A stretch of 64,000 nt of DNA from Pseudovibrio exalbescens DSM 16456 (GTDB lineage Bacteria; Pseudomonadota; Alphaproteobacteria; Rhizobiales; Stappiaceae), in NCBI RefSeq assembly GCF_000422785.1, contig NZ_KE383919.1:124001-188000 (forward strand). Reading direction: 5' to 3'. Numbering within the stretch: position 1 is the stretch's first letter; every line of letters begins with the position of its first letter. This document shows, one piece after another, positions 1 through 64,000 of the stretch. The notes beneath the pieces were generated by a model. The model searched no databases. It had not been told where the DNA came from and saw nothing but the letters and a program-made list of their open reading frames with translations. The position numbers and the translations under genes are program-made.

Positions 1-871
1 GCGACGCGGGCACCCTGCCCAGCGCTTCCACAATGGCTGTGACCTTTCGTACCTGTTCGGCGTTGGAACGAGCAAGCTGCCCACGTGCAATCATGAGCGA
101 GTCTTCAAGCCCAACTCGAACATGCCCGCCCATGGCCGCGGCAATGGCGGCAAAATTCATCTGGTGCCGCCCCGCTGCCAGAACAGAGAACGAAAAGTCA
201 TCGCCAAACAACTTCTGGGCTGTAGCTACCAAATGTGTCAAATGATCGGGATCGGCGCCAACACCACCTAAAACACCAAAAACAAACTGAATAAACAGCG
301 GGGCCTTGATCAACCCACGGTCGAGAAAGTGGGCCAGCATGTAAAGATGACCAATGTCATAAACCTCGAATTCGAAGCGCGCTCCGCGCTCCTGGCCGAG
401 TTTGGTCAAGACGGTCGCAATGTCTCGCGGCGTGTTCTTGAAGACCAGATCATCAGAGTTTTCCAGAAACGGTTTTTCCCAGTCGAACTGCCAGTTGGTA
501 AACCGGTCCGCAGCCGGATAGAGCGCAAAATTCATCGTGCCCATGTTGAGCGAACACATCTCCGGTTTGAACTGAAGCGGCGCCTGCAAGCGCTCTTCCA
601 GCGTCATGACCGCACTGCCACCGGTAGACAGGTTCAGAACAGCATCACATGAGCGCGCTACCTGCGGCAGATACGCAGCAAAATGCGCTGGATCCGCTGA
701 CGGGCGACCAGTTTGAGGGTCGCGGGCATGAAGATGCAATATGGCGGCCCCTGCATGGGCGGCCTCAATGGCCTGCTCGGCGATGTCCTGCGGACGATAT
801 GGCAGGTGCGGCGACATGGTCGGAGTATGAATCGACCCCGTCACCGCGCAGGTGATGATGATTTTTGACAT
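1..871 (-). CDS. Beta-keto acid cleavage enzyme (BKACE, DUF849), 3' end cut by window
   Basis: BKACE enzymes condense a beta-keto acid with acetyl-CoA and release acetoacetate plus the CoA ester of the remaining chain, using a divalent metal. The translated frame begins MSKIIITCAVTGSIHTPTMS. It carries the metal-binding H-x-H of the family at residues 46 and 48 (ILHLHARDP), a glycine-serine turn (NLSTGGS) and the late VRVGLEDS motif. About 290 codons are inside the window and the stop is not, which fits the usual length near 300. It lies 13 bp behind the aminotransferase gene and is the last visible gene of the transporter operon. From memory, the founding 3-keto-5-aminohexanoate enzyme has a Glu close to residue 14. 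Here that region reads TGSIHT, so the substrate is probably different. Family call secure; substrate unknown. Confidence 0.93.
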   Translation of the reverse strand, partial: MSKIIITCAVTGSIHTPTMSPHLPYRPQDIAEQAIEAAHAGAAILHLHARDPQTGRPSADPAHFAAYLPQVARSCDAVLNLSTGGSAVMTLEERLQAPLQFKPEMCSLNMGTMNFALYPAADRFTNWQFDWEKPFLENSDDLVFKNTPRDIATVLTKLGQERGARFEFEVYDIGHLYMLAHFLDRGLIKAPLFIQFVFGVLGGVGADPDHLTHLVATAQKLFGDDFSFSVLAAGRHQMNFAAIAAAMGGHVRVGLEDSLMIARGQLARSNAEQVRKVTAIVEALGRVPAS

Positions 872-884
872 GGCCCTTGGGATC

Positions 885-2240
885 CTAGCCTGCTTTCAAC
901 AAGTCCGGCTTCAGGTCGTTGGTGAAGGTGGTCAAGGAAGCATCCAACGTGGTGAGAATCTCATCCAGGTGGTTTGCTGTTGCTATCATGGGCGGACAAA
1001 CGAGGAAGTGGTCCCCAGTGTACCCACCCCGCGTCCGCCGCGAGTAGATGATGAGCCCCTTGTCGTAGGCGATTTCCACCAGCTTGTCGAAGGCCCCGGC
1101 TTCCCGAGGCAATGGGGCCATGGTCTCTCGGTCGGCCACCAACTCGAAAGCAAGGAGCAACCCTTTTCCGCGCACGTCGCCTATCAACTCGTGGCGCTGC
1201 ATCAGTTGTTGCAATCCAGCTTTGAGCTCCGCTCCAATTGACGACGCATTCGCCATCATCTGGTGAGCTTCAATTTCCTCGATTACAGCCAACCCGGCAG
1301 CACACGCCAACGGATTGCCGGCATAAGTGTAGCCATGGATAAAGCCCCCCTTGTCCAACACCGGCTCGACAATCCGCTCATGCGCAATCATGGCCCCCAG
1401 CGGTGCATAGCCCGCACCGAGGCCCTTGGAGAGCACCAGAATGTCTGGCTCCACCTGCCAATGATCACCAGCGAAGAAAGCTCCTGTACGGCCCCCGCCG
1501 GTCATAACCTCGTCATGGATCAACAGAACACCATAGCGCCGACAAATCTCCGAGATTCTCTGCATGTAGCCTTTCGGCGGTGGCAAAGCCCCGGTTGAGG
1601 CCCCGCCGACTGGTTCGACCATGAAAGCCAGAACAGTCTCAGGGCCTTCCTGCAGAATGGCCTCCTCAAGCATATCCGCATAGAATTTACCGGTCGCCTC
1701 GTCTTCCGGATCCAATCCGTCCAGATAGGCCCGTGGTGCGGGGATCTTCGGCATGGATTGCATCATGGGATCAAAGGGTGCCGTCATGGGCGCATACCCC
1801 GTGAGAGCCAGTGCCCCGAGTGTGCAGCCATGGTAGCTGGGATAGCGCGAGATAACCTTGTAACGCTGGCTGTCCCCGGTTGCCACCGCATGCTGGCGCG
1901 CCAGCTTGATGGCACTCTCCACTGCCTCTGAACCGCCGGAAACGAAAAACACCTTTTCCAGCCCTTCAGGAGCCAGAGATGCCAGCTTTTGAGCGAGTTG
2001 CTCGGCCGGCTCCGTTTCAAAGTGCAAGCGGTATCCAAAGCTGGACTTGTCCATCTGCCGGCGCATGCATTCCAATACATGCGGATTTGAGTGCCCAATG
2101 TTGCACACCATGGCCCCGGAGGACCCGTCGAGATAACGCTTGCCGTCTACATCCCACATGTAGACCCCGCGCGCCTGATCCAGCAGCGGGCGCCTTCGGC
2201 GGGATTGATAAAACAGCTTGCTTTCCGGGCGTTGTGTCAT
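885..2240 (-). CDS. Class III PLP-dependent aminotransferase
   Basis: This is a 451-residue fold-type I class III transaminase (omega-amino acid:pyruvate / 4-aminobutyrate type), which moves an amino group from an amine or omega/beta-amino acid to a keto acid. Visible landmarks: PLP phosphate loop SGGSEA (101-106), HDEVMTGGGRTG with the ring-binding Asp243, and LSKGLGAGY with the Schiff-base Lys272. The start is the ATG at 2240, because it overlaps the stop of the ATPase gene in an ATGA arrangement. An upstream non-ATG start at 2273 would lie inside that gene. It sits between transporter genes and the BKACE gene, so its product is plausibly the beta-keto acid, or a precursor of it, that BKACE cleaves. 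The exact amino donor cannot be told from sequence. Confidence 0.93.
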   Translation of the reverse strand: MTQRPESKLFYQSRRRRPLLDQARGVYMWDVDGKRYLDGSSGAMVCNIGHSNPHVLECMRRQMDKSSFGYRLHFETEPAEQLAQKLASLAPEGLEKVFFVSGGSEAVESAIKLARQHAVATGDSQRYKVISRYPSYHGCTLGALALTGYAPMTAPFDPMMQSMPKIPAPRAYLDGLDPEDEATGKFYADMLEEAILQEGPETVLAFMVEPVGGASTGALPPPKGYMQRISEICRRYGVLLIHDEVMTGGGRTGAFFAGDHWQVEPDILVLSKGLGAGYAPLGAMIAHERIVEPVLDKGGFIHGYTYAGNPLACAAGLAVIEEIEAHQMMANASSIGAELKAGLQQLMQRHELIGDVRGKGLLLAFELVADRETMAPLPREAGAFDKLVEIAYDKGLIIYSRRTRGGYTGDHFLVCPPMIATANHLDEILTTLDASLTTFTNDLKPDLLKAG

Positions 2241-3322
2241 GCTGCAGCCTCCGGCAACAGGGTGCAATCCCATCCCCTTACGTTCACGGAGACTTCTGCC
2301 CCTTCTTCAAACGGATGTTCCTTGATCATATTAAGCGCCTGCAGCTGAGTATCCCCCACCCGCACAAAATAGCGCACAGCCTGACCCTGATAGTCGACCG
2401 CCTCGATACGGCCCGGCACACTAATGGCGCCGTCCATTGTTTGACCGGCTGGCTCAACATGCACTTTCTCGGCACGAACAATCAGCTGGGAGCGTCCCTC
2501 GCCCTCGATCTGGGGCGCGCGCTTGCGTGGCAGCACCAGCCGACCGAAGTGGTTGGTTTCCACTTGAATGTCCTCAGCGGCCATAACCTGTGTCGTGGCG
2601 GGCAACACGTTGGAGGCGCCCAGAAAGCGGGCCACAAACTCGGTTGCCGGCGTGTTGTAAACCGCTTCCGGCTGTCCCTGCTGCTCAATGCGCCCTGCCG
2701 ACATGACAACGATCTCATCAGACATGGCAAGAGCCTCCGACTGATCGTGGGTTACGAAGACGGTGGTAATGCCAATCTGATGCTGAATGCGCTTAAGCTC
2801 CACGCGCATATCCTCGCGCAAATTGGCGTCCAGAGCCGATAGCGGCTCGTCCAACAACAAAACATCCGGCTCAATGACAATGGCGCGGGCAAGAGCTATT
2901 CGCTGCTGCTGGCCACCAGACAAGGCCTTGGGGTAGCGATCGGCTACGTGAGGCAGTTGCACGAGATCCAACACATCGCGGACCCGTCGCGCTGTTTCCT
3001 GCTTCGAAACGCCCCGATATTTCAAGCCAAAGGCGATATTCTCGAAAATGGTCTTGTGCGGAAACAAGGCATAGTTCTGGAACACAATGCCCAGATTCCG
3101 TTTGTAGATCGGCAAGTTGTTGACTGATTTGCCCTTGATGAAAATCTCGCCGTCCGAGGGATCCAAAAGCCCGGCGATCATGCGCAGTGTCGTCGTCTTG
3201 CCGCACCCGGATGGTCCCAAAAGGGTGAGAAAGCTTCCTTCTGGGATATGCAAGGAGGTGGGATGAACGGCTGTGAACCCGCCAAACCTTTTACTGACAT
3301 TCTCTAGTGTTACCGTGCCCAC
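2237..3322 (-). CDS. ABC transporter ATP-binding protein, PotA/spermidine-putrescine type
   Basis: The 361-residue ATPase powers the importer encoded upstream. It has Walker A GPSGCGKTT, Q-loop VFQNYALFPH, signature LSGGQQQRIALARA, Walker B VLLLDEPLSALD and switch histidine VTHDQSEA. The last 120 or so residues form a TOBE-type regulatory domain, as in PotA, FbpC and MalK. It is the fourth gene of the minus-strand operon, 74 bp after the binding-protein gene, and its stop overlaps the aminotransferase start by 4 bp, which suggests translational coupling. The family covers polyamine, opine, iron and phosphonate importers. The PotBCD-like partners favour a small cationic amine or amino acid. 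Subfamily good, ligand unproven. Confidence 0.95.
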   Translation of the reverse strand: MGTVTLENVSKRFGGFTAVHPTSLHIPEGSFLTLLGPSGCGKTTTLRMIAGLLDPSDGEIFIKGKSVNNLPIYKRNLGIVFQNYALFPHKTIFENIAFGLKYRGVSKQETARRVRDVLDLVQLPHVADRYPKALSGGQQQRIALARAIVIEPDVLLLDEPLSALDANLREDMRVELKRIQHQIGITTVFVTHDQSEALAMSDEIVVMSAGRIEQQGQPEAVYNTPATEFVARFLGASNVLPATTQVMAAEDIQVETNHFGRLVLPRKRAPQIEGEGRSQLIVRAEKVHVEPAGQTMDGAISVPGRIEAVDYQGQAVRYFVRVGDTQLQALNMIKEHPFEEGAEVSVNVRGWDCTLLPEAAA

Positions 3323-3352
3323 GCCAAACTCTCCAACTTTCCTGTTCTTCTT

Positions 3353-3387
3353 GCGGGGCGCGCCGCCTTCAAAGTGCGACGCGCCGC
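3353..3387 (-). other. Stem-loop between binding-protein and ATPase genes
   Basis: GGCGCG (3357-3362) can pair with CGCGCC (3380-3385) in the 74-bp gap between the binding-protein stop and the ATPase start. No strong T-run follows, so it is more likely a stabilising or attenuating hairpin than a full terminator. Such hairpins often lower ATPase expression relative to the binding protein. Weak evidence. Confidence 0.3.
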
Positions 3388-3396
3388 GATGTCAGC

Positions 3397-4536
3397 TTAG
3401 TAGCCCTTCTGAACCCGGCCGAACGTCTTGGACCATTCAGCCTCGTTACCGTTCCAGTATGCAGGATCAGCAAAGGTCAGACCGTTCAAGGTTCCGGTTG
3501 GATCGAACGCAGGAAGTGTAGGCACCTTCTTGCCCAGATCGACCTTGTTGGGATCCAACGCAGGCGGATAATTCTGGCCTTCAGCCACGGCCACCGCTGT
3601 ATCGCGCTCAAGCATGAAATTCAGCAGCTCTTCACACTCGGCCATCGGCGACCCCTTCATGACAAACAGGCACTCCTGCCACCCGAAACTGTTGGGCGGA
3701 TCGTAGTAACCAATATCGTGCCCCTGCTCCTGCAGCGCATAAATGCGGCCGGACCAGCCTTCAGTGACGTAGATTTCCTCTTCCGCCAGCAAAGACATCA
3801 ACTCAGCACCGGAGTTCCAGTATTTCAATGCCAGGTCCCGGTGGGTTCGGATGGCATCCCAAACGGCGTCCATATCCTCAGCCCCATTCGGGTTCTGGCC
3901 CGTTTGCAGGGACCCGTACCAGATACGAGTGCGCCAATCGCTCCAACCGCCGATCTTGTTCTTGAACTTTTCTTCAAGAAGGATGCGAGCGCCTTTTTCC
4001 TTCATCTCGTCATCGGAAATGAACTTGCGATTATAGGCCAGACCCGTCGTGCCATAGTCGTAAGGGACACACGACAAGGTGCCGCCGGTCACATTGCGGA
4101 AAACATCAATCAGTTTCGGAATGACGTTCGCAAGGTTCGGGATATTGGCCTCGTTCAACTCCGAGGCAAGGCCAAGGTTGTGATAGCGGGCGTAGTCGAA
4201 CACGCCGGACAGATGGGCAATGTTGTATTCACCGGGCTGGCTGGCCTTGACGCGCGACAGATATTCATCGCCACCGCCAAACGTGCCATCAACCACGTTG
4301 ATACCCGTCGCGTTGGTGTATGGATCGAAGGCATGTTTACGGAAAGCTTCCGAAACAACCCCGCCCCAACCGTCAAAGCGAACTTCACTCACGGCCGCCA
4401 ATGCGCCCTTGGAAAACGGCATCTGGACCCCGTAAGCCAGACCCGCAGCCCCTAAAAGCCCGAGAAATTTGCGGCGGGAAAGATCGCCATTACCATAGCG
4501 CTCAAGCAAGCGCTCGTATCGTTTCGTATTGTCCAT
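3397..4536 (-). CDS. Extracellular solute-binding protein, PotD/PotF-like, Tat-exported
   Basis: This 379-residue periplasmic binding protein is of the polyamine/family 1 type. A twin-arginine signal is clear: SRRKFLGLLGAAGLAYG at residues 20-36, followed by an Ala-rich cleavage region (GALAA). The mature part keeps the class pattern, including SCVPYDYGTTGLAYN near 150-165 (the PotD core contains a similar VPYxWGTTGL segment) and EGWSGRIYALQEQG. The start at 4536 has a GAGGG Shine-Dalgarno a few bases upstream. Tat export implies folding before export, which is less common for binding proteins than Sec export but is known in alphaproteobacteria. It lies between the permease genes (32 bp) and the ATPase gene. 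Confidence 0.93.
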   Translation of the reverse strand: MDNTKRYERLLERYGNGDLSRRKFLGLLGAAGLAYGVQMPFSKGALAAVSEVRFDGWGGVVSEAFRKHAFDPYTNATGINVVDGTFGGGDEYLSRVKASQPGEYNIAHLSGVFDYARYHNLGLASELNEANIPNLANVIPKLIDVFRNVTGGTLSCVPYDYGTTGLAYNRKFISDDEMKEKGARILLEEKFKNKIGGWSDWRTRIWYGSLQTGQNPNGAEDMDAVWDAIRTHRDLALKYWNSGAELMSLLAEEEIYVTEGWSGRIYALQEQGHDIGYYDPPNSFGWQECLFVMKGSPMAECEELLNFMLERDTAVAVAEGQNYPPALDPNKVDLGKKVPTLPAFDPTGTLNGLTFADPAYWNGNEAEWSKTFGRVQKGY

Positions 4537-4567
4537 GCGTCCCTCTGTGTTTTTGTGTGAAGGTGAT

Positions 4568-5353
4568 TTAAGTATTTATTTTTCCTGCCATTCTTCTGGC
4601 GATGGCAGCTCCGAGTAGTGGAAGCCCGACGGTAAGAAGGATCATCACCGTTCCCAGCGCATTGATTTCTGGAGAAATGGAATTGCGCAGCATGGCGAAG
4701 ATCTGGGTTGGAACCGTTTCCACCCCTCCCGGCTTCCAGAACAATGTTCCGGTGATATCGTCAAAACTGATGGTGAAAGCGAACAGCATGCCCGCAAAAA
4801 TGGCTGGAGCCATGAGCGGTAGTGTGATCTGAAAGAAGGTCTGCACCGGATTGGCACCAAGGCTCAGGGCTGCCTCCTCGTATTCCCGTTTGATTGCCAC
4901 AAGCCGCGCTTGGACCACCAACACGACGAATGGCAGGGTAAACACCACGTGCCCCATGAGCAGCATGCCGAAGCTCTTGTTCAGGGACAAGAAGTTCAGG
5001 AACAGCAACAAGGCAACAGCCAAAACAACTTCGGGAATGAGAATGGGTGCGATCAACAACATGGAGATCACCGCCCGTCCGGGCACCTTGTAGCGTACCA
5101 GAGCCATGCTGGCCAAAACACCCAGCACGGTCGAGATCATGGCCGTACACAAACCCAGAATGAAAGAAGTGCGGAAGGCCCGGAGTATGGCTTCATTGGA
5201 GAACAGCTCGGCAAACCAGCGCAATGAAACACCCGTCATGGGAAAGCTGCCAAACTGGCTCGCATTGAAGCTGAGCAGCACCACCACCGCAACCGGCAAG
5301 AACATGAAAAGATAGACCAGAAACGCCCAGCCACGAACAAGAAACCAACCCAT
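4568..5353 (-). CDS. ABC transporter permease, PotC-like
   Basis: The 261-residue inner-membrane permease has six predicted hydrophobic segments, starting with FLVYLFMFLPVAVVVLLSF. The cytoplasmic EAA loop that contacts the ATPase is visible as EEAALSLGANPVQTFFQ. It is the second permease of the operon. Its ATG follows the TAG of the first permease with one base between, so the two are almost certainly translated together and form the heterodimeric channel. PotC-type permeases are about 260-290 residues, so it is complete. Confidence 0.94.
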   Translation of the reverse strand: MGWFLVRGWAFLVYLFMFLPVAVVVLLSFNASQFGSFPMTGVSLRWFAELFSNEAILRAFRTSFILGLCTAMISTVLGVLASMALVRYKVPGRAVISMLLIAPILIPEVVLAVALLLFLNFLSLNKSFGMLLMGHVVFTLPFVVLVVQARLVAIKREYEEAALSLGANPVQTFFQITLPLMAPAIFAGMLFAFTISFDDITGTLFWKPGGVETVPTQIFAMLRNSISPEINALGTVMILLTVGLPLLGAAIARRMAGKINT

Positions 5354-5354
5354 C

Positions 5355-6221
5355 CTACTGTAACCCCTTCATGAGTTGCGTCATGCCCAGATACCGGTTG
5401 TAGACCATCACAACAGCGCCCAGAACCACCAGCAACATCAAGGACAAGGCCGAGCCAAGCGGCCAGTTCAACTGGGTGATGATGGCTTCAAAAACGAGGT
5501 TGGCGAACATGGCATCGGTCGGTCCACCGAGAACCAGCGGCGTGATGTAGGTGCCCGCGCCCAAAACGAAACACAGCAACCCGCCTGCCGCCAGCCCGGG
5601 CAGAGACAGGGGCAATGTCACCTCAAGAAAGGCCCTCCATCGGTTGGCCCCCAGGGAGCACGCCGCATCTTCCAGCGTGCGATCAATACCTTCAAGGCTC
5701 ACGTAGACATTCAGGATCATGAAGGGCAGCAGGAAATGAACCAGCCCGAGAATGACGGTTGCCTCGTTGTAAAGCATCTGGATGGGTTCGCTGGTCAGCC
5801 CCACCGACATCAGCGCCCAGTTGAAGGCCCCGGAAACGCCCAGAATGTTGATCCAGGACATTGTACGAATGATATAGCTGATCCAGAACGGCAGCATCAA
5901 AAGCAGAAGCAGCACCAACCGATTGCCATTTGAACGAGCAATGAAGTAGGCCGTCGGATAGCCTGCCAGTGCACATACCACGGTGGTGATCAGCGCAATC
6001 TTGATCGTGTTCAGAAGAATGTCGCGATAGAACGGGTCCGTCAGCGACTCGACCCAATTGTCCAGAAAAAAGCCAACCTGATCCGCCCCGGTCGCTGTAC
6101 GCAGCCAGAACGAATAGACCACTACAAACCCCAGCGGCACAATGAGCAGTAGCCCAATCGTGCTTAGCGCAGGCGTAAGTAGAATGATCGGCTGTCGCGC
6201 TTCGCGCGTCTCCACCGTCAT
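5355..6221 (-). CDS. ABC transporter permease, PotB-like
   Basis: The 288-residue permease is the first gene of the operon. An N-terminal transmembrane helix (ALSTIGLLLIVPLGFVVVYS) is followed by five more hydrophobic stretches. The EAA loop reads LEDAACSLGANRWRAFLEV. Its start lies 123 bp from the divergent LysR gene, so the shared gap should hold the operon promoter and operator. Together with the PotC-like permease, Tat binding protein and PotA-like ATPase it makes a complete importer. Length and topology are normal for PotB/HisM-type proteins. Confidence 0.94.
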   Translation of the reverse strand: MTVETREARQPIILLTPALSTIGLLLIVPLGFVVVYSFWLRTATGADQVGFFLDNWVESLTDPFYRDILLNTIKIALITTVVCALAGYPTAYFIARSNGNRLVLLLLLMLPFWISYIIRTMSWINILGVSGAFNWALMSVGLTSEPIQMLYNEATVILGLVHFLLPFMILNVYVSLEGIDRTLEDAACSLGANRWRAFLEVTLPLSLPGLAAGGLLCFVLGAGTYITPLVLGGPTDAMFANLVFEAIITQLNWPLGSALSLMLLVVLGAVVMVYNRYLGMTQLMKGLQ

Positions 6222-6299
6222 ATGATATCCCTCTTGGAAGTTTTATAGGTGTTTTTACTTGACGCTAGAGTTGCAGAGCCCTAACCATTGAGCAAATAG

Positions 6300-6319
6300 A
6301 TAATCGGAATTTTGATTAT
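6300..6319. promoter_or_regulatory. Inverted repeat in the LysR/transporter intergenic gap (candidate operator)
   Basis: ATAATC (6300-6305) and GATTAT (6314-6319) form a perfect 6-bp inverted repeat with an AT-rich 8-bp spacer, about 25 bp before the LysR start and 80 bp before the transporter start. LysR-type regulators usually bind AT-rich interrupted dyads in exactly this kind of divergent gap. The site is inferred from position and symmetry only. Confidence 0.45.
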
Positions 6320-6344
6320 AAATCTCATCAATAGGCGCAGTTAA

Positions 6345-7346
6345 GTGATCGACTCTGCTGAACGACTTGCTCGCAATCTGGACTGGAATCTGCTGCGTAC
6401 GTTCATGGTCATCGCGCGTTCCGGCAGCATCACTCAGGCAGCCACAACTTTGCGGCTCAAGCAACCTACCGTCTCAAGCGCACTCAAGCGTCTGGAAGAC
6501 CACCTGGACCGCAAACTGGTCGTGCGCACGCCGGGTCATTTTCACCTGACTGAAGCCGGCAAGATGCTGTACGAGGAAACCGTTGAGATCTACGGTTCGA
6601 TCCTGCGCCTGGACACGATCATGCGCGAGATCACAGATGCCGTGCGTGGCCATGTGCGCATCGCTATGGCATCGCATGTGACATGTCCCCTACTCGATCA
6701 GGCACTGAGTGACTTTCATGAGGAACATCCGAATGCGACCCTCTCCATTGACATTGCCTCCAGTCGAGAGAGTTTGGCGGCGGTGAACGCAAGTCAGGCC
6801 TCTTTTGCGGTGTGTCTGGTACGGGACCGAAATCCGAGGCTGGAGTATCGTCGTCTTTTCCGGGAATTCTTCGGGTTGTTTTGCGGCCCCAAGCATCCCT
6901 TGTTTGGCCGTTCTGATCTGACCAAGTCCGATTTGGCGGGCCAGTCTTCAGTATCCTTCATCACGGACCAGATGAGCGAAGCCCTTCGTCCGGTCTCTTT
7001 GCTGCGCGCAGAGCTGGCTCTGGATGACCGGGTCGTAGCCACTTCGGCAAACCTAGAGGAGGTTCGCCGTCTGATTGTAGCCGGTCTGGGTGTTGGCCCC
7101 TTGCCGCTTCATGTGGTTGGGCGTGACTTGCGAGATGGTATCTTGTGGCAACTGCCGCCCTATGACAGTTTGCCTGCCATTGATGTGCATGTTGTCTGGA
7201 ACCCGAAGGCCAAGATGAACCGCGCGGAACAGGCCTTGCTGGCCAAGCTGCTGCACTTGATCGAGATGACCCCGATCGAGCAGCGCACCTATTCGCTTGA
7301 AACCATGAGTGAAAGAGGCCGCAGCGCCCACCTGCCGCTGCCATGA
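6345..7346 (+). CDS. LysR-family transcriptional regulator
   Basis: This 333-residue LysR-type regulator has an N-terminal winged helix-turn-helix (about 14-75: WNLLRTFMVIARSGSITQAA, then LKQPTVSSALKRLE), a linker helix and a periplasmic-binding-like effector domain (about 100-310). The start is GTG, preceded by AGG about 8 bases upstream. It is divergent from the amine-transport/aminotransferase/BKACE operon across 123 bp, the typical arrangement for a LysR protein that controls its neighbour in response to substrate or intermediate. The C-terminus runs about 20-30 residues past the usual end and is polar. Family certain; control of the neighbouring operon is inferred. Confidence 0.94.
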   Translation: MIDSAERLARNLDWNLLRTFMVIARSGSITQAATTLRLKQPTVSSALKRLEDHLDRKLVVRTPGHFHLTEAGKMLYEETVEIYGSILRLDTIMREITDAVRGHVRIAMASHVTCPLLDQALSDFHEEHPNATLSIDIASSRESLAAVNASQASFAVCLVRDRNPRLEYRRLFREFFGLFCGPKHPLFGRSDLTKSDLAGQSSVSFITDQMSEALRPVSLLRAELALDDRVVATSANLEEVRRLIVAGLGVGPLPLHVVGRDLRDGILWQLPPYDSLPAIDVHVVWNPKAKMNRAEQALLAKLLHLIEMTPIEQRTYSLETMSERGRSAHLPLP

Positions 7347-7440
7347 AGCGCAAGTGGCGCAATAATCCTTAGATCCCGACATGTTTTACACAGATGAGCG
7401 CGGGGATGCTTGGTTTTTTGGCGGAACTTGCCTCCAACGA

Positions 7441-7469
7441 TTGACAAGCGTGCGCGCAAGTCATAAATA
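7441..7469 (+). promoter_or_regulatory. Sigma-70-type promoter for the tRNA-Gln pair
   Basis: A consensus -35 TTGACA (7441-7446) is separated by exactly 17 bp from a -10-like TAAATA (7464-7469). The predicted transcript would begin near 7476, about 60 bp before the first tRNA-Gln. No other gene lies between. A TTGCGC-17-TAAATA element stands upstream of tRNA-Val in this window, which supports the assignment. Confidence 0.7.
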
Positions 7470-7534
7470 GCCTTCCACCGGCCGCGATGGTTGAGCTTTC
7501 CATTGCACTTTTGCGCCTAACATATTGGTTCTAC

Positions 7535-7608
7535 TGGGGAATAGTTTAATGGTAGAACAGCGGACTCTGACTCCGTCAGTCCTGGTTCGAGTCCAGGTTC
7601 CCCAGCCA
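7535..7608 (+). tRNA. tRNA-Gln(CTG), copy 1
   Basis: This is a 74-nt cloverleaf. Acceptor arm TGGGGAA pairs with TTCCCCA, the discriminator is G, and CCA is encoded at 7606-7608. The anticodon loop CTCTGAC presents CTG (reads CAG, Gln). The T-loop is GGTTCGAGTCC. It is identical to the second copy at 7721. Confidence 0.97.
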
Positions 7609-7720
7609 ATCTATTTCGGCGTTGTTTGATCTGAACAGAAGATCAGGCGTGCAGCACAGGCCGCACGAGCTCACATGATGTTTCAAGGCTTCGTTTTGAA
7701 AGCCAGCAACATTGTTCTAC

Positions 7721-7794
7721 TGGGGAATAGTTTAATGGTAGAACAGCGGACTCTGACTCCGTCAGTCCTGGTTCGAGTCCAGGTTCCCCAGCCA
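7721..7794 (+). tRNA. tRNA-Gln(CTG), copy 2
   Basis: A base-for-base repeat of the 7535-7608 gene (74 nt, anticodon CTG, encoded CCA at 7792-7794), 112 bp downstream. The six bases in front (TTCTAC) are also the same in both copies, but the rest of the flanks differ. It has no clear separate promoter and is probably co-transcribed with copy 1. Confidence 0.97.
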
Positions 7795-7830
7795 TCCCTT
7801 CCGTAAAATTCATCAAGCTTGTACAGTGAC

Positions 7831-8178
7831 TTAGCGTGTCAGGGCAAAGGTCTTCCTGCCGCCTAACTGCCACGATGAGCCGAACGCATCAAAGGCTAGG
7901 CAGCTCACGGACGTGGTGTCACCAAACAGCAAACATTTCACCGACTTGGCCCCGATCAGTTGCCCATGCAAATCGATCTCGGACTTGGCAGGCCACATCA
8001 GTTCAACCTGAGTGATGCCATAGGTATCATAAATCCGCAAAGCACCTTTATCGATGACCTCTGCCCGGCCCTCAACAACGGAAAGCTTCTGGATCTCCGT
8101 CGCAGAAGTCGGGGTAAAAAGCGTCAGGCAGCCAAGCGCTACCAGAGCCAGAACATGATGCGTCCGCCTTATCGTCAT
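7831..8178 (-). CDS. Small secreted protein, unknown function
   Basis: No family recognised. The 115-residue product begins with a classical Sec signal peptide: basic MTIRRTHH, hydrophobic core VLALVALGCLTLF, then a likely cleavage after TSA near residue 26. The mature part is about 90 residues, with two cysteines (VKCLLFG and VSCLAFD, about 12 apart) that could form a periplasmic disulfide. It ends in a Gly/Lys-rich tail. It is monocistronic, facing the tRNA-Gln pair tail to tail, with an AT-rich promoter-like region upstream (8179-8330). Signal peptide and codon pattern support a real gene. Confidence 0.7.
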   Translation of the reverse strand: MTIRRTHHVLALVALGCLTLFTPTSATEIQKLSVVEGRAEVIDKGALRIYDTYGITQVELMWPAKSEIDLHGQLIGAKSVKCLLFGDTTSVSCLAFDAFGSSWQLGGRKTFALTR

Positions 8179-8486
8179 GGGGAGTGCCTTTTCTCGTTAT
8201 CAACCCCAAAACCTTACCATAAGGAAGGCGCATTTGTTGCGCTTTATTTCATTTTGATGACATTTTTGATTCAATTATTATGCAATTGTTTCTTTCTTGC
8301 ACAAAACCCTATTTGAACGGGGATCGCGAATTTTATACAGAGAACCCAAAACAATTACCTCTCACTCTTCAGTAAATCATGAAAGTAATCTTGAGGATTC
8401 AGCCCCCGTTTCTGGCAAGCGCAACACCAACATTCAATGCCCGCGTCATGCCTTCCAGCGCGGGAAAACACTGGGGACATCACAGC
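8179..8486. other. Gene-free gap between the secreted protein and the RND permease
   Basis: No credible gene is present. The left half is AT-rich and should hold the promoter of the small secreted-protein gene. A stem-loop AAGGCGC/GCGCTTT lies around 8224-8242. The right half contains no feature I can name up to the terminator of the RND gene. Confidence 0.5.
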
Positions 8487-8515
8487 AAAAAGGCCCGCGC
8501 GCTGCGGGCCTTTTC
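8487..8515 (-). terminator. Rho-independent terminator of RND pump 1
   Basis: The GC-rich stem GGCCCGC/GCGGGCC with flanking A and T runs (8487-8515) lies 25 bp past the stop of the minus-strand permease gene. Read on the minus strand, the stem is followed by five T residues. Confidence 0.85.
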
Positions 8516-8539
8516 GACATTCAACAAGAACGACAAGAT

Positions 8540-11500
8540 CTATCCATCCGCCTTTGGCACTTGAGCTGCCAGCATTTCCTCATGCACGCGGCTGAGATGA
8601 TGGTGACGCGGCTTGCTGAATCTGGCGAGTAACAGATAGGCGGCCGGGGTCACAAACAAGGTGGCAAAGGTGGCAAACCCAAGACCACCCACCATGACCC
8701 ACCCCAGCTCCATACGCGCTTCGGCGCCGGCGCCAAACGCCAGAACAAGGGGTACACCGCCCAGAACCGTGGAGATGACCGTCATCATGACGGGGCGCAA
8801 TCGCTGCAAGCAGGCCTGATGAATGGCCTGCCTCACATCATTTCCCTGCTCGCGCAACTGATTAGCGAACTCGACCAGAAGAATGCCGTTCTTAGCCATG
8901 ATGCCAACCAGAAGCACCATGCCGATCTGACTGTAGACATTGAGCGACCCGCCGGTCAGAGCGATAGCGAAGATCGCCGCCGCCAGACCGAACGGAACCG
9001 TCGACAAGATCACGATCGCACTGATGAAGCTCTCGAATTGAGCTGACAGCACAAGAAAGACAATCAGGATGGCAAAGCCGAACGTGATCAGAATGTTAGA
9101 GGAGGTCTGCTCCAATACCGCCGCTTCACTCAGTAGCGTTATGGAGACTTCCGACGGCAACACTTCATCGCCAATTCGCTGCAAGTCCTCAATCGCATGA
9201 GACAGGTCATATCCCTCTGCCAAGCCAATGGAGATGGGCACCGCACGCTGCTGGCGCTCTCGGGTCAGGGAGGGAGCAACCGCTTCCTCCGACACGCTCA
9301 CAATGGACGACATGGGCACCATGATACGGTCTGACGCCTTGACGAACAGGTTTTCCAGATCGCGCGTTGAGCGCAATGGCGTTGCACCTGCCTCCATGAT
9401 CAGTGGAATACTGTCGTCTTCCACGAACAGCTCGGCAACTTCCGATCCTTCCAGCAACATGCGCAAGGTTGCGGTGACGATCTGAGGCGACAGACCTAGG
9501 TCTTTTGCACGTTCACGGTCCACACTGAACAGCAACTGTGGCTGGGTGGTTTCATAATCGATGTTGGCGCGTCCAATCTTGTCACCCAACTCGCTTTGAA
9601 GTGCGTAGGTCAGATCCTGTGCGCCCTTGGCCAGCACATCGTAGTTGGTGCCGGTAAGTGCAAAGCTCAGCCCTTCGCCGGCCCCCCGAATGCCCAGCGT
9701 ATTCGGCTGAATCAGGAAGATATCAATTCCCTTGAGCTGGCGCAGGGCCTGATTCATCTCTGCGACAATGGCTTGCTGGCTGCGATCACGGTCCGACCAT
9801 CCTTGCAGGGGCATGATCAGGAAGCCTGTGTTTTTTGAATTGCGAATACCTGCGATCGTCATCAACGCTTGCGCTTCACCGCTATCAACATAACTGCGCG
9901 CGATGTCTTCGATTTCGCTGAGCTTGGACCGGGTGTAGTCCAGACTGGAGCCCTGAGGCGTGCGGGCGAACATCAACACGATGGCTCGATCTTCCAAGGG
10001 CGTCAACTCTTCCGGCAGGCTATTATAAAACTGCCAGCCCAACGCACCGAACCCGATTGAAATAATGACGACCAGGGCTGGCACTTTCAGCGCAACAGCC
10101 AGAATCCGCTCGTAAAGGGCGGCAAGCCGCTCGCCAATCCAGGTCACCGGCGCCCAAATGGGCGAGAACTCAGCTTCGTTCGGTTTAAGCGGCTTGAGCA
10201 AACGCGAGGCCATCATCGGGGCCAGCGTCAAGGCCACGAATGACGACAGTCCGACACAAATGGCCAGAACAAACCCGAACTCCGAAAACAACTTGCCCAC
10301 GCTGCCCGACAAGAACGAGATGGGAATGAAGACTGCGGCCAGCGTCGCCGTGGTGCTGATAACCGCGAAGAACACTTCCTTGGTGCCCAGAATGGCGGCC
10401 GCACGCGCGCCCTCTCCCTTGTGTATGCGCTTGGTAATGTTCTCCAGCACCACGATGGCATCATCAACCACCATGCCTGTGGCAAGCAACAATGCCAGCA
10501 AAGTGAGGATGTTCATGGAAAACCCGACCAACCAGATCCCCACAACGGCACCCGTTAGCGCAACCGGCACCGTGACTGCCGGGATCAAGGTGACACGCCA
10601 TGATCGCAAGAATACGAGAATGATGGCAATAACAATCACCGTGGCCAACAGCAGGCTGAATACAACTTCAGTTATGGCGCTTTCAATGAAAACCGCATCG
10701 TCCGACGTGATGTTGATGGAAACGTGATCTGGCAATTGCTGACGCAGCTCATCAATGACCGCGCGAACGCCCTGCGAAATCTCTATGGTGTTGGAACTGG
10801 CAGCACGCACAATGCCAAACCCAATGGCCCGTGCACCGTTGATGAACGCACCGGATGCTGCGTCGTCCGGACCATAGGTGACAATGGCCACATCTTTCAC
10901 GCGGGTTGTGGCATTGATCTTGGCGTTGGCAATGTCATCAGCGGTTTCAATGTCGCTGTCAGCGCGCACATACAGTTCCTGATAGGTGGTCTCCAGCGCG
11001 CCGCCAGAGGTATCCATGGCCAGTTCACTCAGCACGTCCCTCAGGTCTTGTGGTGTCAGGCCTCGACTGGAGAGCGCCGTCATGTCCAACGCGACCTTGA
11101 AGATGGGCTCTCGGCTGCCATAGACATCCACACTGGCCACACCCGGAACGGCGGCAATCCGATCCACGATCACATCCTCGGTGAGCGCGCTCAGATCCTC
11201 AATCAACATCTGAGAGGATGTAACGGTAGCCCGCATCACCGGTTCTGCGTCTGCGTCCGCTTTCACGACCACGGGCGTATCGGCGTCCTCAGGCAGGTCG
11301 CGAGCAGCACTACCAACTGCGTCGCGAATATCGTTTGCCGCTTCGCCAAGGTCCACACTGTCGTTGAACTCAACAGTCACGCGGCTGCGACCATAGCTTG
11401 ATGTGGACGAAATGGACAACACACCTGAGGTGCGCGCCACAGCCTCTTCCACCACACTGGTAATTTCAGCATCAACGACTTCGGGCGGGGACCCCTTGTA

Positions 11501-11689
11501 GGTGGTGGTGATCGAGATCACGGGACGGTCCACGTTGGGCATTTCCCGGATTTCGACGCCCAGCAAGGCCGCAACACCGGCAACCACAAGGATCAAGTTC
11601 AGGACAATGGCCAAGACCGGCCGGCGCACACACAGAGCATAAATGCCGCTGTAGAGCGCCTTGTCGGGAGAAGAGCTCGGCTTGTTCAT
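8540..11689 (-). CDS. RND efflux permease (HAE1/AcrB family)
   Basis: This 1049-residue inner-membrane proton/drug antiporter is the core of a tripartite pump. The N-terminal helix (PVLAIVLNLILVVAGVAALL), two large periplasmic porter loops and 12 predicted transmembrane helices match AcrB/MexB proteins of about 1040 residues. The proton relay is intact: the Asp-Asp pair in TM4 (GMVVDDAIVVLEN, near 405) and the TM10 Lys (GIMAKNGILLVEF, near 940). It follows its membrane-fusion partner by 87 bp on the same strand. No outer-membrane factor gene is adjacent, so it probably uses a TolC-like protein encoded elsewhere. Substrate not predictable. Confidence 0.95.
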   Translation of the reverse strand: MNKPSSSPDKALYSGIYALCVRRPVLAIVLNLILVVAGVAALLGVEIREMPNVDRPVISITTTYKGSPPEVVDAEITSVVEEAVARTSGVLSISSTSSYGRSRVTVEFNDSVDLGEAANDIRDAVGSAARDLPEDADTPVVVKADADAEPVMRATVTSSQMLIEDLSALTEDVIVDRIAAVPGVASVDVYGSREPIFKVALDMTALSSRGLTPQDLRDVLSELAMDTSGGALETTYQELYVRADSDIETADDIANAKINATTRVKDVAIVTYGPDDAASGAFINGARAIGFGIVRAASSNTIEISQGVRAVIDELRQQLPDHVSINITSDDAVFIESAITEVVFSLLLATVIVIAIILVFLRSWRVTLIPAVTVPVALTGAVVGIWLVGFSMNILTLLALLLATGMVVDDAIVVLENITKRIHKGEGARAAAILGTKEVFFAVISTTATLAAVFIPISFLSGSVGKLFSEFGFVLAICVGLSSFVALTLAPMMASRLLKPLKPNEAEFSPIWAPVTWIGERLAALYERILAVALKVPALVVIISIGFGALGWQFYNSLPEELTPLEDRAIVLMFARTPQGSSLDYTRSKLSEIEDIARSYVDSGEAQALMTIAGIRNSKNTGFLIMPLQGWSDRDRSQQAIVAEMNQALRQLKGIDIFLIQPNTLGIRGAGEGLSFALTGTNYDVLAKGAQDLTYALQSELGDKIGRANIDYETTQPQLLFSVDRERAKDLGLSPQIVTATLRMLLEGSEVAELFVEDDSIPLIMEAGATPLRSTRDLENLFVKASDRIMVPMSSIVSVSEEAVAPSLTRERQQRAVPISIGLAEGYDLSHAIEDLQRIGDEVLPSEVSITLLSEAAVLEQTSSNILITFGFAILIVFLVLSAQFESFISAIVILSTVPFGLAAAIFAIALTGGSLNVYSQIGMVLLVGIMAKNGILLVEFANQLREQGNDVRQAIHQACLQRLRPVMMTVISTVLGGVPLVLAFGAGAEARMELGWVMVGGLGFATFATLFVTPAAYLLLARFSKPRHHHLSRVHEEMLAAQVPKADG

Positions 11690-11776
11690 CTTAACATGTA
11701 CTCACGGGTTCATCGCAGAGGGGCTCGCGTGGGGGCGGAGCACCATCTGAGTTGATATGTGTGTCTTGGGGCTGTC

Positions 11777-12961
11777 TCAGGCTTCTGGCAGTGCAGAACC
11801 GTCTGCTGGGCCAGACGGTACCTTCAGCGAAAAGCCGGGATGTGCTTCCAAAGCGAGCGGCGCACCAGGACGCAACCCTCGTGTTGCCTCTGTGATAACC
11901 ACTTCACCAACCTTCAAATCGCCATCCACCAGGATGCTATCAGAATTGCGTTCGATGATGCGTACACTCACGCGCTCAGCCTTTTGCGCACGCGCAACCC
12001 ACACATAAGCGCCCTGTTGATCCCACTTCAATGCAAGCGGCGGAATAGCTGTCCAGCTTTCTCCTTCAAGCAACACACGCACGGAAAACGCCATGCCCGA
12101 CTTCAGCAAGCCTTCCGGGTTGCTGACTTGTGCACGCAGGCGCAGGGTTCGCGATGTCGCGTCCACTCTGTTGTCCAACGCAGTGATGGTGCCCTTGAAC
12201 TGGCGGCCCGGGACCGCATCCGTTGCCAACTCGACCGCGCCGCCGCGAGACACCTCGTTGGCAAACCGTTCGGGCACGACAAACTCAACCAAAATCTTGT
12301 TGCGATCATCCAGACCTGTCAGGCGGGTAGAAGCATCAACAAGATCCCCCACTTCTACGGCCACAATGCCCACCGTGCCAGAAAACGGTGCCACAATCTT
12401 GCGTTTTTGTAGGTCCAATTGCGCCTTTTCCAGCGCCAGCTGCGCCTTGTCGCGCGCGGTGCGCGCGTCACGTAACTGCACTTCGGAAATGGTTTGAGAT
12501 TTGATCAGGCGCTCATAGCGATCAACTTGATCAATCGCATCTCGCAGTTCTAGTTCGGCCTGCTTGACCGCCAACTCTTCATTGGCTTTATCCAGCGTGA
12601 TGACGGTTTGACCGGCCTCGACATAATCACCCGCCTGATAGGCGATGGTGGTCACACGGCCCGTCGTTTCGGGGTAGAGGTTGGTTGTTCGAACAGAGCG
12701 TCCGGTGCCAATGGCCCGAACGAACGTGTCGGTTTCCTCAAGTGTCACATTGCGGGCATGCACCGCAATCTTGCGTGGTGCGCCTCCTTGTGGCCCGGCA
12801 GCATGTGCCTCGGCTGCATTGGCCTGCAGCATGAACGTGCCCAACTCGTAAAAACCGGGCAAGGTTTTATTGGCTATCAACGGTTGTACCACGAAGTGGT
12901 AGCCAGCAATCAGCACCGCGGCCATGAAGCCCGCTGTGCCAACCTTTTTCAGAGCCCCCAT
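11777..12961 (-). CDS. RND efflux periplasmic adaptor (membrane fusion protein)
   Basis: The 394-residue adaptor is of the HlyD/AcrA family. It has an N-terminal membrane anchor (GTAGFMAAVLIAGYHFVV), split lipoyl halves (VTTIAYQAGDYVEAGQTV and IVAPFSGTVGIVAVEVGD), a coiled-coil hairpin between them (about 115-175) and beta-barrel and membrane-proximal domains. The ATG at 12961 was chosen because GGAG stands about 10 bases upstream. A longer frame from 13009 adds residues with no match to the family. It is the first gene of the pump operon, upstream of the permease. No repressor gene is adjacent, so regulation is not visible here. Confidence 0.93.
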   Translation of the reverse strand: MGALKKVGTAGFMAAVLIAGYHFVVQPLIANKTLPGFYELGTFMLQANAAEAHAAGPQGGAPRKIAVHARNVTLEETDTFVRAIGTGRSVRTTNLYPETTGRVTTIAYQAGDYVEAGQTVITLDKANEELAVKQAELELRDAIDQVDRYERLIKSQTISEVQLRDARTARDKAQLALEKAQLDLQKRKIVAPFSGTVGIVAVEVGDLVDASTRLTGLDDRNKILVEFVVPERFANEVSRGGAVELATDAVPGRQFKGTITALDNRVDATSRTLRLRAQVSNPEGLLKSGMAFSVRVLLEGESWTAIPPLALKWDQQGAYVWVARAQKAERVSVRIIERNSDSILVDGDLKVGEVVITEATRGLRPGAPLALEAHPGFSLKVPSGPADGSALPEA

Positions 12962-13204
12962 GGGAAGACACTCCAATCTCGTTTTGTCGTTTGGAACTAC
13001 GACAGGCACCTGCCTGCCACAGCGTTCGGCCCGTAACGCGTCAGGTTGGGTTATCTTTCATTATTCCCCACTGCCTTATTCCCCGAATCCGGCCTGGACG
13101 CTAGTGGCACATGTGCCGAATTGGTAACAAACCTATCGAAATTTCGCCGATTGATACATATTGATACACTTTTCAAGGCTCGTCGGACCACATGCCATAA
13201 TAGC

Positions 13205-13236
13205 AAGGGCGCCCGCGTTACAACTCGGGCGCCCTT
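13205..13236. terminator. Strong hairpin after the L,D-transpeptidase gene
   Basis: AAGGGCGCCCG (13205-13215) pairs perfectly with CGGGCGCCCTT (13226-13236) over 11 bp with a 10-nt loop, 24 bp beyond the stop of the minus-strand gene. A long T-run is missing, so it may end transcription inefficiently or protect the 3' end. Confidence 0.55.
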
Positions 13237-13259
13237 CCCTACATCAAATCCAGGTGTGA

Positions 13260-13979
13260 CTAGACCGTCGTTGCTGGCGCACTGCGCACAATCACAGGGC
13301 TGCCGTCCGGCACGCGGTTGTAAAGGTCAATAATATCCTGGTTGAACAAGCGGATACAGCCACTGGATACATTGCGGCCGATAGACCAGTCCTCATTCGT
13401 TCCATGGATGCGATAGAGCGTATCAACTCCGTTGTCGAACAGGTACAATGCCCGCGCGCCCAACGGGTTTCCAAGCCCTGGCTCCATGCCGTATCTATAC
13501 TTTTCGAGTTCCGGCCGGCGCTTGATCATATCAGCCGGCGGTGTCCAACGGGGCCATTGACGCTTGTACTGGACACGAGCATTGCCCGCCCATCCAAAGC
13601 CGGCGCGACCCACCCCAACGCCGTAGCGCATGGCATTGCCGTCACCGCGCACAAGGTAGAGAAAGCGCTCTGCCGGATCGACGACGATGGTGCCCGCAGG
13701 TTCAGGGCCGGTGTAAGGCACAACCTGCCGCAAAAAGCGATCATCGGAAACCTTGTTCAGGTCGACTGCCGGGATCGGGAACTTTTCTTCAGGCATTGGA
13801 CCGTACATGGCCAGATAATAAGGATCCTTGCGCAGATCGGCTTGTACGCGCGGCGCTCTGGACGACGTGGTTTGACACCCCGCCAACAACAAGGCTGATG
13901 AGCCCACCAGAAAACCGCGACGGGTCAAACGCGCTGATGCAAAATCCCTGATAGTCTTTGTGTGTTCGGGTGCCGTCAC
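13260..13979 (-). CDS. L,D-transpeptidase (YkuD domain), Tat-exported lipoprotein
   Basis: L,D-transpeptidases crosslink peptidoglycan (3-3 links) or attach proteins to it. The catalytic motif is visible near the C-terminus: HGTNEDWSIG followed by SSGCIRLFNQDIIDLY with the nucleophilic Cys. The N-terminus carries a Tat motif (TRRGFLVG) and then a lipobox-like LLLAGC, so the protein looks like a Tat-dependent lipoprotein facing the periplasm. The GTG at 13979 was chosen because AAGGA lies 7 bases upstream and gives a normal Tat leader. A longer frame from 14075 has no good ribosome site. Product about 239 residues. It is single, with hairpins on both sides. A second, larger L,D-transpeptidase is at 33208. 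Confidence 0.92.
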   Translation of the reverse strand: MTAPEHTKTIRDFASARLTRRGFLVGSSALLLAGCQTTSSRAPRVQADLRKDPYYLAMYGPMPEEKFPIPAVDLNKVSDDRFLRQVVPYTGPEPAGTIVVDPAERFLYLVRGDGNAMRYGVGVGRAGFGWAGNARVQYKRQWPRWTPPADMIKRRPELEKYRYGMEPGLGNPLGARALYLFDNGVDTLYRIHGTNEDWSIGRNVSSGCIRLFNQDIIDLYNRVPDGSPVIVRSAPATTV

Positions 13980-14230
13980 CACACTTTCCTTTTCAATTCT
14001 CGCTGGGCCTGTCGGGCAAATCATGCGTATTGCCCGTAACGATCCTTTGCAGATCACCCAAAAATATTTCGTCAAATTTGACCCATTTATACTTAATGAA
14101 GCTTAAAAGCTCCGTTGCATAACGGGACCCAAATCTTCTAGGGGCGCTTAGACCATCCGATTATGTCGAAATATGGCAAATTCGGTCTATCCACACGGCT
14201 TACGGCATCAATGTAACTGTTTTAAACAAA

Positions 14231-14261
14231 CAAGCCGCTCACGAAATTGTGTAGCGGCTTG
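14231..14261 (-). terminator. Rho-independent terminator of puuE
   Basis: CAAGCCGC (14231-14238) pairs with GCGGCTTG (14254-14261), with further pairing (CAC/GTG) inside. Read on the minus strand, TTTGTTT follows. It starts 30 bp past the end of the allantoinase gene. Confidence 0.8.
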
Positions 14262-14290
14262 ATCCGCAACTCAAAGCGATAGTTGAAACA

Positions 14291-15202
14291 TCAAGCTGGT
14301 TTGTGATGATCATGCCAATGGCGGGCAATATCTGCCCTGCGGGCCACCCAAACCCCTGGTTTGTCGCTAACGTAGTCCAAAAAGCGGTTCAACGACGCCA
14401 TTCGACCCGGCCGCCCCACCAGACGGCAATGAAGGCCGACCGACATCATCTTCGGCGCACCACCCTGCCCCTCTTCATACAATGTATCAAATGTGTCCTT
14501 GAGATAAGCGAAGAACTGCTCACCCGCGTTGAACCCCTGCGCCGTTGCAAAGCGCATGTCGTTGGCGTCCAGCGTATACGGCACCACCAGATGCGGACCA
14601 TTTGCACTCTCCACCCAATAGGGCAGATCATCTGCATAGCTGTCGGCGTCATACAAAAAGCCACCGGTTTCCGTTACCAATTCGCGGGTGCGTTCGGAGC
14701 ATCGTCCAGTATACCATCCCAGCGGGCGCTCACCTGTAACTTCCTCATGGATCCGAATGGCCTCTTCCATGTGGAACCGTTCTTCCTGTTTGGAAAAATC
14801 TCGATAGTCGATCCACTTCAGCCCATGAGATGCGATTTCCCAGTCGGCCTCCTTCATGGCTGCCACAGCATCCGGATTGCGCTGCAACGCCGTTGCCACA
14901 CCAAACACGGTAACCGGCAGGGCACGCTGGGTGAAACTTCGCCACAACCGCCAAAAACCAGCCCGGCTGCCGTACTCATAAATGCTTTCCATGTTGGGAT
15001 GGCGCTGGTTGACCCATGGCTCTGCCCCCATGATTTCCGAGAGGAACGCTTCAGAAGCAGCATCTCCATGCAAGATGCAGTTTTCGCCACCCTCTTCGTA
15101 ATTGATGACAAACTGGACCGCTATCCGTGCGCCGTTCGGCCATGCTGGGTCCGGTGTGGAACGACCATATCCAATCAGGTCTCTGGGGTAATCGTGCTGC
15201 AT
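14291..15202 (-). CDS. puuE: PuuE-type allantoinase (polysaccharide deacetylase fold)
   Basis: This 303-residue NodB-fold hydrolase is of the cofactor-light PuuE allantoinase group, which converts allantoin to allantoate in purine breakdown. The features match: N-terminus HDYPRDLIGYGRSTPDP, then FVINYEEGGENCILHGD, SHGLKWIDYRDF and a C-terminal SVGLHCRLVGRPGR. The start is the ATG at 15202, with GAGAGG 5 bases upstream. A TTG start at 15223 is less likely. Neighbouring genes do not belong to purine catabolism, so the rest of the pathway must be elsewhere. PuuE is easily confused with other polysaccharide deacetylases, but the N-terminal signature is specific. Confidence 0.9.
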   Translation of the reverse strand: MQHDYPRDLIGYGRSTPDPAWPNGARIAVQFVINYEEGGENCILHGDAASEAFLSEIMGAEPWVNQRHPNMESIYEYGSRAGFWRLWRSFTQRALPVTVFGVATALQRNPDAVAAMKEADWEIASHGLKWIDYRDFSKQEERFHMEEAIRIHEEVTGERPLGWYTGRCSERTRELVTETGGFLYDADSYADDLPYWVESANGPHLVVPYTLDANDMRFATAQGFNAGEQFFAYLKDTFDTLYEEGQGGAPKMMSVGLHCRLVGRPGRMASLNRFLDYVSDKPGVWVARRADIARHWHDHHKPA

Positions 15203-15391
15203 TGGTCCTCTCAGTCCACTCAACTTTCAAAATTGCCTTCACAACGGGTTAACCGTAGATCCTCAATGAACGCCCACCGCATCCCATGTGCCCCTCAAAT
15301 GACCGGGACTGTCTTGTGACTGCCATATTAACCGCTTAGCTTTCGATAAAGTTACGTAAGGTTCACTTATACAGGTTCAAAGGTTTGGACG

Positions 15392-15682
15392 ATGGCTCAG
15401 GCACTACAACAGTCAGCTTCCCAAGGTTCCGGCAGTTCCTCGAGAACCATTGCACCTGAACACCGCTGGGCCGGCTCTCCCAAAATGGAGATGCCCACGT
15501 CGCGGTTCGCAGCCCTGATGGCGCATGAAGCCGAAATCGAGCGCCGGATTGCCGCCATGAAACAGCTCGTCTGTCGTCACCACCCCTGCTCCAGTTCTGA
15601 AGCTCTGCGCCTGCTGAACGCTCATTTTCCCGGCTCCAGCTTGCAAGAACGTATTCGCGCAATCCATCCCGAAACTGACTAA
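15392..15682 (+). CDS. Small conserved-looking protein, unknown function
   Basis: No family recognised. The 96-residue product has a Ser/Gln-rich N-terminus, then a helical amphipathic part (RFAALMAHEAEIERRIAAMK) and an HCP-like patch CRHHPCSSSEALRLLN with two nearby Cys and two His. The start at 15392 has AAAGG 8 bases upstream. It lies 180 bp before the PadR gene on the same strand and could be its own unit. The reading frame is more protein-like than the two overlapping minus-strand frames, which have erratic composition. Probably real; function open. Confidence 0.55.
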   Translation: MAQALQQSASQGSGSSSRTIAPEHRWAGSPKMEMPTSRFAALMAHEAEIERRIAAMKQLVCRHHPCSSSEALRLLNAHFPGSSLQERIRAIHPETD

Positions 15683-15766
15683 GTGCTGCCCTGTGGCCGA
15701 GTGATCTGCCGGGCTGCCGAAAATCGTATAGCGCGCAATGCCAATACGGCACTCAACGTTTGACTT

Positions 15767-15808
15767 ATATCGCGTCGATACGTATAACGACCTGCATCAG
15801 AGCGATAT
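15767..15808. promoter_or_regulatory. Promoter region of the PadR-RND operon with an inverted repeat
   Basis: ATATCGC (15767-15773) and GCGATAT (15802-15808) face each other across 28 bp in the AT-rich stretch 54-95 bp before the PadR start. PadR proteins usually repress their own operon from sites in this position. The arms are short, so this is only a candidate. Confidence 0.35.
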
Positions 15809-15861
15809 ATAAAATATTTCCGGCATAACCGGGATCCGGCACACAGTGAAAGTTCGGCATC

Positions 15862-16413
15862 ATGACCACGCGGAAATTCTGTCTTTCGGTGCTCGTCAAG
15901 GGCGAGACAACCGGCTATGAATTGCGCAAGCTGTCGCGTGATGGGCTACATCGTTACTTCACTGACGCCAGTTATGGATCCATCTATCCATGCTTGAACA
16001 AGCTGGAACGTGAGGGTCTGGTCACCTGCCGCGAAGAAACGACCCCCGGCAAGCCTGTCCGCAAGGTCTACACCATTACGGACAAAGGCCGCGCTGCTTT
16101 CGTTGAAGAGTTGCAGGAACCGCCGTTTGACGACACCTATCGCTCTCCTTTTCTAATGCTGGCACTACATGCCGCGCACCTCCCGCCCGAATTCCTGAGT
16201 GAACGTATTGACGCGCGCGAAGACGAGTTGCGCCAACGCATTCAAGCACTCTCAGAAGAACTCTCCATTTGCAGCAATCCTGCTTCTTGTTGGACCTTGC
16301 GGTCAGGCATTGAGACCATGGCAGCTGCCCTGAAATTTATTGAAAACAACCGATCTGAACTTGAAGCCCTGTCACATGCCTCCTCCCAGGCACGGGTACA
16401 GGCCGCCGAATAG
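15862..16413 (+). CDS. PadR-family transcriptional regulator
   Basis: This 183-residue regulator has the PadR winged helix in the first 80 or so residues (GYELRKLSRDGLHRYF, then YGSIYPCLNKLEREGL, and the wing GKPVRKVYTITDKG) and a C-terminal dimerising helical domain (Vir-type, about 95-175). PadR proteins typically repress a nearby efflux or detoxification gene and release DNA on binding a phenolic or drug-like ligand. The adaptor gene of RND pump 2 starts 18 bp downstream, so regulator and pump form one operon and autoregulation is likely. The ribosome site is weak. Confidence 0.93.
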   Translation: MTTRKFCLSVLVKGETTGYELRKLSRDGLHRYFTDASYGSIYPCLNKLEREGLVTCREETTPGKPVRKVYTITDKGRAAFVEELQEPPFDDTYRSPFLMLALHAAHLPPEFLSERIDAREDELRQRIQALSEELSICSNPASCWTLRSGIETMAAALKFIENNRSELEALSHASSQARVQAAE

Positions 16414-16431
16414 ACGCTGGAAGAGACCCTC

Positions 16432-17532
16432 ATGGCCATCCGATTTTCCTACATTCTTGCTGCTGCCATTGCTGGAGGGGTTGCCCTCTGGATGAGTTCC
16501 GGGACCATTGTGGTCGGAGGCCAGGGAGCAAATGAAAACTCCGTTCCTCCTCCGGCGGTTCGTGTCGAGGCTGAAAATGAGGAAGCCTTTCCAGTCCGCG
16601 TAGAGCGTTTCAAGGCACAACTGCGCCGCTCCTATTTGGACCTGCGAGGCCGCACCGAGGCAGACACCAAAGTCGAGGTTCGGGCTGAAACAACCGGACA
16701 GGTGGAAAAGCGCCTGGTGCAAGAAGGACAACGTGTCAAATCTGGCGATCTCCTGTGTGTCCTCGACCGCGGCGCGCGTGAGGCACGGGTGTTGCAGGCC
16801 AACGCCCAACTGGCTCAAGCCCAACTGGACTTTGAAGCTGCCAACGAGTTGTCTGGCAAGGGATTCACGGCAAACAACCGGGTTGCTGCGCTGAAAGCTG
16901 CCCGTGATGCGGCTCAGGCAGAGCTGCGTGAAGCCGAGATCGAGCTGTCCCGCACCGAGATCCGGTCCCCTATTCGCGGCATTGTCGAAAGCCCTATGGT
17001 CGAGATGGGAACGATCCTGTCTGTGGGACAGATTTGCGCCACGGTTATTGATCCAGACCCCATGCTGGCCATTGGTGCTGTCTCAGAAACCAATATTTCC
17101 CGTGTCTATCTGGGACAACCAGCCCGTATTGAACTGGTTACCGGCGACGTGGTTGAAGGCAAGGTTCGTTATATTGCCCCGTCAGCCGATCCCGATACCC
17201 GCACTTTCCGTGTGGAGGTGGAGATCCCCAATCCCGACGGAACCGTACTGGATGGCATCACGGCCTTGACGCAACTGAAACTGCCCGAGCAAAAGGCGCA
17301 CTACATGAGCCCGGCTTACCTTACGCTGAACGACAACGGGGTTATTGGCCTGCGCGGAGTGGATGAATCCAACACCGTGGTCTTTTATCCCGTTGAAGTG
17401 ATTGGCGGAGATACAGAGGGTGTATGGATCAGCGGTTTGCCTGAGGAAGCAACGATCATTGTCGTTGGTCAGGATTATGTCAGCGCCGGTAAAACCGTGA
17501 AGCCCGTCTTTGAGACGGCGGAGGTAAACTGA
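16432..17532 (+). CDS. RND efflux periplasmic adaptor
   Basis: The 366-residue HlyD/MexE-like membrane fusion protein has an N-terminal membrane anchor (SYILAAAIAGGVALWM), lipoyl halves (VRAETTGQVEKRLVQEGQRV and IRSPIRGIVESPMVEMG), a short alpha hairpin rich in Ala/Glu between them (about 120-165) and a beta-barrel (ISRVYLGQPARIEL). Its stop overlaps the start of the permease by one base (TGATG), showing tight coupling. Second gene of the PadR operon. Confidence 0.94.
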   Translation: MAIRFSYILAAAIAGGVALWMSSGTIVVGGQGANENSVPPPAVRVEAENEEAFPVRVERFKAQLRRSYLDLRGRTEADTKVEVRAETTGQVEKRLVQEGQRVKSGDLLCVLDRGAREARVLQANAQLAQAQLDFEAANELSGKGFTANNRVAALKAARDAAQAELREAEIELSRTEIRSPIRGIVESPMVEMGTILSVGQICATVIDPDPMLAIGAVSETNISRVYLGQPARIELVTGDVVEGKVRYIAPSADPDTRTFRVEVEIPNPDGTVLDGITALTQLKLPEQKAHYMSPAYLTLNDNGVIGLRGVDESNTVVFYPVEVIGGDTEGVWISGLPEEATIIVVGQDYVSAGKTVKPVFETAEVN

Positions 17533-20500
17533 TGACCTCGCTGCTTGAAACCATCCTGAACCGACCCCGAACGGTATTGACGATGATGGTTGTGGCCATC
17601 ATCGCCGGGATCACGGCCTATGTAAACGTGCCGAAGGAAGCTGCGCCGGACATTGACGTACCGTTCTTTTACGTCTCCATCAGCCAGCAGGGCATTTCGC
17701 CGGAGGACGCCAACCGGCTGATCGTCAAGCCGATGGAGACCGAACTGCGTGGTCTGGAAGGGTTGAAAGAGCTTACAACCATCGCCGGTGAAGGCCATGT
17801 GGGCATTCTCCTTGAATTCGATATCAGCTTTGACAAGGACAAGGCCCTCGCCGACATTCGCGACAAGGTTGATCAGGCCAAGGCCAACATTCCGGACGAT
17901 GCGGATGAACCCAGCATTTTCCCGCAGAACATGGCTTTGCAGCCTGTATTGTTCATTTCCGTCTCCGGAGATGTCCCTGAACGGGCACTGTTCAAGACCG
18001 CCCGGCATCTGCAGGATGTGATTGAAGCCCTTCCTACGGTCAAGGAAGCGGACATGACCGGACACCGGGAAGAACTCCTGGAAGTGGTCATCAATACGCT
18101 TAAGATGGAATCCTACGAGATATCGCAGAGCGAACTGGTTCAGGCGTTGACGCAGAACAATCAGCTCATTCCTGCGGGGTTCATTGACGGCGGATCCGGG
18201 CGTTTCAACATCAAGGTACCCGGCTTGGTGGAAACGGCAGAAGACGTGTTCTCGCTGCCAATCAAGCAGTCCGGCGAGAGCGTTGTGACCCTTGGCGACA
18301 TCGCCACGATCAAGCGCACGTTCAAGGACGCCTCCGAGTTCACGCTTGTCAATGGCGAGCCAGCCATCACTCTGGAAGTGGTGAAGCGCATTGGCCAAAA
18401 CATCATCGAAAACAACGCGGCCGTGCGTGCAGCCGTCGAACAGGCCACGGCGGAGTTGCCGGAGTCGATCAAGATCAACATGATGCTGGATGTCTCCGAG
18501 AACATTCACAGCGTTCTTGGGTCTTTGCAGTCCTCCATCATGACGGCTGTCATGCTGGTGATGATCATCGTCGTGGCGGCATTGGGATTGAAGTCGGCCC
18601 TGTTGGTTGGGTTGGCAATCCCGACCTCGTTCATGTCCGGCTTCCTGATCCTCTACACCCTCGGCATGACCGTAAACAACATGGTGATGTTTGGCCTCGT
18701 GCTCACGGTCGGGATGCTGGTGGATGGCGCCATTGTCATGGTGGAGTATGCAGATCGCAAGGCCGCAGAGGGCATGCCGCCCAAACAGGCCTATATCCGC
18801 GCCTCCAAACTGATGTTCTGGCCCATCGTCTCTTCAACGGCGACGACGCTTGCTGCTTTTCTGCCCATGTTGCTTTGGCCGGGTGTTTCCGGCGAGTTCA
18901 TGAGCTACCTGCCCATCATGGTCATTATCGTGCTGTCGGCATCTCTGGTTACGGCCATGATATTCCTTCCGGTAACCGGCGGCGTGGTGGCACAGATATC
19001 GGCATTTCTCGGCCGCCATGCAGAATGGGTCATGACCCCGATCGTTGCGGGCGTCGCGGGGCTTGTTGTTGCTTCCCTACCCGTGCTGCAGGCGTCCTCA
19101 CCACTGTTTGCTATAGCCTGTGGACTTGGCGTAGCGCTTGCCGTGTTCATACCCGTGCTGCGGATCATGCGGCGACTGGCCAACATGTCCCGGCGCAGGG
19201 CGGAGGCACGTCGACTGGAAGAACTTGAGGCTGCGCGGGCGTTTTCCGGTGAAGGCAGCTTTGATCCGTCGCGTGTGCGTGGCATTACGGGCGTCTATGT
19301 GCGCACTCTGAAAAAGCTGGCGGGCAATATGGTTGGCTCTGTCCTGACCATTGTTGCCATGTTCGGGATTTGCTTTCTCATCCTGTCTCAGTTCATGACG
19401 AACAACAACGGCGTACAGTTCTTTGTTGACGAAGAAGCGGAACTGGCCAGCGTGTTCATTTCCGGTCGCGGTAACATGTCTGCCCGAGAGTCCCTCGAAT
19501 TGGTCGAGGAGGTCAACGACATCGTCCTGCGCATTCCCGGCATTGAAAATGTCATCGCGCGCGCGTTCCCAAGTGGCGGGAGCGGCAGTGTGGGCGGCAG
19601 CGACATACCGGTCGATCTGATCGGGCGTCTGGATCTGGAGTTGACCGATTTCTGCTGCCGGCGCAAGGCGATCGACATCTTCGAAGACATTCGTACCCAG
19701 ACAAGCTCGCTCGCGGGCATTCGCGTTGAAACCCGAAAGAAGGAGGATGGCCCCCCCACCGGCAAGGACATCCGCCTTCAGGTCACCTCCAACGACTACG
19801 ACGATGTTGTAGCGTCTGTGGCTCGCGTTCGCGCTCACATGGACAACATGGAAGGCTTGCTGGACCAGGAGGATGGGCGCCCACTACCCGGAATTGAATG
19901 GTCTCTGGATATCGACCGCGAGAAGGCCGCGCGGTATCGCGCTGATATTTCCTCGGTCGGCGCCATGGTTCAGTTGGTCACCAACGGCGTGATGATCGGG
20001 CAGTACCGCCCCGCCGACTCTGAAGATGAAGTGGACATTCGCGTTCGATTGCCCGAGGACGAACGGACACTGGACCGTTTTGATGGCCTGCGGCTGCAAA
20101 CCGATTTGGGAATGGTGCCCCTAGCCAATTTCGTGGAGCGTTCACCTCAGCAGAAGGTCTCGAGCATCACTCGGCGTGACGGCCTTTATGCCATGGACGT
20201 CAAGGCCAACGTGGATCTCGCCGAGGGCTACAACGTGGCGGCCAAGGTAGATGAGCTGCAATCCTGGCTTGATGAACAGAAGTGGCCATCAGGTGTGGCC
20301 CTGAAGTTCCGGGGCGCGGACGAAGAGCAGAAAGAGTCTTCGGCGTTTTTGATGAAGGCCATGGTGGGCTCCTTGTTCCTGATGTTCCTGATCCTCGTAA
20401 CCCAGTACAACAGCTTTTATCAGAGCATCCTCACGCTCTCGACCGTTGTGCTGTCCATCTTCGGGGTGTTGCTGGGGATGCTGATCACCGGGCAAAAATT

Positions 20501-21014
20501 CTCGATCATCATGACCGGCACGGGCGTGGTCGCCCTCGCAGGTATCGTGGTAAACAATGCCATTGTGTTGATCGATACATACAACCGTCTGCGCGGGGAT
20601 GGAGAACCACCCATTGATGCCATGCTGCAAACGGCAGCACAGCGGCTGCGTCCGGTGCTGTTGACCACCATCACGACCATTGCCGGGCTCATACCCATGG
20701 CAACTCAGGTGAACTTCGACTTCGTCAATCAGGTCATCTCTTACGGGGGGCCGATTGCCGTGTGGTGGATTCAGCTTTCAACGGCAATCATCTTCGGGCT
20801 TGGCTTCTCAACGTTGCTAACGCTGGTTCTGATCCCGGTCATGCTGGCGCTGCCAACCGTATGGGGGGCATTTTTCGCCAAGCTCATCAACCGGTTCTCT
20901 GGCGGTGGCTCCGATGATGCTGGCACATCTGACGTGGATGAGCAAAGCATGAAGCCGCGCCACGAGCGTCAAAAGCCCGGCGAAAAGGAAGCCGTGCCGG
21001 TGGCCGCCGAATAA
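17532..21014 (+). CDS. RND efflux permease, enlarged (1160 aa)
   Basis: This RND-superfamily permease partners the preceding adaptor. At 1160 residues it is about 110 longer than AcrB. Most of the extra length lies between the sixth and seventh usual helices. It includes two further hydrophobic stretches (about 500-518 and 524-546), followed by a charged Arg/Glu-rich cytoplasmic-looking segment (547-572). The TM4 motif reads GMLVDGAIVMVEY, keeping Asp398 but with Gly399 where AcrB has its second Asp. The TM10 motif reads GIVVNNAIVLID, with Asn instead of the AcrB Lys. The proton pathway therefore follows the alternative pattern of RND proteins lacking the DD-K set. The C-terminal tail is polar and charged. 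A terminator follows at 21049. Confidence 0.94.
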   Translation: MTSLLETILNRPRTVLTMMVVAIIAGITAYVNVPKEAAPDIDVPFFYVSISQQGISPEDANRLIVKPMETELRGLEGLKELTTIAGEGHVGILLEFDISFDKDKALADIRDKVDQAKANIPDDADEPSIFPQNMALQPVLFISVSGDVPERALFKTARHLQDVIEALPTVKEADMTGHREELLEVVINTLKMESYEISQSELVQALTQNNQLIPAGFIDGGSGRFNIKVPGLVETAEDVFSLPIKQSGESVVTLGDIATIKRTFKDASEFTLVNGEPAITLEVVKRIGQNIIENNAAVRAAVEQATAELPESIKINMMLDVSENIHSVLGSLQSSIMTAVMLVMIIVVAALGLKSALLVGLAIPTSFMSGFLILYTLGMTVNNMVMFGLVLTVGMLVDGAIVMVEYADRKAAEGMPPKQAYIRASKLMFWPIVSSTATTLAAFLPMLLWPGVSGEFMSYLPIMVIIVLSASLVTAMIFLPVTGGVVAQISAFLGRHAEWVMTPIVAGVAGLVVASLPVLQASSPLFAIACGLGVALAVFIPVLRIMRRLANMSRRRAEARRLEELEAARAFSGEGSFDPSRVRGITGVYVRTLKKLAGNMVGSVLTIVAMFGICFLILSQFMTNNNGVQFFVDEEAELASVFISGRGNMSARESLELVEEVNDIVLRIPGIENVIARAFPSGGSGSVGGSDIPVDLIGRLDLELTDFCCRRKAIDIFEDIRTQTSSLAGIRVETRKKEDGPPTGKDIRLQVTSNDYDDVVASVARVRAHMDNMEGLLDQEDGRPLPGIEWSLDIDREKAARYRADISSVGAMVQLVTNGVMIGQYRPADSEDEVDIRVRLPEDERTLDRFDGLRLQTDLGMVPLANFVERSPQQKVSSITRRDGLYAMDVKANVDLAEGYNVAAKVDELQSWLDEQKWPSGVALKFRGADEEQKESSAFLMKAMVGSLFLMFLILVTQYNSFYQSILTLSTVVLSIFGVLLGMLITGQKFSIIMTGTGVVALAGIVVNNAIVLIDTYNRLRGDGEPPIDAMLQTAAQRLRPVLLTTITTIAGLIPMATQVNFDFVNQVISYGGPIAVWWIQLSTAIIFGLGFSTLLTLVLIPVMLALPTVWGAFFAKLINRFSGGGSDDAGTSDVDEQSMKPRHERQKPGEKEAVPVAAE

Positions 21015-21048
21015 CTGGCCGCCTTCGCAGCCAGAGCAAGACGCGAAT

Positions 21049-21076
21049 AGCCCGGCGCACTTGAGCCGGGCTTTTT
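21049..21076 (+). terminator. Rho-independent terminator of the PadR-RND operon
   Basis: AGCCCGG (21049-21055) pairs with CCGGGCT (21066-21072), followed by TTTTT, 35 bp past the permease stop. Confidence 0.9.
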
Positions 21077-21260
21077 CGTGTGGTTGGAGGCCAGCGCACT
21101 GACGGCCTTCTCGAACTCGATCATCAAAATATGGCCGCGACCCATTCGATCACGACCATATTCTTTAAAGGTCTTTCCAAGTACGCGCGCATGAAGATGC
21201 GAAATGACCCAGTCATCGTACTTGAGACGCTTTAGTCATCTCAGTGTATGAAAATACTCA

Positions 21261-21836
21261 TTACTTTGTGCTTTCGTCGTTTGACACGACGCGATCCAAG
21301 ATCCAATCGAGCCCGCGCAAGAAATCGTCGATGATCAGTGGGTTGTCGTTGTTCGCTGTCGCAGAAAGAACAAACCCATGCGTGTAATCGATAAGCAAGT
21401 GCAGCAACACATCGCCTTTATCCCCATCGTTGAGGATCTTGGTGTTTTGGCTGAGTGATTCCGTTATCCGGTACAGGCTTGGCCCCATTATTGACGTGTC
21501 ATTCAAGACGGCTCGCAAGAGGTGTGCGTTTCGCAAGGCACAGGTGCAATAACGGACTAATATCAACCGCGCTCGTTCAGTTGCAGTCCGGCCGCCAATC
21601 TCTCCAAGCGCGTCTCTGAACGCGGCTTCAACAAGATCAGCCAAGAGTTCCGACTTACTACCCGAATGGTATGTGACGGCCATTGGTGTCACGCCGAGCT
21701 GGTCTGCAAGGGCTCGAAACGAAAGTGCATTCACCCCGTGTTGCTGCACAATGGGCAAGGCGGCGGCAATGATGCTTTGCTTTGTTAGCTTGGAATCGGA
21801 TTTACGCGGACGTCCTGCGCCTTGCTCCTTCGTCAT
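21261..21836 (-). CDS. TetR/AcrR-family regulator
   Basis: This 191-residue regulator has a TetR N-terminal helix-turn-helix (about 18-65: KQSIIAAALPIVQQHGVNAL, then FRALADQLGVTPMAVTYH). A ligand-binding helical domain follows, with the usual lack of sequence conservation. The leading segment (GRPRKSDSK) is a basic arm typical of the family. The start overlaps the stop of the upstream reductase gene by 4 bp (ATGA), so both are made from one transcript. It probably represses its own operon through the large palindrome at 22381. The ligand is unknown. Confidence 0.92.
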   Translation of the reverse strand: MTKEQGAGRPRKSDSKLTKQSIIAAALPIVQQHGVNALSFRALADQLGVTPMAVTYHSGSKSELLADLVEAAFRDALGEIGGRTATERARLILVRYCTCALRNAHLLRAVLNDTSIMGPSLYRITESLSQNTKILNDGDKGDVLLHLLIDYTHGFVLSATANNDNPLIIDDFLRGLDWILDRVVSNDESTK

Positions 21837-22372
21837 GGGGCTTTGACCTTGTAGACAAGGTCGACTAACCCCGAGGGAAATTTCTCTATCGAAACCATCT
21901 CAAGGTCCGTATCGCCTCTCGATTCATCGAAAATGCGAATGCCCTCACCTATCAGGACCGGAACAATCGAGATCTTCATATCAGCAATCAGCTTTGCTTT
22001 CATGAAGGATTTGATGACCGCGCCGCCGTCAACGTAGACACGCTGGATGCCGCGCTCATCGAAGGCCTTCATCAGTGCCTTAGGCTTGAGCGCAGTGATC
22101 TCCACTTTGTCACGCAGGTTTTCAGGGATGTCCTCAGATGTCATCGATCGGCTGAGGACGACGACCGGTTTTCTATAGGGCCATTCGCCGAAACCAAGCA
22201 CCGTTCGGAAGGAGCCAGAGCCCATAACGATGACATCTACGCTTTGCTGAAAGGCCTCAAATCCATGATCTTCACCCGTCGTCGACTGTTTCTCCAACCA
22301 ATCGAGGGTGTGGTCCGGTCTCGCAACAAATCCGTCGAGGCTCATTGCCATCATGATGTGTCCTGTGGGCAT
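21833..22372 (-). CDS. Dihydrofolate reductase-family (RibD C-terminal-like) reductase
   Basis: The 179-residue protein has a DHFR/RibD-C fold: MMAMSLDGFVARPDHTLDWL at the N-terminus, VIVMGSGSFRTVLGF in the nucleotide-binding region, VVVLSRSM, and YVDGGAVIKSFMKAKL (the GG motif binding NADPH) near 120-135. Members include riboflavin-pathway reductases and many uncharacterised YyaP/YwjB-type proteins, so the substrate is unknown. The ATG at 22372 is preceded by GGAG 7 bases upstream, and that GGAG lies at the edge of the 41-bp palindrome. First gene of a two-gene operon with the TetR regulator, suggesting an inducible detoxification or redox function. Confidence 0.9.
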   Translation of the reverse strand: MPTGHIMMAMSLDGFVARPDHTLDWLEKQSTTGEDHGFEAFQQSVDVIVMGSGSFRTVLGFGEWPYRKPVVVLSRSMTSEDIPENLRDKVEITALKPKALMKAFDERGIQRVYVDGGAVIKSFMKAKLIADMKISIVPVLIGEGIRIFDESRGDTDLEMVSIEKFPSGLVDLVYKVKAP

Positions 22373-22380
22373 GCTTTTCT

Positions 22381-22421
22381 CCAATCCTTTATATTATACA
22401 CTGTATAATACAAAGGATTGG
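22381..22421. promoter_or_regulatory. 41-bp near-perfect palindrome at the promoter and 5' leader of the reductase-TetR operon
   Basis: Of 20 opposing base pairs around the central base 22401, 19 are complementary. Only 22391/22411 mismatch. The arms are CCAATCCTTT and AAAGGATTGG outside, and TATTATACA and TGTATAATA inside. On the minus strand the core contains TATAAT-like -10 sequences, and the end runs into the GGAG ribosome site 9 bases from the reductase ATG. It is the obvious candidate operator for the TetR protein. If transcribed, it would fold into a hairpin next to the ribosome site. It could also be a remnant of a small palindromic element. Confidence 0.7.
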
Positions 22422-22531
22422 AAGTCGGCAACTGCAATGGCTCAGATACCCCTAGCGGCACCCAAAAAATTTCTCTCGGGATTTTCGCGCTTGGACACCA
22501 GTAGAAAATCAAGGTGTTCTCTTTCAAAAAC

Positions 22532-22565
22532 AAAGCCCTGCCGCGGCTTGCGTGACAGGGCTTTT
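22532..22565 (-). terminator. Rho-independent terminator of pssA
   Basis: AAGCCCTG (about 22533-22540) pairs with CAGGGCTT (about 22556-22563), with an internal GC-rich loop. On the minus strand it is followed by GTTTTTG, about 90 bp past the pssA stop. A T-run on the plus strand too (CTTTTCG) makes it possibly two-way. Confidence 0.75.
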
Positions 22566-22652
22566 CGTTATCGTGTCTACCGCATGGAATGCATCACGCA
22601 CTCGCACCGGGCTTTTTCATGCCTTCATCGAAGATCAGGATTTGGGCTCCGT

Positions 22653-23483
22653 TCAGACTTCCTGATCGGCTTCAGATTCTTGTTCATCCGCTTTCAAGTG
22701 CTTGCGATAGGAGCGATAGGCGAATGGAATGGACATCAGATAACTGACCGTGAAAAAGGTCATGGTCTCGAATGGGAAACTAACAAGCAACGCAACCAGC
22801 GCCACGAACACCACAAATAGCGGCAGGACCCATTCTCGGCTGATCCGGTTCCCGACCTGCTTGCCGGAAAAGGTCGGGATCTGACTGACCATCAAACATC
22901 CGACAAGCAACGTGTAAAGGCCAATGGGCATTGCCAACTCTTCCCAATGCGGCACCCCAAGTCGCTCGACATAAAGCGGCAGCAACACCGTCAAAGCGCC
23001 GGCAGGCGCAGGAACGCCAGTGAAGAACTTGCTTGCCCATTTGGGTTTGTCTTCATCCAGTGCCACATTGAAGCGCGCCAACCTCAGTGCACCGCAGATC
23101 GCAAAGATCATGGCGGCTATCCACCCCAGAGAAGACGCCTCTTCCAGCATCCAGGCATACAGGATGATCGCCGGCGCCACACCGAAATTGACAAAATCCG
23201 CCAATGAATCCAGTTCGGCTCCGAACCGGGACGTGCCCTTCAACAACCGAGCCACGCGCCCATCCAGACCATCCAACACGGCAGCCAGAATGATCAGCCC
23301 CATTGCGAATTCCCAGCGGGCTTCGAAGGCCATGCGAATGGCTGTCAACCCGGCGCACAAGGCAAGCAACGTCACCACGTTGGGCAGGATCACCCGTACC
23401 GGGACCTTCTTGAACCGTTGGGATCTGGGTTTCTTGTTCTTGACTGATCCGCCCGGATCATAAGGGGTAAATGGAGCCGTCAC
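22653..23483 (-). CDS. pssA: CDP-diacylglycerol-serine O-phosphatidyltransferase
   Basis: PssA makes phosphatidylserine from CDP-diacylglycerol and serine. The 276-residue protein is an integral membrane CDP-alcohol phosphatidyltransferase. The family motif DG-x2-AR-x8-G-x3-D-x3-D is seen as LDGLDGRVARLLKGTSRFG followed by AELDSLADFVNFG (about 88-120). Seven or eight hydrophobic segments follow. The N-terminus is basic (KNKKPRSQRFKK), as in rhizobial type enzymes. It starts 13 bp after psd, so phosphatidylserine synthesis and decarboxylation to phosphatidylethanolamine are made together. Confidence 0.96.
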   Translation of the reverse strand: MTAPFTPYDPGGSVKNKKPRSQRFKKVPVRVILPNVVTLLALCAGLTAIRMAFEARWEFAMGLIILAAVLDGLDGRVARLLKGTSRFGAELDSLADFVNFGVAPAIILYAWMLEEASSLGWIAAMIFAICGALRLARFNVALDEDKPKWASKFFTGVPAPAGALTVLLPLYVERLGVPHWEELAMPIGLYTLLVGCLMVSQIPTFSGKQVGNRISREWVLPLFVVFVALVALLVSFPFETMTFFTVSYLMSIPFAYRSYRKHLKADEQESEADQEV

Positions 23484-23496
23484 CCTGTCGTACCTC

Positions 23497-24198
23497 TTAG
23501 GAGTATCTTGTCACCAGATCGTTGTCTCCGGTGCTCTTGAGATCCGCAATTACGCTTTCGCCAGCAATCATGGTCTGGCCCAGTGCAACCTGAGGCTTGG
23601 TCCCTTCCGGCATGTACACGTCCAGCCGGGATCCAAACCGGATCAGCCCAAACCGATCACCTGCGGAGATGGTCTCGCCTTCCTTGACAAAGCACACGAT
23701 GCGGCGGGCCACAAGTCCAGCAATCTGCACCACGCCAATGCGGGTCTCGTCGTTTTCAATAATCAGGCCATTGCGCTCATTGTCTTCACTGGCCTTGTCC
23801 AACTCGGCGTTCAAGAACTTACCTGCCTTGTAAGCCACACGCGTGACACGCCCTGTCATCGGCGCGCGGTTCACGTGGCAGTTGAACACGTTCATGAAGA
23901 TGCAAACGCGCATGAGAGGCTTGTCGCCCATGTCCAGCTCACGCGGTGGCACAGCCGGGCCGATAAGGCATACAGTGCCGTCTGCGGGAGACACGATCAA
24001 CCCATCACGAACCGGCGTGACACGCGGCGGATCACGGAAGAAATATACGACCCACGCCGTCAGGATAAGCCCAATCCAGAACAGCACCGACCAGAACCAT
24101 CCAAGGATGATTGTCGCAACTGCTGCAATGGCGATAAATGGATACCCTTCCCGATGGATAGGCACGAAAGTCTTCGAAATCGTGTCTGAAAGCGACAT
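23497..24198 (-). CDS. psd: Phosphatidylserine decarboxylase, short form
   Basis: Psd converts phosphatidylserine to phosphatidylethanolamine with a self-made pyruvoyl cofactor. The 233-residue protein is the short alphaproteobacterial form. Two N-terminal hydrophobic segments (21-54) anchor it. [11 protein letters not shown] and [13 protein letters not shown] are family motifs. The self-cleavage site Gly189-Ser190 lies in [13 protein letters not shown], giving beta and alpha chains. It is directly upstream of pssA (13 bp). Confidence 0.96.
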
Positions 24199-24296
24199 AG
24201 CTCACCCCTTGCTCATGGTCCGTCCGTGGCCCCTGCTTCGCGTGCGGGCCCGACAGGCCACAGCACATGGCTTATCGGGTCATAGAGTGTCTTGCT

Positions 24297-26234
24297 TCAC
24301 CCTTCAACTGGAAGTGACCCGATTGCCATATCTTCTGCGCTTTTTCCCTTGGGAATGAACCCCTCATTTTCCTGACGCATAGCCTCAAGGCGGGCTTCTG
24401 CTTCATCCACCTCGCGTTGCCGTGCCCACATGGAGGCGTAAAGACCGTCATTGGCCAGAAGTTCTGCATGGGTTCCCTGCTCAACGGCAACGCCATCCTT
24501 GAGGACCAGAATCCGGTCGGCATTGACCACGGTCGACAATCGGTGCGCAATGACCAGTGTTGTACGGTTCTTGGATACCATGTCCAACGCAGACTGGATC
24601 TCCTGCTCGGTGTGGGTATCCAGAGCGGATGTCGCTTCGTCAAGCACCAGAATGGGCGGTGCTTTCAAAATGGTACGGGCGATCGCAACGCGCTGTTTTT
24701 CGCCCCCGGACAATTTGAGGCCCCGTTCGCCGACCTGACTGTCATAGCCATCGGGCAGCGAACGAATGAAGCCATCAATCTGTGCCAGCCGTGCCGCTTC
24801 GCTCACTTCCTCGTCCGTTGCATCCGGCCGACCATAGCGAATATTGTAGGCGATAGTGTCGTTGAACAACACGGTGTCCTGCGGAACCATGCCGATCTTG
24901 TGACGCAAGGAGCTCTGTGTCACGTCCTGAACATTGACACCGTCGATTGTAATTTCGCCGCTGGTAACGTCATAAAACCGGTAGAGAAGCCGCGAGATCG
25001 TGCTCTTGCCGGCGCCAGACGGCCCCACGATGGCCACTGTCTTGCCTGCAGGAACTTCGAAACTCACTCCTTTCAAGACGCTGCGGGCCTGATCGTAGTG
25101 AAAATGCACATCATCAAACCGTATCTTGCCCTCGGAAATCTCGATGGGATGCGCGCCGGGCTTGTCCTGGATTTCCGGTTCGACGTTCAATACCCCGAAC
25201 ATGGCTTCCAGATCGGCAATTCCCTGGCGAATTTCGCGGTAGATAAAGCCGATGAAGTTCAAAGGTACAGCCAACTGCATCAGTAGCGCGTTGATCATCA
25301 CGAAGTCGCCAAGCGTTTGGGTACCAGCTTGAATGGCGCGCGCGGACATGACCATGCACACGGCCATTCCGGTCCCCAGAATGAGGGCCTGACCAAAGCT
25401 CAGCCATGCCAGCGATGTCCACGTTTTTACCGCGGCATCCTCATAGCCGCGCATGGCGGTATCAAAGCGGCTACGCTCCATGTTCTCGTTGCCAAAATAC
25501 TTGACCGTCTCGAAATTGAGCAGGCTGTCTACGGATTTCGTATTGGCGTCCGTATCCGCGGCGTTCATGTCCCGGCGAATCTGAATGCGCTTGTTGGATG
25601 CCTTCACCGTGTAAATGACATAGGCCACAACGGTCAGAGCGACAGCGACCACATACCAGAAACCGAACTGGAACCAGATAACGGCTGCCATGAAGGCAAA
25701 TTCCACCACCGTCGGCACGCCGCTCAAAATCGTAAAACGAACAATGCCTTCAATGCCTTTCACACCGCGGTCAATGATGCGGGTCAGCCCGCCGGTCCGC
25801 CGACTGAGGTGGTACCGGAGAGACAATGCGTGCAGATGCTGGAACGTCAGATTGGCCAGCTCACGCACAGCATGAAGGCCCACGCTGGAAAAGATTGCAT
25901 CGCGGTATTGGTTGAATCCGATGGCTAGAACACGGGCAGCCTGATACGCGATAACCAACATCACGGGGGCAACCAGCGCCTGCGGCAACCACTCCGGCAA
26001 GGCCTCCGGTTCGTTCAAGGCATCTGTCGCCCAGCCAAAGAAATAGGGAGACAGGACGGTCACGACCTTGGCAATGATCAATGCGATCATGGCCAGTACT
26101 ACCTTGGATTTCAGATCGGGCCGGTCGGAGGGCCACATGTGCGGCCACAATGACTTGAGCGTCTTAAAAAGCCCGCTGTCGTCCGCATCAAGTTCGGTCT
26201 TGGTCTGCTGTTTATTCCGGGTCGCGGCTGTCAT
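24297..26234 (-). CDS. ABC exporter with fused membrane and ATPase domains, Atm1/ABCB7-like
   Basis: This half-transporter of 645 residues has a soluble N-terminus, six transmembrane helices (about 40-330) and an ATPase domain with Walker A GPSGAGKSTISRLLYRF, signature LSGGEKQRVAIARTIL and Walker B PILVLDEATSALD. The membrane segment keeps the Atm1 pattern HALSLRYHLSRRTGGLTRII and NFETVKYFGNE. Relatives export glutathione-linked sulfur or metal compounds. The ATG at 26234 was preferred; the longer frame from 26273 has no ribosome site. It is 98 bp upstream of psd on the same strand and may be co-transcribed. The C-terminus is extended and acidic. Lipid or multidrug export cannot be excluded. 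Confidence 0.92.
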   Translation of the reverse strand: MTAATRNKQQTKTELDADDSGLFKTLKSLWPHMWPSDRPDLKSKVVLAMIALIIAKVVTVLSPYFFGWATDALNEPEALPEWLPQALVAPVMLVIAYQAARVLAIGFNQYRDAIFSSVGLHAVRELANLTFQHLHALSLRYHLSRRTGGLTRIIDRGVKGIEGIVRFTILSGVPTVVEFAFMAAVIWFQFGFWYVVAVALTVVAYVIYTVKASNKRIQIRRDMNAADTDANTKSVDSLLNFETVKYFGNENMERSRFDTAMRGYEDAAVKTWTSLAWLSFGQALILGTGMAVCMVMSARAIQAGTQTLGDFVMINALLMQLAVPLNFIGFIYREIRQGIADLEAMFGVLNVEPEIQDKPGAHPIEISEGKIRFDDVHFHYDQARSVLKGVSFEVPAGKTVAIVGPSGAGKSTISRLLYRFYDVTSGEITIDGVNVQDVTQSSLRHKIGMVPQDTVLFNDTIAYNIRYGRPDATDEEVSEAARLAQIDGFIRSLPDGYDSQVGERGLKLSGGEKQRVAIARTILKAPPILVLDEATSALDTHTEQEIQSALDMVSKNRTTLVIAHRLSTVVNADRILVLKDGVAVEQGTHAELLANDGLYASMWARQREVDEAEARLEAMRQENEGFIPKGKSAEDMAIGSLPVEG

Positions 26235-26566
26235 GCGCTTGCCTTTTCTTCTTTCAAAACCACCGGAGATCATGGCAAATCGGGGTGATCACCCGGCGTA
26301 CCGCGCGGCGCGGCCCTTATAGCGCACGAAACCGGCCTTCATCCAGCAGGATGTTAACCGGCCCTGCGCTGTTCAACTCGAATGCCGTTCTCAAAGCAAG
26401 AGTGCCACCAGGTCCCTTGTTATGCGGCGATCCAGCCGCAAGCACTGGAAAATGGGCGAAGCGACCATCTGGAGTTTGGCTCGTGCGCGCGAAAATTTAA
26501 CAATATTGGTGTTTTTATATTGGGGCTCGCCTAGCGCGTTTCCAGTGCGAAGGCAAGGCCCCATGC
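26235..26566. other. Gene-free gap upstream of the Atm1-like exporter
   Basis: No gene with a plausible composition is present. An AT-rich patch (about 26495-26522, AATTTAACAATATTGG) could hold the exporter promoter. The right edge is the LysM-gene terminator. Confidence 0.45.
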
Positions 26567-26597
26567 AAAAAGCGCCGCACCCAGGGCGCAGCGCTTT
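26567..26597 (-). terminator. Rho-independent terminator of the LysM protein gene
   Basis: AAAGCGC (26569-26575) pairs with GCGCTTT (26591-26597), extended by GC pairs with one mismatch. On the minus strand TTTTTG follows. It lies about 20 bp past the stop at 26616. Confidence 0.8.
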
Positions 26598-26615
26598 CAC
26601 TTAAGGTATGATGGA

Positions 26616-27932
26616 TCAATTGGTCTGTGTTTTCCAATTGACATCGCTTTCCGGCAACACGAACACCTGCCCCGGATAAATCAGGTCCGGATCACGAATT
26701 TGCCGGTCGTTGGCTTGATAGATTGTCGTGTAGCGCATGCCTTCCCCATACAAGCGGCGGGAGATGGTCCAGAGATTGTCCCCTTTTCGAATGATCACAT
26801 TGGGCAGTTGGCCTACACCAGCCTCGATGGTTGCGCCAGCGCCGCCGGAGGCAGTGCCCGTGGCCACAGCCTGCAGAGGCCGCAGGATCACCTGATCATC
26901 CGCCTTGGCGAACGTTACCTGAGCCCGCGCAACGACCTTGCCATCGCTGCCCTTCACTTCATCAGCGCGCACGTTCACGTCACCGACTGCGATTTGCTGA
27001 TTGCCCTGAACGAGCCAACGGCCGTTCTTGTCGGTCTGGGTTTCCCCAACCAGCTCATCTCCTACATACACGCGTACCTTGCTGCCCGGTTCGCCTTCAC
27101 CGGCCACATACACCTTGCCTTCCTGAGATTCCACAGCCTGAACGCGCAAGCTTGATTGCGGCAGAGTTTGCTGCGTTGCGGACGCGTCTCCAGCTTGGTT
27201 GGTGGCTTGGGAAGATGAGACAGCGCCCACCACAATATTGCTCTCTTCGGTCTTTTGAACCGATGCGGTTTTGGTTTCTGACGGTTGCGCCTCAGGCACC
27301 TGAAGCACGGTTGACGGTCCCTTCGGATCGTTCAGCACCACCAAAACCTCTTCGCTGGCATCCTTGGGGATGGATACGGCGATGCGCTGGTCAGAAACAG
27401 TCTTTTCCGATTTGCCGTCCGCGGCTTCCCGCGTGGCCTCAAGGCTTACATCGTGATCGCCGGGCTTGAGTGGCTTTTCCAAGACAATGGCAAACTCGCC
27501 ATTCTTGTTGGCAACGCCCTTGCCGAGCACTTCACCATTGGAGATGACAGCAACGATTGCTCCTGCTTCCGAACGGCCCGCCACCACGGCATCGCCGGAA
27601 GGCTCAACACGCATGACGTCGAAGGACGGCTTGATGGTTGGCGTCACTTCCACACTTGAGGCCACACCATCCTCATCCGGAGACGAGTGAGGATCAATGG
27701 AAGCGACCTGCATATCCTGTTCATCAGCGGCCGCCTTGTCTTCCGCATCAGAGGCCGCGCTCCGTCCCGACTGGGCGCCGGATCCCTTGACCTTCGTGAC
27801 CAGCGGTGCATCCTTGGCAGTTTGCTCTTGCGGGGATGAGCCAGTGTTCAACACATAGACGCCCACACCAATGGCAACTACAGCCACAAGCGTTGCTGTC
27901 CCCAAAAGCCAGTTCATCCCATTGTTCGACAT
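26616..27932 (-). CDS. LysM-domain cell-envelope protein with Ig-like repeats
   Basis: The protein has about 438 residues. One N-terminal membrane anchor (LLGTATLVAVVAIGVGVYVL) precedes an acidic, Ser/Ala-rich linker. Two bacterial Ig-like modules share a pattern (VEPSGDAVVAGRSEAGAIV and GKVYVAGEGEPGSKVRVYV). A C-terminal LysM (IIRKGDNLWTISRRLYGEG and NDRQIRDPDLIYPGQVFVLP) binds peptidoglycan. The start ATG at 27932 has AGGGA just upstream, whereas a longer frame to 27986 does not. Similar LysM/Ig proteins are common in Rhizobiales, and their exact role is unknown; structural attachment to the wall is the best guess. Confidence 0.9.
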   Translation of the reverse strand: MSNNGMNWLLGTATLVAVVAIGVGVYVLNTGSSPQEQTAKDAPLVTKVKGSGAQSGRSAASDAEDKAAADEQDMQVASIDPHSSPDEDGVASSVEVTPTIKPSFDVMRVEPSGDAVVAGRSEAGAIVAVISNGEVLGKGVANKNGEFAIVLEKPLKPGDHDVSLEATREAADGKSEKTVSDQRIAVSIPKDASEEVLVVLNDPKGPSTVLQVPEAQPSETKTASVQKTEESNIVVGAVSSSQATNQAGDASATQQTLPQSSLRVQAVESQEGKVYVAGEGEPGSKVRVYVGDELVGETQTDKNGRWLVQGNQQIAVGDVNVRADEVKGSDGKVVARAQVTFAKADDQVILRPLQAVATGTASGGAGATIEAGVGQLPNVIIRKGDNLWTISRRLYGEGMRYTTIYQANDRQIRDPDLIYPGQVFVLPESDVNWKTQTN

Positions 27933-28151
27933 TGTTCCCTGTCCGCTCCTGTCGTCGCGCTGCGGTTTCCGCGCGCGCTCATGCACCTTCTTTTGGCACC
28001 TTTTAGTCGATCTCTCAATATCTTACACAAGTTCACGTGGTTTCGCACTAGTGTGCGACAGATTTGTCTTTCCGCCGCCGCCCAACCTGATAGATTTGGG
28101 GGATGACCTCATCAAGCATCAACCCCAGACCAAAACGGGCAACCGATCACT

Positions 28152-28754
28152 ATGAATGAACTAAAAACAATCTGTGTTTATTGCGGTTCCGGTGAAGGAA
28201 CCAACCCGGCATACGCAAAAGCGGCCGAGACGCTGGGGCGCTTGCTGGCACAAAATGACATTCGCCTTGTCTACGGCGGTGGCTCCGTTGGCCTGATGGG
28301 CATTGTGGCGCGGACCGTCCTAAAACACAACGGCACTGTGACCGGTGTTATTCCGGAATTCCTCAAAAACCGAGAGGTCATGCTGGAAGAAGCCCATGAT
28401 CTGATCGTCACCAGTGACATGCACGAGCGCAAACGGCTGATGTTTGAAAAGGCCGACGCCTTCATCGCCCTGCCGGGGGGAATCGGAACACTGGAAGAAC
28501 TGGTGGAAATGCTCACCTGGGCGCAGTTGGGACAGCACCAGAAGCCTGTATTGCTGGCCAATGTTGATGGCTTCTGGGAACCGCTGAAAACCCTTCTGCA
28601 GCACATGCAGCAGGAAAAGTTCATCCGCGATGAAGCCGAGGTTCGCTACGAAGTCGCAGATCGCATTGAAGATGCCATCCCGCTACTGCGTCAGTCGATC
28701 CAAAAGCCGATTCTTCACAAAGACAGGGCTGTGGGTACGGTCGCCCAATACTGA
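28152..28754 (+). CDS. LOG-family (cytokinin riboside 5'-monophosphate phosphoribohydrolase-like) protein
   Basis: This 200-residue Rossmann-like protein shows the LOG signature PGGIGTLEELVEMLTW (111-126), the upstream YGGGSVGLMGIVA turn and a HERKRLMFEKADAFIALP segment. Plant and bacterial LOG enzymes remove ribose phosphate from cytokinin nucleotides or hydrolyse AMP-like nucleotides. In bacteria the physiological substrate is often unsettled. The N-terminus has CVYCGSGEGTNPAYA. It is single, divergent from the LysM gene by about 220 bp and convergent with rarD. A clear member of the family sometimes labelled lysine decarboxylase, a historic misannotation. Confidence 0.94.
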   Translation: MNELKTICVYCGSGEGTNPAYAKAAETLGRLLAQNDIRLVYGGGSVGLMGIVARTVLKHNGTVTGVIPEFLKNREVMLEEAHDLIVTSDMHERKRLMFEKADAFIALPGGIGTLEELVEMLTWAQLGQHQKPVLLANVDGFWEPLKTLLQHMQQEKFIRDEAEVRYEVADRIEDAIPLLRQSIQKPILHKDRAVGTVAQY

Positions 28755-28787
28755 CACGCGGCGGCACCGCCGCCCCACCTTGAAGAC

Positions 28788-28806
28788 GCCGGGCCAACGG
28801 CCCGGC
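28788..28806. terminator. Hairpin between the LOG gene and rarD (convergent)
   Basis: GCCGGGCC (28788-28795) and GGCCCGGC (28799-28806) form a perfect 8-bp stem with a 3-nt loop directly after the rarD stop on the minus strand. No clear T-run on either side, so it is a probable two-way 3'-end structure. Confidence 0.45.
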
Positions 28807-28807
28807 T

Positions 28808-29743
28808 TCAGCCGGCTTGGTTCCGCTTGCGTTTTCGATGACCGCGGACGCTGTCCACCGTGAAAATCGCCAGGGCAATCCAGATCACCACAAAACCGGT
28901 CAACCGTTCCGTGGAGAGTGGCTCGTTCCAAACCCACACTGCAAACATGAACTGCATTGATGGCGCCACGTATTGCAGAAAGCCGATGTAGGTCAGTGGC
29001 AATCGCCGGGCACCGAAGGCAAACAGTGTCAGGGGCGCTGCGGTTACCAACCCTGTTCCCACAAGAGCCACCAGCAACCACGGATCTTGAGCGGGCACGA
29101 CGGTAAGCCCCTGCCCGGCAAAGTAAAACAGGCCAAAAATTGCAAGAGGTGATGCAATCAGCACCTCACCGAGCTGACCGGAAATCGCGCCAACAGGCGT
29201 GCGTTTGCGAACGAGACCGTAAAGGGCAAACGAAAACGCCAGCGTGAGCGAAATCCAAGGAAACACGCCCAGTTGCAGGGTCTGGTAAAGAACGGCAGCC
29301 GCAGAAAGGACCAGCGCGAACAGTTGGCCGCGGGACAGGCGCTCTTTGAGAAAGACCACGCCCAGCGCCACACTTATCAACGGGTTGATGAAGTAACCCA
29401 AGCTTGCGTCCAACACTCGGTCCGCTTCCACCGAGTAGATGAAAACGAGCCAGTTGGTGGTTACCAGAACCGAGGCCAACACGACAAAACCAAATACTTT
29501 TCGGCTTGCCACAACATCGCGCAACTGATCGAGCCGCCCCGCTAGCGCCAGGTATCCGCCAACAAAAAGCACGGAGCCGAGGATGCGATAGCAAATCACG
29601 ATCATTGCCGGCACGTCTGCCGTGAGTTTGTAATAGGCGGGCACAACGCCCCACATCAGGTAGGCTCCCAACGCCGACAAAAGCCCGAGCTTGAAAGCCC
29701 GGGCTTCCTCTGACTGGAGACTGGTCAAATCCGACGTGACCAT
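28808..29743 (-). CDS. rarD: EamA/RarD family permease
   Basis: This 311-residue membrane protein of the drug/metabolite transporter superfamily has ten predicted hydrophobic helices in two repeats. RarD-type landmarks: GLLSALGAYLMWGVVPAYYK near the start, VTTNWLVFIYSVEADRVLDA, SLGYFINPL, and LPLTYIGFLQYVAPSMQFM. The ATG at 29743 was chosen for AAGGAG 7 bases upstream; the longer frame lacks it. RarD was named for chloramphenicol resistance but the true substrate is unknown. It starts 42 bp after cimA, so co-transcription with cimA is possible. Confidence 0.92.
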   Translation of the reverse strand: MVTSDLTSLQSEEARAFKLGLLSALGAYLMWGVVPAYYKLTADVPAMIVICYRILGSVLFVGGYLALAGRLDQLRDVVASRKVFGFVVLASVLVTTNWLVFIYSVEADRVLDASLGYFINPLISVALGVVFLKERLSRGQLFALVLSAAAVLYQTLQLGVFPWISLTLAFSFALYGLVRKRTPVGAISGQLGEVLIASPLAIFGLFYFAGQGLTVVPAQDPWLLVALVGTGLVTAAPLTLFAFGARRLPLTYIGFLQYVAPSMQFMFAVWVWNEPLSTERLTGFVVIWIALAIFTVDSVRGHRKRKRNQAG

Positions 29744-29785
29744 CGGCCCACTCCTTGCACGTCTCGCCTGCGCCGTGGGGCGCAA

Positions 29786-31387
29786 TCAGGCGGCCGCTTG
29801 TTGTGTCTTGAAGATGATGTAGCGCACAGAATCCGTAAGCGCTCTAAACGAAGCATCCACAATATTGCTGGATACGCCCACTGTAAACCAGCGCTGGCCC
29901 GTCCGTTTGTTCATGCTTTCGATCAGGACGCGGGTAACAGCGCCAGTGCCGCCATCGAGGATACGCACCTTGTAGTCAATCAACTCCAGATGATCTATGA
30001 CTTCCTGATAGCGTCCCAAGTCCTTGCGCAGAGCCAGGTCCAGCGCGTTGACCGGACCATTCCCTTCCGCCACTGACATATGGGTTTGACCGTCAATCTC
30101 CACTTTCACAACGGCTTCTGACACCGTGACCTGATCGCCAACCGCATTGTAACGACGCTCCACACCGGTTCGAAACGAGATCACGTTGAAGTAGTCCGGC
30201 ACCGAGAACAGGCGGCGACGGGCCATCAACTCAAAGGAGGCATCGGCCGCTTCATAGGAATAGCCCTGAGCTTCCAGTTCCTTTACTTCGGCAAGCAAGG
30301 CATCAAGACGAGGATCATACTTGTCGGCCTCAATTCCAAGGCGCTTCAGTTCTCCCAAGAGGTTGGATTTACCGGCCTGATCCGACACCAGAACGCGGCG
30401 CTGGTTGCCGACAACTTCCGGCGGCACATGCTCATAGGTTTCGGGCTCTTTCAGAAGAGCCGAGGCGTGAATGCCCGCTTTGGTAGCAAATGCACTGCGG
30501 CCCACATATGGCGCATGCAGGTTCGAAGTTCGATTCAGGATTTCATCGAAAGCCCTTGAAATCGTTGTGATATCACGCAGTGACTGCTCGCTGATACTCA
30601 AGTCATAGGCATCCTTGAACGGTGCCTTCAGCATCAAGGTCGGGATCAACGTGATCAAGTTGGCGTTGCCACAACGCTCGCCAATGCCATTGAGTGTGCC
30701 CTGGATCTGGCGGACGCCTGCGGACACTGCTGCGAGTGAATTCGCCACGGCATGCCCTGTATCATCGTGGGCATGTATGCCCAAATGATGGCCCGGCACA
30801 ACCTCCTGCACCGCTTTGACAGTGCTTGCGATTTCATCCGGAAGCGTTCCCCCGTTGGTGTCGCACAACACCACCCAACGCGCCCCTGCGTCGAAGGCAG
30901 CCTTGGCACAAGCCAATGCAAACGAGGGGTTCGCCTTGAAGCCATCAAAGAAGTGCTCGCAATCAACCAGCGCTTCTTTGCCGGCCTCGACAGCTGCTGC
31001 CACGCTTTCGGAAATGCCCTCAAGGTTCTCCTCATTGGTGGAGTTGAGGGCCACCTTGACGTGATAGTCCCAGCTCTTTGCCACGAAGCAGATTGCATCT
31101 GACTGGCTTTGCAACAGGACCTGCAGCCCCGGATCATTGGAGGCGGATCGTCCTGCACGCTTTGTCATGCCAAAAGCGGTGAACGTGGCATTCTGGGTGC
31201 GCTTTTTTTCGAAAAACTGACTGTCCGTCGGATTTGCACCGGGATAGCCGCCTTCCACATAGTCCACGCCGAGACGGTCCAGCAAACCGGCGATGGCGAT
31301 CTTTTCATCTACGGAGAAGTCGACACCGGATGTCTGCGCCCCGTCGCGCAGAGTTGTATCAAAAAGGTAGAGCCGTTCCTTGGCCAT
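29786..31387 (-). CDS. cimA: Citramalate synthase (alpha-isopropylmalate synthase family)
   Basis: The 533-residue enzyme condenses pyruvate and acetyl-CoA to (R)-citramalate, a threonine-independent entry to isoleucine. The TIM barrel begins LYLFDTTLRDGAQTSGVDFS, the metal-binding HAHDDTGHAVANSLAAV lies near 210, and LNGIGERCGNANL follows. The C-terminal 150 residues are a LeuA-type allosteric dimerisation domain. The N-terminal pattern and the length match the TIGR00977 citramalate group rather than isopropylmalate or homocitrate synthases. It stands 95 bp after cysS, with rarD behind it. Confidence 0.93.
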   Translation of the reverse strand: MAKERLYLFDTTLRDGAQTSGVDFSVDEKIAIAGLLDRLGVDYVEGGYPGANPTDSQFFEKKRTQNATFTAFGMTKRAGRSASNDPGLQVLLQSQSDAICFVAKSWDYHVKVALNSTNEENLEGISESVAAAVEAGKEALVDCEHFFDGFKANPSFALACAKAAFDAGARWVVLCDTNGGTLPDEIASTVKAVQEVVPGHHLGIHAHDDTGHAVANSLAAVSAGVRQIQGTLNGIGERCGNANLITLIPTLMLKAPFKDAYDLSISEQSLRDITTISRAFDEILNRTSNLHAPYVGRSAFATKAGIHASALLKEPETYEHVPPEVVGNQRRVLVSDQAGKSNLLGELKRLGIEADKYDPRLDALLAEVKELEAQGYSYEAADASFELMARRRLFSVPDYFNVISFRTGVERRYNAVGDQVTVSEAVVKVEIDGQTHMSVAEGNGPVNALDLALRKDLGRYQEVIDHLELIDYKVRILDGGTGAVTRVLIESMNKRTGQRWFTVGVSSNIVDASFRALTDSVRYIIFKTQQAAA

Positions 31388-31482
31388 GTGTCATGTCCCT
31401 GACTGGAAGTGGCGTGCCGATCAGATTTCGCCTCCTTTGTTCGAGGTCTCCTCCCAACCTGACCAGCACGCATCCTGAGTTT

Positions 31483-32931
31483 TTAGGTTTGTTTCAGTTC
31501 CCAGGTGGTTTCGATTTCACCCGTTTCCTTGTTTTTCTGATCCTTCAAAATAATGCCTTCTGCGGCCAGCTCGTCACGAATGCGGTCGGACTCGGCAAAG
31601 TCCTTGGCTTTTCGTGCTTCAAGCCGGCGCGCAATGGACTCCTCAACGCGCTGTTTCAAGGCCGGGTCAATGCTTTCGAGCGCAGACTGCTCTTCTTCCT
31701 GCGTGGCCTCTACCCATGCCTTGGGGTCGAAACCGAGGAAAGCCAGCGAATCCGCCAGTTGTTGAGCCGCATCCCGATCACCAGAACGGGCTGCACGGGC
31801 TAACTTGTGGAGCGAAGCAAAGGCGCGCGGCGTGTTCAAGTCATCCAACAACCCGTCCACGACGTCCTGAACCGGTTTGGGGTCGGCACTGGGTACCACA
31901 TCAAGTTTGATGAACAGGTCCGTCCAACGCTTGATCTGCTTGTCAGCTTCCTGAAGCCCCTTCTCGGTGAAATCGATGGGCTGCCGGTACTGCGTTTGCA
32001 ACAGCGTGTAGCGAATGGCCTCACCCGGCCACTTGCGGCCACCCAGTCGATCCGTTTCAAGAAGCTCGTGAACGGTGAAGAAGTTGCCAAGAGACTTGGA
32101 CATCTTCTCCCCTTCAACCTGCAGGAAGCCGTTGTGCATCCAGACATTGGCCATGACCGGCGTCCCATGGGCGCATCGAGACTGGGCAATTTCGTTTTCG
32201 TGGTGAGGAAACGTCAGATCAATCCCGCCACCGTGAATGTCAAAAGTCGTTCCCAGATGCTTGGCAGACATGGCCGAGCATTCGATATGCCAACCCGGCC
32301 GCCCCGGACGTTCTATACCGCAGGGGCTATCCCAGCCCGGCTCACCTTCTTCCGATGGCTTCCAGAGAACAAAGTCGGTCGGATCCTTCTTGTAGGTGGC
32401 CACCTCCACACGAGCACCTGCGATCATCTCGTCAAGCGAGCGACCAGAAAGCTGACCGTAGTCTTCCATGCTCGGCACATGGAACAACACGTGATCATCG
32501 GCAACGTAGGCATGGCCTTTTTCGACCAAGGTTTCGATGAGTTGCTTCATCTCTTCGATGTGTTCGGTTGCCCGAGGCTCAATGTCCGGCATCTGTGCAC
32601 CGAGCGCGCCCATATCCGCGTGGAACTGGGCCGCCGTCTTTTCAGTCAGATCCCGAATGGAAACACCTTCTTGCGCGGCGCGCGCGTTGATCTTGTCGTC
32701 AACGTCGGTGATGTTGCGCACATACGTGACATGGTGCGCGCCATAAAGAAGCCGAAGCAGGCGTGCCAACACGTCAAACACAACCACAGGGCGTGCGTTG
32801 CCCACATGCGCATAGTCATAGACGGTGGGACCACACACATACATGCGCACGTTGTTCTCATCGATGGGAACAAACTCTTCCTTTGTTCGCGTGAGCGTGT
32901 TGGTGAGCATCAATTTATTGTGAGCGCTCAT
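31483..32931 (-). CDS. cysS: Cysteinyl-tRNA synthetase
   Basis: CysRS charges tRNA-Cys. The 482-residue class I enzyme has the zinc/HIGH region [18 protein letters not shown] (about 30-47), a [15 protein letters not shown] zinc Cys and [11 protein letters not shown], and the KMSKS loop [12 protein letters not shown] near 275. A C-terminal anticodon-binding helical part (about 350-482) ends in Lys/Glu-rich sequence. Length normal for bacteria (about 460-480). Confidence 0.97.
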
Positions 32932-33207
32932 AAATGCGGATCTCCTGGCCAGCTGGCCGGGGCGTCCATCTCACGAAAAAAGGCAGAAAGGAACGGCCAC
33001 AGCCAGCGATGTCGCTAGCTGCAAATAATGGTGATGATAGAAGAAATGTGCATCGCCGTTTTCATGACCTTGCTTTTCGCCGATTGTTGCGTACAGGTCA
33101 AGATGCTGCGTGCAATCCTCACTAAAGTTTCTAGGGTTAATTATTCCTATAACTCGGGGCAAACCTCCCTCTACGTGCTGTCTGTAACAAAAAGGAAGCT
33201 ATCGCTC

Positions 33208-35064
33208 GTGACTTCCCTGCGTTTTTATTTGAGTGCCTGTGTCGCCGTTCTGTGCTTGGTCAGTTCTGCTGCCATTGCCGAGAACTCTGTTCAAAATCAA
33301 GTTGTTGACCCTCTCGGGCTGCACGACAACGATGCGGTTTTGGCGGCGGCCGTACCGGGTCCGGGCCGACAAGAAACCGCAGACAGCGCAGCTCCTGCCG
33401 CCAGCCAATCAGTTCCTGAACCTGCGGTTGAACCATCCGCAAAAACACGAATCAAATCGATTGAACCATCGGTTGCAGCTCCGGAAACCACAGCAACCAC
33501 GGAGACCTCAGACCCATTGGCCGGCCGGGATGCCTTCGACCGGGGAGTTTTCCGCAGTTTTTTGAAGAAGGCTCCTCGTCTTGAAGGCGATGAAACCAAA
33601 GAAGCTGTCATCGATTTTTATCGTGGACGGCGCCATGAAAGCCTCTGGACGAAGGGCAAAGGCTTGTCGGTTCAAGGTGAAGCCTTGATCAAACAGGTTC
33701 GCTCGGCCCCGGACCACGGGTTGAAACAGGAAGACTATCTGCCTCACGCGTATTTGACTCGGAATGGCGGATTGTCGGATTGGCCGGCCCAGCACGAGGT
33801 GGAGCTGGACCTGACCCTCGCCTATCTGGCGCTGGCAGATGACCTGGCATCGGGTGCGGTGGATCCCATGTCGACCGGCTCTGAGATTTACCTGCAGCCC
33901 AAGCATCTGAGCGTCGAGGACCTTCTGGAGCGTCTCGACGAGGCTAAATCCATTCCCGCGTTGATGGCATCTTTTGCGCCCAAGGACCCTGCCTATGCAA
34001 AACTGCAGGAAAAGCTGAAGCATTATCGTCAGCTCGCCGCCCGCAAGAGCTATACCCACGTGCCTTCTGGAAAGACATTGCGCAAGGGCGATGTGGATGC
34101 ACGTGTGCCGGCCCTGAAACGTCGTTTGTCCGAAGAAGGGTTTTACAAGGGATCGCTGGACGATACCGATCAACATTACGATGGAGATGTTGTGGAGGCC
34201 GTCAAGGCGTTTCAGCGGGCCAATGGCCTCAGCGCTGATGGGGTTGCCGGGCGAAATACCTTTACGACGCTCAATATCTCGCTTGAGCAACGAGTGCGCC
34301 AGATTGAGGCCAACCTCGAGCGTTTGCGTTGGTACGATTATCAGGCAACAGGCAGTTTCGTGGACGTCAATATTGCCGATCAAACCTTGAAGGTTGTACG
34401 CAATGGGCTCACCATTCACCAGACGCGGGTTGTTGTCGGCAAACCGAAGTACAAGACCCCCATCTTCTCCCACGCCATTTCTTACGCGGAAGTCAACCCA
34501 ACCTGGACCATTCCGCGCTCAATTGCCTTGAAAACCTATTTGCCCATGTTGCAACGAGACCCGACCGAGGTCATGCGCCGGGGCATTCGCGTCTTTCACG
34601 GCAACCGGGAGATTGACCCGCGCAGCATCATCTGGAGTACGGTCAAGCCACGCTTCTTCAATTTCACGCTGCAGCAACGTCCTGGACGGAACAATGCACT
34701 GGGCGGGGTGAAGTACATGTTCCCCAATCGGCACGCCATCTACCTGCATGATACGCCGTCCAAGCATCTGTTTTCGCGCAGTGGACGGGCGTTCAGCCAT
34801 GGCTGCATTCGCGTTGAGAACCCTTTCGACTTCGGGGACCTCCTCTTCAAGGATGAGGGATGGGACAAGGATCGGTTGATGAAGCTGAGATCCAAGTCCT
34901 CCAACCCGCAACGCATCAACCTGTCCAACAAGGTGCCCGTGCATCTGCGCTATTTCACAGCCTTCGTCGATGCTGCGGACACCGTGCAGTTCCGGTTCGA
35001 CATCTACGGCAATGACGCCCGCCTGATTGAGGCTCTGGAGACCCGCAGCGCGCCTTTCTCCTGA
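33208..35064 (+). CDS. L,D-transpeptidase, YcbB/LdtD-like, with peptidoglycan-binding domain
   Basis: This periplasmic peptidoglycan crosslinker has about 618 residues. From the N-terminus: a Sec signal (FYLSACVAVLCLVSSAAIAE), a low-complexity Pro/Glu/Ala linker, a YcbB scaffold-like domain (YRGRRHESLWTKGKGLS and LPHAYLTRNGG), a PG_binding_1 module (VPALKRRLSEEGFYKG to GLSADGVAGRNTFTTLN) and a YkuD catalytic domain ending in SHGCIRVENPFDFG with the active Cys. The GTG at 33208 follows AAGGAAG and gives a clean signal peptide. The frame stays open to an ATG at 33028 but those 60 residues lack a pattern. It is single, divergent from cysS. Confidence 0.92.
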   Translation: MTSLRFYLSACVAVLCLVSSAAIAENSVQNQVVDPLGLHDNDAVLAAAVPGPGRQETADSAAPAASQSVPEPAVEPSAKTRIKSIEPSVAAPETTATTETSDPLAGRDAFDRGVFRSFLKKAPRLEGDETKEAVIDFYRGRRHESLWTKGKGLSVQGEALIKQVRSAPDHGLKQEDYLPHAYLTRNGGLSDWPAQHEVELDLTLAYLALADDLASGAVDPMSTGSEIYLQPKHLSVEDLLERLDEAKSIPALMASFAPKDPAYAKLQEKLKHYRQLAARKSYTHVPSGKTLRKGDVDARVPALKRRLSEEGFYKGSLDDTDQHYDGDVVEAVKAFQRANGLSADGVAGRNTFTTLNISLEQRVRQIEANLERLRWYDYQATGSFVDVNIADQTLKVVRNGLTIHQTRVVVGKPKYKTPIFSHAISYAEVNPTWTIPRSIALKTYLPMLQRDPTEVMRRGIRVFHGNREIDPRSIIWSTVKPRFFNFTLQQRPGRNNALGGVKYMFPNRHAIYLHDTPSKHLFSRSGRAFSHGCIRVENPFDFGDLLFKDEGWDKDRLMKLRSKSSNPQRINLSNKVPVHLRYFTAFVDAADTVQFRFDIYGNDARLIEALETRSAPFS

Positions 35065-35181
35065 GCATTTACAAAGATGAACGCCAGTTGAACGCTGTAC
35101 TCAGCAAAGCTTCAACCTCTGTGGTCTATGGTCTGCTCAAGATCAACGCCTTTCGAGGCACCGAATTTGAGGAGACAGACC

Positions 35182-35277
35182 ATGACACGGATTTTCTTCG
35201 GTTCCGTCGCTCTTGCCACGCTGATTGCCAGCCCGGTCGTCATGCTCGCCACTGTTTTGATGGCAGCAGGCGTTTAA
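35182..35277 (+). CDS. 31-residue small hydrophobic protein (candidate)
   Basis: A short open frame, MTRIFFGSVALATLIASPVV, continues to a total of 31 residues and ends TAA. The ATG is preceded by AGGAG 8 bases upstream, an excellent ribosome site that does not serve any other start. The product is one hydrophobic helix with a single basic residue near the N-terminus, as in small membrane proteins. It lies between the L,D-transpeptidase stop and the convergent creA stop, overlapping the latter by 4 bp. No homologue is known to me. Could be a chance frame, but the ribosome site argues against it. Confidence 0.45.
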   Translation: MTRIFFGSVALATLIASPVVMLATVLMAAGV

Positions 35278-35777
35278 CTCTCCATATAGTCACCGCATTG
35301 GGGCGCCGGATTGTCGCCCCACGGCATGATAGGCACCGTAGAGGTGGAGTTTTTCGGGCTGCCCTCTACCAGTTTGTCGGAATAGACCAGATAGACCAGC
35401 GTGTTGCGCTTGGCATCACAACCGCGAACGATGCGCATCTTCTTGAAGAAGATCGACCGGCTTTCACGGTACATTTCATCGCCCTGCTCGAACTTCTCGG
35501 TAAACTCGATGGGGCCAACCTGACGGCATGCCAACGAAATGTCCGAGACTTCTTCGGCTAGTCCCAGCATTCCGCTGAACCCACCCTTTTCGGGCACCGT
35601 GAAGTGACAGGCCACACCTTTCACCAGTGGGTCGTCAATGGCATAGGTTGCAAGTTTGTGGTCCGGGCTCATGAACTTCCATACAGTCGACTTCTTGAAA
35701 ATCAGGTCCGGCTCCTGCGCCAAGGCGGGGGAAAGCGCCAGTCCAAAAGCAAGAATGGAAATAGAGGCAATCTTCAT
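35274..35777 (-). CDS. creA: CreA-family periplasmic protein
   Basis: The 167-residue protein has a Sec signal (MKIASISILAFGLALSPALA, cut after ALA). The mature part carries the CreA pattern: IDDPLVKGVACHFTVPEKGG, EVSDISLACRQVGPI, and RNTLVYLVYSDKLVEGSP with TSTVPIMPWG. Function is unknown despite the name from the E. coli cre locus. The start at 35777 has AAGGAG about 10 bases upstream. Longer upstream extensions of the frame are not supported. Two or more Cys in the mature part suggest disulfides. It is single and convergent with the small ORF. Confidence 0.94.
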   Translation of the reverse strand: MKIASISILAFGLALSPALAQEPDLIFKKSTVWKFMSPDHKLATYAIDDPLVKGVACHFTVPEKGGFSGMLGLAEEVSDISLACRQVGPIEFTEKFEQGDEMYRESRSIFFKKMRIVRGCDAKRNTLVYLVYSDKLVEGSPKNSTSTVPIMPWGDNPAPQCGDYMES

Positions 35778-35951
35778 AAAAGGTTTACTCCTTAAAACAC
35801 ACCGGAACCTGATATAAGGATTCCCGTAGGGTTCCCAAAGGGCGGTTCCAAAAAACTGAGATTTTCGGCCACTGGTCACAGTATTGCCAGTGTTATGGGC
35901 GCATACCACGCCCAATTCCATGATTATAGAATACAAACCAAGGTCCACATC

Positions 35952-37193
35952 GTGTTTGGAAAAGTTGCCAATTTCGTGTTTTCAGTTGGAGTGGCAGTGA
36001 CGTTTCTTGCCCCAGCGGCAACGGCACGTCCGCAGGCCTGCAGTACACTTGAGGCCGAGTTCGTTCGGCTAAGCAAACAGGCCGACTCGCGACCACAGCG
36101 CTCGGCGCTCTCTGGGGCGTATGCCCAGCAAATTGAAACAATCCGCCTAACCCGCCAGAAGGCGCAGCGGCTGGGATGTGGCAGCGAGTACGCGCCCGCC
36201 CAACAATGCAATGCCTTGGCCGCACGCCTTGCAGATATGCAGGCCAATCTTGATTATCTTGAAGATGAACGTGATCGCGCCGTGCGTAGCGGCTCGGTGC
36301 AGGCGCGCCTTGAAGCCGTGCGCCAGTCCCTGATCGATCTGAACTGTAGTGGACGGGCCCCCGCCACGCCACCGCAAGTTTATGAGGCAAACAGCAATCC
36401 AACCGATCGGGGCTATCAGGTCCCCGGAAGTCAGCTCCCCCCTGTCGGCGCACCTCAACACAGCGTGCCAATTGACGAGCGCCCTTCCTACATGCGCCCG
36501 GACGTTCAGCCGCTTTCTCCCCAGCCCAGCCGGTCCTCGGCGACCGTGCGGCAACAGGACGGCGGCCAGCTATATACCAGTTACTGCGTGCGCACCTGCG
36601 ACGGCTATTATTTCCCGGTAAGCAAGGCCACCCCTCAGGCGCATCTGGATGAAGATGTTGCCCTGTGCCAGACCATGTGTCCGGGCACAGAAACGCAGCT
36701 TTACATTCATGGGCCGCAAGAAGGCATTGACCAGCTGCGCACCCCCGGCGGCACCCCTTACACGGCGTTGCCAACGGCCTACAGCTTCAAGGAAGGCAGC
36801 GCGGCGTCTTGTACTTGCAACGGGTCCATGAACTTGCCGAAGGCCGAGGACATTCAGGAAGCCAGCCTGCCGCCACTAGATGGCACCTCCGCAGCGCCAG
36901 ACTTTTCTTCTGGCAGTGTGCCTGCCACCGGCGAGCACCTACCCAAAACTCTGTTTGATGCGCCAACCGCTGACAAAGAGATTCAAGAGAGCGGGGCCAA
37001 GGATCTGGCAACGCAGAGTCAGCAGGATGAAGTAGAGAATCAAGGCACTGCCTCGGAGTCAGTCGCGACACAGACGACCACTCCGCACAGCCAAAATGAA
37101 ACGGCGCGGAACGAACGTCCCGCGCCGAGAAAAGTTGCTCCCAAGACCGGTCCGGTCAGGCAAGTCGGTCCAAAGTTTTTTGCCGACCAATAA
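35952..37193 (+). CDS. DUF2865 domain-containing secreted protein
   Basis: The product has about 413 residues, with a signal peptide ([18 protein letters not shown]). An N-terminal helical Cys-containing part ([32 protein letters not shown]) is followed by a Pro-rich linker. A DUF2865-type domain comes next ([46 protein letters not shown]), then a low-complexity tail. DUF2865 is concentrated in Hyphomicrobiales and its role is unknown. The GTG at 35952 was chosen because AAGG precedes it by 8 bases; an ATG at 35895 would add 19 residues before the signal. Its 3' end overlaps the convergent gltX by 38 bp. Confidence 0.88.
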
Positions 37194-38520
37194 GCGGCAG
37201 CAATGACTTCAGGTCTGGCCCATGGGTCAGGCCTGTCAAAGCCCTGCGCAGCGGCATGAACAGCCCCTTGCCCTTGCGCCCGGTGGCATCTTTCACGGCT
37301 TTGGTCCAGACACCCCACGTGGTTTCATCCCACGGCTCTTCTGGTAGCAGATCACGTGCTTGACTGATGAACTCGCGATCCTCATCAGCAATATCCGGCG
37401 TCACGGGTCCTGTCACCACGGGCCACCACTGCGCTGCGTCCTTGACCGTATTGCAGTTTTCCTTGACCGCGTTCCAGAAAGCTTCCGATGCTTGAATGCC
37501 CAGCGCATCCAGACGAGCAGCGACCTGATCGTAAGGCAGACCGTGCACGATGCGAGCGGACAGGTGCCCCACCTCTTCAGGATCGAACTTGGCTGCCGAC
37601 TTGGAGATCCCCGTAAAGTCGATCATGTCTGCCAGCGCGTCGAGATCGGCTGCCGGCTCCACCGCATGGGATGTACCGGTCAGCACCGCCAGCGAGCACA
37701 CAGCCATTGGCTCATACCCGGCCTCGCGCAAGGAAGAAATGGACAACGCGCCGGTGCGCTTGGACAAACCTTCGCCGCTTGCGGTTGTCAAAAGGTTATG
37801 GTGACCGAACATGGGCACATTGGCACCCAGCGCCTCGAAAATGGCAATCTGAACGCCGGTATTGGCCACATGGTCTTCACCGCGAATGACATGAGTTACC
37901 CCCATGTCCGCGTCATCGACTATGGACGGCAGAGTATAAAGATAAGTGCCATCACCGCGGATCAGAACCGGGTCTGACAGCGACGCCAGATCCACGGTCT
38001 GGCGTCCCCGAATAACATCATCCCAATGCACTTCGGTGCGTTCGAAAGAAAACGGGTCTCCGTCCTTGTGGTTGGGCAGCTTGAAGCGCCAATGCGGGAC
38101 ACGTCCCTCTTCCTTGAACTTTTCAAGCTGCTCATCGGTATATTTCAGGCCGGCCCGGTCATATACCGGCGGCTTGCCCAGCGCCCGCGCCCGGTTGCGG
38201 CGGCGTTCCAGTTCTTCTGCCGTTTCATAACAGGCATAAAGCAGTCCGGCTTCTTTCAGCTTTTCGGCCGCTGCATCATACAGGGCAAACCGGTCGGACT
38301 GGCGCTCTATCCGGTTCGGTTTAATGCCCAGCCATGTCAGATCCTCAAGAATGGAATCGGCATATTCCTGCGTCGAACGTTCCCGGTCGGTATCATCAAA
38401 CCGCAGGATGAACGATCCACCTTGCTTTTGAGCATAAAGCCAGTTGAACAGAGCGGGGCGCACATTTCCGATGTGAATGCGGCCGGTTGGCGATGGCGCA
38501 AAGCGGACGGTTACTGTCAT
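37156..38520 (-). CDS. gltX: Glutamyl-tRNA synthetase
   Basis: GluRS charges tRNA-Glu (and possibly tRNA-Gln in alphaproteobacteria with a transamidation route). The 454-residue class I enzyme starts [19 protein letters not shown] with the HIGH motif, and has the KMSKS variant [10 protein letters not shown] near 240. The C-terminal helical anticodon-binding domain is present. The ATG at 38520 has AAGGA 6 bases upstream; the open frame to 38661 is not supported. This gene is the shorter type often found as one of two gltX copies in Rhizobiales. Convergent overlap with the DUF2865 gene. Confidence 0.96.
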
Positions 38521-38625
38521 GACTGATCCTTTTTCAGGAAACACGAAATTGGTGCTTTTCCGGTAGCCGGTTGGCCCGGCAGGGTCAACCGCCCTTTGCC
38601 CGGTTGCGCACTGTGAATTGGACCA

Positions 38626-38652
38626 ACCCCGGCCTTTCGGCGGGACCGGGGT
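38626..38652. terminator. Hairpin after the MFS transporter gene
   Basis: ACCCCGG (38626-38632) pairs with CCGGGGT (38646-38652), with the loop itself foldable (GCC...GGC). It lies between the MFS stop at 38663 and the gltX start. No T-run, hence a low-confidence terminator. Confidence 0.4.
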
Positions 38653-38662
38653 CAGCCTCACC

Positions 38663-39877
38663 TCAGGTTGCCGGTTCCTTCTGGGCCTGCATGGCCCCGC
38701 GCATGAGGTAAAGCGCCAAACTCAAGGCAAAGCAATACACGGCGCAGTAGATGAACTGCTCGGACAAAGATACACCGTAGTCCACCAGCAAGCCCATGAC
38801 ACCGGGAGCCATGGCCGATCCAAACACCACAAGTGCCGTATAAACGGCACGAATGCCGCCAAGATACATCGTGCCGAACGTTTCAGCCAGATAGGCGGAC
38901 ATCACCGCGCCCCAACACCCCATGGACAAGGCGAAGCAAACCATGGCCAGGAAAACGAGGCTTTCCGCCTCAATGGCCGACAGAGCCAAAAGGCCACACC
39001 CCAACGGGATGATCATCATCGGCAACAGCGCCGCTGCCGAGAACCGATCGATCAACGCGCCTGCGCTCAACGAAAACACGGCGCCCAGCCCCGCATATAG
39101 CGGCAGCAGTGCCGGTATCGTAGTGCGCGCCCACCCTTTTGCCTCCATCAACTGAACCTGATGAAACATGACACCTGTCATGAAGGTGGGAACGGCAATG
39201 GCCGCCGCCATGGCCAACCAGAACCGCCAGTCTCTTATCACCTGCCCGCGCTGCCAACTGGTCACCGGGCCCCGCGCCATCTCGGTGGCACTGGGGTTTT
39301 GCGGACTACGATCCTTGCGCAACAACAAATAGGAAATCGGCAGGAATCCGAGCAAGAGTGATGCACCGGCCAACAGCCAGAGATTGCGCCAGCCCAACGC
39401 CGCCATCAGCGCCACGGCAACCAGCGGCAGCATTGCTTCCCCCAGCATGTTGCCGAAATTCGCCAGACTGAGTGCTTTGCCACGTGAGGCGTTGAACCAT
39501 CGCGCCATCGCTGTCTGGGAAATGTGAGGCAGGCTGCCTTGCCCGAACAGCCGCAGTCCGAACAGACACAGCCCGAGCATGATCACGCTGTCCTGCCATG
39601 CCATGAAGAACGTAAAGCCGGCCAGCACGATCAGCGCGCCGCACCCCACGACGACGGTTGGTACATAGTCAACGATCTTGCCGACCCAAATGAAGCAGAA
39701 GGCACTGGCCAGTGTCGCGGCCATGTAGAGAGAGCCGAACTCGCCGTGAGACAAGCCATAAGCTGCGCGCAACTCCGCAGAAAACTGAGCAATGAAGAAC
39801 GTTTGTCCAAAACTGGAGCCAAACCCGAGCAACATGCCACCCAGTATCCACCGAGCGTTGCTGATGAAAAATTCCAT
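38663..39877 (-). CDS. Major facilitator superfamily transporter
   Basis: This 404-residue membrane protein has 12 hydrophobic helices. The N-terminal half has [20 protein letters not shown] and a loop-2-like [13 protein letters not shown]. Helices 7-12 are separated by a basic cytoplasmic loop ([15 protein letters not shown]). Substrate unknown; such MFS proteins are often called monocarboxylate or MFS exporters. The ATG at 39877 is preferred over a TTG at 39886. The C-terminus ends in [13 protein letters not shown]. Confidence 0.88.
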
Positions 39878-39941
39878 GAATTTCAATAGTACGTACCGAG
39901 GTTAGCGGAAACTGATCGATCAGGTCCCTTAAAAGACGAAA

Positions 39942-39965
39942 GCCGGACAGGTGATCCTGCCCGAC
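39942..39965 (-). terminator. Terminator-like hairpin of nadE
   Basis: GCCGGACAGG (39942-39951) and CCTGCCCGAC (39956-39965) form an imperfect stem. On the minus strand TTTCGTCTTTT follows. It lies 29 bp past the nadE stop. Confidence 0.55.
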
Positions 39966-39993
39966 CCTTTCATTACAGACTAAGCGACCTTGC

Positions 39994-41664
39994 TCAGGTC
40001 GTGCGGTCGCGGAACCTATTGGTTATGGGGTACCGGCGGTCGCGGCCAAAATTCTTTTGCGTGACCTTCACGCCGGGTGCTGCTTGCCGCCGCTTGTATT
40101 CAGCAATGTAAAGCAGGTTTTCGATGCGATGGATGGTCTCCACATCATGCCCGCGGGCGGCTATGGCATCAACCGACATTTCCTCTTCGACCAGACAGGT
40201 CAAAATGTCATCAAGCACATCATACTCGGGCAAGCTGTCCTGGTCGGTCTGGTTTTCACGCAGCTCAGCCGTGGGAGCCTTTGTGATGATATTGCGCGGA
40301 ATAACCTCGCCTTCCGGTCCAAGACACCCGCTCGGCCTTTGGGTGTTACGCCACGCCGAAAGCCGGTACACCTCTGTCTTGTAAAGGTCCTTGATGGGGT
40401 TGTAGCCGCCATTCATGTCGCCATACAACGTGGCATAGCCTACAGACATCTCGGATTTATTGCCGGTCGTCACCACCATGGCCCCAAACTTGTTGGAGAT
40501 TGCCATGAGAATGGTGCCGCGCGTCCGCGACTGCAGATTCTCCTCAGTAATTCCCGGTGCGCTGCCTTCAAACATGGGGGCCAAAGCGCTGTGGAAGCCC
40601 TCGACCGGCTCTGCGATGGGCACGATATCGTAACGCACCCGGAGGGCTTCGGCGCAGGCCTTGGCATCCGCAAGGCTTTCCTCGGAGGTATACCGATAAG
40701 GGAGCATCACGCAGTGCACCCGCTCTGCACCAAGAGCATCCACGGCCATCGCCGCGCAGATCGCACTATCGATGCCGCCGGAAAGACCAAGAACAACACC
40801 CTTGAAGCCATTCTTTTCCACGTAGTCACGCAGGCCCATGACGCAGGCTTTCCAGTCTGCCTCATCCCGCTCAGGCAGGTGCTTCATGTCCGCGCTGTCC
40901 AGCTTCCATGTACCGTCGCCCGTTCGCGTACATTCGACATAGCCGATGGCCGCATCCAACTGCGGCATCTGCATGGCCAACACACGATCCGCGTTCAAAG
41001 CAAACGAAGCGCCGTCGAACACGACTTCATCCTGACCGCCGAGTTGGTTGCAGTAAATCAGTGGCAGGTTGGTTTCGACAACGCGCTGCACCATGATCTG
41101 CAAGCGTTTTTCAGCCTTGCCCCTGTTATAGGGAGAGCCGTTTGGAACCAGCAGCAGTTCAGCGCCGGTTTCCGCAAGGCACTCGCATACCTCATCGCCC
41201 CACGCATCCTCGCAGATTGGCACACCAATACGCACACCACGGAAGTTGATCGGCCCAGGCAGTGGCCCGGTATGGAACACCCGCTTTTCGTCAAACACGC
41301 CGTAGTTGGGAAGATCCACCTTGAACCGCAGCGCTTCAACCTTGCCGCCGTCCACGTAGGCCACAGCGTTGTAGCGTTGATGGTCCTGTTCCCACGGCAC
41401 ACCAATAAGCATGGCCGGCCCTTCGGCAGCGGTTTCTGCCGCCAGTTCATGAAGTGCTGCCTTGCAGGCTTTCATGAAGGCCGGTTTGAGAACAAGGTCT
41501 TCCGGCGGATAACCGGAGATGAACAACTCCGAGAACAGCACGAGGTCGGCATTCTGCTCAGCGGCCTGCCTGTAGCACGTGCGTGCCAGCGCCACATTAC
41601 CAGCGATGTCTCCCAAGCGGGGATTGGCCTGAACGACTGCGATGCGAAAACTGTCAGATATCAT
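39994..41664 (-). CDS. nadE: Glutamine-dependent NAD+ synthase
   Basis: The 556-residue two-domain enzyme amidates nicotinic acid adenine dinucleotide to NAD+ using glutamine. The N-terminal nitrilase-like glutaminase shows its Glu-Lys-Cys triad: LFSELFISGYPPEDL, RFKVDLPNYGVFDEKR and GVPICEDAWGDE. The C-terminal synthetase domain has the PP-loop VVLGLSGGIDSAICAAMAVD (about 295-315), TGNKSEMSVGYATLYGDM and a DVLDDILTCLVEEE tail. Normal for the alphaproteobacterial long form. It is transcribed on its own, with a hairpin after the stop. Confidence 0.97.
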   Translation of the reverse strand: MISDSFRIAVVQANPRLGDIAGNVALARTCYRQAAEQNADLVLFSELFISGYPPEDLVLKPAFMKACKAALHELAAETAAEGPAMLIGVPWEQDHQRYNAVAYVDGGKVEALRFKVDLPNYGVFDEKRVFHTGPLPGPINFRGVRIGVPICEDAWGDEVCECLAETGAELLLVPNGSPYNRGKAEKRLQIMVQRVVETNLPLIYCNQLGGQDEVVFDGASFALNADRVLAMQMPQLDAAIGYVECTRTGDGTWKLDSADMKHLPERDEADWKACVMGLRDYVEKNGFKGVVLGLSGGIDSAICAAMAVDALGAERVHCVMLPYRYTSEESLADAKACAEALRVRYDIVPIAEPVEGFHSALAPMFEGSAPGITEENLQSRTRGTILMAISNKFGAMVVTTGNKSEMSVGYATLYGDMNGGYNPIKDLYKTEVYRLSAWRNTQRPSGCLGPEGEVIPRNIITKAPTAELRENQTDQDSLPEYDVLDDILTCLVEEEMSVDAIAARGHDVETIHRIENLLYIAEYKRRQAAPGVKVTQKNFGRDRRYPITNRFRDRTT

Positions 41665-41766
41665 GGGGATACTAGAGCTAAGCCTTTTTCAAGTAGTCTC
41701 CCCTGTGTAGCGGCTCTGGGCGGGCGAGACAATCAAATTAGCTCGAACCGTCCACCGCCGACCTGT

Positions 41767-42390
41767 TCAGGAGGATTTGCCACGCCGAAACGGCACCTTT
41801 TCCTGCGCCTTGGTTGTGCTGGCGCTCTTGCCGGGCGCGCTCGTCTTGCCCTTTTGGGGAGCAGGCTGGGGCGGCGCGGGTGCATCGGGATCAAGCTTTT
41901 GCTGCCGCTCGTCTTCCAACCGCTGCAGATGTTGTTGCAGGGAGGCCTGCAACGGGCTTTCGTGCAACTTTGGCTTTTTTCGAATGTAGTGCCCTTCCAT
42001 AAGGGCGATCATGCGTTCTTGCAGCACAGCGGGCGAGAGCGGCTTGGTCAAGAAAAGGTTCACACCGGCGCGCATGGCATTGAGCACGACGGAGCGGCGG
42101 GCATCCGCGCTGATCACGATTACCGGAATCTGCGAGACTTCCGGGTCCGAATCCTCCCGCAGGATGCGCAGGAAGTCCTCGCCATCAAGCGGACGCATGA
42201 CCCACTCGCACAAGATGAGGTCCGGGCGGCGGTCAATCGCCACGGCGATGGCATCAGCTCCGTCCTGTGCCTCATAAATCTGCCGCACTCCGAAACCCGA
42301 GACCATCGTGCGCAACAAACTGCGCATGTAGTTGTTGCCCTCGGCAATCAGAACGGAATATTTGCTCAACGCAGCTTTCTTGTGCCGCAC
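41767..42390 (-). CDS. Response-regulator-like receiver protein lacking the phospho-acceptor Asp
   Basis: The product has about 207 residues. The N-terminal receiver (REC) fold spans about 11-135 (YSVLIAEGNNYMRSLL, then RRPDLILCEWVMRPLDG, VIVISADA, FLTKP). In normal REC domains the CEW position is LDW/LDI with the phosphorylated Asp; here it is Glu62. The first acidic pair is reduced to a single Glu17. Lys116 and Ser94 are kept. The C-terminal 70 residues are charged and low-complexity (Pro/Lys/Ser) with no output domain. The GTG at 42390 with GGGGAG 7 bases upstream was chosen; a longer frame would start inside the terminator of the preceding gene. Probably a phospho-independent adaptor, but this is inference. 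Confidence 0.86.
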   Translation of the reverse strand: MRHKKAALSKYSVLIAEGNNYMRSLLRTMVSGFGVRQIYEAQDGADAIAVAIDRRPDLILCEWVMRPLDGEDFLRILREDSDPEVSQIPVIVISADARRSVVLNAMRAGVNLFLTKPLSPAVLQERMIALMEGHYIRKKPKLHESPLQASLQQHLQRLEDERQQKLDPDAPAPPQPAPQKGKTSAPGKSASTTKAQEKVPFRRGKSS

Positions 42391-42434
42391 ACCACATCTC
42401 CCCGGCGAGGCAATTGTTGCATTTCGCATAAAAT

Positions 42435-42460
42435 AAAGGGCCACTCGTTAGCGGCCCTTT
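42435..42460 (-). terminator. Rho-independent terminator of the DAHP synthase gene
   Basis: AAAGGGCC (42435-42442) pairs with GGCCCTTT (42453-42460). Read on the minus strand, TTATTTT follows. It lies 38 bp past the stop at 42498. Confidence 0.85.
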
Positions 42461-42497
42461 AACACACCTTAAAATTTGGGAAAAATCGTGTAGTTGC

Positions 42498-43874
42498 TTA
42501 CTCGGCAGCTACAGCCTTTTCCTCAACCACCCCCTGCTTGCGCAGGTTTTCGGCAATGGTGAACGCCAGTTCGATGGACTGGTCCGCATTCAGACGCGGA
42601 TCGCAGTGGGTGTGATAGCGATCGCCCAGTTCATCAGCGGAGAGCTTGTGCGCCCCGCCCGTGCACTCGGTCACGTTCCGGCCGGTCATCTCCACATGCA
42701 CACCGCCTGCGTGCGTCCCTTCAGCCCGGTGAACGGCAAAGAAGGCTTCCACTTCCTTCATCACGCGCTCGAACGGACGTGTCTTGTAGCCATTGGCGGT
42801 AACGGTGTTGCCATGCATGGGATCACAAGACCAGACAACCTTGCGGCCTTCCCGCTCCACCGCCCGGATGAGTTTGGGCAGGTGCTCTTCCACGTTGTCT
42901 GCACCAAAGCGGGCAATCAACGTCAGGCGTCCGGCCTCGTTGTCCGGGTTGAGGATATCAATGAGCTCCAACAGGCCATCGGTGGACAGGGATGGACCAC
43001 ATTTCAAGCCAATGGGGTTTTTCACACCGCGTGCAAACTCCACATGCGCATGGTCTGGCTGGCGGGTTCGATCCCCGATCCAGATCATGTGACCAGAGGT
43101 GGCATATGGCTCACCATTGGTGGAATCGATACGTGTCAAGGCTTCTTCATAGCCCAGAAGAAGGCCTTCATGGCTGGTGAAGAAATCGGTCGAACGCAAC
43201 TGAGGCGCCGTATCCGGATCGATCCCGCAAGCCTGCATGAAGGACAGCGCCTCGGAAATGCGATCAGCAATTTCCTGATAACGGTGACCCTGCGGGCTGT
43301 CTTTCACAAACCCAAGCATCCACTGGTGCACGTGGTCCAGATTGGCAAACCCGCCCTGCGCAAAGGCACGCAGCAGGTTCAACGTTGCCGCGGACTGACG
43401 ATACGCCATGACCTGACGGTGCGGGTCAGGCGTACGGGCTTCTTCCGTGAATGCGATGTCGTTGATGTTGTCACCGCGGTAGCTGGGCAGCGTGACACCA
43501 TCCTTGGTCTCGAAGTCCGACGAGCGCGGCTTGGCAAACTGACCCGCAATGCGACCCACCTTGACGACCGGCTGCTTGGCTCCATAGGTCAATACGACGG
43601 ACATCTGCAGAAAGACACGGAAAAAGTCGCGGATGTGATCGGGATGATGCTCCGCAAAGCTCTCCGCACAATCACCACCTTGCAAGAGGAAACCACGCCC
43701 CTCGGCAACATTGGCGAGCTGCGCTTTCAACTTGCGCGCCTCGCCTGCAAACACGAGCGGCGGATAAGATGCAAGGCGACGCTCTACGTCGGCCAGTGCT
43801 TCCTTATCGGGATAGTCCGGCATCTGCACGATCGGTTTTGACCGCCAGGAACCCGGTGTCCACTTTTCCGCCAT
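42498..43874 (-). CDS. aroG: Class II 3-deoxy-7-phosphoheptulonate (DAHP) synthase
   Basis: This enzyme carries out the first step of aromatic amino-acid synthesis: condensation of phosphoenolpyruvate and erythrose 4-phosphate. The 458-residue class II (plant-type) enzyme shows [56 protein letters not shown] and [19 protein letters not shown] with [15 protein letters not shown]. The ATG at 43874 has GGAG 8 bases upstream; the frame remains open further upstream without support. Single gene with its own terminator. Confidence 0.95.
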
Positions 43875-44217
43875 CTTACTAACTCCAATAGTCTTCGGCA
43901 TTGAGGCCCGATTTTCTTCTTGCAGGGCCCCCATCAAAACAAGTTTCGTATTGAACTCTAAGAGCAAATACGGGGAGGCTTATACACGCCCGTGACACGC
44001 ATTGCCAGAGGCCAAACCTGCCGGATTCTGCGCCTTGCGTGAGGTAAACTCAATATATCAAAGGGCGAAGGCTGAATATTGCCCCGACTTTTACAAAGTT
44101 GGCACAGGGTCACTGTTTGCGCACTCAATAGGGAATATTGTTCCAATCCCGATGCTCAAGCGCTGTATTCACAGACAGTTTTTTGCGCCACGTTAAATCG
44201 TGAGTCATAACAGACGA

Positions 44218-44856
44218 CTAGACCGCACTGTTCAGGTGTCGATTCAAGATGCGGGCGCCATGCTGTTCCAGAAGAGAATCAACTCGCCCCGCCAAGTCCG
44301 TTGATATCGTTACGGCACGTGGGTAGATCGGGGCCGCCCGATCGTTCATCACCGGCACCTGAGACCAGCCTTCCGTTGTTTCGAAAAAGTGGCGGATCCC
44401 CGCCTCGCCCCAGACCCGATGGAACCCGGCAATCACGCAGTCCAGGTAGCTTAACAGAATGGGATGGTCTTCATTGCCCCATTCATAGTGTTCGGTCTTG
44501 ACCGAATACATGAAGGTGTCATGGGGCACGAACTGCGCCTGATCCGGGGTGAAGCTGCCCTCTTCCAGCGTATTCCGATTGTAGTGCCATTCACGGTCGT
44601 CCAGCCATGGCAGGTTCTTCTTGCGATCCAGCACCATCATGCCCCGGATCGCAGCCCCCTGCTTGGGGCGTACAGTCAGCGCGCAGACACCGGCCATACC
44701 CGCTTGTTCCTTCTCACGCCACTTGGCACAACCGCGCCATTCACGCACCCAGCCTTGCAACAAGCCAGGCACGACAACGGTTCCCTCGGGCAGCGTTTCT
44801 TCATTGACCAGAGAGCCATAGCCAAAGTAGCTGATCTGTTCGTCTTCCCACGTCAT
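44218..44856 (-). CDS. Gamma-glutamylcyclotransferase-like protein
   Basis: The 212-residue protein has a GGCT-like fold. The glycine-rich substrate loop is SYFGYGSLVNEETLP (about 9-23), followed by the family's VVVPGLLQGWVREW strand. Glu (RNTLEEGSF) and His/Tyr patches (EHYEWGNEDHP) sit where the family has catalytic or binding groups. The family releases 5-oxoproline from gamma-glutamyl peptides or handles gamma-glutamylamines. The next gene upstream encodes glutathione reductase, which fits glutathione turnover, though a terminator separates them. Exact substrate open. Confidence 0.82.
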   Translation of the reverse strand: MTWEDEQISYFGYGSLVNEETLPEGTVVVPGLLQGWVREWRGCAKWREKEQAGMAGVCALTVRPKQGAAIRGMMVLDRKKNLPWLDDREWHYNRNTLEEGSFTPDQAQFVPHDTFMYSVKTEHYEWGNEDHPILLSYLDCVIAGFHRVWGEAGIRHFFETTEGWSQVPVMNDRAAPIYPRAVTISTDLAGRVDSLLEQHGARILNRHLNSAV

Positions 44857-44886
44857 TCTTGTTTTCCCGCTGGTGGTTCCATTAAA

Positions 44887-44910
44887 AAGGGCGACCCGCA
44901 GATCGCCCTT
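44887..44910 (-). terminator. Rho-independent terminator of gor
   Basis: AAGGGCGA (44887-44894) pairs with TCGCCCTT (44903-44910), with TTT following on the minus strand, 25 bp past the gor stop. Confidence 0.85.
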
Positions 44911-44934
44911 GATGGGTTCTCGTGATCCGGCCGC

Positions 44935-46317
44935 CTAGCCATTCTTGCGAATGCGCTCGCTGGGTTCACGCATGGTCACAAGCTCCTCGGCTGAAGTTGG
45001 GTGTACCGCAATGGTGCGGTCATAGTCGGCCTTGGTAGCGCCCATGACCATTGTCACCCCAATCATCTGGATCAACTCTCCGGATTCCGGGCCCATGATG
45101 TGAACACCAAGGATCTTGTCGGTGTCGGCATCCACAATCATCTTCAGGAGCGTTTTCTCGTCCCGTCCCGACAATGTGTATTTCATCGGACGGAACGTCG
45201 CCTTGTAGATGTCCAGATTGTCGTATTTTTGCTCCGCCTCGGCTTGAGTGAGACCGGCGGTGCCGATTTCCGGCTGAGAGAACACGGCGGTGGGGATCAG
45301 GCTGTGATCAACCACCCATTCCTTCTTGCCGTAGACGCTGTCGGCAAAGGCATGGCCTTCGCGCAGCGCAACCGGCGTCAGGTTGGCTCGGTTGGTAACA
45401 TCCCCCACGGCATAGATATTGGGCACGTTGGTCTGGCTGTCGGCACTCACCTTGATCGCGCCGCTTGCGTCCATCACGACGCCAGCCTTTTCCAATCCCA
45501 ACCCTTCCGTGTTGGGGCTGCGACCAATGGCAAACATGACCTTGTCGAAGGTCATCTGCGCGCCAGACTTTGCCGTCACGTGCAGCTCATCCCCTTCCTT
45601 GTCGATCCGTGTGACCGTATCCTGGGTGATGATCTTGATGCCTTTCTTTTCCATCTCCTGATGGAGCGTTGCACGCAGGTCATCGTCAAAACCGCGCATG
45701 ATCTGTTCTCGCCGGTACATCAACGTGGTATCCACGCCCATGCCCGCGAAAATCCCGGCGAACTCCACTGCGATGTAGCCCCCACCCGTGATGAGAATGC
45801 TTTTGGGCAGCTTGTCCAGATGGAAAGCTTCGTTGGAGGTGATCACATGCTCGCTTCCCGGCAAACCGGGATCGATATTGGCCTTGGCGCCCACTGCAAT
45901 CAGGATGCGTTCAGCCGTCACCACCTTGCCGGTAGCCAACAGGCGCACTTCGTGGGGCCCTTCCAGTACAGCCCTTGTATCGTGAAGCTCCACACCGGCC
46001 TTTTCCAGATTGCGCCGGTAAATGCCTTCCAGCCGTTCGATTTCCTTGTCCTTGGCTGCGACAAGAGCGTTGAAGTCAAAGCTGGGCTTTTCACTCACGT
46101 TCCAACCGTAGCCCGCCGCATCCTCAAACTCCTTTGGGAATTTCGAGGCATAGACAAACAGCTTTTTGGGAACACAGCCGCGGATCACGCAGGTTCCCCC
46201 ATAGCGGAATTCTTCGGCGACCGCGACGCGGGCACCGTGCTGCGCTGCAATTCGAGCTGCGCGCACACCACCGGAGCCAGCGCCGATGACGAACAGGTCA
46301 TAATCGTATTGGGACAT
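44935..46317 (-). CDS. gor: Glutathione-disulfide reductase
   Basis: The 460-residue flavoprotein reduces oxidised glutathione with NADPH. It has the FAD-binding motif LFVIGAGSGGVRAARIA (8-24), the redox pair in GGTCVIRGCVPKK, an NADPH-binding GGGYIAVEFAGIFAGMG (about 172-190) and the C-terminal HPTSAEELVTM with the catalytic His. The CVIRGC spacing matches glutathione reductases, whereas dihydrolipoamide dehydrogenases use CLNVGC. The ATG at 46317 was chosen over a TTG two codons upstream. It stands between terminators, so it is its own unit. Confidence 0.95.
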   Translation of the reverse strand: MSQYDYDLFVIGAGSGGVRAARIAAQHGARVAVAEEFRYGGTCVIRGCVPKKLFVYASKFPKEFEDAAGYGWNVSEKPSFDFNALVAAKDKEIERLEGIYRRNLEKAGVELHDTRAVLEGPHEVRLLATGKVVTAERILIAVGAKANIDPGLPGSEHVITSNEAFHLDKLPKSILITGGGYIAVEFAGIFAGMGVDTTLMYRREQIMRGFDDDLRATLHQEMEKKGIKIITQDTVTRIDKEGDELHVTAKSGAQMTFDKVMFAIGRSPNTEGLGLEKAGVVMDASGAIKVSADSQTNVPNIYAVGDVTNRANLTPVALREGHAFADSVYGKKEWVVDHSLIPTAVFSQPEIGTAGLTQAEAEQKYDNLDIYKATFRPMKYTLSGRDEKTLLKMIVDADTDKILGVHIMGPESGELIQMIGVTMVMGATKADYDRTIAVHPTSAEELVTMREPSERIRKNG

Positions 46318-46394
46318 GGGCAAATGCCTTTTTTCATGGAAAAGGCCGTGTCCTCAAAGACATCGGCCTTGCGTGCGTGTCACCACAAAAATAA

Positions 46395-46429
46395 GGGCAG
46401 CCCGCGTTTTTTCAAGTCGCGAGCTGCCC
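46395..46429 (-). terminator. Terminator of the rpiA-DUF2059 unit
   Basis: GGGCAGC (46395-46401) pairs with GCTGCCC (46423-46429), extended by CGCG pairs. On the minus strand TTATTTTTG follows. It starts 29 bp past the DUF2059 stop. Confidence 0.85.
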
Positions 46430-46457
46430 GTGTATACGTTCTACGCTAGGTAGTGGC

Positions 46458-46970
46458 TTATTCGACTGCCAACTGCTGCAGGCGTTCGCGAGAAATGGCA
46501 ACCATCTGCTCGCTCAAGGCATCGCCCCACTGTTTCGCTGCACCCATGGAAAGCGCGCTCAACTGGCCGCCGAGCTTTGCCAGTTTGGACCCGGCTTCCG
46601 TGTTGTAAAACTCGGCAATCTGCTTCAGTTCTTCCTCAGAGAAGCGACGTGCCCAAACTTCATAGATGATCTTGTCCAGTTCCGGACGTTCGGAGGCCAG
46701 CTCCAGCGCCACTTCATTCACCACCCGGTCAATCTCGGCGGTCATGGCCGGATTGGAGCGAATGAACAGGGCGCGGGTGCGCTCGGCAACGTCAGGCAAA
46801 ATATTGTCAAAGCCTTCAGTGGACCGAGTCGCAATGATGGCTTCACGGGCCGCATCCAGATGCGCTTCGGAAAAGCTTTCCTGAGCTACAGACGGCACGG
46901 ACAACAACGCAATGGCCAGTGCGGCTCCGGCAAGGCTCTTTCCAATCGCATTCAGTGATTTAACGAGCAT
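46458..46970 (-). CDS. DUF2059 domain-containing secreted protein
   Basis: The 170-residue product has a Sec signal (SLAGAALAIALLSVPSVAQE). The DUF2059 helical core is near the C-terminus: EVWARRFSEEELKQIAEFYN followed by TEAGSKLAKLGGQLS. DUF2059 proteins are periplasmic and uncharacterised. The ATG at 46970 has GGAG about 10 bases upstream; an upstream extension to 47030 would touch the rpiA stop. It is 59 bp after rpiA and before a terminator, so it is probably in an operon with rpiA. Confidence 0.9.
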   Translation of the reverse strand: MLVKSLNAIGKSLAGAALAIALLSVPSVAQESFSEAHLDAAREAIIATRSTEGFDNILPDVAERTRALFIRSNPAMTAEIDRVVNEVALELASERPELDKIIYEVWARRFSEEELKQIAEFYNTEAGSKLAKLGGQLSALSMGAAKQWGDALSEQMVAISRERLQQLAVE

Positions 46971-47029
46971 AATCGTAGCTCTCCCTCTCAAAAATGAATT
47001 CTTGATCCGCAGGTCTTGGGACCCGGGCA

Positions 47030-47731
47030 CTATCGCTCAATAATCTCGACCCGGTCATCGCCGGCAACATAAGCGCGCATGGCGAGATTGATAAAGAGCC
47101 CATTTTCGACAACCCCCGGAATATCATTCAGGCCTTTGGCAAATGCCTCTGGATCCGGAATGGTTCCCAAGTGGGCGTCGATGATGAAATTGCCGTTATC
47201 TGTTACAACGGGCGCTTCCGCCCCGCCTCTTAGTACCAACTCGCCGCTCAGTCCGTTGGTCTTCAGGTGCTGTTCCAGTTTAACTCGCGTTGCGCCCAAG
47301 CCAAACTGCACAACTTCAATAGGAAGTGGAAATTTGCCCAGCGTGTCCACAACTTTGCTGCGATCTGCGATTACCACCATGCGCGCCGAGGCCGTCGCGA
47401 TGATTTTTTCGCGCAACAGGGCAGCCCCGCCGCCCTTGATCAAGGCCAACTCATTGGCAATTTCATCGGCACCGTCGATGCACAGGTCCAACTCTGGGGT
47501 TTCATCCAGCGTGGTCAGCGGCACGCCAAGCTGATTGCACAGCTGAGCGCTGGCTTCAGATGCCGGCACACCAATGATGTCCAGCCCGGCCGCGACTTCC
47601 TTTGCCAGAAGCTTGATCAACTCGTTGACTGTGGAGCCAGATCCGATGCCCAACCGCATTCCGTTCCGGACTTCCTTCAAGGCCGCGGCTGCGGCCTCGC
47701 TTTTCAGTGCTGCACTCATTTGCGCGTTCAT
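47030..47731 (-). CDS. rpiA: Ribose-5-phosphate isomerase A
   Basis: The enzyme interconverts ribose 5-phosphate and ribulose 5-phosphate in the pentose phosphate pathway. The 233-residue protein shows the RpiA motifs: RLGIGSGSTVNELIKLL (phosphate loop), DLCIDGADEIANELALIKGG with the catalytic acidic residues, and AALLREKIIA. The ATG at 47731 follows a GGGA patch; a TTG and a second in-frame ATG nearby are alternatives. It is divergent from gph across about 220 bp. Confidence 0.95.
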   Translation of the reverse strand: MNAQMSAALKSEAAAAALKEVRNGMRLGIGSGSTVNELIKLLAKEVAAGLDIIGVPASEASAQLCNQLGVPLTTLDETPELDLCIDGADEIANELALIKGGGAALLREKIIATASARMVVIADRSKVVDTLGKFPLPIEVVQFGLGATRVKLEQHLKTNGLSGELVLRGGAEAPVVTDNGNFIIDAHLGTIPDPEAFAKGLNDIPGVVENGLFINLAMRAYVAGDDRVEIIER

Positions 47732-47953
47732 TCCCAATCGTTCCGGCCGATGATCGCAGGACGATCGCTGCGCAGCAGCGGTTTTTCCCGTCTCATATCA
47801 CCGCCTCATGCCCTGCCACGGGCTGCTTAACATGTCCATGCCGGTCGGCCAAGCGTGAAAAGAATCCCTGTGATCCGCGTTCACTGCAAATTGACAGGTC
47901 ATAAACTTTGGCTAGGTTGGCGCAGACAAATGGAACGACAACGAGCATTTTTT

Positions 47954-48628
47954 ATGACTAAACCGGTATTGGTATTCGATCTGGACGGCACCCTTGTCGA
48001 GACAATGGGTGACCTGACTGCATCGATGAATCACGTCCTTGTGGACGCAGGCTATGAAGCCATCGAAGCCGAGCGGGTCCGCACCATGGTTGGCGCTGGT
48101 GTGCGGGTACTGATCAGTCGTGGCTTGAAGGCCAACAAGGTTGAGCCAACTGATGAAGTGCTCGATCCGTTGCTGGCCAAGTTCATCCGCTACTACGAAG
48201 CGCATATTGCAGACCATTCCTACCCCTTCCCGGGGGCTCTGGATACGATCCGCCGTTTGCGCGAACAGGGCTGGAAGACGGCCATCTGCACCAACAAGCT
48301 GCACAAACTGGCCATGCCGCTGGTCAAGGCGTTGGAAATGGATGACCTGTTCGATGCCGTCGTTGGCGGCGACACCTTCTCCAAGAACAAGCCGGACGCC
48401 ATGCCGGTGTTTGGCGCCATCGACATGGCCGGAGGTACCGCTGAAGGCTCGATCTTCGTCGGCGACTCCCGCGCGGACATTCAGGCAGCACGCAACGCCA
48501 ACTTGCCTGTTATTGCCGTGGATTTTGGCTACACGGATGTACATGTCAGCGAACTCGGACCGGACGTGGTGATTTCTCACTACGACGAGTTGGAGGACGC
48601 TATCGAGAAGGTTCAGGAAAAAGCCTGA
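47954..48628 (+). CDS. gph: HAD-family phosphatase, phosphoglycolate phosphatase type
   Basis: The 224-residue HAD hydrolase has catalytic motif I VLVFDLDGTLVET at the N-terminus, motif II TAICTNKLHKLA, motif III Lys in FSKNKPDAMP and motif IV IFVGDSRADIQAARNA. The cap domain between residues 20 and 85 is helical, as in Gph, which removes 2-phosphoglycolate. The ATG at 47954 lies at the expected N-terminus; the frame extends further upstream without pattern. A very stable terminator follows at 48656. Confidence 0.9.
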   Translation: MTKPVLVFDLDGTLVETMGDLTASMNHVLVDAGYEAIEAERVRTMVGAGVRVLISRGLKANKVEPTDEVLDPLLAKFIRYYEAHIADHSYPFPGALDTIRRLREQGWKTAICTNKLHKLAMPLVKALEMDDLFDAVVGGDTFSKNKPDAMPVFGAIDMAGGTAEGSIFVGDSRADIQAARNANLPVIAVDFGYTDVHVSELGPDVVISHYDELEDAIEKVQEKA

Positions 48629-48655
48629 TCATCGCGTCTTTTCAGGCTTGAAGAC

Positions 48656-48698
48656 GGGCCGCATCCATCGCCCTGCGTGGCGTGGATGCGGCCCTTTT
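48656..48698 (+). terminator. Rho-independent terminator of gph
   Basis: GGGCCGCATCCA (48656-48667) and TGGATGCGGCCC (48683-48694) form a perfect 12-bp stem, followed by TTTT. A second stem, AAGCCTGA/TCAGGCTT (48621-48649), overlaps the stop codon just upstream. Confidence 0.92.
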
Positions 48699-48887
48699 CT
48701 TTTCCCGCGCTGTTTTCCAAGTGGAAGCACATCCCATCAGCGGCTATTCCGTAACGCTCGGCCCCGCCTCATCCCCTCATCCCAATCTGGCGGTACCCTA
48801 AAAATACATAGGCTCATTGCGACACCTCCCCCACCTCTGGTTATCCAGCGTCGTTTAAACTCGGCAGCGAGGCTTTGACCTACATTC

Positions 48888-48988
48888 GTCATCCCGCGCT
48901 TGACGCAGGATCCAGACGGGAAGTTGATCCACACGCCCTCACCAATAACTTTGGATCCCGGATCAGCGCTGCGCTTGTCCGGGATGAC
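48888..48988. repeat. 101-bp dispersed intergenic repeat, copy 1
   Basis: The copy starts GTCATCCCGCGCTTGACGC and ends GCGCTTGTCCGGGATGAC. The two ends are imperfect inverted repeats (GTCATCCCG...GGATCCAG facing TTGGATCCCGG...GGGATGAC), so the single strand can fold into a long hairpin. It differs from copies 2 and 3 at several positions. Confidence 0.85.
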
Positions 48989-49074
48989 ACCGGTGGCTGG
49001 GGCGGAAGCGGGAGGTCTCACAAACACCAGGCATCCAAAAAATGAGATCCAAAACTCCATCCACACACTCCACC

Positions 49075-49175
49075 GTCATCCCGCGCTTGACGCGGGATCC
49101 AGGCGGGCAGTTGGTCCACACGCTCCCACCAATAACTCTGGATCCCGGATCAGCGCTGCGCTTGTCCGGGATGAC
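49075..49175. repeat. 101-bp dispersed intergenic repeat, copy 2
   Basis: Same length and ends as copy 1, starting 187 bp after it. Main differences: GCGGGATCCAGGCGGGCAG in place of GCAGGATCCAGACGGGAAG, and CTCTGGATCCC in place of CTTTGGATCCC. Confidence 0.85.
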
Positions 49176-49286
49176 AGCTGTACGGAGCAGTGGTGACCAT
49201 AGAGAACGCCAGACACCGCAACCTCGCCGGGCCGCGTCGCCGTCCAGCGTCCTTGAGACCCGACAGCGAAGCTTTGCCCTACATTC

Positions 49287-49387
49287 GTCATCCCGCGCTT
49301 GACGCGGGATCCAGGCGGGCAGTTGATCCACACGCCCTCACCGGCAACTCTGGATCCCGGATCAGCGCTGCGCTTGTCCGGGATGAC
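49287..49387. repeat. 101-bp dispersed intergenic repeat, copy 3
   Basis: Starts 212 bp after copy 2 and has identical ends and length. Its 5' flank matches that of copy 1 for about 40 bp (CAGCGA.GCTTTG..CTACATTC). Confidence 0.85.
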
Positions 49388-49580
49388 AGCGATGGTTCTG
49401 CCCTACAAAATCCGCCCCTCATAAGCCACGGGGCCAAAGTCGTGCCCGAATTCTTCGAAAAAAAGCCATAGAGGGCGCGCAAAAACTCCGCACAAGCTCG
49501 TCATAAGGCAGTCCTGAGGCCGCCGTGTCGCGGTGTACCGCGCCATGCGCCCCCTTAGGATTGAGTGAGTCCACAAATTT

Positions 49581-50885
49581 ATGGTCAGAACCTATCTCGT
49601 TCCCCTTATGGCAATCATCGTCGCCGCAGCATGCATGCAGGTTGCAAGCTCGGCCATGATGACTTTCGTGCCGCTTTTTGTGGGTGCCCATGGCGGCGAT
49701 ACCGCAGAAGTTGGCCTGCTTGCCGCGGCCTACTCTCTCGGGTTCATGGGGGGATGCCTGCGCGGGCTGAAGATCATCAACCGCGTCGGGTACATCAGGG
49801 CGTTCGCCGCTGGCGCCGGCTTGACCGCGATCATGATCCTTCTGGCTCGCAGCACGGACAACCTCATGATCTGGGCCGGTCTGCGTTTTGTCATGGGTGG
49901 TGCCGTGGCCATGTTGTTCTCAGCAGCCGATGCCTGGCTCAGTGTTGCCACGCCGGATGCGGTGCGCGGCCGCATTCTTTCCATCAACTCTCTGGCGGTT
50001 GGCCTGATGGCGATCCTGTCCCAAGTGCTGATTTTCCAGTTTGCAACAGATGACCAGCTGCTTTTGGACATCATGCTGCTGCTAAGCCTCTGTGCCATCG
50101 TCCTTTTGTGCCTGACCCGGTCTGTGCCACCCGTGACCGAAGCCAAAAGCCGCCTGTCCTTTCGCGAGGTCCTGAGGGAGGTTCCGGTTGCTGTCACCGG
50201 AGCTTTCGTTGCGGGAGCGATCACCACGAGCTTTCTGACCGTGGTGCCCTTCGCCTTGTCTGATGCCGGCGTGACGGCCGGAACTACAGCGTTTCTCGTT
50301 GCCCAACTCTATGTGGGCCGTCTCCTGTTTCAATGGCCGGTTGGTGCGCTGTCCGACACCATGGATCGTCGTTTCCTGATCCTTGGCTGCGCAATAATCA
50401 TATGCGTTCTGACCACATTGTATCTGGCGGCCGATCCGTTCAAACACTGGCAGGTGGCCAATGGCTCACAAGACGGGCTGTTCACCATTTTGGCCGTTCT
50501 CTTGATCATTCTCGGGGGATTGAGCTTTCCGCTTTATTCCCTGTGCCTTGCCCATGGGTTCGAGTTCAAGGTCGACAACGGACCTGCCCTGTCGACTTAT
50601 TTGCTGTTCGTCTGGGCGCTCGGCAGCGTCATCGGACCTCTGGCCATCAGCGCCATGGCGCCTGTGTTTCCAGATACGGCAGCCCCGCTTCTGGCAGCTG
50701 TTCTGTCCGGATTGCTGGCGGCCTTTACCCTGTGGCGTCTGCACAAGCGCCCCTCGCAAAAACCGGAGTTGGAACTGTCCTACACCAGTTACCCCAGTGC
50801 CGGACTTGGTGTTGCCCCTGAAACCGTGGCCAATGCGCTGGAAAGCGCGTCACCAACCTGTCATCCTTTGGAAAAACCTCAATAA
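49581..50885 (+). CDS. Major facilitator superfamily transporter
   Basis: This 434-residue membrane protein has 12 hydrophobic helices. The N-terminal half contains LFVGAHGGDTAEVGLLAAAY, a pattern seen in YcaD/MFS proteins, and the short loop CLRGLKIINRVGYIRAFA. The second half begins VAVTGAFVAGAITTSFLTVV. The C-terminus is a soluble tail of about 45 residues. Substrate unknown. The ATG at 49581 has only a weak ribosome site. It lies between the repeat region and tRNA-Val. Confidence 0.88.
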   Translation: MVRTYLVPLMAIIVAAACMQVASSAMMTFVPLFVGAHGGDTAEVGLLAAAYSLGFMGGCLRGLKIINRVGYIRAFAAGAGLTAIMILLARSTDNLMIWAGLRFVMGGAVAMLFSAADAWLSVATPDAVRGRILSINSLAVGLMAILSQVLIFQFATDDQLLLDIMLLLSLCAIVLLCLTRSVPPVTEAKSRLSFREVLREVPVAVTGAFVAGAITTSFLTVVPFALSDAGVTAGTTAFLVAQLYVGRLLFQWPVGALSDTMDRRFLILGCAIIICVLTTLYLAADPFKHWQVANGSQDGLFTILAVLLIILGGLSFPLYSLCLAHGFEFKVDNGPALSTYLLFVWALGSVIGPLAISAMAPVFPDTAAPLLAAVLSGLLAAFTLWRLHKRPSQKPELELSYTSYPSAGLGVAPETVANALESASPTCHPLEKPQ

Positions 50886-50940
50886 AATCACAGGGGAACA
50901 ACTTTTTTGGATTTCTTTTGGGAAAAACTGCAGTGGAGGC

Positions 50941-50969
50941 TTGCGCTCTCAAATCAAACCGCCTAAATA
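50941..50969 (+). promoter_or_regulatory. Sigma-70-type promoter for tRNA-Val
   Basis: TTGCGC (50941-50946), a 17-bp spacer and TAAATA (50964-50969) stand 38 bp before tRNA-Val. The same spacing and the same -10 are found upstream of tRNA-Gln. Confidence 0.6.
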
Positions 50970-51006
50970 CGCCTCCAACGACGACGCGCCGCACGGCGCA
51001 AAGGTC

Positions 51007-51082
<76 letters not shown>

Positions 51083-51202
51083 TTCTCTCCCCACCAAAAA
51101 ATTGTCGTTCTCACGTTACCTCAAAAGCGTGTTTGCATGCGTTCGCTCTTGCGTCAAATCCCTGTTTTGTGCATTACAACGCAAACCTAACGCATTTCGA
51201 GA

Positions 51203-51424
51203 GTGATTGTTTTGGCATCCCAAAAGAAGAGCCGATCAGAACAGGTGTTCTTGTTCTGCGGCATGCTGTTCGGCCTGTGCACCCTGATTTTCGCAGCTTT
51301 GGTTTTTGTTCAGATCGTCTTGTATGGAGGCCCGAACTTCAAGGTTGCCGCCGCCCTCGCGGTTGTGATTGGCCTGCCTGCTTTGATCTATCAACGGCTG
51401 AAAGCACCACACCCGGAGAGCTGA
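51203..51424 (+). CDS. Small membrane protein, unknown function
   Basis: No family recognised. The 73-residue product has two hydrophobic helices: VFLFCGMLFGLCTLIFAALV (about 15-34) and AAALAVVIGLPALIY (about 49-63), with a basic N-terminus (SQKKSRSEQ) and a short polar C-terminus. Start GTG at 51203; a TTG three codons later is an alternative. It stands alone between tRNA-Val and trpB. The amphipathic two-helix pattern and clean codon use favour a real gene. Confidence 0.6.
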   Translation: MIVLASQKKSRSEQVFLFCGMLFGLCTLIFAALVFVQIVLYGGPNFKVAAALAVVIGLPALIYQRLKAPHPES

Positions 51425-51510
51425 TCCCTTGAAATGAGTTAGGGCGGCACACTGGCCGCCCCGTTGTCCTGCGAAAAACCGTGCAGGAAAGTCCATATGC
51501 ATACAAGGCC

Positions 51511-52725
51511 CTAGAGGGGATAGTCTTCCCCATGGCCGAAGTTGTCGGTGACGTAGTCCAGGTCTTTATCCCCGCGCCCCGACAAGTTCACAAGGATGGT
51601 TTCTCCCGCATGTGTCGCTGCCATTTTCATGGCATAGGCCACAGCATGACTGCTCTCCAAAGCCGGGATAATCCCCTCCAGACGAGACAGTGCATAAAAC
51701 GCCTGCAAGGTTTCCTCATCTGTAGCTGAGCCATATTTTGCCCGGCCGATTTCATGAAGATGAGAGTGCTCCGGTCCAACTCCCGGATAATCAAGCCCCG
51801 ACGCGATCGAGTGCACCGGCGCCGGTTCACCATTGGCATCCGTCAAAACCAGGCATTTGAACCCGTGAATCTGGCCGGGCTGGCCAAAGGTGATTGTCGC
51901 CGCGTGGTCCCCTTCCTTCGGGCCTTTCCCCATCGGCTCAACACCGTGAAGTTGCACCGTATCGTCATCGACAAAGCCGGAAAACAGTCCCATGGCGTTG
52001 GAGCCTCCACCCACGCAGGCCACCACGTGATCGGGAAGATTGCCAGTCATTTCAATGAATTGTTCGCGAGCTTCAACGCCGATGATCTGTTGGAAGTCTC
52101 GAACCATCTTCGGAAAAGGATGTGGCCCAACGACAGACCCAATGGCATAAATGGCTTCTTCCGTCTGGCCCAGATAGGATTCAAACGCTGAATCCACGGC
52201 CTCTTTCAAGGTTCGCGCACCGAAGCTCACTGGTACAACCGTTGCCCCAAGAAGCTTCATTCGCTTCACGTTCGGGTGCTCCTTGGCGATGTCCACCTCG
52301 CCCATGTGGATTTCACAGTCGAGCCCAAAGTAGGCCGCTGCCGTGGCCAGTGCGACCCCATGCTGGCCGGCTCCTGTTTCGGCGATCAGCTTCTTTTTGC
52401 CCATATGCTTGGCCAGCAAGGCTTCTGCCATGCAATGATTCAGCTTGTGAGCGCCAGAGTGGTTCAGGTCTTCACGCTTCAAGTAGATATTCGCGCCGCC
52501 CAACTTGGTAGAGAGGTTGCGGGCATGAGAGATTGGTGTCGGACGCCCCTGATAATGCTTTCGGATATAGCGCAGCTCGGCAATGTAGGAGGCATCACCA
52601 GAAATTCGCTCGTAAGCCTGCGCGATCTCCTTGAAATGCGGCTCCAGTTGCGGTGGCAGGAATGCCCCGCCATAATTGCCAAAATATCCATCCTTGTCAG
52701 GCACTTGCTTAAGATAGCCGCTCAT
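51511..52725 (-). CDS. trpB: Tryptophan synthase beta chain, stand-alone
   Basis: TrpB joins indole and serine to tryptophan with PLP. The 404-residue protein has [15 protein letters not shown] with the PLP Lys, [17 protein letters not shown] with the catalytic Glu, the PLP phosphate loop [17 protein letters not shown], and [18 protein letters not shown]. These match type 1 TrpB. The ATG at 52725 has GGGGA just upstream. There is no trpA or trpC next to it, unlike the usual operon, so this may be a second trpB or one that works without the alpha subunit (for instance indole salvage). Confidence 0.88.
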
Positions 52726-52902
52726 TGTTTCCCCACGTTTCATGTCAGTTCGATCAAGTCTATCTGGAAAGCGAAGATCCCCGGCTCGGCTGGCCTGATC
52801 CTGCATGTTCCTTATCGACTCTTCCGGGGATCATCATTGAACGTCAGCTTATGAGGCGCAATCGCGTATTTCTAACCAAAAGGATGAGGTTACAAACGCA
52901 AA

Positions 52903-52929
52903 GCCCTCCGGCGAATTTCGCCGGAGGGC
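52903..52929 (-). terminator. Rho-independent terminator of the downstream dppA paralogue
   Basis: A 27-nt hairpin with 13-bp arms (GCCCTCCGGCGAA/TTCGCCGGAGGGC) lies 28 bp past the stop at 52957. TTTGCGTTTG follows on the minus strand. Confidence 0.9.
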
Positions 52930-52956
52930 CACGAAAAACGAAGCGTTTTCCAGTTC

Positions 52957-54540
52957 TTACTTGATATCGACGCCGTAGAAGATGTGACCGCCGAACGGGT
53001 CGATCTTGTAGTTTTCGACGCGAACGCTGACCGGCTCAGACACAACAGAGTGAGCGATGGTCGCCCATGGAGCCTGCTCCTTGAAGATCTCCTGTGCCTG
53101 CTTGTAAAGCTCGGTACGCTCTTCCGGATCGGCCGTGATCTTGGCTTTCTGGATCAGCTCCTCGAATGGCTCATGGCACCACTGTGCACGGTTAGAGCCA
53201 CCAACAGCATCACAACCAAGCAGAACTGCGAGGAAGTTGTCCGGGTCACCATTGTCGCCTGTCCAGCCCAGAAGTACGGCCCCATCGCGATCCAGTTCCT
53301 TGGAGCGCTTCAGGTATTCACCCCATTCGTAGGAGACGATTTCAACGTCCACGCCGATCTTGGAGAAATCTTCCTGAATGAGCTGTGCCATGCGGCGTGC
53401 ATTCGGGTTATACGGACGCTGAACCGGCATTGCCCAGACCTTCATGTCAAGATCAGTCACGCCTTCCGCTTCCAGCATGGCCTTGGCGGCTTCCGGATCA
53501 TACGGATCGTCTTCGATTTCCTCATTGTAAGACCAGATGGTTGGCGGAAGCGGGTTCTTTGCAACCTTACCAGCACCCTGGAACACGGCCTCAAGGATCG
53601 CATCCTTGTTGATGGCCATGTTCAGCGCCTTACGAACCTTCGGATTGTCAAATGGCGCCATTTGAGTGTTGTAGCCAAGGTAACCGACGTTCAGGCCTTC
53701 CTGCTGCATGAGGTTGATGCTGTCATCGCTCTTCATGGCTTCAAGGTCAGCCGGGTTCGGGAATGGCATCACGTGACACTCACCAGCCTTCAGCTTCTGG
53801 TAGCGGACAGAGGCATCCGGGGTAATCGCGAAGACCAGATTGTCGATTGGCGCTTTGCCAGCCCAGTATTCAGGGTTTGCCTGATAGCGAATGATGGCGT
53901 CTTTCTGGTAACCAACAAGCTGGAAAGGTCCGGTCCCGACCGGCTTCTGGTCAAACGCTTCCTTGTTGTCCATCATCTGCTCAGCGTATTCGGCAGAGTG
54001 GATGGACGCAAAGTCCATGGCCAGGTTCGCAATCATCGGCGCTTCTGGGCGGGACAGCTTGAACTTCACCGTGTAGTCGTCAACCTTTTCGATGGACTCG
54101 ATCAGGTCCGGCATGGACATGGCGTTGAAGTACTCATAGGTACCGCCGGAAACATCGTGATACGGGTGGTTTTCGTCATACTGGCGCATGAACGAAAAGA
54201 TTACGTCATCTGCATTGAAATCACGGGTGGGCGTGAAGGTGTCGGTTGTGTGGAACTTGACACCCTTGCGCAGATTGAAGGTGTATTCCTTACCGTCTTC
54301 GGAGACTTCCCAGCTTTCGGCAAGCGCAGGGACGATCTTGGTCGTGCCGCGCTCAAACTCGACTAGCTTGTTGAAGATCTGGCGGGAAGAAGCATCGAAC
54401 GTGGTGCCGGAAGTGTACAGCGACGGCGTGAAGCCTTCCGGAGACCCTTCAGAACAATAAACGAGCGTCTTGGCCATGCTTGGCGCAGCCATTACAACGG
54501 AAGCGGCCAGTACACTGCCAAGCAAAAATGATTTTTTCAT
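52957..54540 (-). CDS. dppA: Dipeptide-binding protein DppA, paralogue 1
   Basis: This 527-residue periplasmic peptide-binding protein belongs to family 5. It has a signal peptide (SFLLGSVLAASVVMAAPSMA), then the DppA start [20 protein letters not shown] and [19 protein letters not shown]. It is closely similar to the protein at 58709. It lies after dppF as the last gene of the cluster but is separated by a terminator and by about 450 bp of leader (54541-54994), so it probably has its own promoter. A terminator follows its stop. Two binding proteins presumably widen the range of peptides. Confidence 0.95.
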   Translation of the reverse strand: MKKSFLLGSVLAASVVMAAPSMAKTLVYCSEGSPEGFTPSLYTSGTTFDASSRQIFNKLVEFERGTTKIVPALAESWEVSEDGKEYTFNLRKGVKFHTTDTFTPTRDFNADDVIFSFMRQYDENHPYHDVSGGTYEYFNAMSMPDLIESIEKVDDYTVKFKLSRPEAPMIANLAMDFASIHSAEYAEQMMDNKEAFDQKPVGTGPFQLVGYQKDAIIRYQANPEYWAGKAPIDNLVFAITPDASVRYQKLKAGECHVMPFPNPADLEAMKSDDSINLMQQEGLNVGYLGYNTQMAPFDNPKVRKALNMAINKDAILEAVFQGAGKVAKNPLPPTIWSYNEEIEDDPYDPEAAKAMLEAEGVTDLDMKVWAMPVQRPYNPNARRMAQLIQEDFSKIGVDVEIVSYEWGEYLKRSKELDRDGAVLLGWTGDNGDPDNFLAVLLGCDAVGGSNRAQWCHEPFEELIQKAKITADPEERTELYKQAQEIFKEQAPWATIAHSVVSEPVSVRVENYKIDPFGGHIFYGVDIK

Positions 54541-54931
54541 AGTACGTCCCCAACTGATTGGTATTTTTCTCCAGATATCTATCTGGTGAGCAAAGCATCA
54601 CTCTCTCCGCGCCGCTTCGCATCCCAGACCAATCTGCCCCGCAATACCCGACCCTCACGCACCAAAGCTGCGCGTCGCGCCGTGCATTCCGGCCCCACTG
54701 ATATATATTGAAGGGGGAAATAGGTAAACACCTCATTGGGTAATTCAGGTATATTCTCCCTTTGCAGCGCAAAAACTCAGCCGATTTATATTGGATTTGG
54801 GCAGAGTTTCGTAAAATCGTGCCAACGAACTCGCGCAGCGGACGCGCCACAACTAACGGAAGAATCGATAGCTTCAGCCCGCTACTTTTCATGGAATCAG
54901 CCGTTGTGCTTGCCCACTGGATCGACACATG
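54541..54931. other. Gene-free gap upstream of dppA paralogue 1
   Basis: No convincing gene here. The middle (about 54690-54770, TGATATATATTGAAGGGGG and GGTATATTC) is AT-rich and likely holds a promoter for the 52957-54540 gene. An open frame on the minus strand extends from the signal peptide but has no ribosome site. Confidence 0.5.
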
Positions 54932-54960
54932 AAAAAGGCCGGCGGAATACCGCCAGCCTT
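54932..54960 (-). terminator. Rho-independent terminator of the dppBCDF operon
   Basis: AAGGCCGGCGG and CCGCCAGCCTT pair with one mismatch (about 54936-54960). On the minus strand TTTTTC follows, 35 bp past the dppF stop. Confidence 0.85.
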
Positions 54961-54994
54961 CAAAGGTTACTCTCAAGTCACACTCTCCCGGCAC

Positions 54995-55822
54995 CTATCC
55001 GGTGCGAGCCAGACGTTCCTTGATATGGGCAATGTCTGCTCTCGGCGTCGCGTTGAACAGGGTCTTGGTGTACTCGTGCTGAGGGTTATCGAACACTTCG
55101 TCCCGCGTGCCGTACTCAACGACCTCACCAAAATACATGACCATGACCTTGTCGGCGATGTAACGCACCACTGACAGATCGTGAGAGATGAACAGGTAAG
55201 TCAGGTTGAACTCTTCCTGAAGGTCGGCAAGCAGGTTCAGGATCTGCGCCTGAACAGACAGGTCCAGTGCCGATACCGGCTCATCCAGAATGAGCAGCTT
55301 CGGGTTCAGCATCAGCGCACGGGCGATGGCCACACGCTGCCGCTGGCCGCCCGAGAACATGTGCGGGTAGCGGTTGAAGTGCTCAGGGCCCAGACCAACC
55401 TTGACCAGCATTTCCATGGCCTTGTCGCGGCGCTCTTGCGCCGGAAGGTCGGTATTCAGCATCAAAGGCTCGGTAAGAACGTCACCAATACGCTGGCGCG
55501 GGTTCAGCGAGCCATATGGGTTCTGAAAAACGATCTGAACCTTGCTGCGCAGATCCGGCGTGATCTTTTGCTTGGCAATGTCAATTTTCTTGCCTTCAAT
55601 CAGAAGATCGCCATCTGTTGCCGGATCAATCAGGGTCAGGATACGGGCAAGCGTTGACTTGCCGCAGCCACTTTCCCCCACCACCGCCAGGGTCTTGCCG
55701 CGCTCGAGTTTGAAACTTATGCCCTTGAGCGCACGGGTTACGTTGACCTTGCCGAACATGCCTTCCTTGCTGCGATATTCACGCACAAGGTCGCGGGCTT
55801 CAAGAATGATATCCTCTGCCAT
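54995..55822 (-). CDS. dppF: Dipeptide ABC transporter ATP-binding protein DppF
   Basis: The 275-residue ATPase has Walker A AVVGESGCGKSTLARIL, Q-loop VFQNPYGSLNPRQRI, signature MFSGGQRQRVAIARALM and Walker B LLILDEPVSALDLSVQAQI. Its C-terminal oligopeptide-transporter segment is short but present (HEYTKTLFNATPRADIAH). The start overlaps the dppD stop by one base (TGATG). The last gene before a terminator; it partners DppD as the second ATPase of the importer. Confidence 0.95.
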   Translation of the reverse strand: MAEDIILEARDLVREYRSKEGMFGKVNVTRALKGISFKLERGKTLAVVGESGCGKSTLARILTLIDPATDGDLLIEGKKIDIAKQKITPDLRSKVQIVFQNPYGSLNPRQRIGDVLTEPLMLNTDLPAQERRDKAMEMLVKVGLGPEHFNRYPHMFSGGQRQRVAIARALMLNPKLLILDEPVSALDLSVQAQILNLLADLQEEFNLTYLFISHDLSVVRYIADKVMVMYFGEVVEYGTRDEVFDNPQHEYTKTLFNATPRADIAHIKERLARTG

Positions 55823-56664
55823 CAGGCTGCCCCCTCACCGTTCATGTGATAGTCCGACACCGTTGGCAACCGGTCGCCCGTCGCGTTTTCCGGCAGAGCG
55901 GACAGCAGCGCCTTGGTATACGGGTTTTGAGGGTTCTCGAAGAGGGAAAGCACGTCGGCCTCCTCCATCTTCTTGCCCTTGTACTGCACAACCACCCGGT
56001 CGGCTGTTTCCGCCACAACACCCATGTCGTGAGTGATCATGATAAGCCCCATGCCGGACTTGGCCTGAAGGTCCATGAGCAGATCCAGAATCTGCTTTTG
56101 AATGGTCACATCCAGCGCCGTGGTGGGCTCATCCGCAATCAAAAGCTTGGGTTCACAAGCAATGGCCATGGCGATCATAACGCGCTGGCACTGCCCGCCA
56201 GACATCTGGTGCGGGAACTTCTTCAGGGTCTTTTCCGGTTCAGGCATGCCTACGGAATTCAAAAGTTCAATGGCGCGGGCCTTGCGCTGCTTCCTGTCCA
56301 GACTGGTATGTTCCTTCAGAGTTTCCTCAATCTGGAAGCCCACTGTGAAGCAGGGGTTCAGACTGGCAATGGGTTCCTGAAAGATCATGGAGATGTCCTT
56401 GCCGATCACCTTGCGGCGCTTGCGGCGAGACATGTTGAGCAGGTCCATGCCCTCAAACTCGACGCGATCAGCCTGGATATGCCCATTGCTTGCCAACAAC
56501 CCCATGACCGCCAGCATGGCAACGGACTTGCCCGAGCCACTTTCACCCACGATGGCCAACACTTCCCCAACTTCGATGGAGTAGCTGACGTTGTCGAGGG
56601 CACGGAAGCGACCAGTCACGGTGTCAAATTCCACCGTCAGGTTTTCGATTTCCAATAGAGCCAT
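55822..56664 (-). CDS. dppD: Dipeptide ABC transporter ATP-binding protein DppD
   Basis: The 280-residue ATPase has Walker A AIVGESGSGKSVAMLAVMG, Q-loop IFQEPIASLNPCFTVG, signature MSGGQCQRVMIAMAIA and Walker B LLIADEPTTALDVTIQKQI. The oligopeptide-transporter C-terminal domain (NPYTKALLSALPE) follows. Starts 5 bp after dppC. The signature Cys (GGQCQR) is normal for this family. Confidence 0.95.
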   Translation of the reverse strand: MALLEIENLTVEFDTVTGRFRALDNVSYSIEVGEVLAIVGESGSGKSVAMLAVMGLLASNGHIQADRVEFEGMDLLNMSRRKRRKVIGKDISMIFQEPIASLNPCFTVGFQIEETLKEHTSLDRKQRKARAIELLNSVGMPEPEKTLKKFPHQMSGGQCQRVMIAMAIACEPKLLIADEPTTALDVTIQKQILDLLMDLQAKSGMGLIMITHDMGVVAETADRVVVQYKGKKMEEADVLSLFENPQNPYTKALLSALPENATGDRLPTVSDYHMNGEGAA

Positions 56665-56669
56665 AGGGG

Positions 56670-57569
56670 TCAGCTCCTCTTCAGCTTGGGATCGAGCGCA
56701 TCGCGCAGCCCGTCACCGATCAAGTTGATGGCCAACACGGTCGTCAGGATCGCAACACCCGGGAAGGTGACAACCCATGGCGCACGCAGGATGAACTCAC
56801 GGGCTTCTGCCAGCATTGTGCCCCATTCCGGGGTTGGTGGCTGAGCGCCCATGCCAAGGAAGCCAAGAGCGGCCGCGTCAAGGATTGCCGTGGAGAACGA
56901 CAATGCAGCCTGCACAATCAGGGGCGCCATACAGTTGGGCAACACCGTTACGAACATCAGACGCAATGTGCGAACACCTGACACCCGCGCGGCCATGACA
57001 TACTCACGGCTCATTTCCGAGATAACCGCAGCGCGGGTCAAACGGACGTAGTACGGCTGTTGCACGATCGCGATGGCGATCATGGCGTTGATCAGTGATG
57101 GTCCGAGGATGGCCACGAGCACCAGCGCCAGAAGCAAGGACGGGAAAGAAAGAATGATGTCCATGATGCGCATGATCACGGTATCAATCCAGCCCCGGAA
57201 CGTGCCGGCGACAAGTCCCAGGCAGATGCCGACAACCAGTGCAACCGAGACCACAACCACGCCAATGAACAAGGAGAACCGGCTGCCGTAGATCAGGCGA
57301 GACAACAGGTCACGACCAACGGCATCGGTGCCGAGGATGTGGTTCCAAGAACCGCCATCCATCCAGACTGGTGGCACCAACAGGGCATCACGATACTGAA
57401 CCGTTGCACCATGAGGCGCGATAAGAGGCGCGAATACCGCGATGAAAACCAGTACGATGAAGAAGTACAGGCCGAAAACCGCACCACGGTTGGTCTTGAA
57501 ATGACGCCAGAAGCCCTTGAGCACTTCGAGGCGGGTATCCGGCGCGCTGTTCTGAGTTGTATCAGTCAT
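56670..57569 (-). CDS. dppC: Dipeptide ABC transporter permease DppC
   Basis: The 299-residue permease has six helices, a long N-terminal cytoplasmic/first-helix part (FWRHFKTNRGAVFGLYFFIV) and the EAA-like segment SREYVMAARVSGVRTLRLMF. The C-terminus GDGLRDALDPKLKRS is typical of DppC/OppC. It is 3 bp after dppB in the same operon. Confidence 0.96.
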   Translation of the reverse strand: MTDTTQNSAPDTRLEVLKGFWRHFKTNRGAVFGLYFFIVLVFIAVFAPLIAPHGATVQYRDALLVPPVWMDGGSWNHILGTDAVGRDLLSRLIYGSRFSLFIGVVVVSVALVVGICLGLVAGTFRGWIDTVIMRIMDIILSFPSLLLALVLVAILGPSLINAMIAIAIVQQPYYVRLTRAAVISEMSREYVMAARVSGVRTLRLMFVTVLPNCMAPLIVQAALSFSTAILDAAALGFLGMGAQPPTPEWGTMLAEAREFILRAPWVVTFPGVAILTTVLAINLIGDGLRDALDPKLKRS

Positions 57570-57572
57570 GAT

Positions 57573-58583
57573 TTACTCCGTGTGCCGGATCTTCGGATTG
57601 ACCAGACCGTAGGCCAGATCGACGAGAAGGTTCACAAGCATGATGATGGCGGCGATCATCAGCAACCCGCCCTGCACGACCGGATAGTCGCGGCGGAAGA
57701 TGCTATCCACCATCCATTTGCCGATGCCCGGCCAGGAAAAAATGGTTTCCGTCAGAATGGCACCCGCAAACAATACACCAATTTGAAGTCCGATGACGGT
57801 GATCACCGGGATCAAAGCGTTGCGCAATGCATGAAGAGCCACAATTCGGTAGGTGGACAGCCCCTTGGCGCGCGCCGTACGGACGTAGTCCTCGTCCAGC
57901 ACTTCAAGCATGGCCGAGCGGGTCTGACGGGCGATGACAGCCAGTGGAATGGTGCCAAGTACGATCGTCGGCAGAATCAAATGGTTCACGGCGGACCAGA
58001 ATGCGCCGTCCTGATCGGAGAGCAGCGTGTCGATCAGCATGAAGCCGGTCACGGGCTCGATCCAGTACATCAGGGAGATACGGCCTGAAACGGGGGTCCA
58101 TTGCAGGATGCCCGAAAACAGGATGATCAGAAGCAATCCCCACCAGAAGATGGGCATGGAATAGCCGACCAGAGCGGTGGTCATCACGGTATGATCAAGC
58201 GTTTTACCGCGTCGTACTGCAGCCAGAATACCCGCTGGCAGGCCCACGACAGCGGCGAAGATGATCGCGCACACCGACAGTTCAATGGTTGCCGGGAACA
58301 GAGCCATGAACTCCGTCAAAACCGGCTGTTTGGTCACGATTGAGGTGCCCAGATCCCCTTGAAAGATGTTGCCCAGATAGGTCAGGTACTGCTGCCAGAT
58401 CGGCTGGTCATAGCCGAACTGTACCATCAGTTCCTGATAGCGTTCTGGACTTACCCCGCGCTCCCCAGCGAGAAGTAGAATTGGGTCCCCCGGCAGTAAG
58501 CGAATGAAAAAGAACGAAGTCAGGGTAACTCCAATGAATGTGGGTATTAGGAGCCCCAGTTTTCTCAATATGAGACGAAGCAT
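57573..58583 (-). CDS. dppB: Dipeptide ABC transporter permease DppB
   Basis: The 336-residue permease has an N-terminal helix LILRKLGLLIPTFIGVTLTS and the conserved FFFIRLLPGDP, then ERYQELMVQFGYDQPIWQQY in the first loop. The EAA loop is EVLDEDYVRTARAKGLSTYR. The ATG at 58583 fits the family start; the open frame reaches further upstream without match. It follows the second dppA gene, with a stable hairpin in between. Confidence 0.95.
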   Translation of the reverse strand: MLRLILRKLGLLIPTFIGVTLTSFFFIRLLPGDPILLLAGERGVSPERYQELMVQFGYDQPIWQQYLTYLGNIFQGDLGTSIVTKQPVLTEFMALFPATIELSVCAIIFAAVVGLPAGILAAVRRGKTLDHTVMTTALVGYSMPIFWWGLLLIILFSGILQWTPVSGRISLMYWIEPVTGFMLIDTLLSDQDGAFWSAVNHLILPTIVLGTIPLAVIARQTRSAMLEVLDEDYVRTARAKGLSTYRIVALHALRNALIPVITVIGLQIGVLFAGAILTETIFSWPGIGKWMVDSIFRRDYPVVQGGLLMIAAIIMLVNLLVDLAYGLVNPKIRHTE

Positions 58584-58658
58584 TCTGCTGACACACTTTT
58601 TGACGGTTTGGCACACAGCGACCCAAAACAACCGCTGCGATACGTGAAAATACAAAAG

Positions 58659-58684
58659 TATCCCGGCGAATACTCGCCGGGATA
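58659..58684 (-). other. Intra-operon stem-loop between dppA (copy 2) and dppB
   Basis: TATCCCGGCGA (58659-58669) and TCGCCGGGATA (58674-58684) pair perfectly over 11 bp in the gap after the dppA stop. On the minus strand only CTTTTG follows, so read-through is likely. Such hairpins commonly give a high binding-protein to low permease ratio by protecting the dppA message. Confidence 0.7.
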
Positions 58685-58708
58685 GACAAAGTCCAGCGGA
58701 AAATTATT

Positions 58709-60298
58709 CTACTTCAGATCTACAGGATAGAAGTAATGACCTCCCAGCGGGTCGATCTTGTAGCCTTCAACTCGCTTGCTGACCGGCTCGAAAACGATCG
58801 AATGTGCCAGTGTTGCCCATGGAGCCTGCTCCTTGAAGACAACCTGCGCTTCTTCATAAAGAGCCGTACGCTCTTCCATGTCAGAAACGGTCTTTGCCTT
58901 CATAATCAGCTCATTAAAGCCTTCATGGCACCACTGCGAGCGGTTGGATCCACCAACGCCATCGCAGCTGAGCAGCACGGACAGGAAGTTATCCGGATCA
59001 CCATTGTCCCCGGTCCAGCCCAAAAGCACCGCGCCGTCACGATCCGTCGAGCTGGAGCGCTTCAGATACTCGCCCCATTCGTAGGATACGATTTCCACAT
59101 CCACGCCAATCTTGGAGAAGTCTTCCTGAATTAGCTCAGCCATGCGGCGGGCATTGGGGTTGTAGGGCCGCTGAACCGGCATTGCCCAGATCTTCATGTC
59201 GAGATCGGTGACGCCTTCTGCTTCCAGCATGGCCTTGGCCGCTTCTGGATCATACGGGTCATCTTCGACGGAATCGTTGTACCCCCACATGGTCGGTGGC
59301 AACGGGTTCTTGGCGATTTTACCCGCACCCTGGAACACGGCGTCGATGATGGCCTGCTTGTTGACAGCCATGTTGAGCGCCTTACGGACCTTTGGATTGT
59401 CGAACGGGGCCATCTGCGTGTTGTAGGCCATGTAACCGACGTTCAGACCTTCCTGCTGCATCAGGTTGATGTTCGGATCGTCCTTCATCGCGTCAATGTC
59501 AGCCGGGTTGGGATAAGCCATGACATGGCATTCGCCCGCTTTGACCTTCTGGTAACGTACCGACGCATCAGGGGTGATGGCAAAAACCAAATTGTCGACC
59601 TTGGCCGGCCCGGCCCAGTAGTCTTGGTTGGCCTTGTAGCGAATGACCGCATCCTTTTGGTAGCCAACAAGCTGGAATGGACCCGTGCCGACCGGCTTCT
59701 GGTCAAAGGTGTCTTTGCTGTCCATCATCTGCTCGGCATATTCCGCTGAATGAATGGAAGCAAAATCCATGGCCAGGTTGGCAATCATCGGCGCTTCTGG
59801 ACGAGTCAGTACAAACTTCACAGTGTAGTCATCGACCTTGTCGATGGACTTGATCAGGTCCGGCATGGACATGGAATTGAAGTACTGATAGTTGCCGCCC
59901 GACACGTCATGATACGGGTGGCTCTTGTCCAACTGGCGCATGAAGGAGAAGATCACATCATCCGCGTTGAAGTCGCGACTAGGCGTAAATTCACGGGTGC
60001 TGTGGAACTTTACGCCCTTGCGCAGATGGAAGGTGTACTCCAGACCATCTTCGGATACGTCCCAGCTTTCGGCCAGCGCCGGGATCACCTTGGTGGTGCC
60101 GTAATCAAACTGGACGAGCTTGTCAAAAACCTGACGGGAGCTTGCATCGAAGGTGGTGCCAGACGTGTAAAGTGCCGGGGTGAAGCCTTCAGGCGACCCT
60201 TCGGAGCAATAAACCAAGGTCTTGGCGAGGGTCGGGTTTGCGAATGCCAAAGCAGCGACAAGCGCACCTCCCATCAATAGGCTCTTTTTAAGTTCCAT
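58709..60298 (-). CDS. dppA: Dipeptide-binding protein DppA, paralogue 2
   Basis: This 529-residue family 5 binding protein has a Sec signal ([20 protein letters not shown]) and then [20 protein letters not shown]. It is close in sequence to the protein at 52957; long blocks match, for example [20 protein letters not shown] versus [20 protein letters not shown]. It is the first gene of the dpp operon, 125 bp before dppB. The two copies probably arose by duplication of this gene. Confidence 0.95.
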
Positions 60299-61111
60299 TA
60301 TCGTCCTCTAGGTATTCCAGTGTGTTATTGAAGCGGCTGTTTTCCGCTCGCTTGTGGAGTGACGGCTCTGTGCCACCTCACTCCGAAATCCATTGGCGGC
60401 TCATCAGTGCTCAAAATTGCGACACCTCGCCCACCGATCAAAACGTGTGATCGGTTCGATTGCCCCCAGTGATCCTCCCGCTAACCGCCTGTAAAAAAGC
60501 ACGGCGCATATCAAGGAGAGAAATTAGGGATTAAACCAACAAAATGTCATAATCTTTCACTAGTCACCGACGATAGCAGTAGAAAATTCCACTCCCCGCC
60601 CTTCAATTAGTTTTTTCACTTAAATATTTTTGCTTTACACGCACAAGTGTGCAGCGCGCGCAAAATTAGGGCAACAGCTCTGACCCATACGGCATTTCAA
60701 GCCTATATTTTAGGCATCTACGCAATAAAACGCTCATAACCGCCACATTGATACATCAGTCATTGCTGTGGATAAGGGGCCATATCCGCAGTTTCGTCAT
60801 GTGGACATTGTTTTGCTCTCTTAGCGGCATCTGGAAATTTCAGCACGTTTTTTGATTCCATCACCTCTTCACAGAATGCGGGCGAGCGGTCTTGTTGGCT
60901 TAAAACAACTCCTCCAAGCCGAACGGCTGTGAAGAAAAAACCGGACAGCCCAGTCCTGCGCCCTCAAGCCGGATAGTTCTGACTGCGAAATGGTCAATTC
61001 CGTCCAAAACCGTCGAGTTTTCATTGTTTTTCGGTCGCTTAGACCTCATTCTCTGCCAATGGCGGGAAGCCGCCGACCAATTCCAAAAGGTGCCGAGGAC
61101 AGGGTTCAACC
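60299..61111. other. Gene-free region between dppA (copy 2) and slyX
   Basis: This 810-bp stretch is AT-richer than its surroundings, especially 60520-60650 and 60700-60860. No open frame has a plausible composition or ribosome site. An 87-residue minus-strand frame at 60900-61163 overlaps slyX and has a chaotic composition. A GCACAAGTGTGC palindrome lies near 60641-60652. The region should contain the dpp operon promoter; I cannot name any other element. Confidence 0.5.
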
Positions 61112-61324
61112 ATGAGTGATGAATTCGAACAGCGTATAATCGATCTTGAAATTCATGTCGCACATCAGTCAGATACGATCGACACGCTGAACCAGGTGGT
61201 CACGCAACAAGGCAAAACGATCGACCGACTGATGAATTCGCTCAACCAAATGCGCGAGTTGGTCAGTGATCTGCAGGACATTGCGGACCACATCCCGGCG
61301 GACCGCAAGCCCCCGCACTACTGA
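61112..61324 (+). CDS. slyX: SlyX-family protein
   Basis: The 70-residue protein has a long coiled coil (EQRIIDLEIHVAHQSDTID, then LNQVVTQQGKTIDRLMNSL) and a short C-terminal tail ending DRKPPHY, a hallmark of SlyX. Function is unknown even in E. coli. It starts 813 bp from the dpp operon on the opposite strand and lies 65 bp before the aspartoacylase-like gene. Confidence 0.93.
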   Translation: MSDEFEQRIIDLEIHVAHQSDTIDTLNQVVTQQGKTIDRLMNSLNQMRELVSDLQDIADHIPADRKPPHY

Positions 61325-61389
61325 GGGACCTCCCCTGTTATGTGCTCAACATCGACATACTAGATCAGAACGCGACAAGCGAAGAACAT

Positions 61390-62454
61390 ATGAAACGCAC
61401 AATTGAAACGATTGAAGGCGATACCACGGGCGTGTCTTACAGCATTCCCGTTTACACTGTGAGCGGTGCTCGCAGCGACACAGCCCCATCAGCCTATCTG
61501 CAAGCCGGTCTGCATGCCGACGAACTCCCCGGCCCTGCAGCCCTGCACTTCTTTCTTGAAATGCTTCGCGAAGCCGAGGCGGAAGGGCGCGTTCTGGGCG
61601 CAGTAACCGTCGTGCCCCACGCCAACCCAATCGGCTCCTCGCAATATCACTTCCAGAAAATGGAAGGGCGCTTCAGCCTTGGAACTCGCGACAACTTCAA
61701 TCGCGCCCACCCTCACCTCGAGCGCCCTGATCAGGCCCTTCTGCCGGTTGATGATACATCCATGTCAGCGGACAAGAAGCTGAAATGGCGCTTGGCGAAG
61801 CTGTCCCTTGGTCACGACATCATCCTTGACCTTCACTGCGATGACGAGAGCCTGAATTACGTTTACATCGCTGAAGAGCTTTGGCCACAAACACAAGACC
61901 TGGCCTCATGCCTTGACGCCGATGCGGTGTTGTTGTGGTCGGGAGATGCGGACCAGCCGTTTGAATCTGCCGCATTGGCCCCCTATCTTGGCCCAGACTA
62001 CAAGAAGATCCTGCAGGAAAAGCTGGTCGTGTCCACCATCGAGCTTCGTGGCCAACGCGATGTAGACCGCACCACGGCCCACCTTGACGCGCGCCGTTTG
62101 TTCAACTTTCTCGTGGCGCGCGGTGTCATTGAAGCAGACATGGGCGTCAGCCCGCCCAAACCCTATCAGGGTCCGGTCATTCCACTCCTGAATATCGACA
62201 TGCTTGAGGCTCCTGTCCCGGGGATCATTCTTTACCACGTCGATCCGGGTTCTGAAGTGGAAGAAGGGCAACCTCTGGTAACCCTTATCCGTGAACCGGG
62301 TAATCCTGACAGAGACGTTACGTTAACGGCTCCACAGGCTGGTCTTATCCTCACGCGCCGTAGTCATCGTTACACCCGTTCCGGGGATGCCCTGCTGAAA
62401 TTGCTTGGCAGCAAGCCCAGTGCTACGGGCAAAGGAAGTATTCTGGAGAACTAA
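61390..62454 (+). CDS. Succinylglutamate desuccinylase/aspartoacylase-family zinc hydrolase
   Basis: The product has about 354 residues. The zinc site is visible: YLQAGLHADELPGPAAL (His and Glu) and DIILDLHCDDES (His). Family members remove acyl groups from amino acids (AstE, aspartoacylase, DoeB). The C-terminal part (about 265-340: ILYHVDPGSEVEEGQPLV) resembles a small biotinyl/lipoyl-like barrel found in several bacterial members. The ATG at 61390 was preferred; a GTG at 61342 is open as well. It is next to a dipeptide importer and before a GntR regulator, which suggests action on an imported acylated amino acid or peptide. Substrate unknown. Confidence 0.88.
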   Translation: MKRTIETIEGDTTGVSYSIPVYTVSGARSDTAPSAYLQAGLHADELPGPAALHFFLEMLREAEAEGRVLGAVTVVPHANPIGSSQYHFQKMEGRFSLGTRDNFNRAHPHLERPDQALLPVDDTSMSADKKLKWRLAKLSLGHDIILDLHCDDESLNYVYIAEELWPQTQDLASCLDADAVLLWSGDADQPFESAALAPYLGPDYKKILQEKLVVSTIELRGQRDVDRTTAHLDARRLFNFLVARGVIEADMGVSPPKPYQGPVIPLLNIDMLEAPVPGIILYHVDPGSEVEEGQPLVTLIREPGNPDRDVTLTAPQAGLILTRRSHRYTRSGDALLKLLGSKPSATGKGSILEN

Positions 62455-62460
62455 TCGCAA

Positions 62461-62538
62461 GCCTCATCCAAGGCTCCTCTGGGATAACAGCAAGATGAGG
62501 CCCGAAGGTGTGACATCTGTACGCATGTCATCGGGCCT
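62461..62538 (+). other. Overlapping hairpins after the aspartoacylase-like gene
   Basis: GCCTCATC (62461-62468) can pair with GATGAGGC (62494-62501), and AGGCCCGA (62498-62505) can pair with TCGGGCCT (62531-62538). The two stems share 62498-62501, so they cannot form together. The second stem is extended by TGACAT/ATGTCA. No T-run follows. It may be a 3'-end structure or an alternative fold before the GntR gene. Confidence 0.45.
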
Positions 62539-62669
62539 TCCTAATCTAACGTAAAAGCTGTACACGTTGCTCCAGTTGTTTGACAGATATTTCTGCTGTC
62601 GTCATCATAACTGCACCTGCCCGAGGGCAGGCTGTGATCGTGTGAATGCTAAAATAAGAAAGTAGCCCC

Positions 62670-63359
62670 ATGGCGATTGACCATTTGCTGGCAGAACATG
62701 CGCGGGAAAGCCTGGCCGACAAGGCCTACCGTCTCATTGAGGAACTGATTGTAAATCTTGACCTCTCCCCGGGCATGGTTCTGACAGAAAGCGATCTTTG
62801 TGAACGAACCGAAATCGGTCGTACTCCTGTGCGCGAAGCAATCAAGCGGCTCTCTACCGAAGGGTTGATTGTCATCAGACCCCGCAAAGGCCTGTTTGTC
62901 TCTGAAGTCGAACCAGCCGAATATGTGTTGATGCTGGAAACCCGTAAACCTCTGGAACAGCTGATGGTTGCATCAGCCGTCAAGCGGGCCACAGCGCAGG
63001 AGCGTGAGGCTCTGGCGGAATGTGCTGAGGAAATTCTCAAGCAAGCGCGCGCTGAAGATGTGAAGGGCTATCTGAGAGCTGACAAAATCTTTGATGAGGT
63101 GCTGTGCGCGGTATCACGCAATCCATACACCGCACGGGCCTGTGCTCCGCTGCAGACCATGAGCAGACGCGCATGGAGTGCCTTCCGAGGGGCTGAGAAG
63201 CTGGAAGATTCAGCCATCCTGCACCGCGATGTAGCTGTGGCTTTGGCCAACAACGATGCGGACAAGGCACAGGAAGCCATTACGCAGTTGATGGACCACC
63301 TGACGCATTTTGCCGTGGAACAGGCAGAGCAGCATGAACAGATTGCGCTGGCTCGTTGA
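62670..63359 (+). CDS. GntR-family regulator, FadR/FCD type
   Basis: The 229-residue regulator has an N-terminal winged helix (about 15-75: AYRLIEELIVNLDLSPGMVL, TESDLCERTEIGRTPVREAI, KRLSTEGLIVIRPRKGLFVS) and an all-helical FCD ligand domain (about 85-215). FCD proteins sense organic acids and often regulate neighbouring catabolic genes. It is downstream of the hydrolase gene on the same strand, 215 bp away, so it could regulate that gene and the dpp operon. Confidence 0.92.
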   Translation: MAIDHLLAEHARESLADKAYRLIEELIVNLDLSPGMVLTESDLCERTEIGRTPVREAIKRLSTEGLIVIRPRKGLFVSEVEPAEYVLMLETRKPLEQLMVASAVKRATAQEREALAECAEEILKQARAEDVKGYLRADKIFDEVLCAVSRNPYTARACAPLQTMSRRAWSAFRGAEKLEDSAILHRDVAVALANNDADKAQEAITQLMDHLTHFAVEQAEQHEQIALAR

Positions 63360-63369
63360 GGCAGCGCTG

Positions 63370-63684
63370 CTAGATGGGGTCGATGCGAGCGGTTCGTCCG
63401 CTCGCTCCCATCAAGATTGAGTAGGATTTGCCTTGCTCAACCGCGACCCGGCGCCCGCCATACAGGGTCGACTGACGCACACGCATCTCGCCATGTGCGG
63501 TTTCAAAACGCCAAATACCGCTATACACATCAGAAGCTTGCACCGGCGCGTACATGATTTCGCAGCGCGGGGGCGCGGACGGAGGCCTGGCAACTACCAA
63601 CAGGTTGGCACGGATATCATGCCCTTCATCGTCCTGATCAATGTATCCCACTGCCCGGTGGATGACCTGATATCCGCCCGTCAT
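63370..63684 (-). CDS. Uncharacterised protein
   Basis: No family recognised. The 104-residue product has no signal peptide or membrane helix. A middle part rich in beta-type residues (DVYSGIWRFETAHGEMRVRQ) is followed by TLYGGRRVAVEQGKSYSILM. The start at 63684 follows the TAG of the upstream partial gene by two bases, so both are one operon. It faces GntR tail to tail with only 10 bp between. The overlapping plus-strand frame has unnatural composition and was not chosen. Confidence 0.6.
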   Translation of the reverse strand: MTGGYQVIHRAVGYIDQDDEGHDIRANLLVVARPPSAPPRCEIMYAPVQASDVYSGIWRFETAHGEMRVRQSTLYGGRRVAVEQGKSYSILMGASGRTARIDPI

Positions 63685-63686
63685 TG

Positions 63687-64000
63687 CTACATGGGCTCCA
63701 CGGCTTCCTGAGGCACGTGGAACGCGAACTCCTGCACCAGAACATCCTGAACGATATCCACGCCAAACCGCTCGTTGACGCGTGTCTTGATTTCGTCGGT
63801 GATGTCTTTCAGCTCCGTACGCTCCAGCTGCGCGAACCGCTTGTCCGCACGGGCGTAAATCAGACGAAACGCCTCATCCACCACGAACGCATGAGGCGGC
63901 ACAGCCAGCTTTGCCAAGGTTTCTGCATCAATTGTGAAAACGAACTTGGCAATGATGTACCCGTAAATGTGACCATCTTCCAATACAGGCACATTGATTG
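63687..64000 (-). CDS. Uncharacterised protein, N-terminus outside window
   Basis: Only the last 104 or so codons are inside. The frame is open to the window edge, reading NVPVLEDGHIYGYIIAKFVF near the edge and ending in GVDIVQDVLVQEFAFHVP. An internal GTG at 63992 is unlikely to be the true start, because the pattern continues upstream. The C-terminal helix-strand layout (DITDEIKTRVNERFGVDIVQ) resembles small periplasmic or FliL-like domains, but I cannot name the family. It is upstream of, and nearly touches, the 63370 gene. Confidence 0.6.
   Translation of the reverse strand, partial: INVPVLEDGHIYGYIIAKFVFTIDAETLAKLAVPPHAFVVDEAFRLIYARADKRFAQLERTELKDITDEIKTRVNERFGVDIVQDVLVQEFAFHVPQEAVEPM

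Follow-up and report, generated by a model that had tools for sequence, protein, structure and literature searches.

Organization of the operon

The window, that is, the whole stretch of 64,000 nucleotides of Pseudovibrio exalbescens DSM 16456 that was analysed, begins with six minus-strand genes (two permeases, a periplasmic binding protein, an ATPase, a class III aminotransferase and a BKACE), divergent from a LysR gene. A preliminary description had recorded this arrangement, and coordinates and Pfam matches confirmed it (Table 1). The gaps from the PotB-like gene to the BKACE gene are 1, 31, 74, -4 and 13 bases, the 4-base overlap with the PotA-like gene resulting from an aminotransferase start at 2240 (the longest open reading frame starts at 2273), and 123 bases separate the operon from the LysR gene. 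The two permeases matched Pfam BPD_transp_1 with 57.0 and 29.8 bits.

Extension across the left boundary, proposed in that description as a check, showed the complete BKACE gene in contig C5 of the genome (G000) and added genes for a GNAT acetyltransferase, an HDAC-fold deacetylase, an FAD enzyme and RidA. Genes for an acetyltransferase, a transaminase, a beta-keto-acid cleaving enzyme and a deacetylase thus stand side by side in the operon, and the acetyltransferase and amidohydrolase encoded beyond the window edge indicate an N-acyl intermediate in the route. The thiolase or CoA-transferase that had been expected there did not appear: no gene like those of locus L168 was found within 20 kb leftward, and in relatives such genes take the place of the BKACE (see below).

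Table 1. Genes of the operon and its regulator (window positions, or positions on contig C5 where marked)
Feature	Position	Strand	Supporting match
LysR-family regulator	6345-7346	+	Pfam LysR_substrate 106.8 bits, HTH_1 68.7
PotB-like permease	5355-6221	-	NCBIfam PotB models: top score 192.9 bits, short of the cut-off of 348
PotC-like permease	4568-5353	-	NCBIfam PotC models: top score 202.4 bits, short of the cut-off of 326
Periplasmic binding protein, PotD/GABA/opine-binding type	3397-4536	-	SBP_bac_8 69.9 bits
PotA-like ATPase with TOBE domain	2237-3322	-	TIGR01187 potA 363.5 bits, above cut-off 355.6; ABC_tran 127.5
Class III aminotransferase	885-2240	-	Pfam Aminotran_3 342.5 bits
BKACE, 309 aa	2-871, on to G000:C5:123942	-	PF05853 340.9 bits
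GNAT acetyltransferase, 167 aa	C5:123439-123942, left of window	-	Acetyltransf_1 56.1 bits
HDAC-fold deacetylase, 340 aa	C5:122436-123458, left of window	-	Hist_deacetyl PF00850 238.9 bits
D-arginine dehydrogenase-like FAD enzyme, 366 aa	C5:121339-122439, left of window	-	DAO 179.3 bits
RidA	C5:120972-121382, left of window; actual start likely more internal	-	Ribonuc_L-PSP 92.6 bits

Conservation of the gene set among BKACE loci

The comparison comprised 93 distinct BKACE loci, chosen by BKACE similarity, best first (24, plus 40 of 101 other places, 20 of 24 other places, 9 and the operon's own locus, minus one duplicate); plasmid loci L160 to L173 and loci L174 to L178 were kept outside this set. 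A gene for this aminotransferase lay nearby in 44 of the 93, a proportion that is not a frequency because the loci were picked by BKACE similarity. In these linked loci the BKACEs showed 60 to 74% identity, many had a divergent LysR relative, and the gene order of the operon was seen again in other genera, so that the arrangement is not due to chance.

Amidohydrolases, drawn from three unrelated families, were encoded at 41 of the 44 linked loci versus 3 of the 49 non-linked ones (the HDAC gene of L009, cut by a contig end, being counted as present by hand). GNAT genes were found in 25 linked versus 2 non-linked loci, and 22 of the 44 held both a GNAT and an amidohydrolase gene. The amidohydrolase families are not simple replacements for each other, since some loci hold two (DMFA2 and HDAC in L155 and L159; M20 and HDAC in L092, L156 and L157); L013 and L014 contain an HDAC remnant only, and L154 none. 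In the BKACE phylogeny, another check that had been proposed, the linkage label required 4 changes versus 30.4 in shuffles. This tree of 91 rows (L082 was dropped because its BKACE is identical to that of L025; L109, a broken copy, and L024, partial, were left off) gives a fairer count than the Fisher values, which ignore relatedness, with near-copies remaining in both.

The aminotransferase also occurs with another cleavage module. In a sample of 385 genomes of the class, 20 (that of P. exalbescens included) contained an aminotransferase relative of at least 63% identity, beside a BKACE in 16, beside a CoA-transferase pair in 3 and beside neither in 1. Five loci (L168, L169, L174, L175 and L176) carry a CoA-transferase pair in the place of the BKACE next to an aminotransferase 61 to 72% identical, together with an ArgE/DapE deacylase in four, a thiolase in three and a GNAT in two. 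No CoA-transferase or thiolase relative was found at the 93 BKACE loci, nor any BKACE in the five CoA-transferase stretches, so the two modules are mutually exclusive; in three genomes (G194, G117 and G222) a BKACE search at E 1e-60 gave no match anywhere.

Some loci depart from the pattern. L132 has transporter, BKACE and flavoenzyme genes, and L015 and L019 have BKACE, GNAT and HDAC genes, all three without the aminotransferase; L177 combines transporter, aminotransferase, HDAC and RidA with no BKACE beside them, and L171 (Rhizobium CB3171) contains aminotransferase, GNAT and HDAC without a BKACE. In a sample of 398 genomes of the phylum (BKACE at E 1e-125), no such operon was found outside the window's own class; the lone BKACE match beyond that class (G781, L151) had no aminotransferase.

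The BKACE and its name

The BKACE clearly belongs to its family (gathering score of PF05853, 24.8), and H46, H48, E167, E169, R252, E256 and D257 are near-invariant (at least 98% in 80 aligned sequences); after Kce, we take the His pair, the Glu and the Arg-x3-Glu-Asp motif to have active-site roles. The preliminary description had held that a TGSIHT sequence, at the position where the lysine-pathway enzyme has a Glu, argued against the substrate of that enzyme. This active-site remark held: by eye, through the distant BKACE of L026 aligned to Kce (2y7d), the residue corresponding to the Kce active-site Glu, presumably number 14, is Ile14, and the protein scored 229.8, below the curated score of 382, in the test that also recorded this change. 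The TG.IHT stretch, for its part, is not specific to the operon, since 3lot carries it as well. Positions including A87, F196, V200 and F228 differ between linked and unlinked loci and could widen the pocket.

The 290 residues inside the window exceeded the cut-off of NF053538 (465.8 versus 430), a model named 3,5-dioxohexanoate:acetyl-CoA acetone transferase. We rejected this name as the function, and regard it as weak evidence, because 3,5-dioxohexanoate is also accepted in vitro by BKACE15, a relative from Paracoccus whose role is unknown and whose context was taken as a hint of aromatic degradation (PMC11961710). The NCBIfam label thus reflects an in vitro substrate. Kce, BKACE15 and the BKACE of the deoxyribonate pathway, which works with a dehydrogenase (PMC6365646), share the Pfam family and the conserved active-site residues with the operon enzyme, whose partners, unlike theirs, are an aminotransferase, an acetyltransferase and a deacylase. 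3-Dehydrocarnitine is also a substrate in this family.

A predicted route for (acetyl-)beta-lysine

The comparison of loci bore out the earlier suggestion of a catabolic route for a beta-amino acid, by import, transamination to a beta-keto acid and BKACE cleavage. It is quite probable, from the genes present, that an N-acyl-beta-amino acid would be formed by acetylation or imported already acetylated, transaminated, cleaved with CoA and deacylated. As to the substrate, we give a probability of about 0.5 to beta-lysine (3,6-diaminohexanoate) or N6-acetyl-beta-lysine, a compatible solute of methanogens and salt-stressed bacteria. After uptake by the Pot-type ABC importer, the GNAT would acetylate the terminal amine if needed, which might keep the later amino-ketone from cyclising. 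The aminotransferase, a putative N6-acetyl-beta-lysine transaminase, would convert the 3-amino group to a ketone, giving 6-acetamido-3-oxohexanoate, and the BKACE would react this with acetyl-CoA to yield 4-acetamidobutyryl-CoA and acetoacetate. The HDAC-fold enzyme would then carry out the deacetylation, and 4-aminobutyrate, freed by a thioesterase activity, would be converted to succinate, while acetoacetate would give acetyl-CoA.

The same order of reaction types is known from the beta-lysine degradation of Pseudomonas B4 described by Barker, which reportedly proceeds by terminal acetylation, transamination, cleavage to 4-acetamidobutyryl-CoA and deacetylation to 4-aminobutyrate, with enzymes said to be EC 2.6.1.65 and EC 3.5.1.51. 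To our knowledge no genes are known for that pathway, which is biochemistry without genes, whereas the operon is known from its genes. No assignment of this operon, its genes or its pathway was found in the literature searched, key subscription papers excepted, in agreement with its earlier designation as unassigned.

The closest operon with an indicated substrate, which we take to be kamA-yodP-yodQ-yodR-yodS-yodT of Bacillus subtilis, presumably points to beta-lysine. Both share a class III aminotransferase, a GNAT and an amidohydrolase, and L175 and L176 resemble it further in their CoA-transferase pair and ArgE/DapE deacylase. The Pseudovibrio operon differs in having a BKACE for the CoA-transferase, an HDAC fold for M20, a GNAT not of the AblB type and its own importer, and in lacking lysine 2,3-aminomutase. 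Indeed, the genome gave no match to this enzyme (E 1e-40) or to AblB (TIGR03827 beta-lysine acetyltransferase, E 0.001; B. subtilis was among the matching controls), so beta-lysine would need an outside source. An association of KamA with the operon was rejected, the trend running in the opposite direction: KamA-type genes, none over the family cut-off, occurred in 1 of 16 operon genomes versus 111 of 369 others (p 0.047), or in 2 of 20 (G080 and G015) once four aminotransferase genomes without BKACE linkage were included.

The best NCBIfam models of the aminotransferase were PRK07483 (454.2 bits) and PRK06917/NF005375 (about 443.3 to 443.7 bits), both below cut-off (535 for NF005375). The latter, probably a YodT-type model, is not specific to the operon enzyme, since a second aminotransferase of the genome reached 430.0 bits versus 443.3. 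NF005375 and NF005373, the second-best models of the operon aminotransferase and of the M20 proteins, respectively, were each over cut-off in 1 of 14 control genomes, and B. subtilis appeared in both match lists. The best PDB match of the operon aminotransferase was 3I4J, given as nearest to YodT (BSU19740) in PMC6522883, in which YodT and KamA (BSU19690) are listed as SigE-dependent.

If correct, this reading would supply sequences for enzyme activities that were reportedly described decades ago without genes, and would tell what a BKACE clade labelled so far by in vitro activity alone acts on in the cell; it would make environmental N6-acetyl-beta-lysine turnover traceable in genomes. Tentatively, the operon may represent a genetically defined N6-acetyl-beta-lysine route with genes for the orphan transaminase and 4-acetamidobutyryl-CoA deacetylase, in which a BKACE replaced the CoA-transferase and thiolase of a parallel lineage, some users being marine.

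The same chemistry might act on another diamino or N-acylated beta-amino acid of different carbon chain (beta-ornithine, 3,5-diaminohexanoate or an N-acyl conjugate), which we regard as rather unlikely yet the strongest competitor. Gene content, its conservation, the exchange of equivalent modules and the family residues set the reaction types and leave chain length free, importers differ among loci (Pot-type or HisJ-type), the genome has no KamA match, and the 3,5-dioxohexanoate of NF053538 is the keto form of 3,5-diaminohexanoate. Against this stand the kamA-yod resemblance and the little weight of that model name. Even with another substrate the pathway is a testable one, its aminotransferase being accompanied by deacylases of three unrelated kinds and by either of two mutually exclusive cleavage modules.

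Deacetylase, acetyltransferase and binding protein

Polyamine catabolism, an option of the preliminary description, would involve import of (acetyl)polyamines, addition and removal of acetyl groups by GNAT and HDAC, amine oxidation by the aminotransferase and flavoenzyme, and BKACE action on a side product. PotA exceeds its curated cut-off, the five PDB sequences closest to the HDAC protein all bear the name acetylpolyamine amidohydrolase or aminohydrolase (APAH), and the Foldseek matches of the GNAT model are led by SSAT. These matches also include thialysine acetyltransferases, and some of the structures were determined with lysine or ornithine, which favours the beta-lysine reading. The HDAC protein indeed shares with the APAH enzymes the fold, catalytic His pair, DxH and D zinc-ligand motifs and Tyr. 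However, none of the 29 aligned HDAC sequences keeps the acidic polyamine-binding site, presumably E17, E106 and E117 of the Mycoplana enzyme; Phe, Val/Leu/Ala and Ser/Ala stand at these positions. This loss is merely suggestive, because the site varies among APAH-named proteins (by eye, 3q9b and 6phr have all three acids, 9gkz has one and 3men has none); the beta-lysine route, if correct, would explain a group of HDAC-fold "acetylpolyamine amidohydrolases" that lack the acidic site. Moreover, a BKACE requires a beta-keto acid, we know of no polyamine route that makes one, and the binding protein scored 30.1 bits on the PotD model NF007048 (cut-off 582). Polyamine catabolism is therefore disfavoured and seems improbable.

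The binding protein carries a twin-arginine signal motif (by eye) and is 76 to 85% identical to 11 of 12 aligned relatives and 60% to that of L132. Its structural model is poor (pLDDT 59.1), with Foldseek matches mixing spermidine, GABA, opine and other binders. The idea that GNAT is lacking where the importer brings an acetylated substrate gained no support (GNAT in 13 of 27 Pot-linked loci versus 12 of the 17 remaining linked ones; p 0.21 by Fisher's test).

Downstream, the P. exalbescens genome carries an Amidoligase_2 and a PuuD-like gene, in apparent favour of polyamines. As operon members they were rejected, since at the thresholds used neither was seen again near the other BKACE loci; the unlinked L094 has a PuuD-like match (36%) 5.4 kb off.

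Flavoenzyme and accessory genes

The flavoenzyme matched DauA (3nyc) with E 1.2e-89, reached 304 bits to D-arginine dehydrogenase and keeps both arginines and two tyrosines that we take to bind the carboxylate of D-alpha-amino acids, and three plasmid loci carry an alanine racemase and a further amidohydrolase. These residues and the racemase also count against the beta-lysine route. Yet catabolism of D- or N-acyl alpha-amino acids, in which these enzymes and RidA act first and a beta-keto acid arises later, is the least probable alternative. The 93 BKACE loci include none with a racemase relative, neither flavoenzyme nor RidA accompanies the core set in Gemmobacter (L010, L011, L016 and L027), for example, and with pyruvate as the amino acceptor the accessories could serve to recycle alanine. 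In the beta-lysine route, flavoenzyme and RidA would either do this or oxidise the substrate to the keto acid that the aminotransferase would yield.

Also in favour of the beta-lysine route, the genome encodes SSADH and a 3-oxoacid CoA-transferase A subunit, both over cut-off, and at two plasmid loci a thioesterase gene adjoins the operon; the one scanned matched best, at a weak 26.9 bits, a carnitine 3-dehydrogenase model in its C-terminal part.

Operon content and surroundings

The gene content of the operon was as given in the preliminary description: PotB, PotC, a binding protein, PotA, a class III aminotransferase and a beta-keto acid cleavage enzyme (BKACE, PF05853) on the minus strand, divergent from a LysR gene. 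That description had called for an extension of the left boundary, and on the contig more operon genes did appear beyond the window edge, separated by short gaps or overlapping (see the table). Its expectation of a thiolase or CoA-transferase there was not borne out, no relatives of those met elsewhere being found in the 20 kb to the left; relatives of the racemase, M20D and thioesterase genes described below were likewise absent from those 20 kb, and relatives of all of these from the 14 kb to the right. The Amidoligase_2 and Peptidase_C26 proteins adjoining the operon possibly form a gamma-glutamylation/deglutamylation pair, which did not recur beside other BKACE loci at fixed similarity thresholds.

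Features of the operon and its surroundings (G000:C5, contig NZ_KE383919.1; the window spans G000:C5:124001-188000)
Feature	Location	Length
RND-type efflux pump and membrane-fusion protein (named by eye from sequence)	window 8540-13009, right of LysR gene	1049 aa; 410 aa
BKACE	window begins within gene; gene end 58 bases left of window	309 aa
GNAT	left of BKACE, outside window	167 aa
HDAC-fold protein (HDAC)	left of GNAT, outside window	340 aa
DAO-type FAD enzyme	left of HDAC-fold protein, outside window	366 aa
RidA protein	left of FAD enzyme, outside window	
Amidoligase_2 protein, then PuuD-like Peptidase_C26 protein	G000:C5:119145-120991, adjoining operon past RidA	

Conservation of the gene set

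A first search for related loci gave 24. The BKACE protein was searched in 385 genomes of the class, 61 of relatives and 398 of the phylum, and neighbourhoods were taken best matches first (40 of the 101 other places in the class, 20 of the 24 other places in the relatives and 9 in the phylum). A locus was considered linked when the aminotransferase, at 50% identity or more, lay on the same strand and no more than 6.5 kb away. At fixed thresholds, 93 distinct BKACE loci (L numbers) were obtained, 44 linked and 49 unlinked. The Pot-type binding protein was present in 27/44 linked versus 1/49 unlinked loci, GNAT in 25 versus 2, HDAC in 34 (L009 counted by hand) versus 3, the FAD enzyme in 23 versus 2, RidA in 18 versus none, and the M20 ArgE/DapE and DMFA2 amidohydrolases each in 6 versus none. 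Among the unlinked loci, partner genes occurred only at L015 and L019 (GNAT and HDAC), L024 (HDAC and FAD enzyme, on a contig beginning within BKACE) and L132. On the BKACE tree (91 rows), the aminotransferase label required 4 changes, compared with a mean of 30.4 when shuffled. This is a real catabolic operon, and a widely conserved one. One whole-operon copy, L109 (G414:C7), appeared decayed, with a stop within BKACE and gaps between gene matches.

Interchangeable amidohydrolases and cleavage modules

At least one amidohydrolase was present at 41 of the 44 linked loci; of the rest, L013 and L014 retained part of the HDAC gene and L154 had none. The HDAC-less loci L088, L093 and L101 carried M20 proteins, and DMFA2 proteins were found at L095-L097 and L137. 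Since two amidohydrolases stood together at other loci (HDAC plus M20 in L092, L156 and L157; HDAC plus DMFA2 in L155 and L159), the route at those loci may include an additional amide step.

A search with the aminotransferase gave matches at E 1e-150 in 21 of the 385 class genomes, in 20 of them (the own genome included) with at least 63% identity. In these 20 the gene lay beside BKACE in 16, beside a CoA-transferase pair in 3 (L174, L175, L176) and beside neither in 1 (L177 of genome G015, with transporter, HDAC and RidA, the genome's one BKACE match being on another contig). The 21st match (L178, 52%) had none of the partner genes. The gene order in L175 and L176 was aminotransferase, GNAT, CoA-transferase A, B and ArgE/DapE, with a thiolase also in L175, and the plasmid loci L168 and L169, from two Rhodobacterales, held an amino acid ABC transporter, aminotransferase, CoA-transferase A, B, ArgE/DapE, thiolase, amidohydrolase and alanine racemase. 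A CoA-transferase and a thiolase together need two steps for the conversion that BKACE achieves in a single step. The two modules were mutually exclusive: no relatives of the L168 CoA-transferase (at least 45% identity) or thiolase (at least 40%), over half the length, were found at the 93 BKACE loci, no BKACE in the five CoA-transferase loci, and no BKACE match at E 1e-60 anywhere in genomes G194, G117 and G222.

Candidate substrate

The scheme of an N-acyl beta-amino acid undergoing transamination, CoA-dependent cleavage and deacylation is well supported by this comparison and probably applies. The best candidate substrate is beta-lysine or N6-acetyl-beta-lysine, with a probability of about one half. 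In Pseudomonas B4, Barker reportedly found beta-lysine to be acetylated at N6 and then transaminated with 2-oxoglutarate, 3-keto-6-acetamidohexanoate being cleaved to 4-acetamidobutyryl-CoA, which is deacetylated to 4-aminobutyrate. Terminal acetylation would be chemically sensible, since free 6-amino-3-oxohexanoate would cyclise to a five-membered imine. By-eye alignment placed Ile in our BKACE at the Glu that contacts the substrate amine in Kce, the lysine-pathway member of the family; the replacement would fit a neutral substrate tail.

The B. subtilis kamA-yodPQRST genes presumably encode lysine 2,3-aminomutase, an acetyltransferase, an M20 deacylase, a CoA-transferase pair and a class III aminotransferase. 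KamA (BSU19690) and YodT (BSU19740) are both listed as SigE-dependent and the structure nearest to YodT is 3I4J (PMC6522883), which was also the top PDB match of our aminotransferase. NF005375 and NF005373 were the second-best models for this aminotransferase and for the M20 proteins, respectively, each passing its cut-off in 1 of 14 control genomes (B. subtilis is among the matching controls, the passing genome not being specified). NF005375 is not specific, as a second aminotransferase of the own genome scored 430.0 bits versus 443.3.

Neither KamA (E 1e-40) nor AblB was found in the own genome, and KamA-type genes, none above cut-off, occurred in 1/16 operon genomes versus 111/369 others. 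Sources outside the cell exist, since for both bacteria and archaea ablA is named as an osmolyte gene and N-epsilon-acetyl-beta-lysine as its product (PMC9337991). Downstream, a succinate-semialdehyde dehydrogenase and a 3-oxoacid CoA-transferase A subunit scored above cut-off in the own genome; none of its proteins passed the 4-aminobutyrate transaminase model TIGR00700, the operon aminotransferase being the best match.

The equivalog name of NF053538 seems to reflect an in vitro substrate and is liable to mislead: Paracoccus BKACE15, whose physiological role is called unknown, with a hint of aromatic degradation, also takes 3,5-dioxohexanoate (PMC11961710). No such operon is assigned in the literature covered (BKACE, beta-lysine catabolism, two orphan activities, acetylpolyamine and the yod genes); an earlier proposal may stand in the 2014 BKACE survey or the 2011 Kce structure paper, both outside that scope.

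Residues and folds of the accessory enzymes

The GNAT model (pLDDT 93.9) best matched structures of spermidine/spermine and thialysine acetyltransferases, some with bound lysine or ornithine; the top 50 also included HPA2, RimI, an aminoglycoside acetyltransferase and a Pseudomonas acetyltransferase that is unassigned and had a higher TM-score, and sequence-level matches were weak. For its part, HDAC retained the catalytic His pair, DxH, Asp and Tyr. At the positions of the three Glu of the polyamine site of acetylpolyamine amidohydrolase (APAH), the 29 HDAC sequences aligned had F (29/29), V/L/A (26, 2 and 1) and A/S (17 and 12); by eye, PDB entries that carry the name APAH differ here too, with all three sites acidic in 3q9b and 6phr, one in 9gkz and none in 3men.

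The flavoenzyme aligned to D-arginine dehydrogenase with 304 bits, and both Arg and two Tyr, presumably the carboxylate binders of that enzyme, were kept in 23/23 sequences. His48 of the dehydrogenase corresponded to Ile and its Glu87 to Asp in our protein; across the 23 sequences, the latter position was occupied by Glu (12), Asp (10) or Gly (1). The flavoenzyme may oxidise the substrate directly, as favoured by L132, where a Pot-type transporter, BKACE and flavoenzyme occur without the aminotransferase, an arrangement that suggests that it can replace the latter. Alternatively, together with RidA and, on three plasmids, the racemase, it may serve in alanine recycling, with pyruvate as the acceptor of the amino group.

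Plasmid loci

BKACE relatives (E 1e-80) were present in 151 plasmid records and aminotransferase relatives (E 1e-100) in 26, and 14 plasmid neighbourhoods were examined. Linked loci were found in Parasedimentitalea marina pW43C, Phyllobacterium zundukense, Sinorhizobium chiapasense (unannotated; genes located by tblastn), Shinella, Pararhizobium qamdonense and Roseateles XES5 (record flagged as unverified organism). BKACE occurred without an annotated aminotransferase in Microvirga, Chelatococcus, Azospirillum and Variovorax, two plasmids were of the CoA-transferase type, and that of Rhizobium RCAM05350 gave only partial BKACE matches.

The plasmids of Shinella sp. PSBB067 and Roseateles sp. 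XES5 carried an amino acid ABC transporter, aminotransferase, BKACE, GNAT and HDAC, with a thioesterase across LysR. The best match of the Shinella thioesterase was the C-terminal part of the carnitine 3-dehydrogenase model (26.9 bits, far under cut-off), and no thioesterase of this type was found at the 93 BKACE loci. Nor did those loci hold the alanine-racemase-family gene that, in plasmids L160, L168 and L169, immediately followed an M20D-type amidohydrolase gene in the aminotransferase direction. The Rhizobium CB3171 plasmid (L171) had the aminotransferase, GNAT and HDAC without BKACE in the usual place; there, between aminotransferase and GNAT, lay a hypothetical gene of 133 residues (L171:9354-9755), in the position held by BKACE in relatives.
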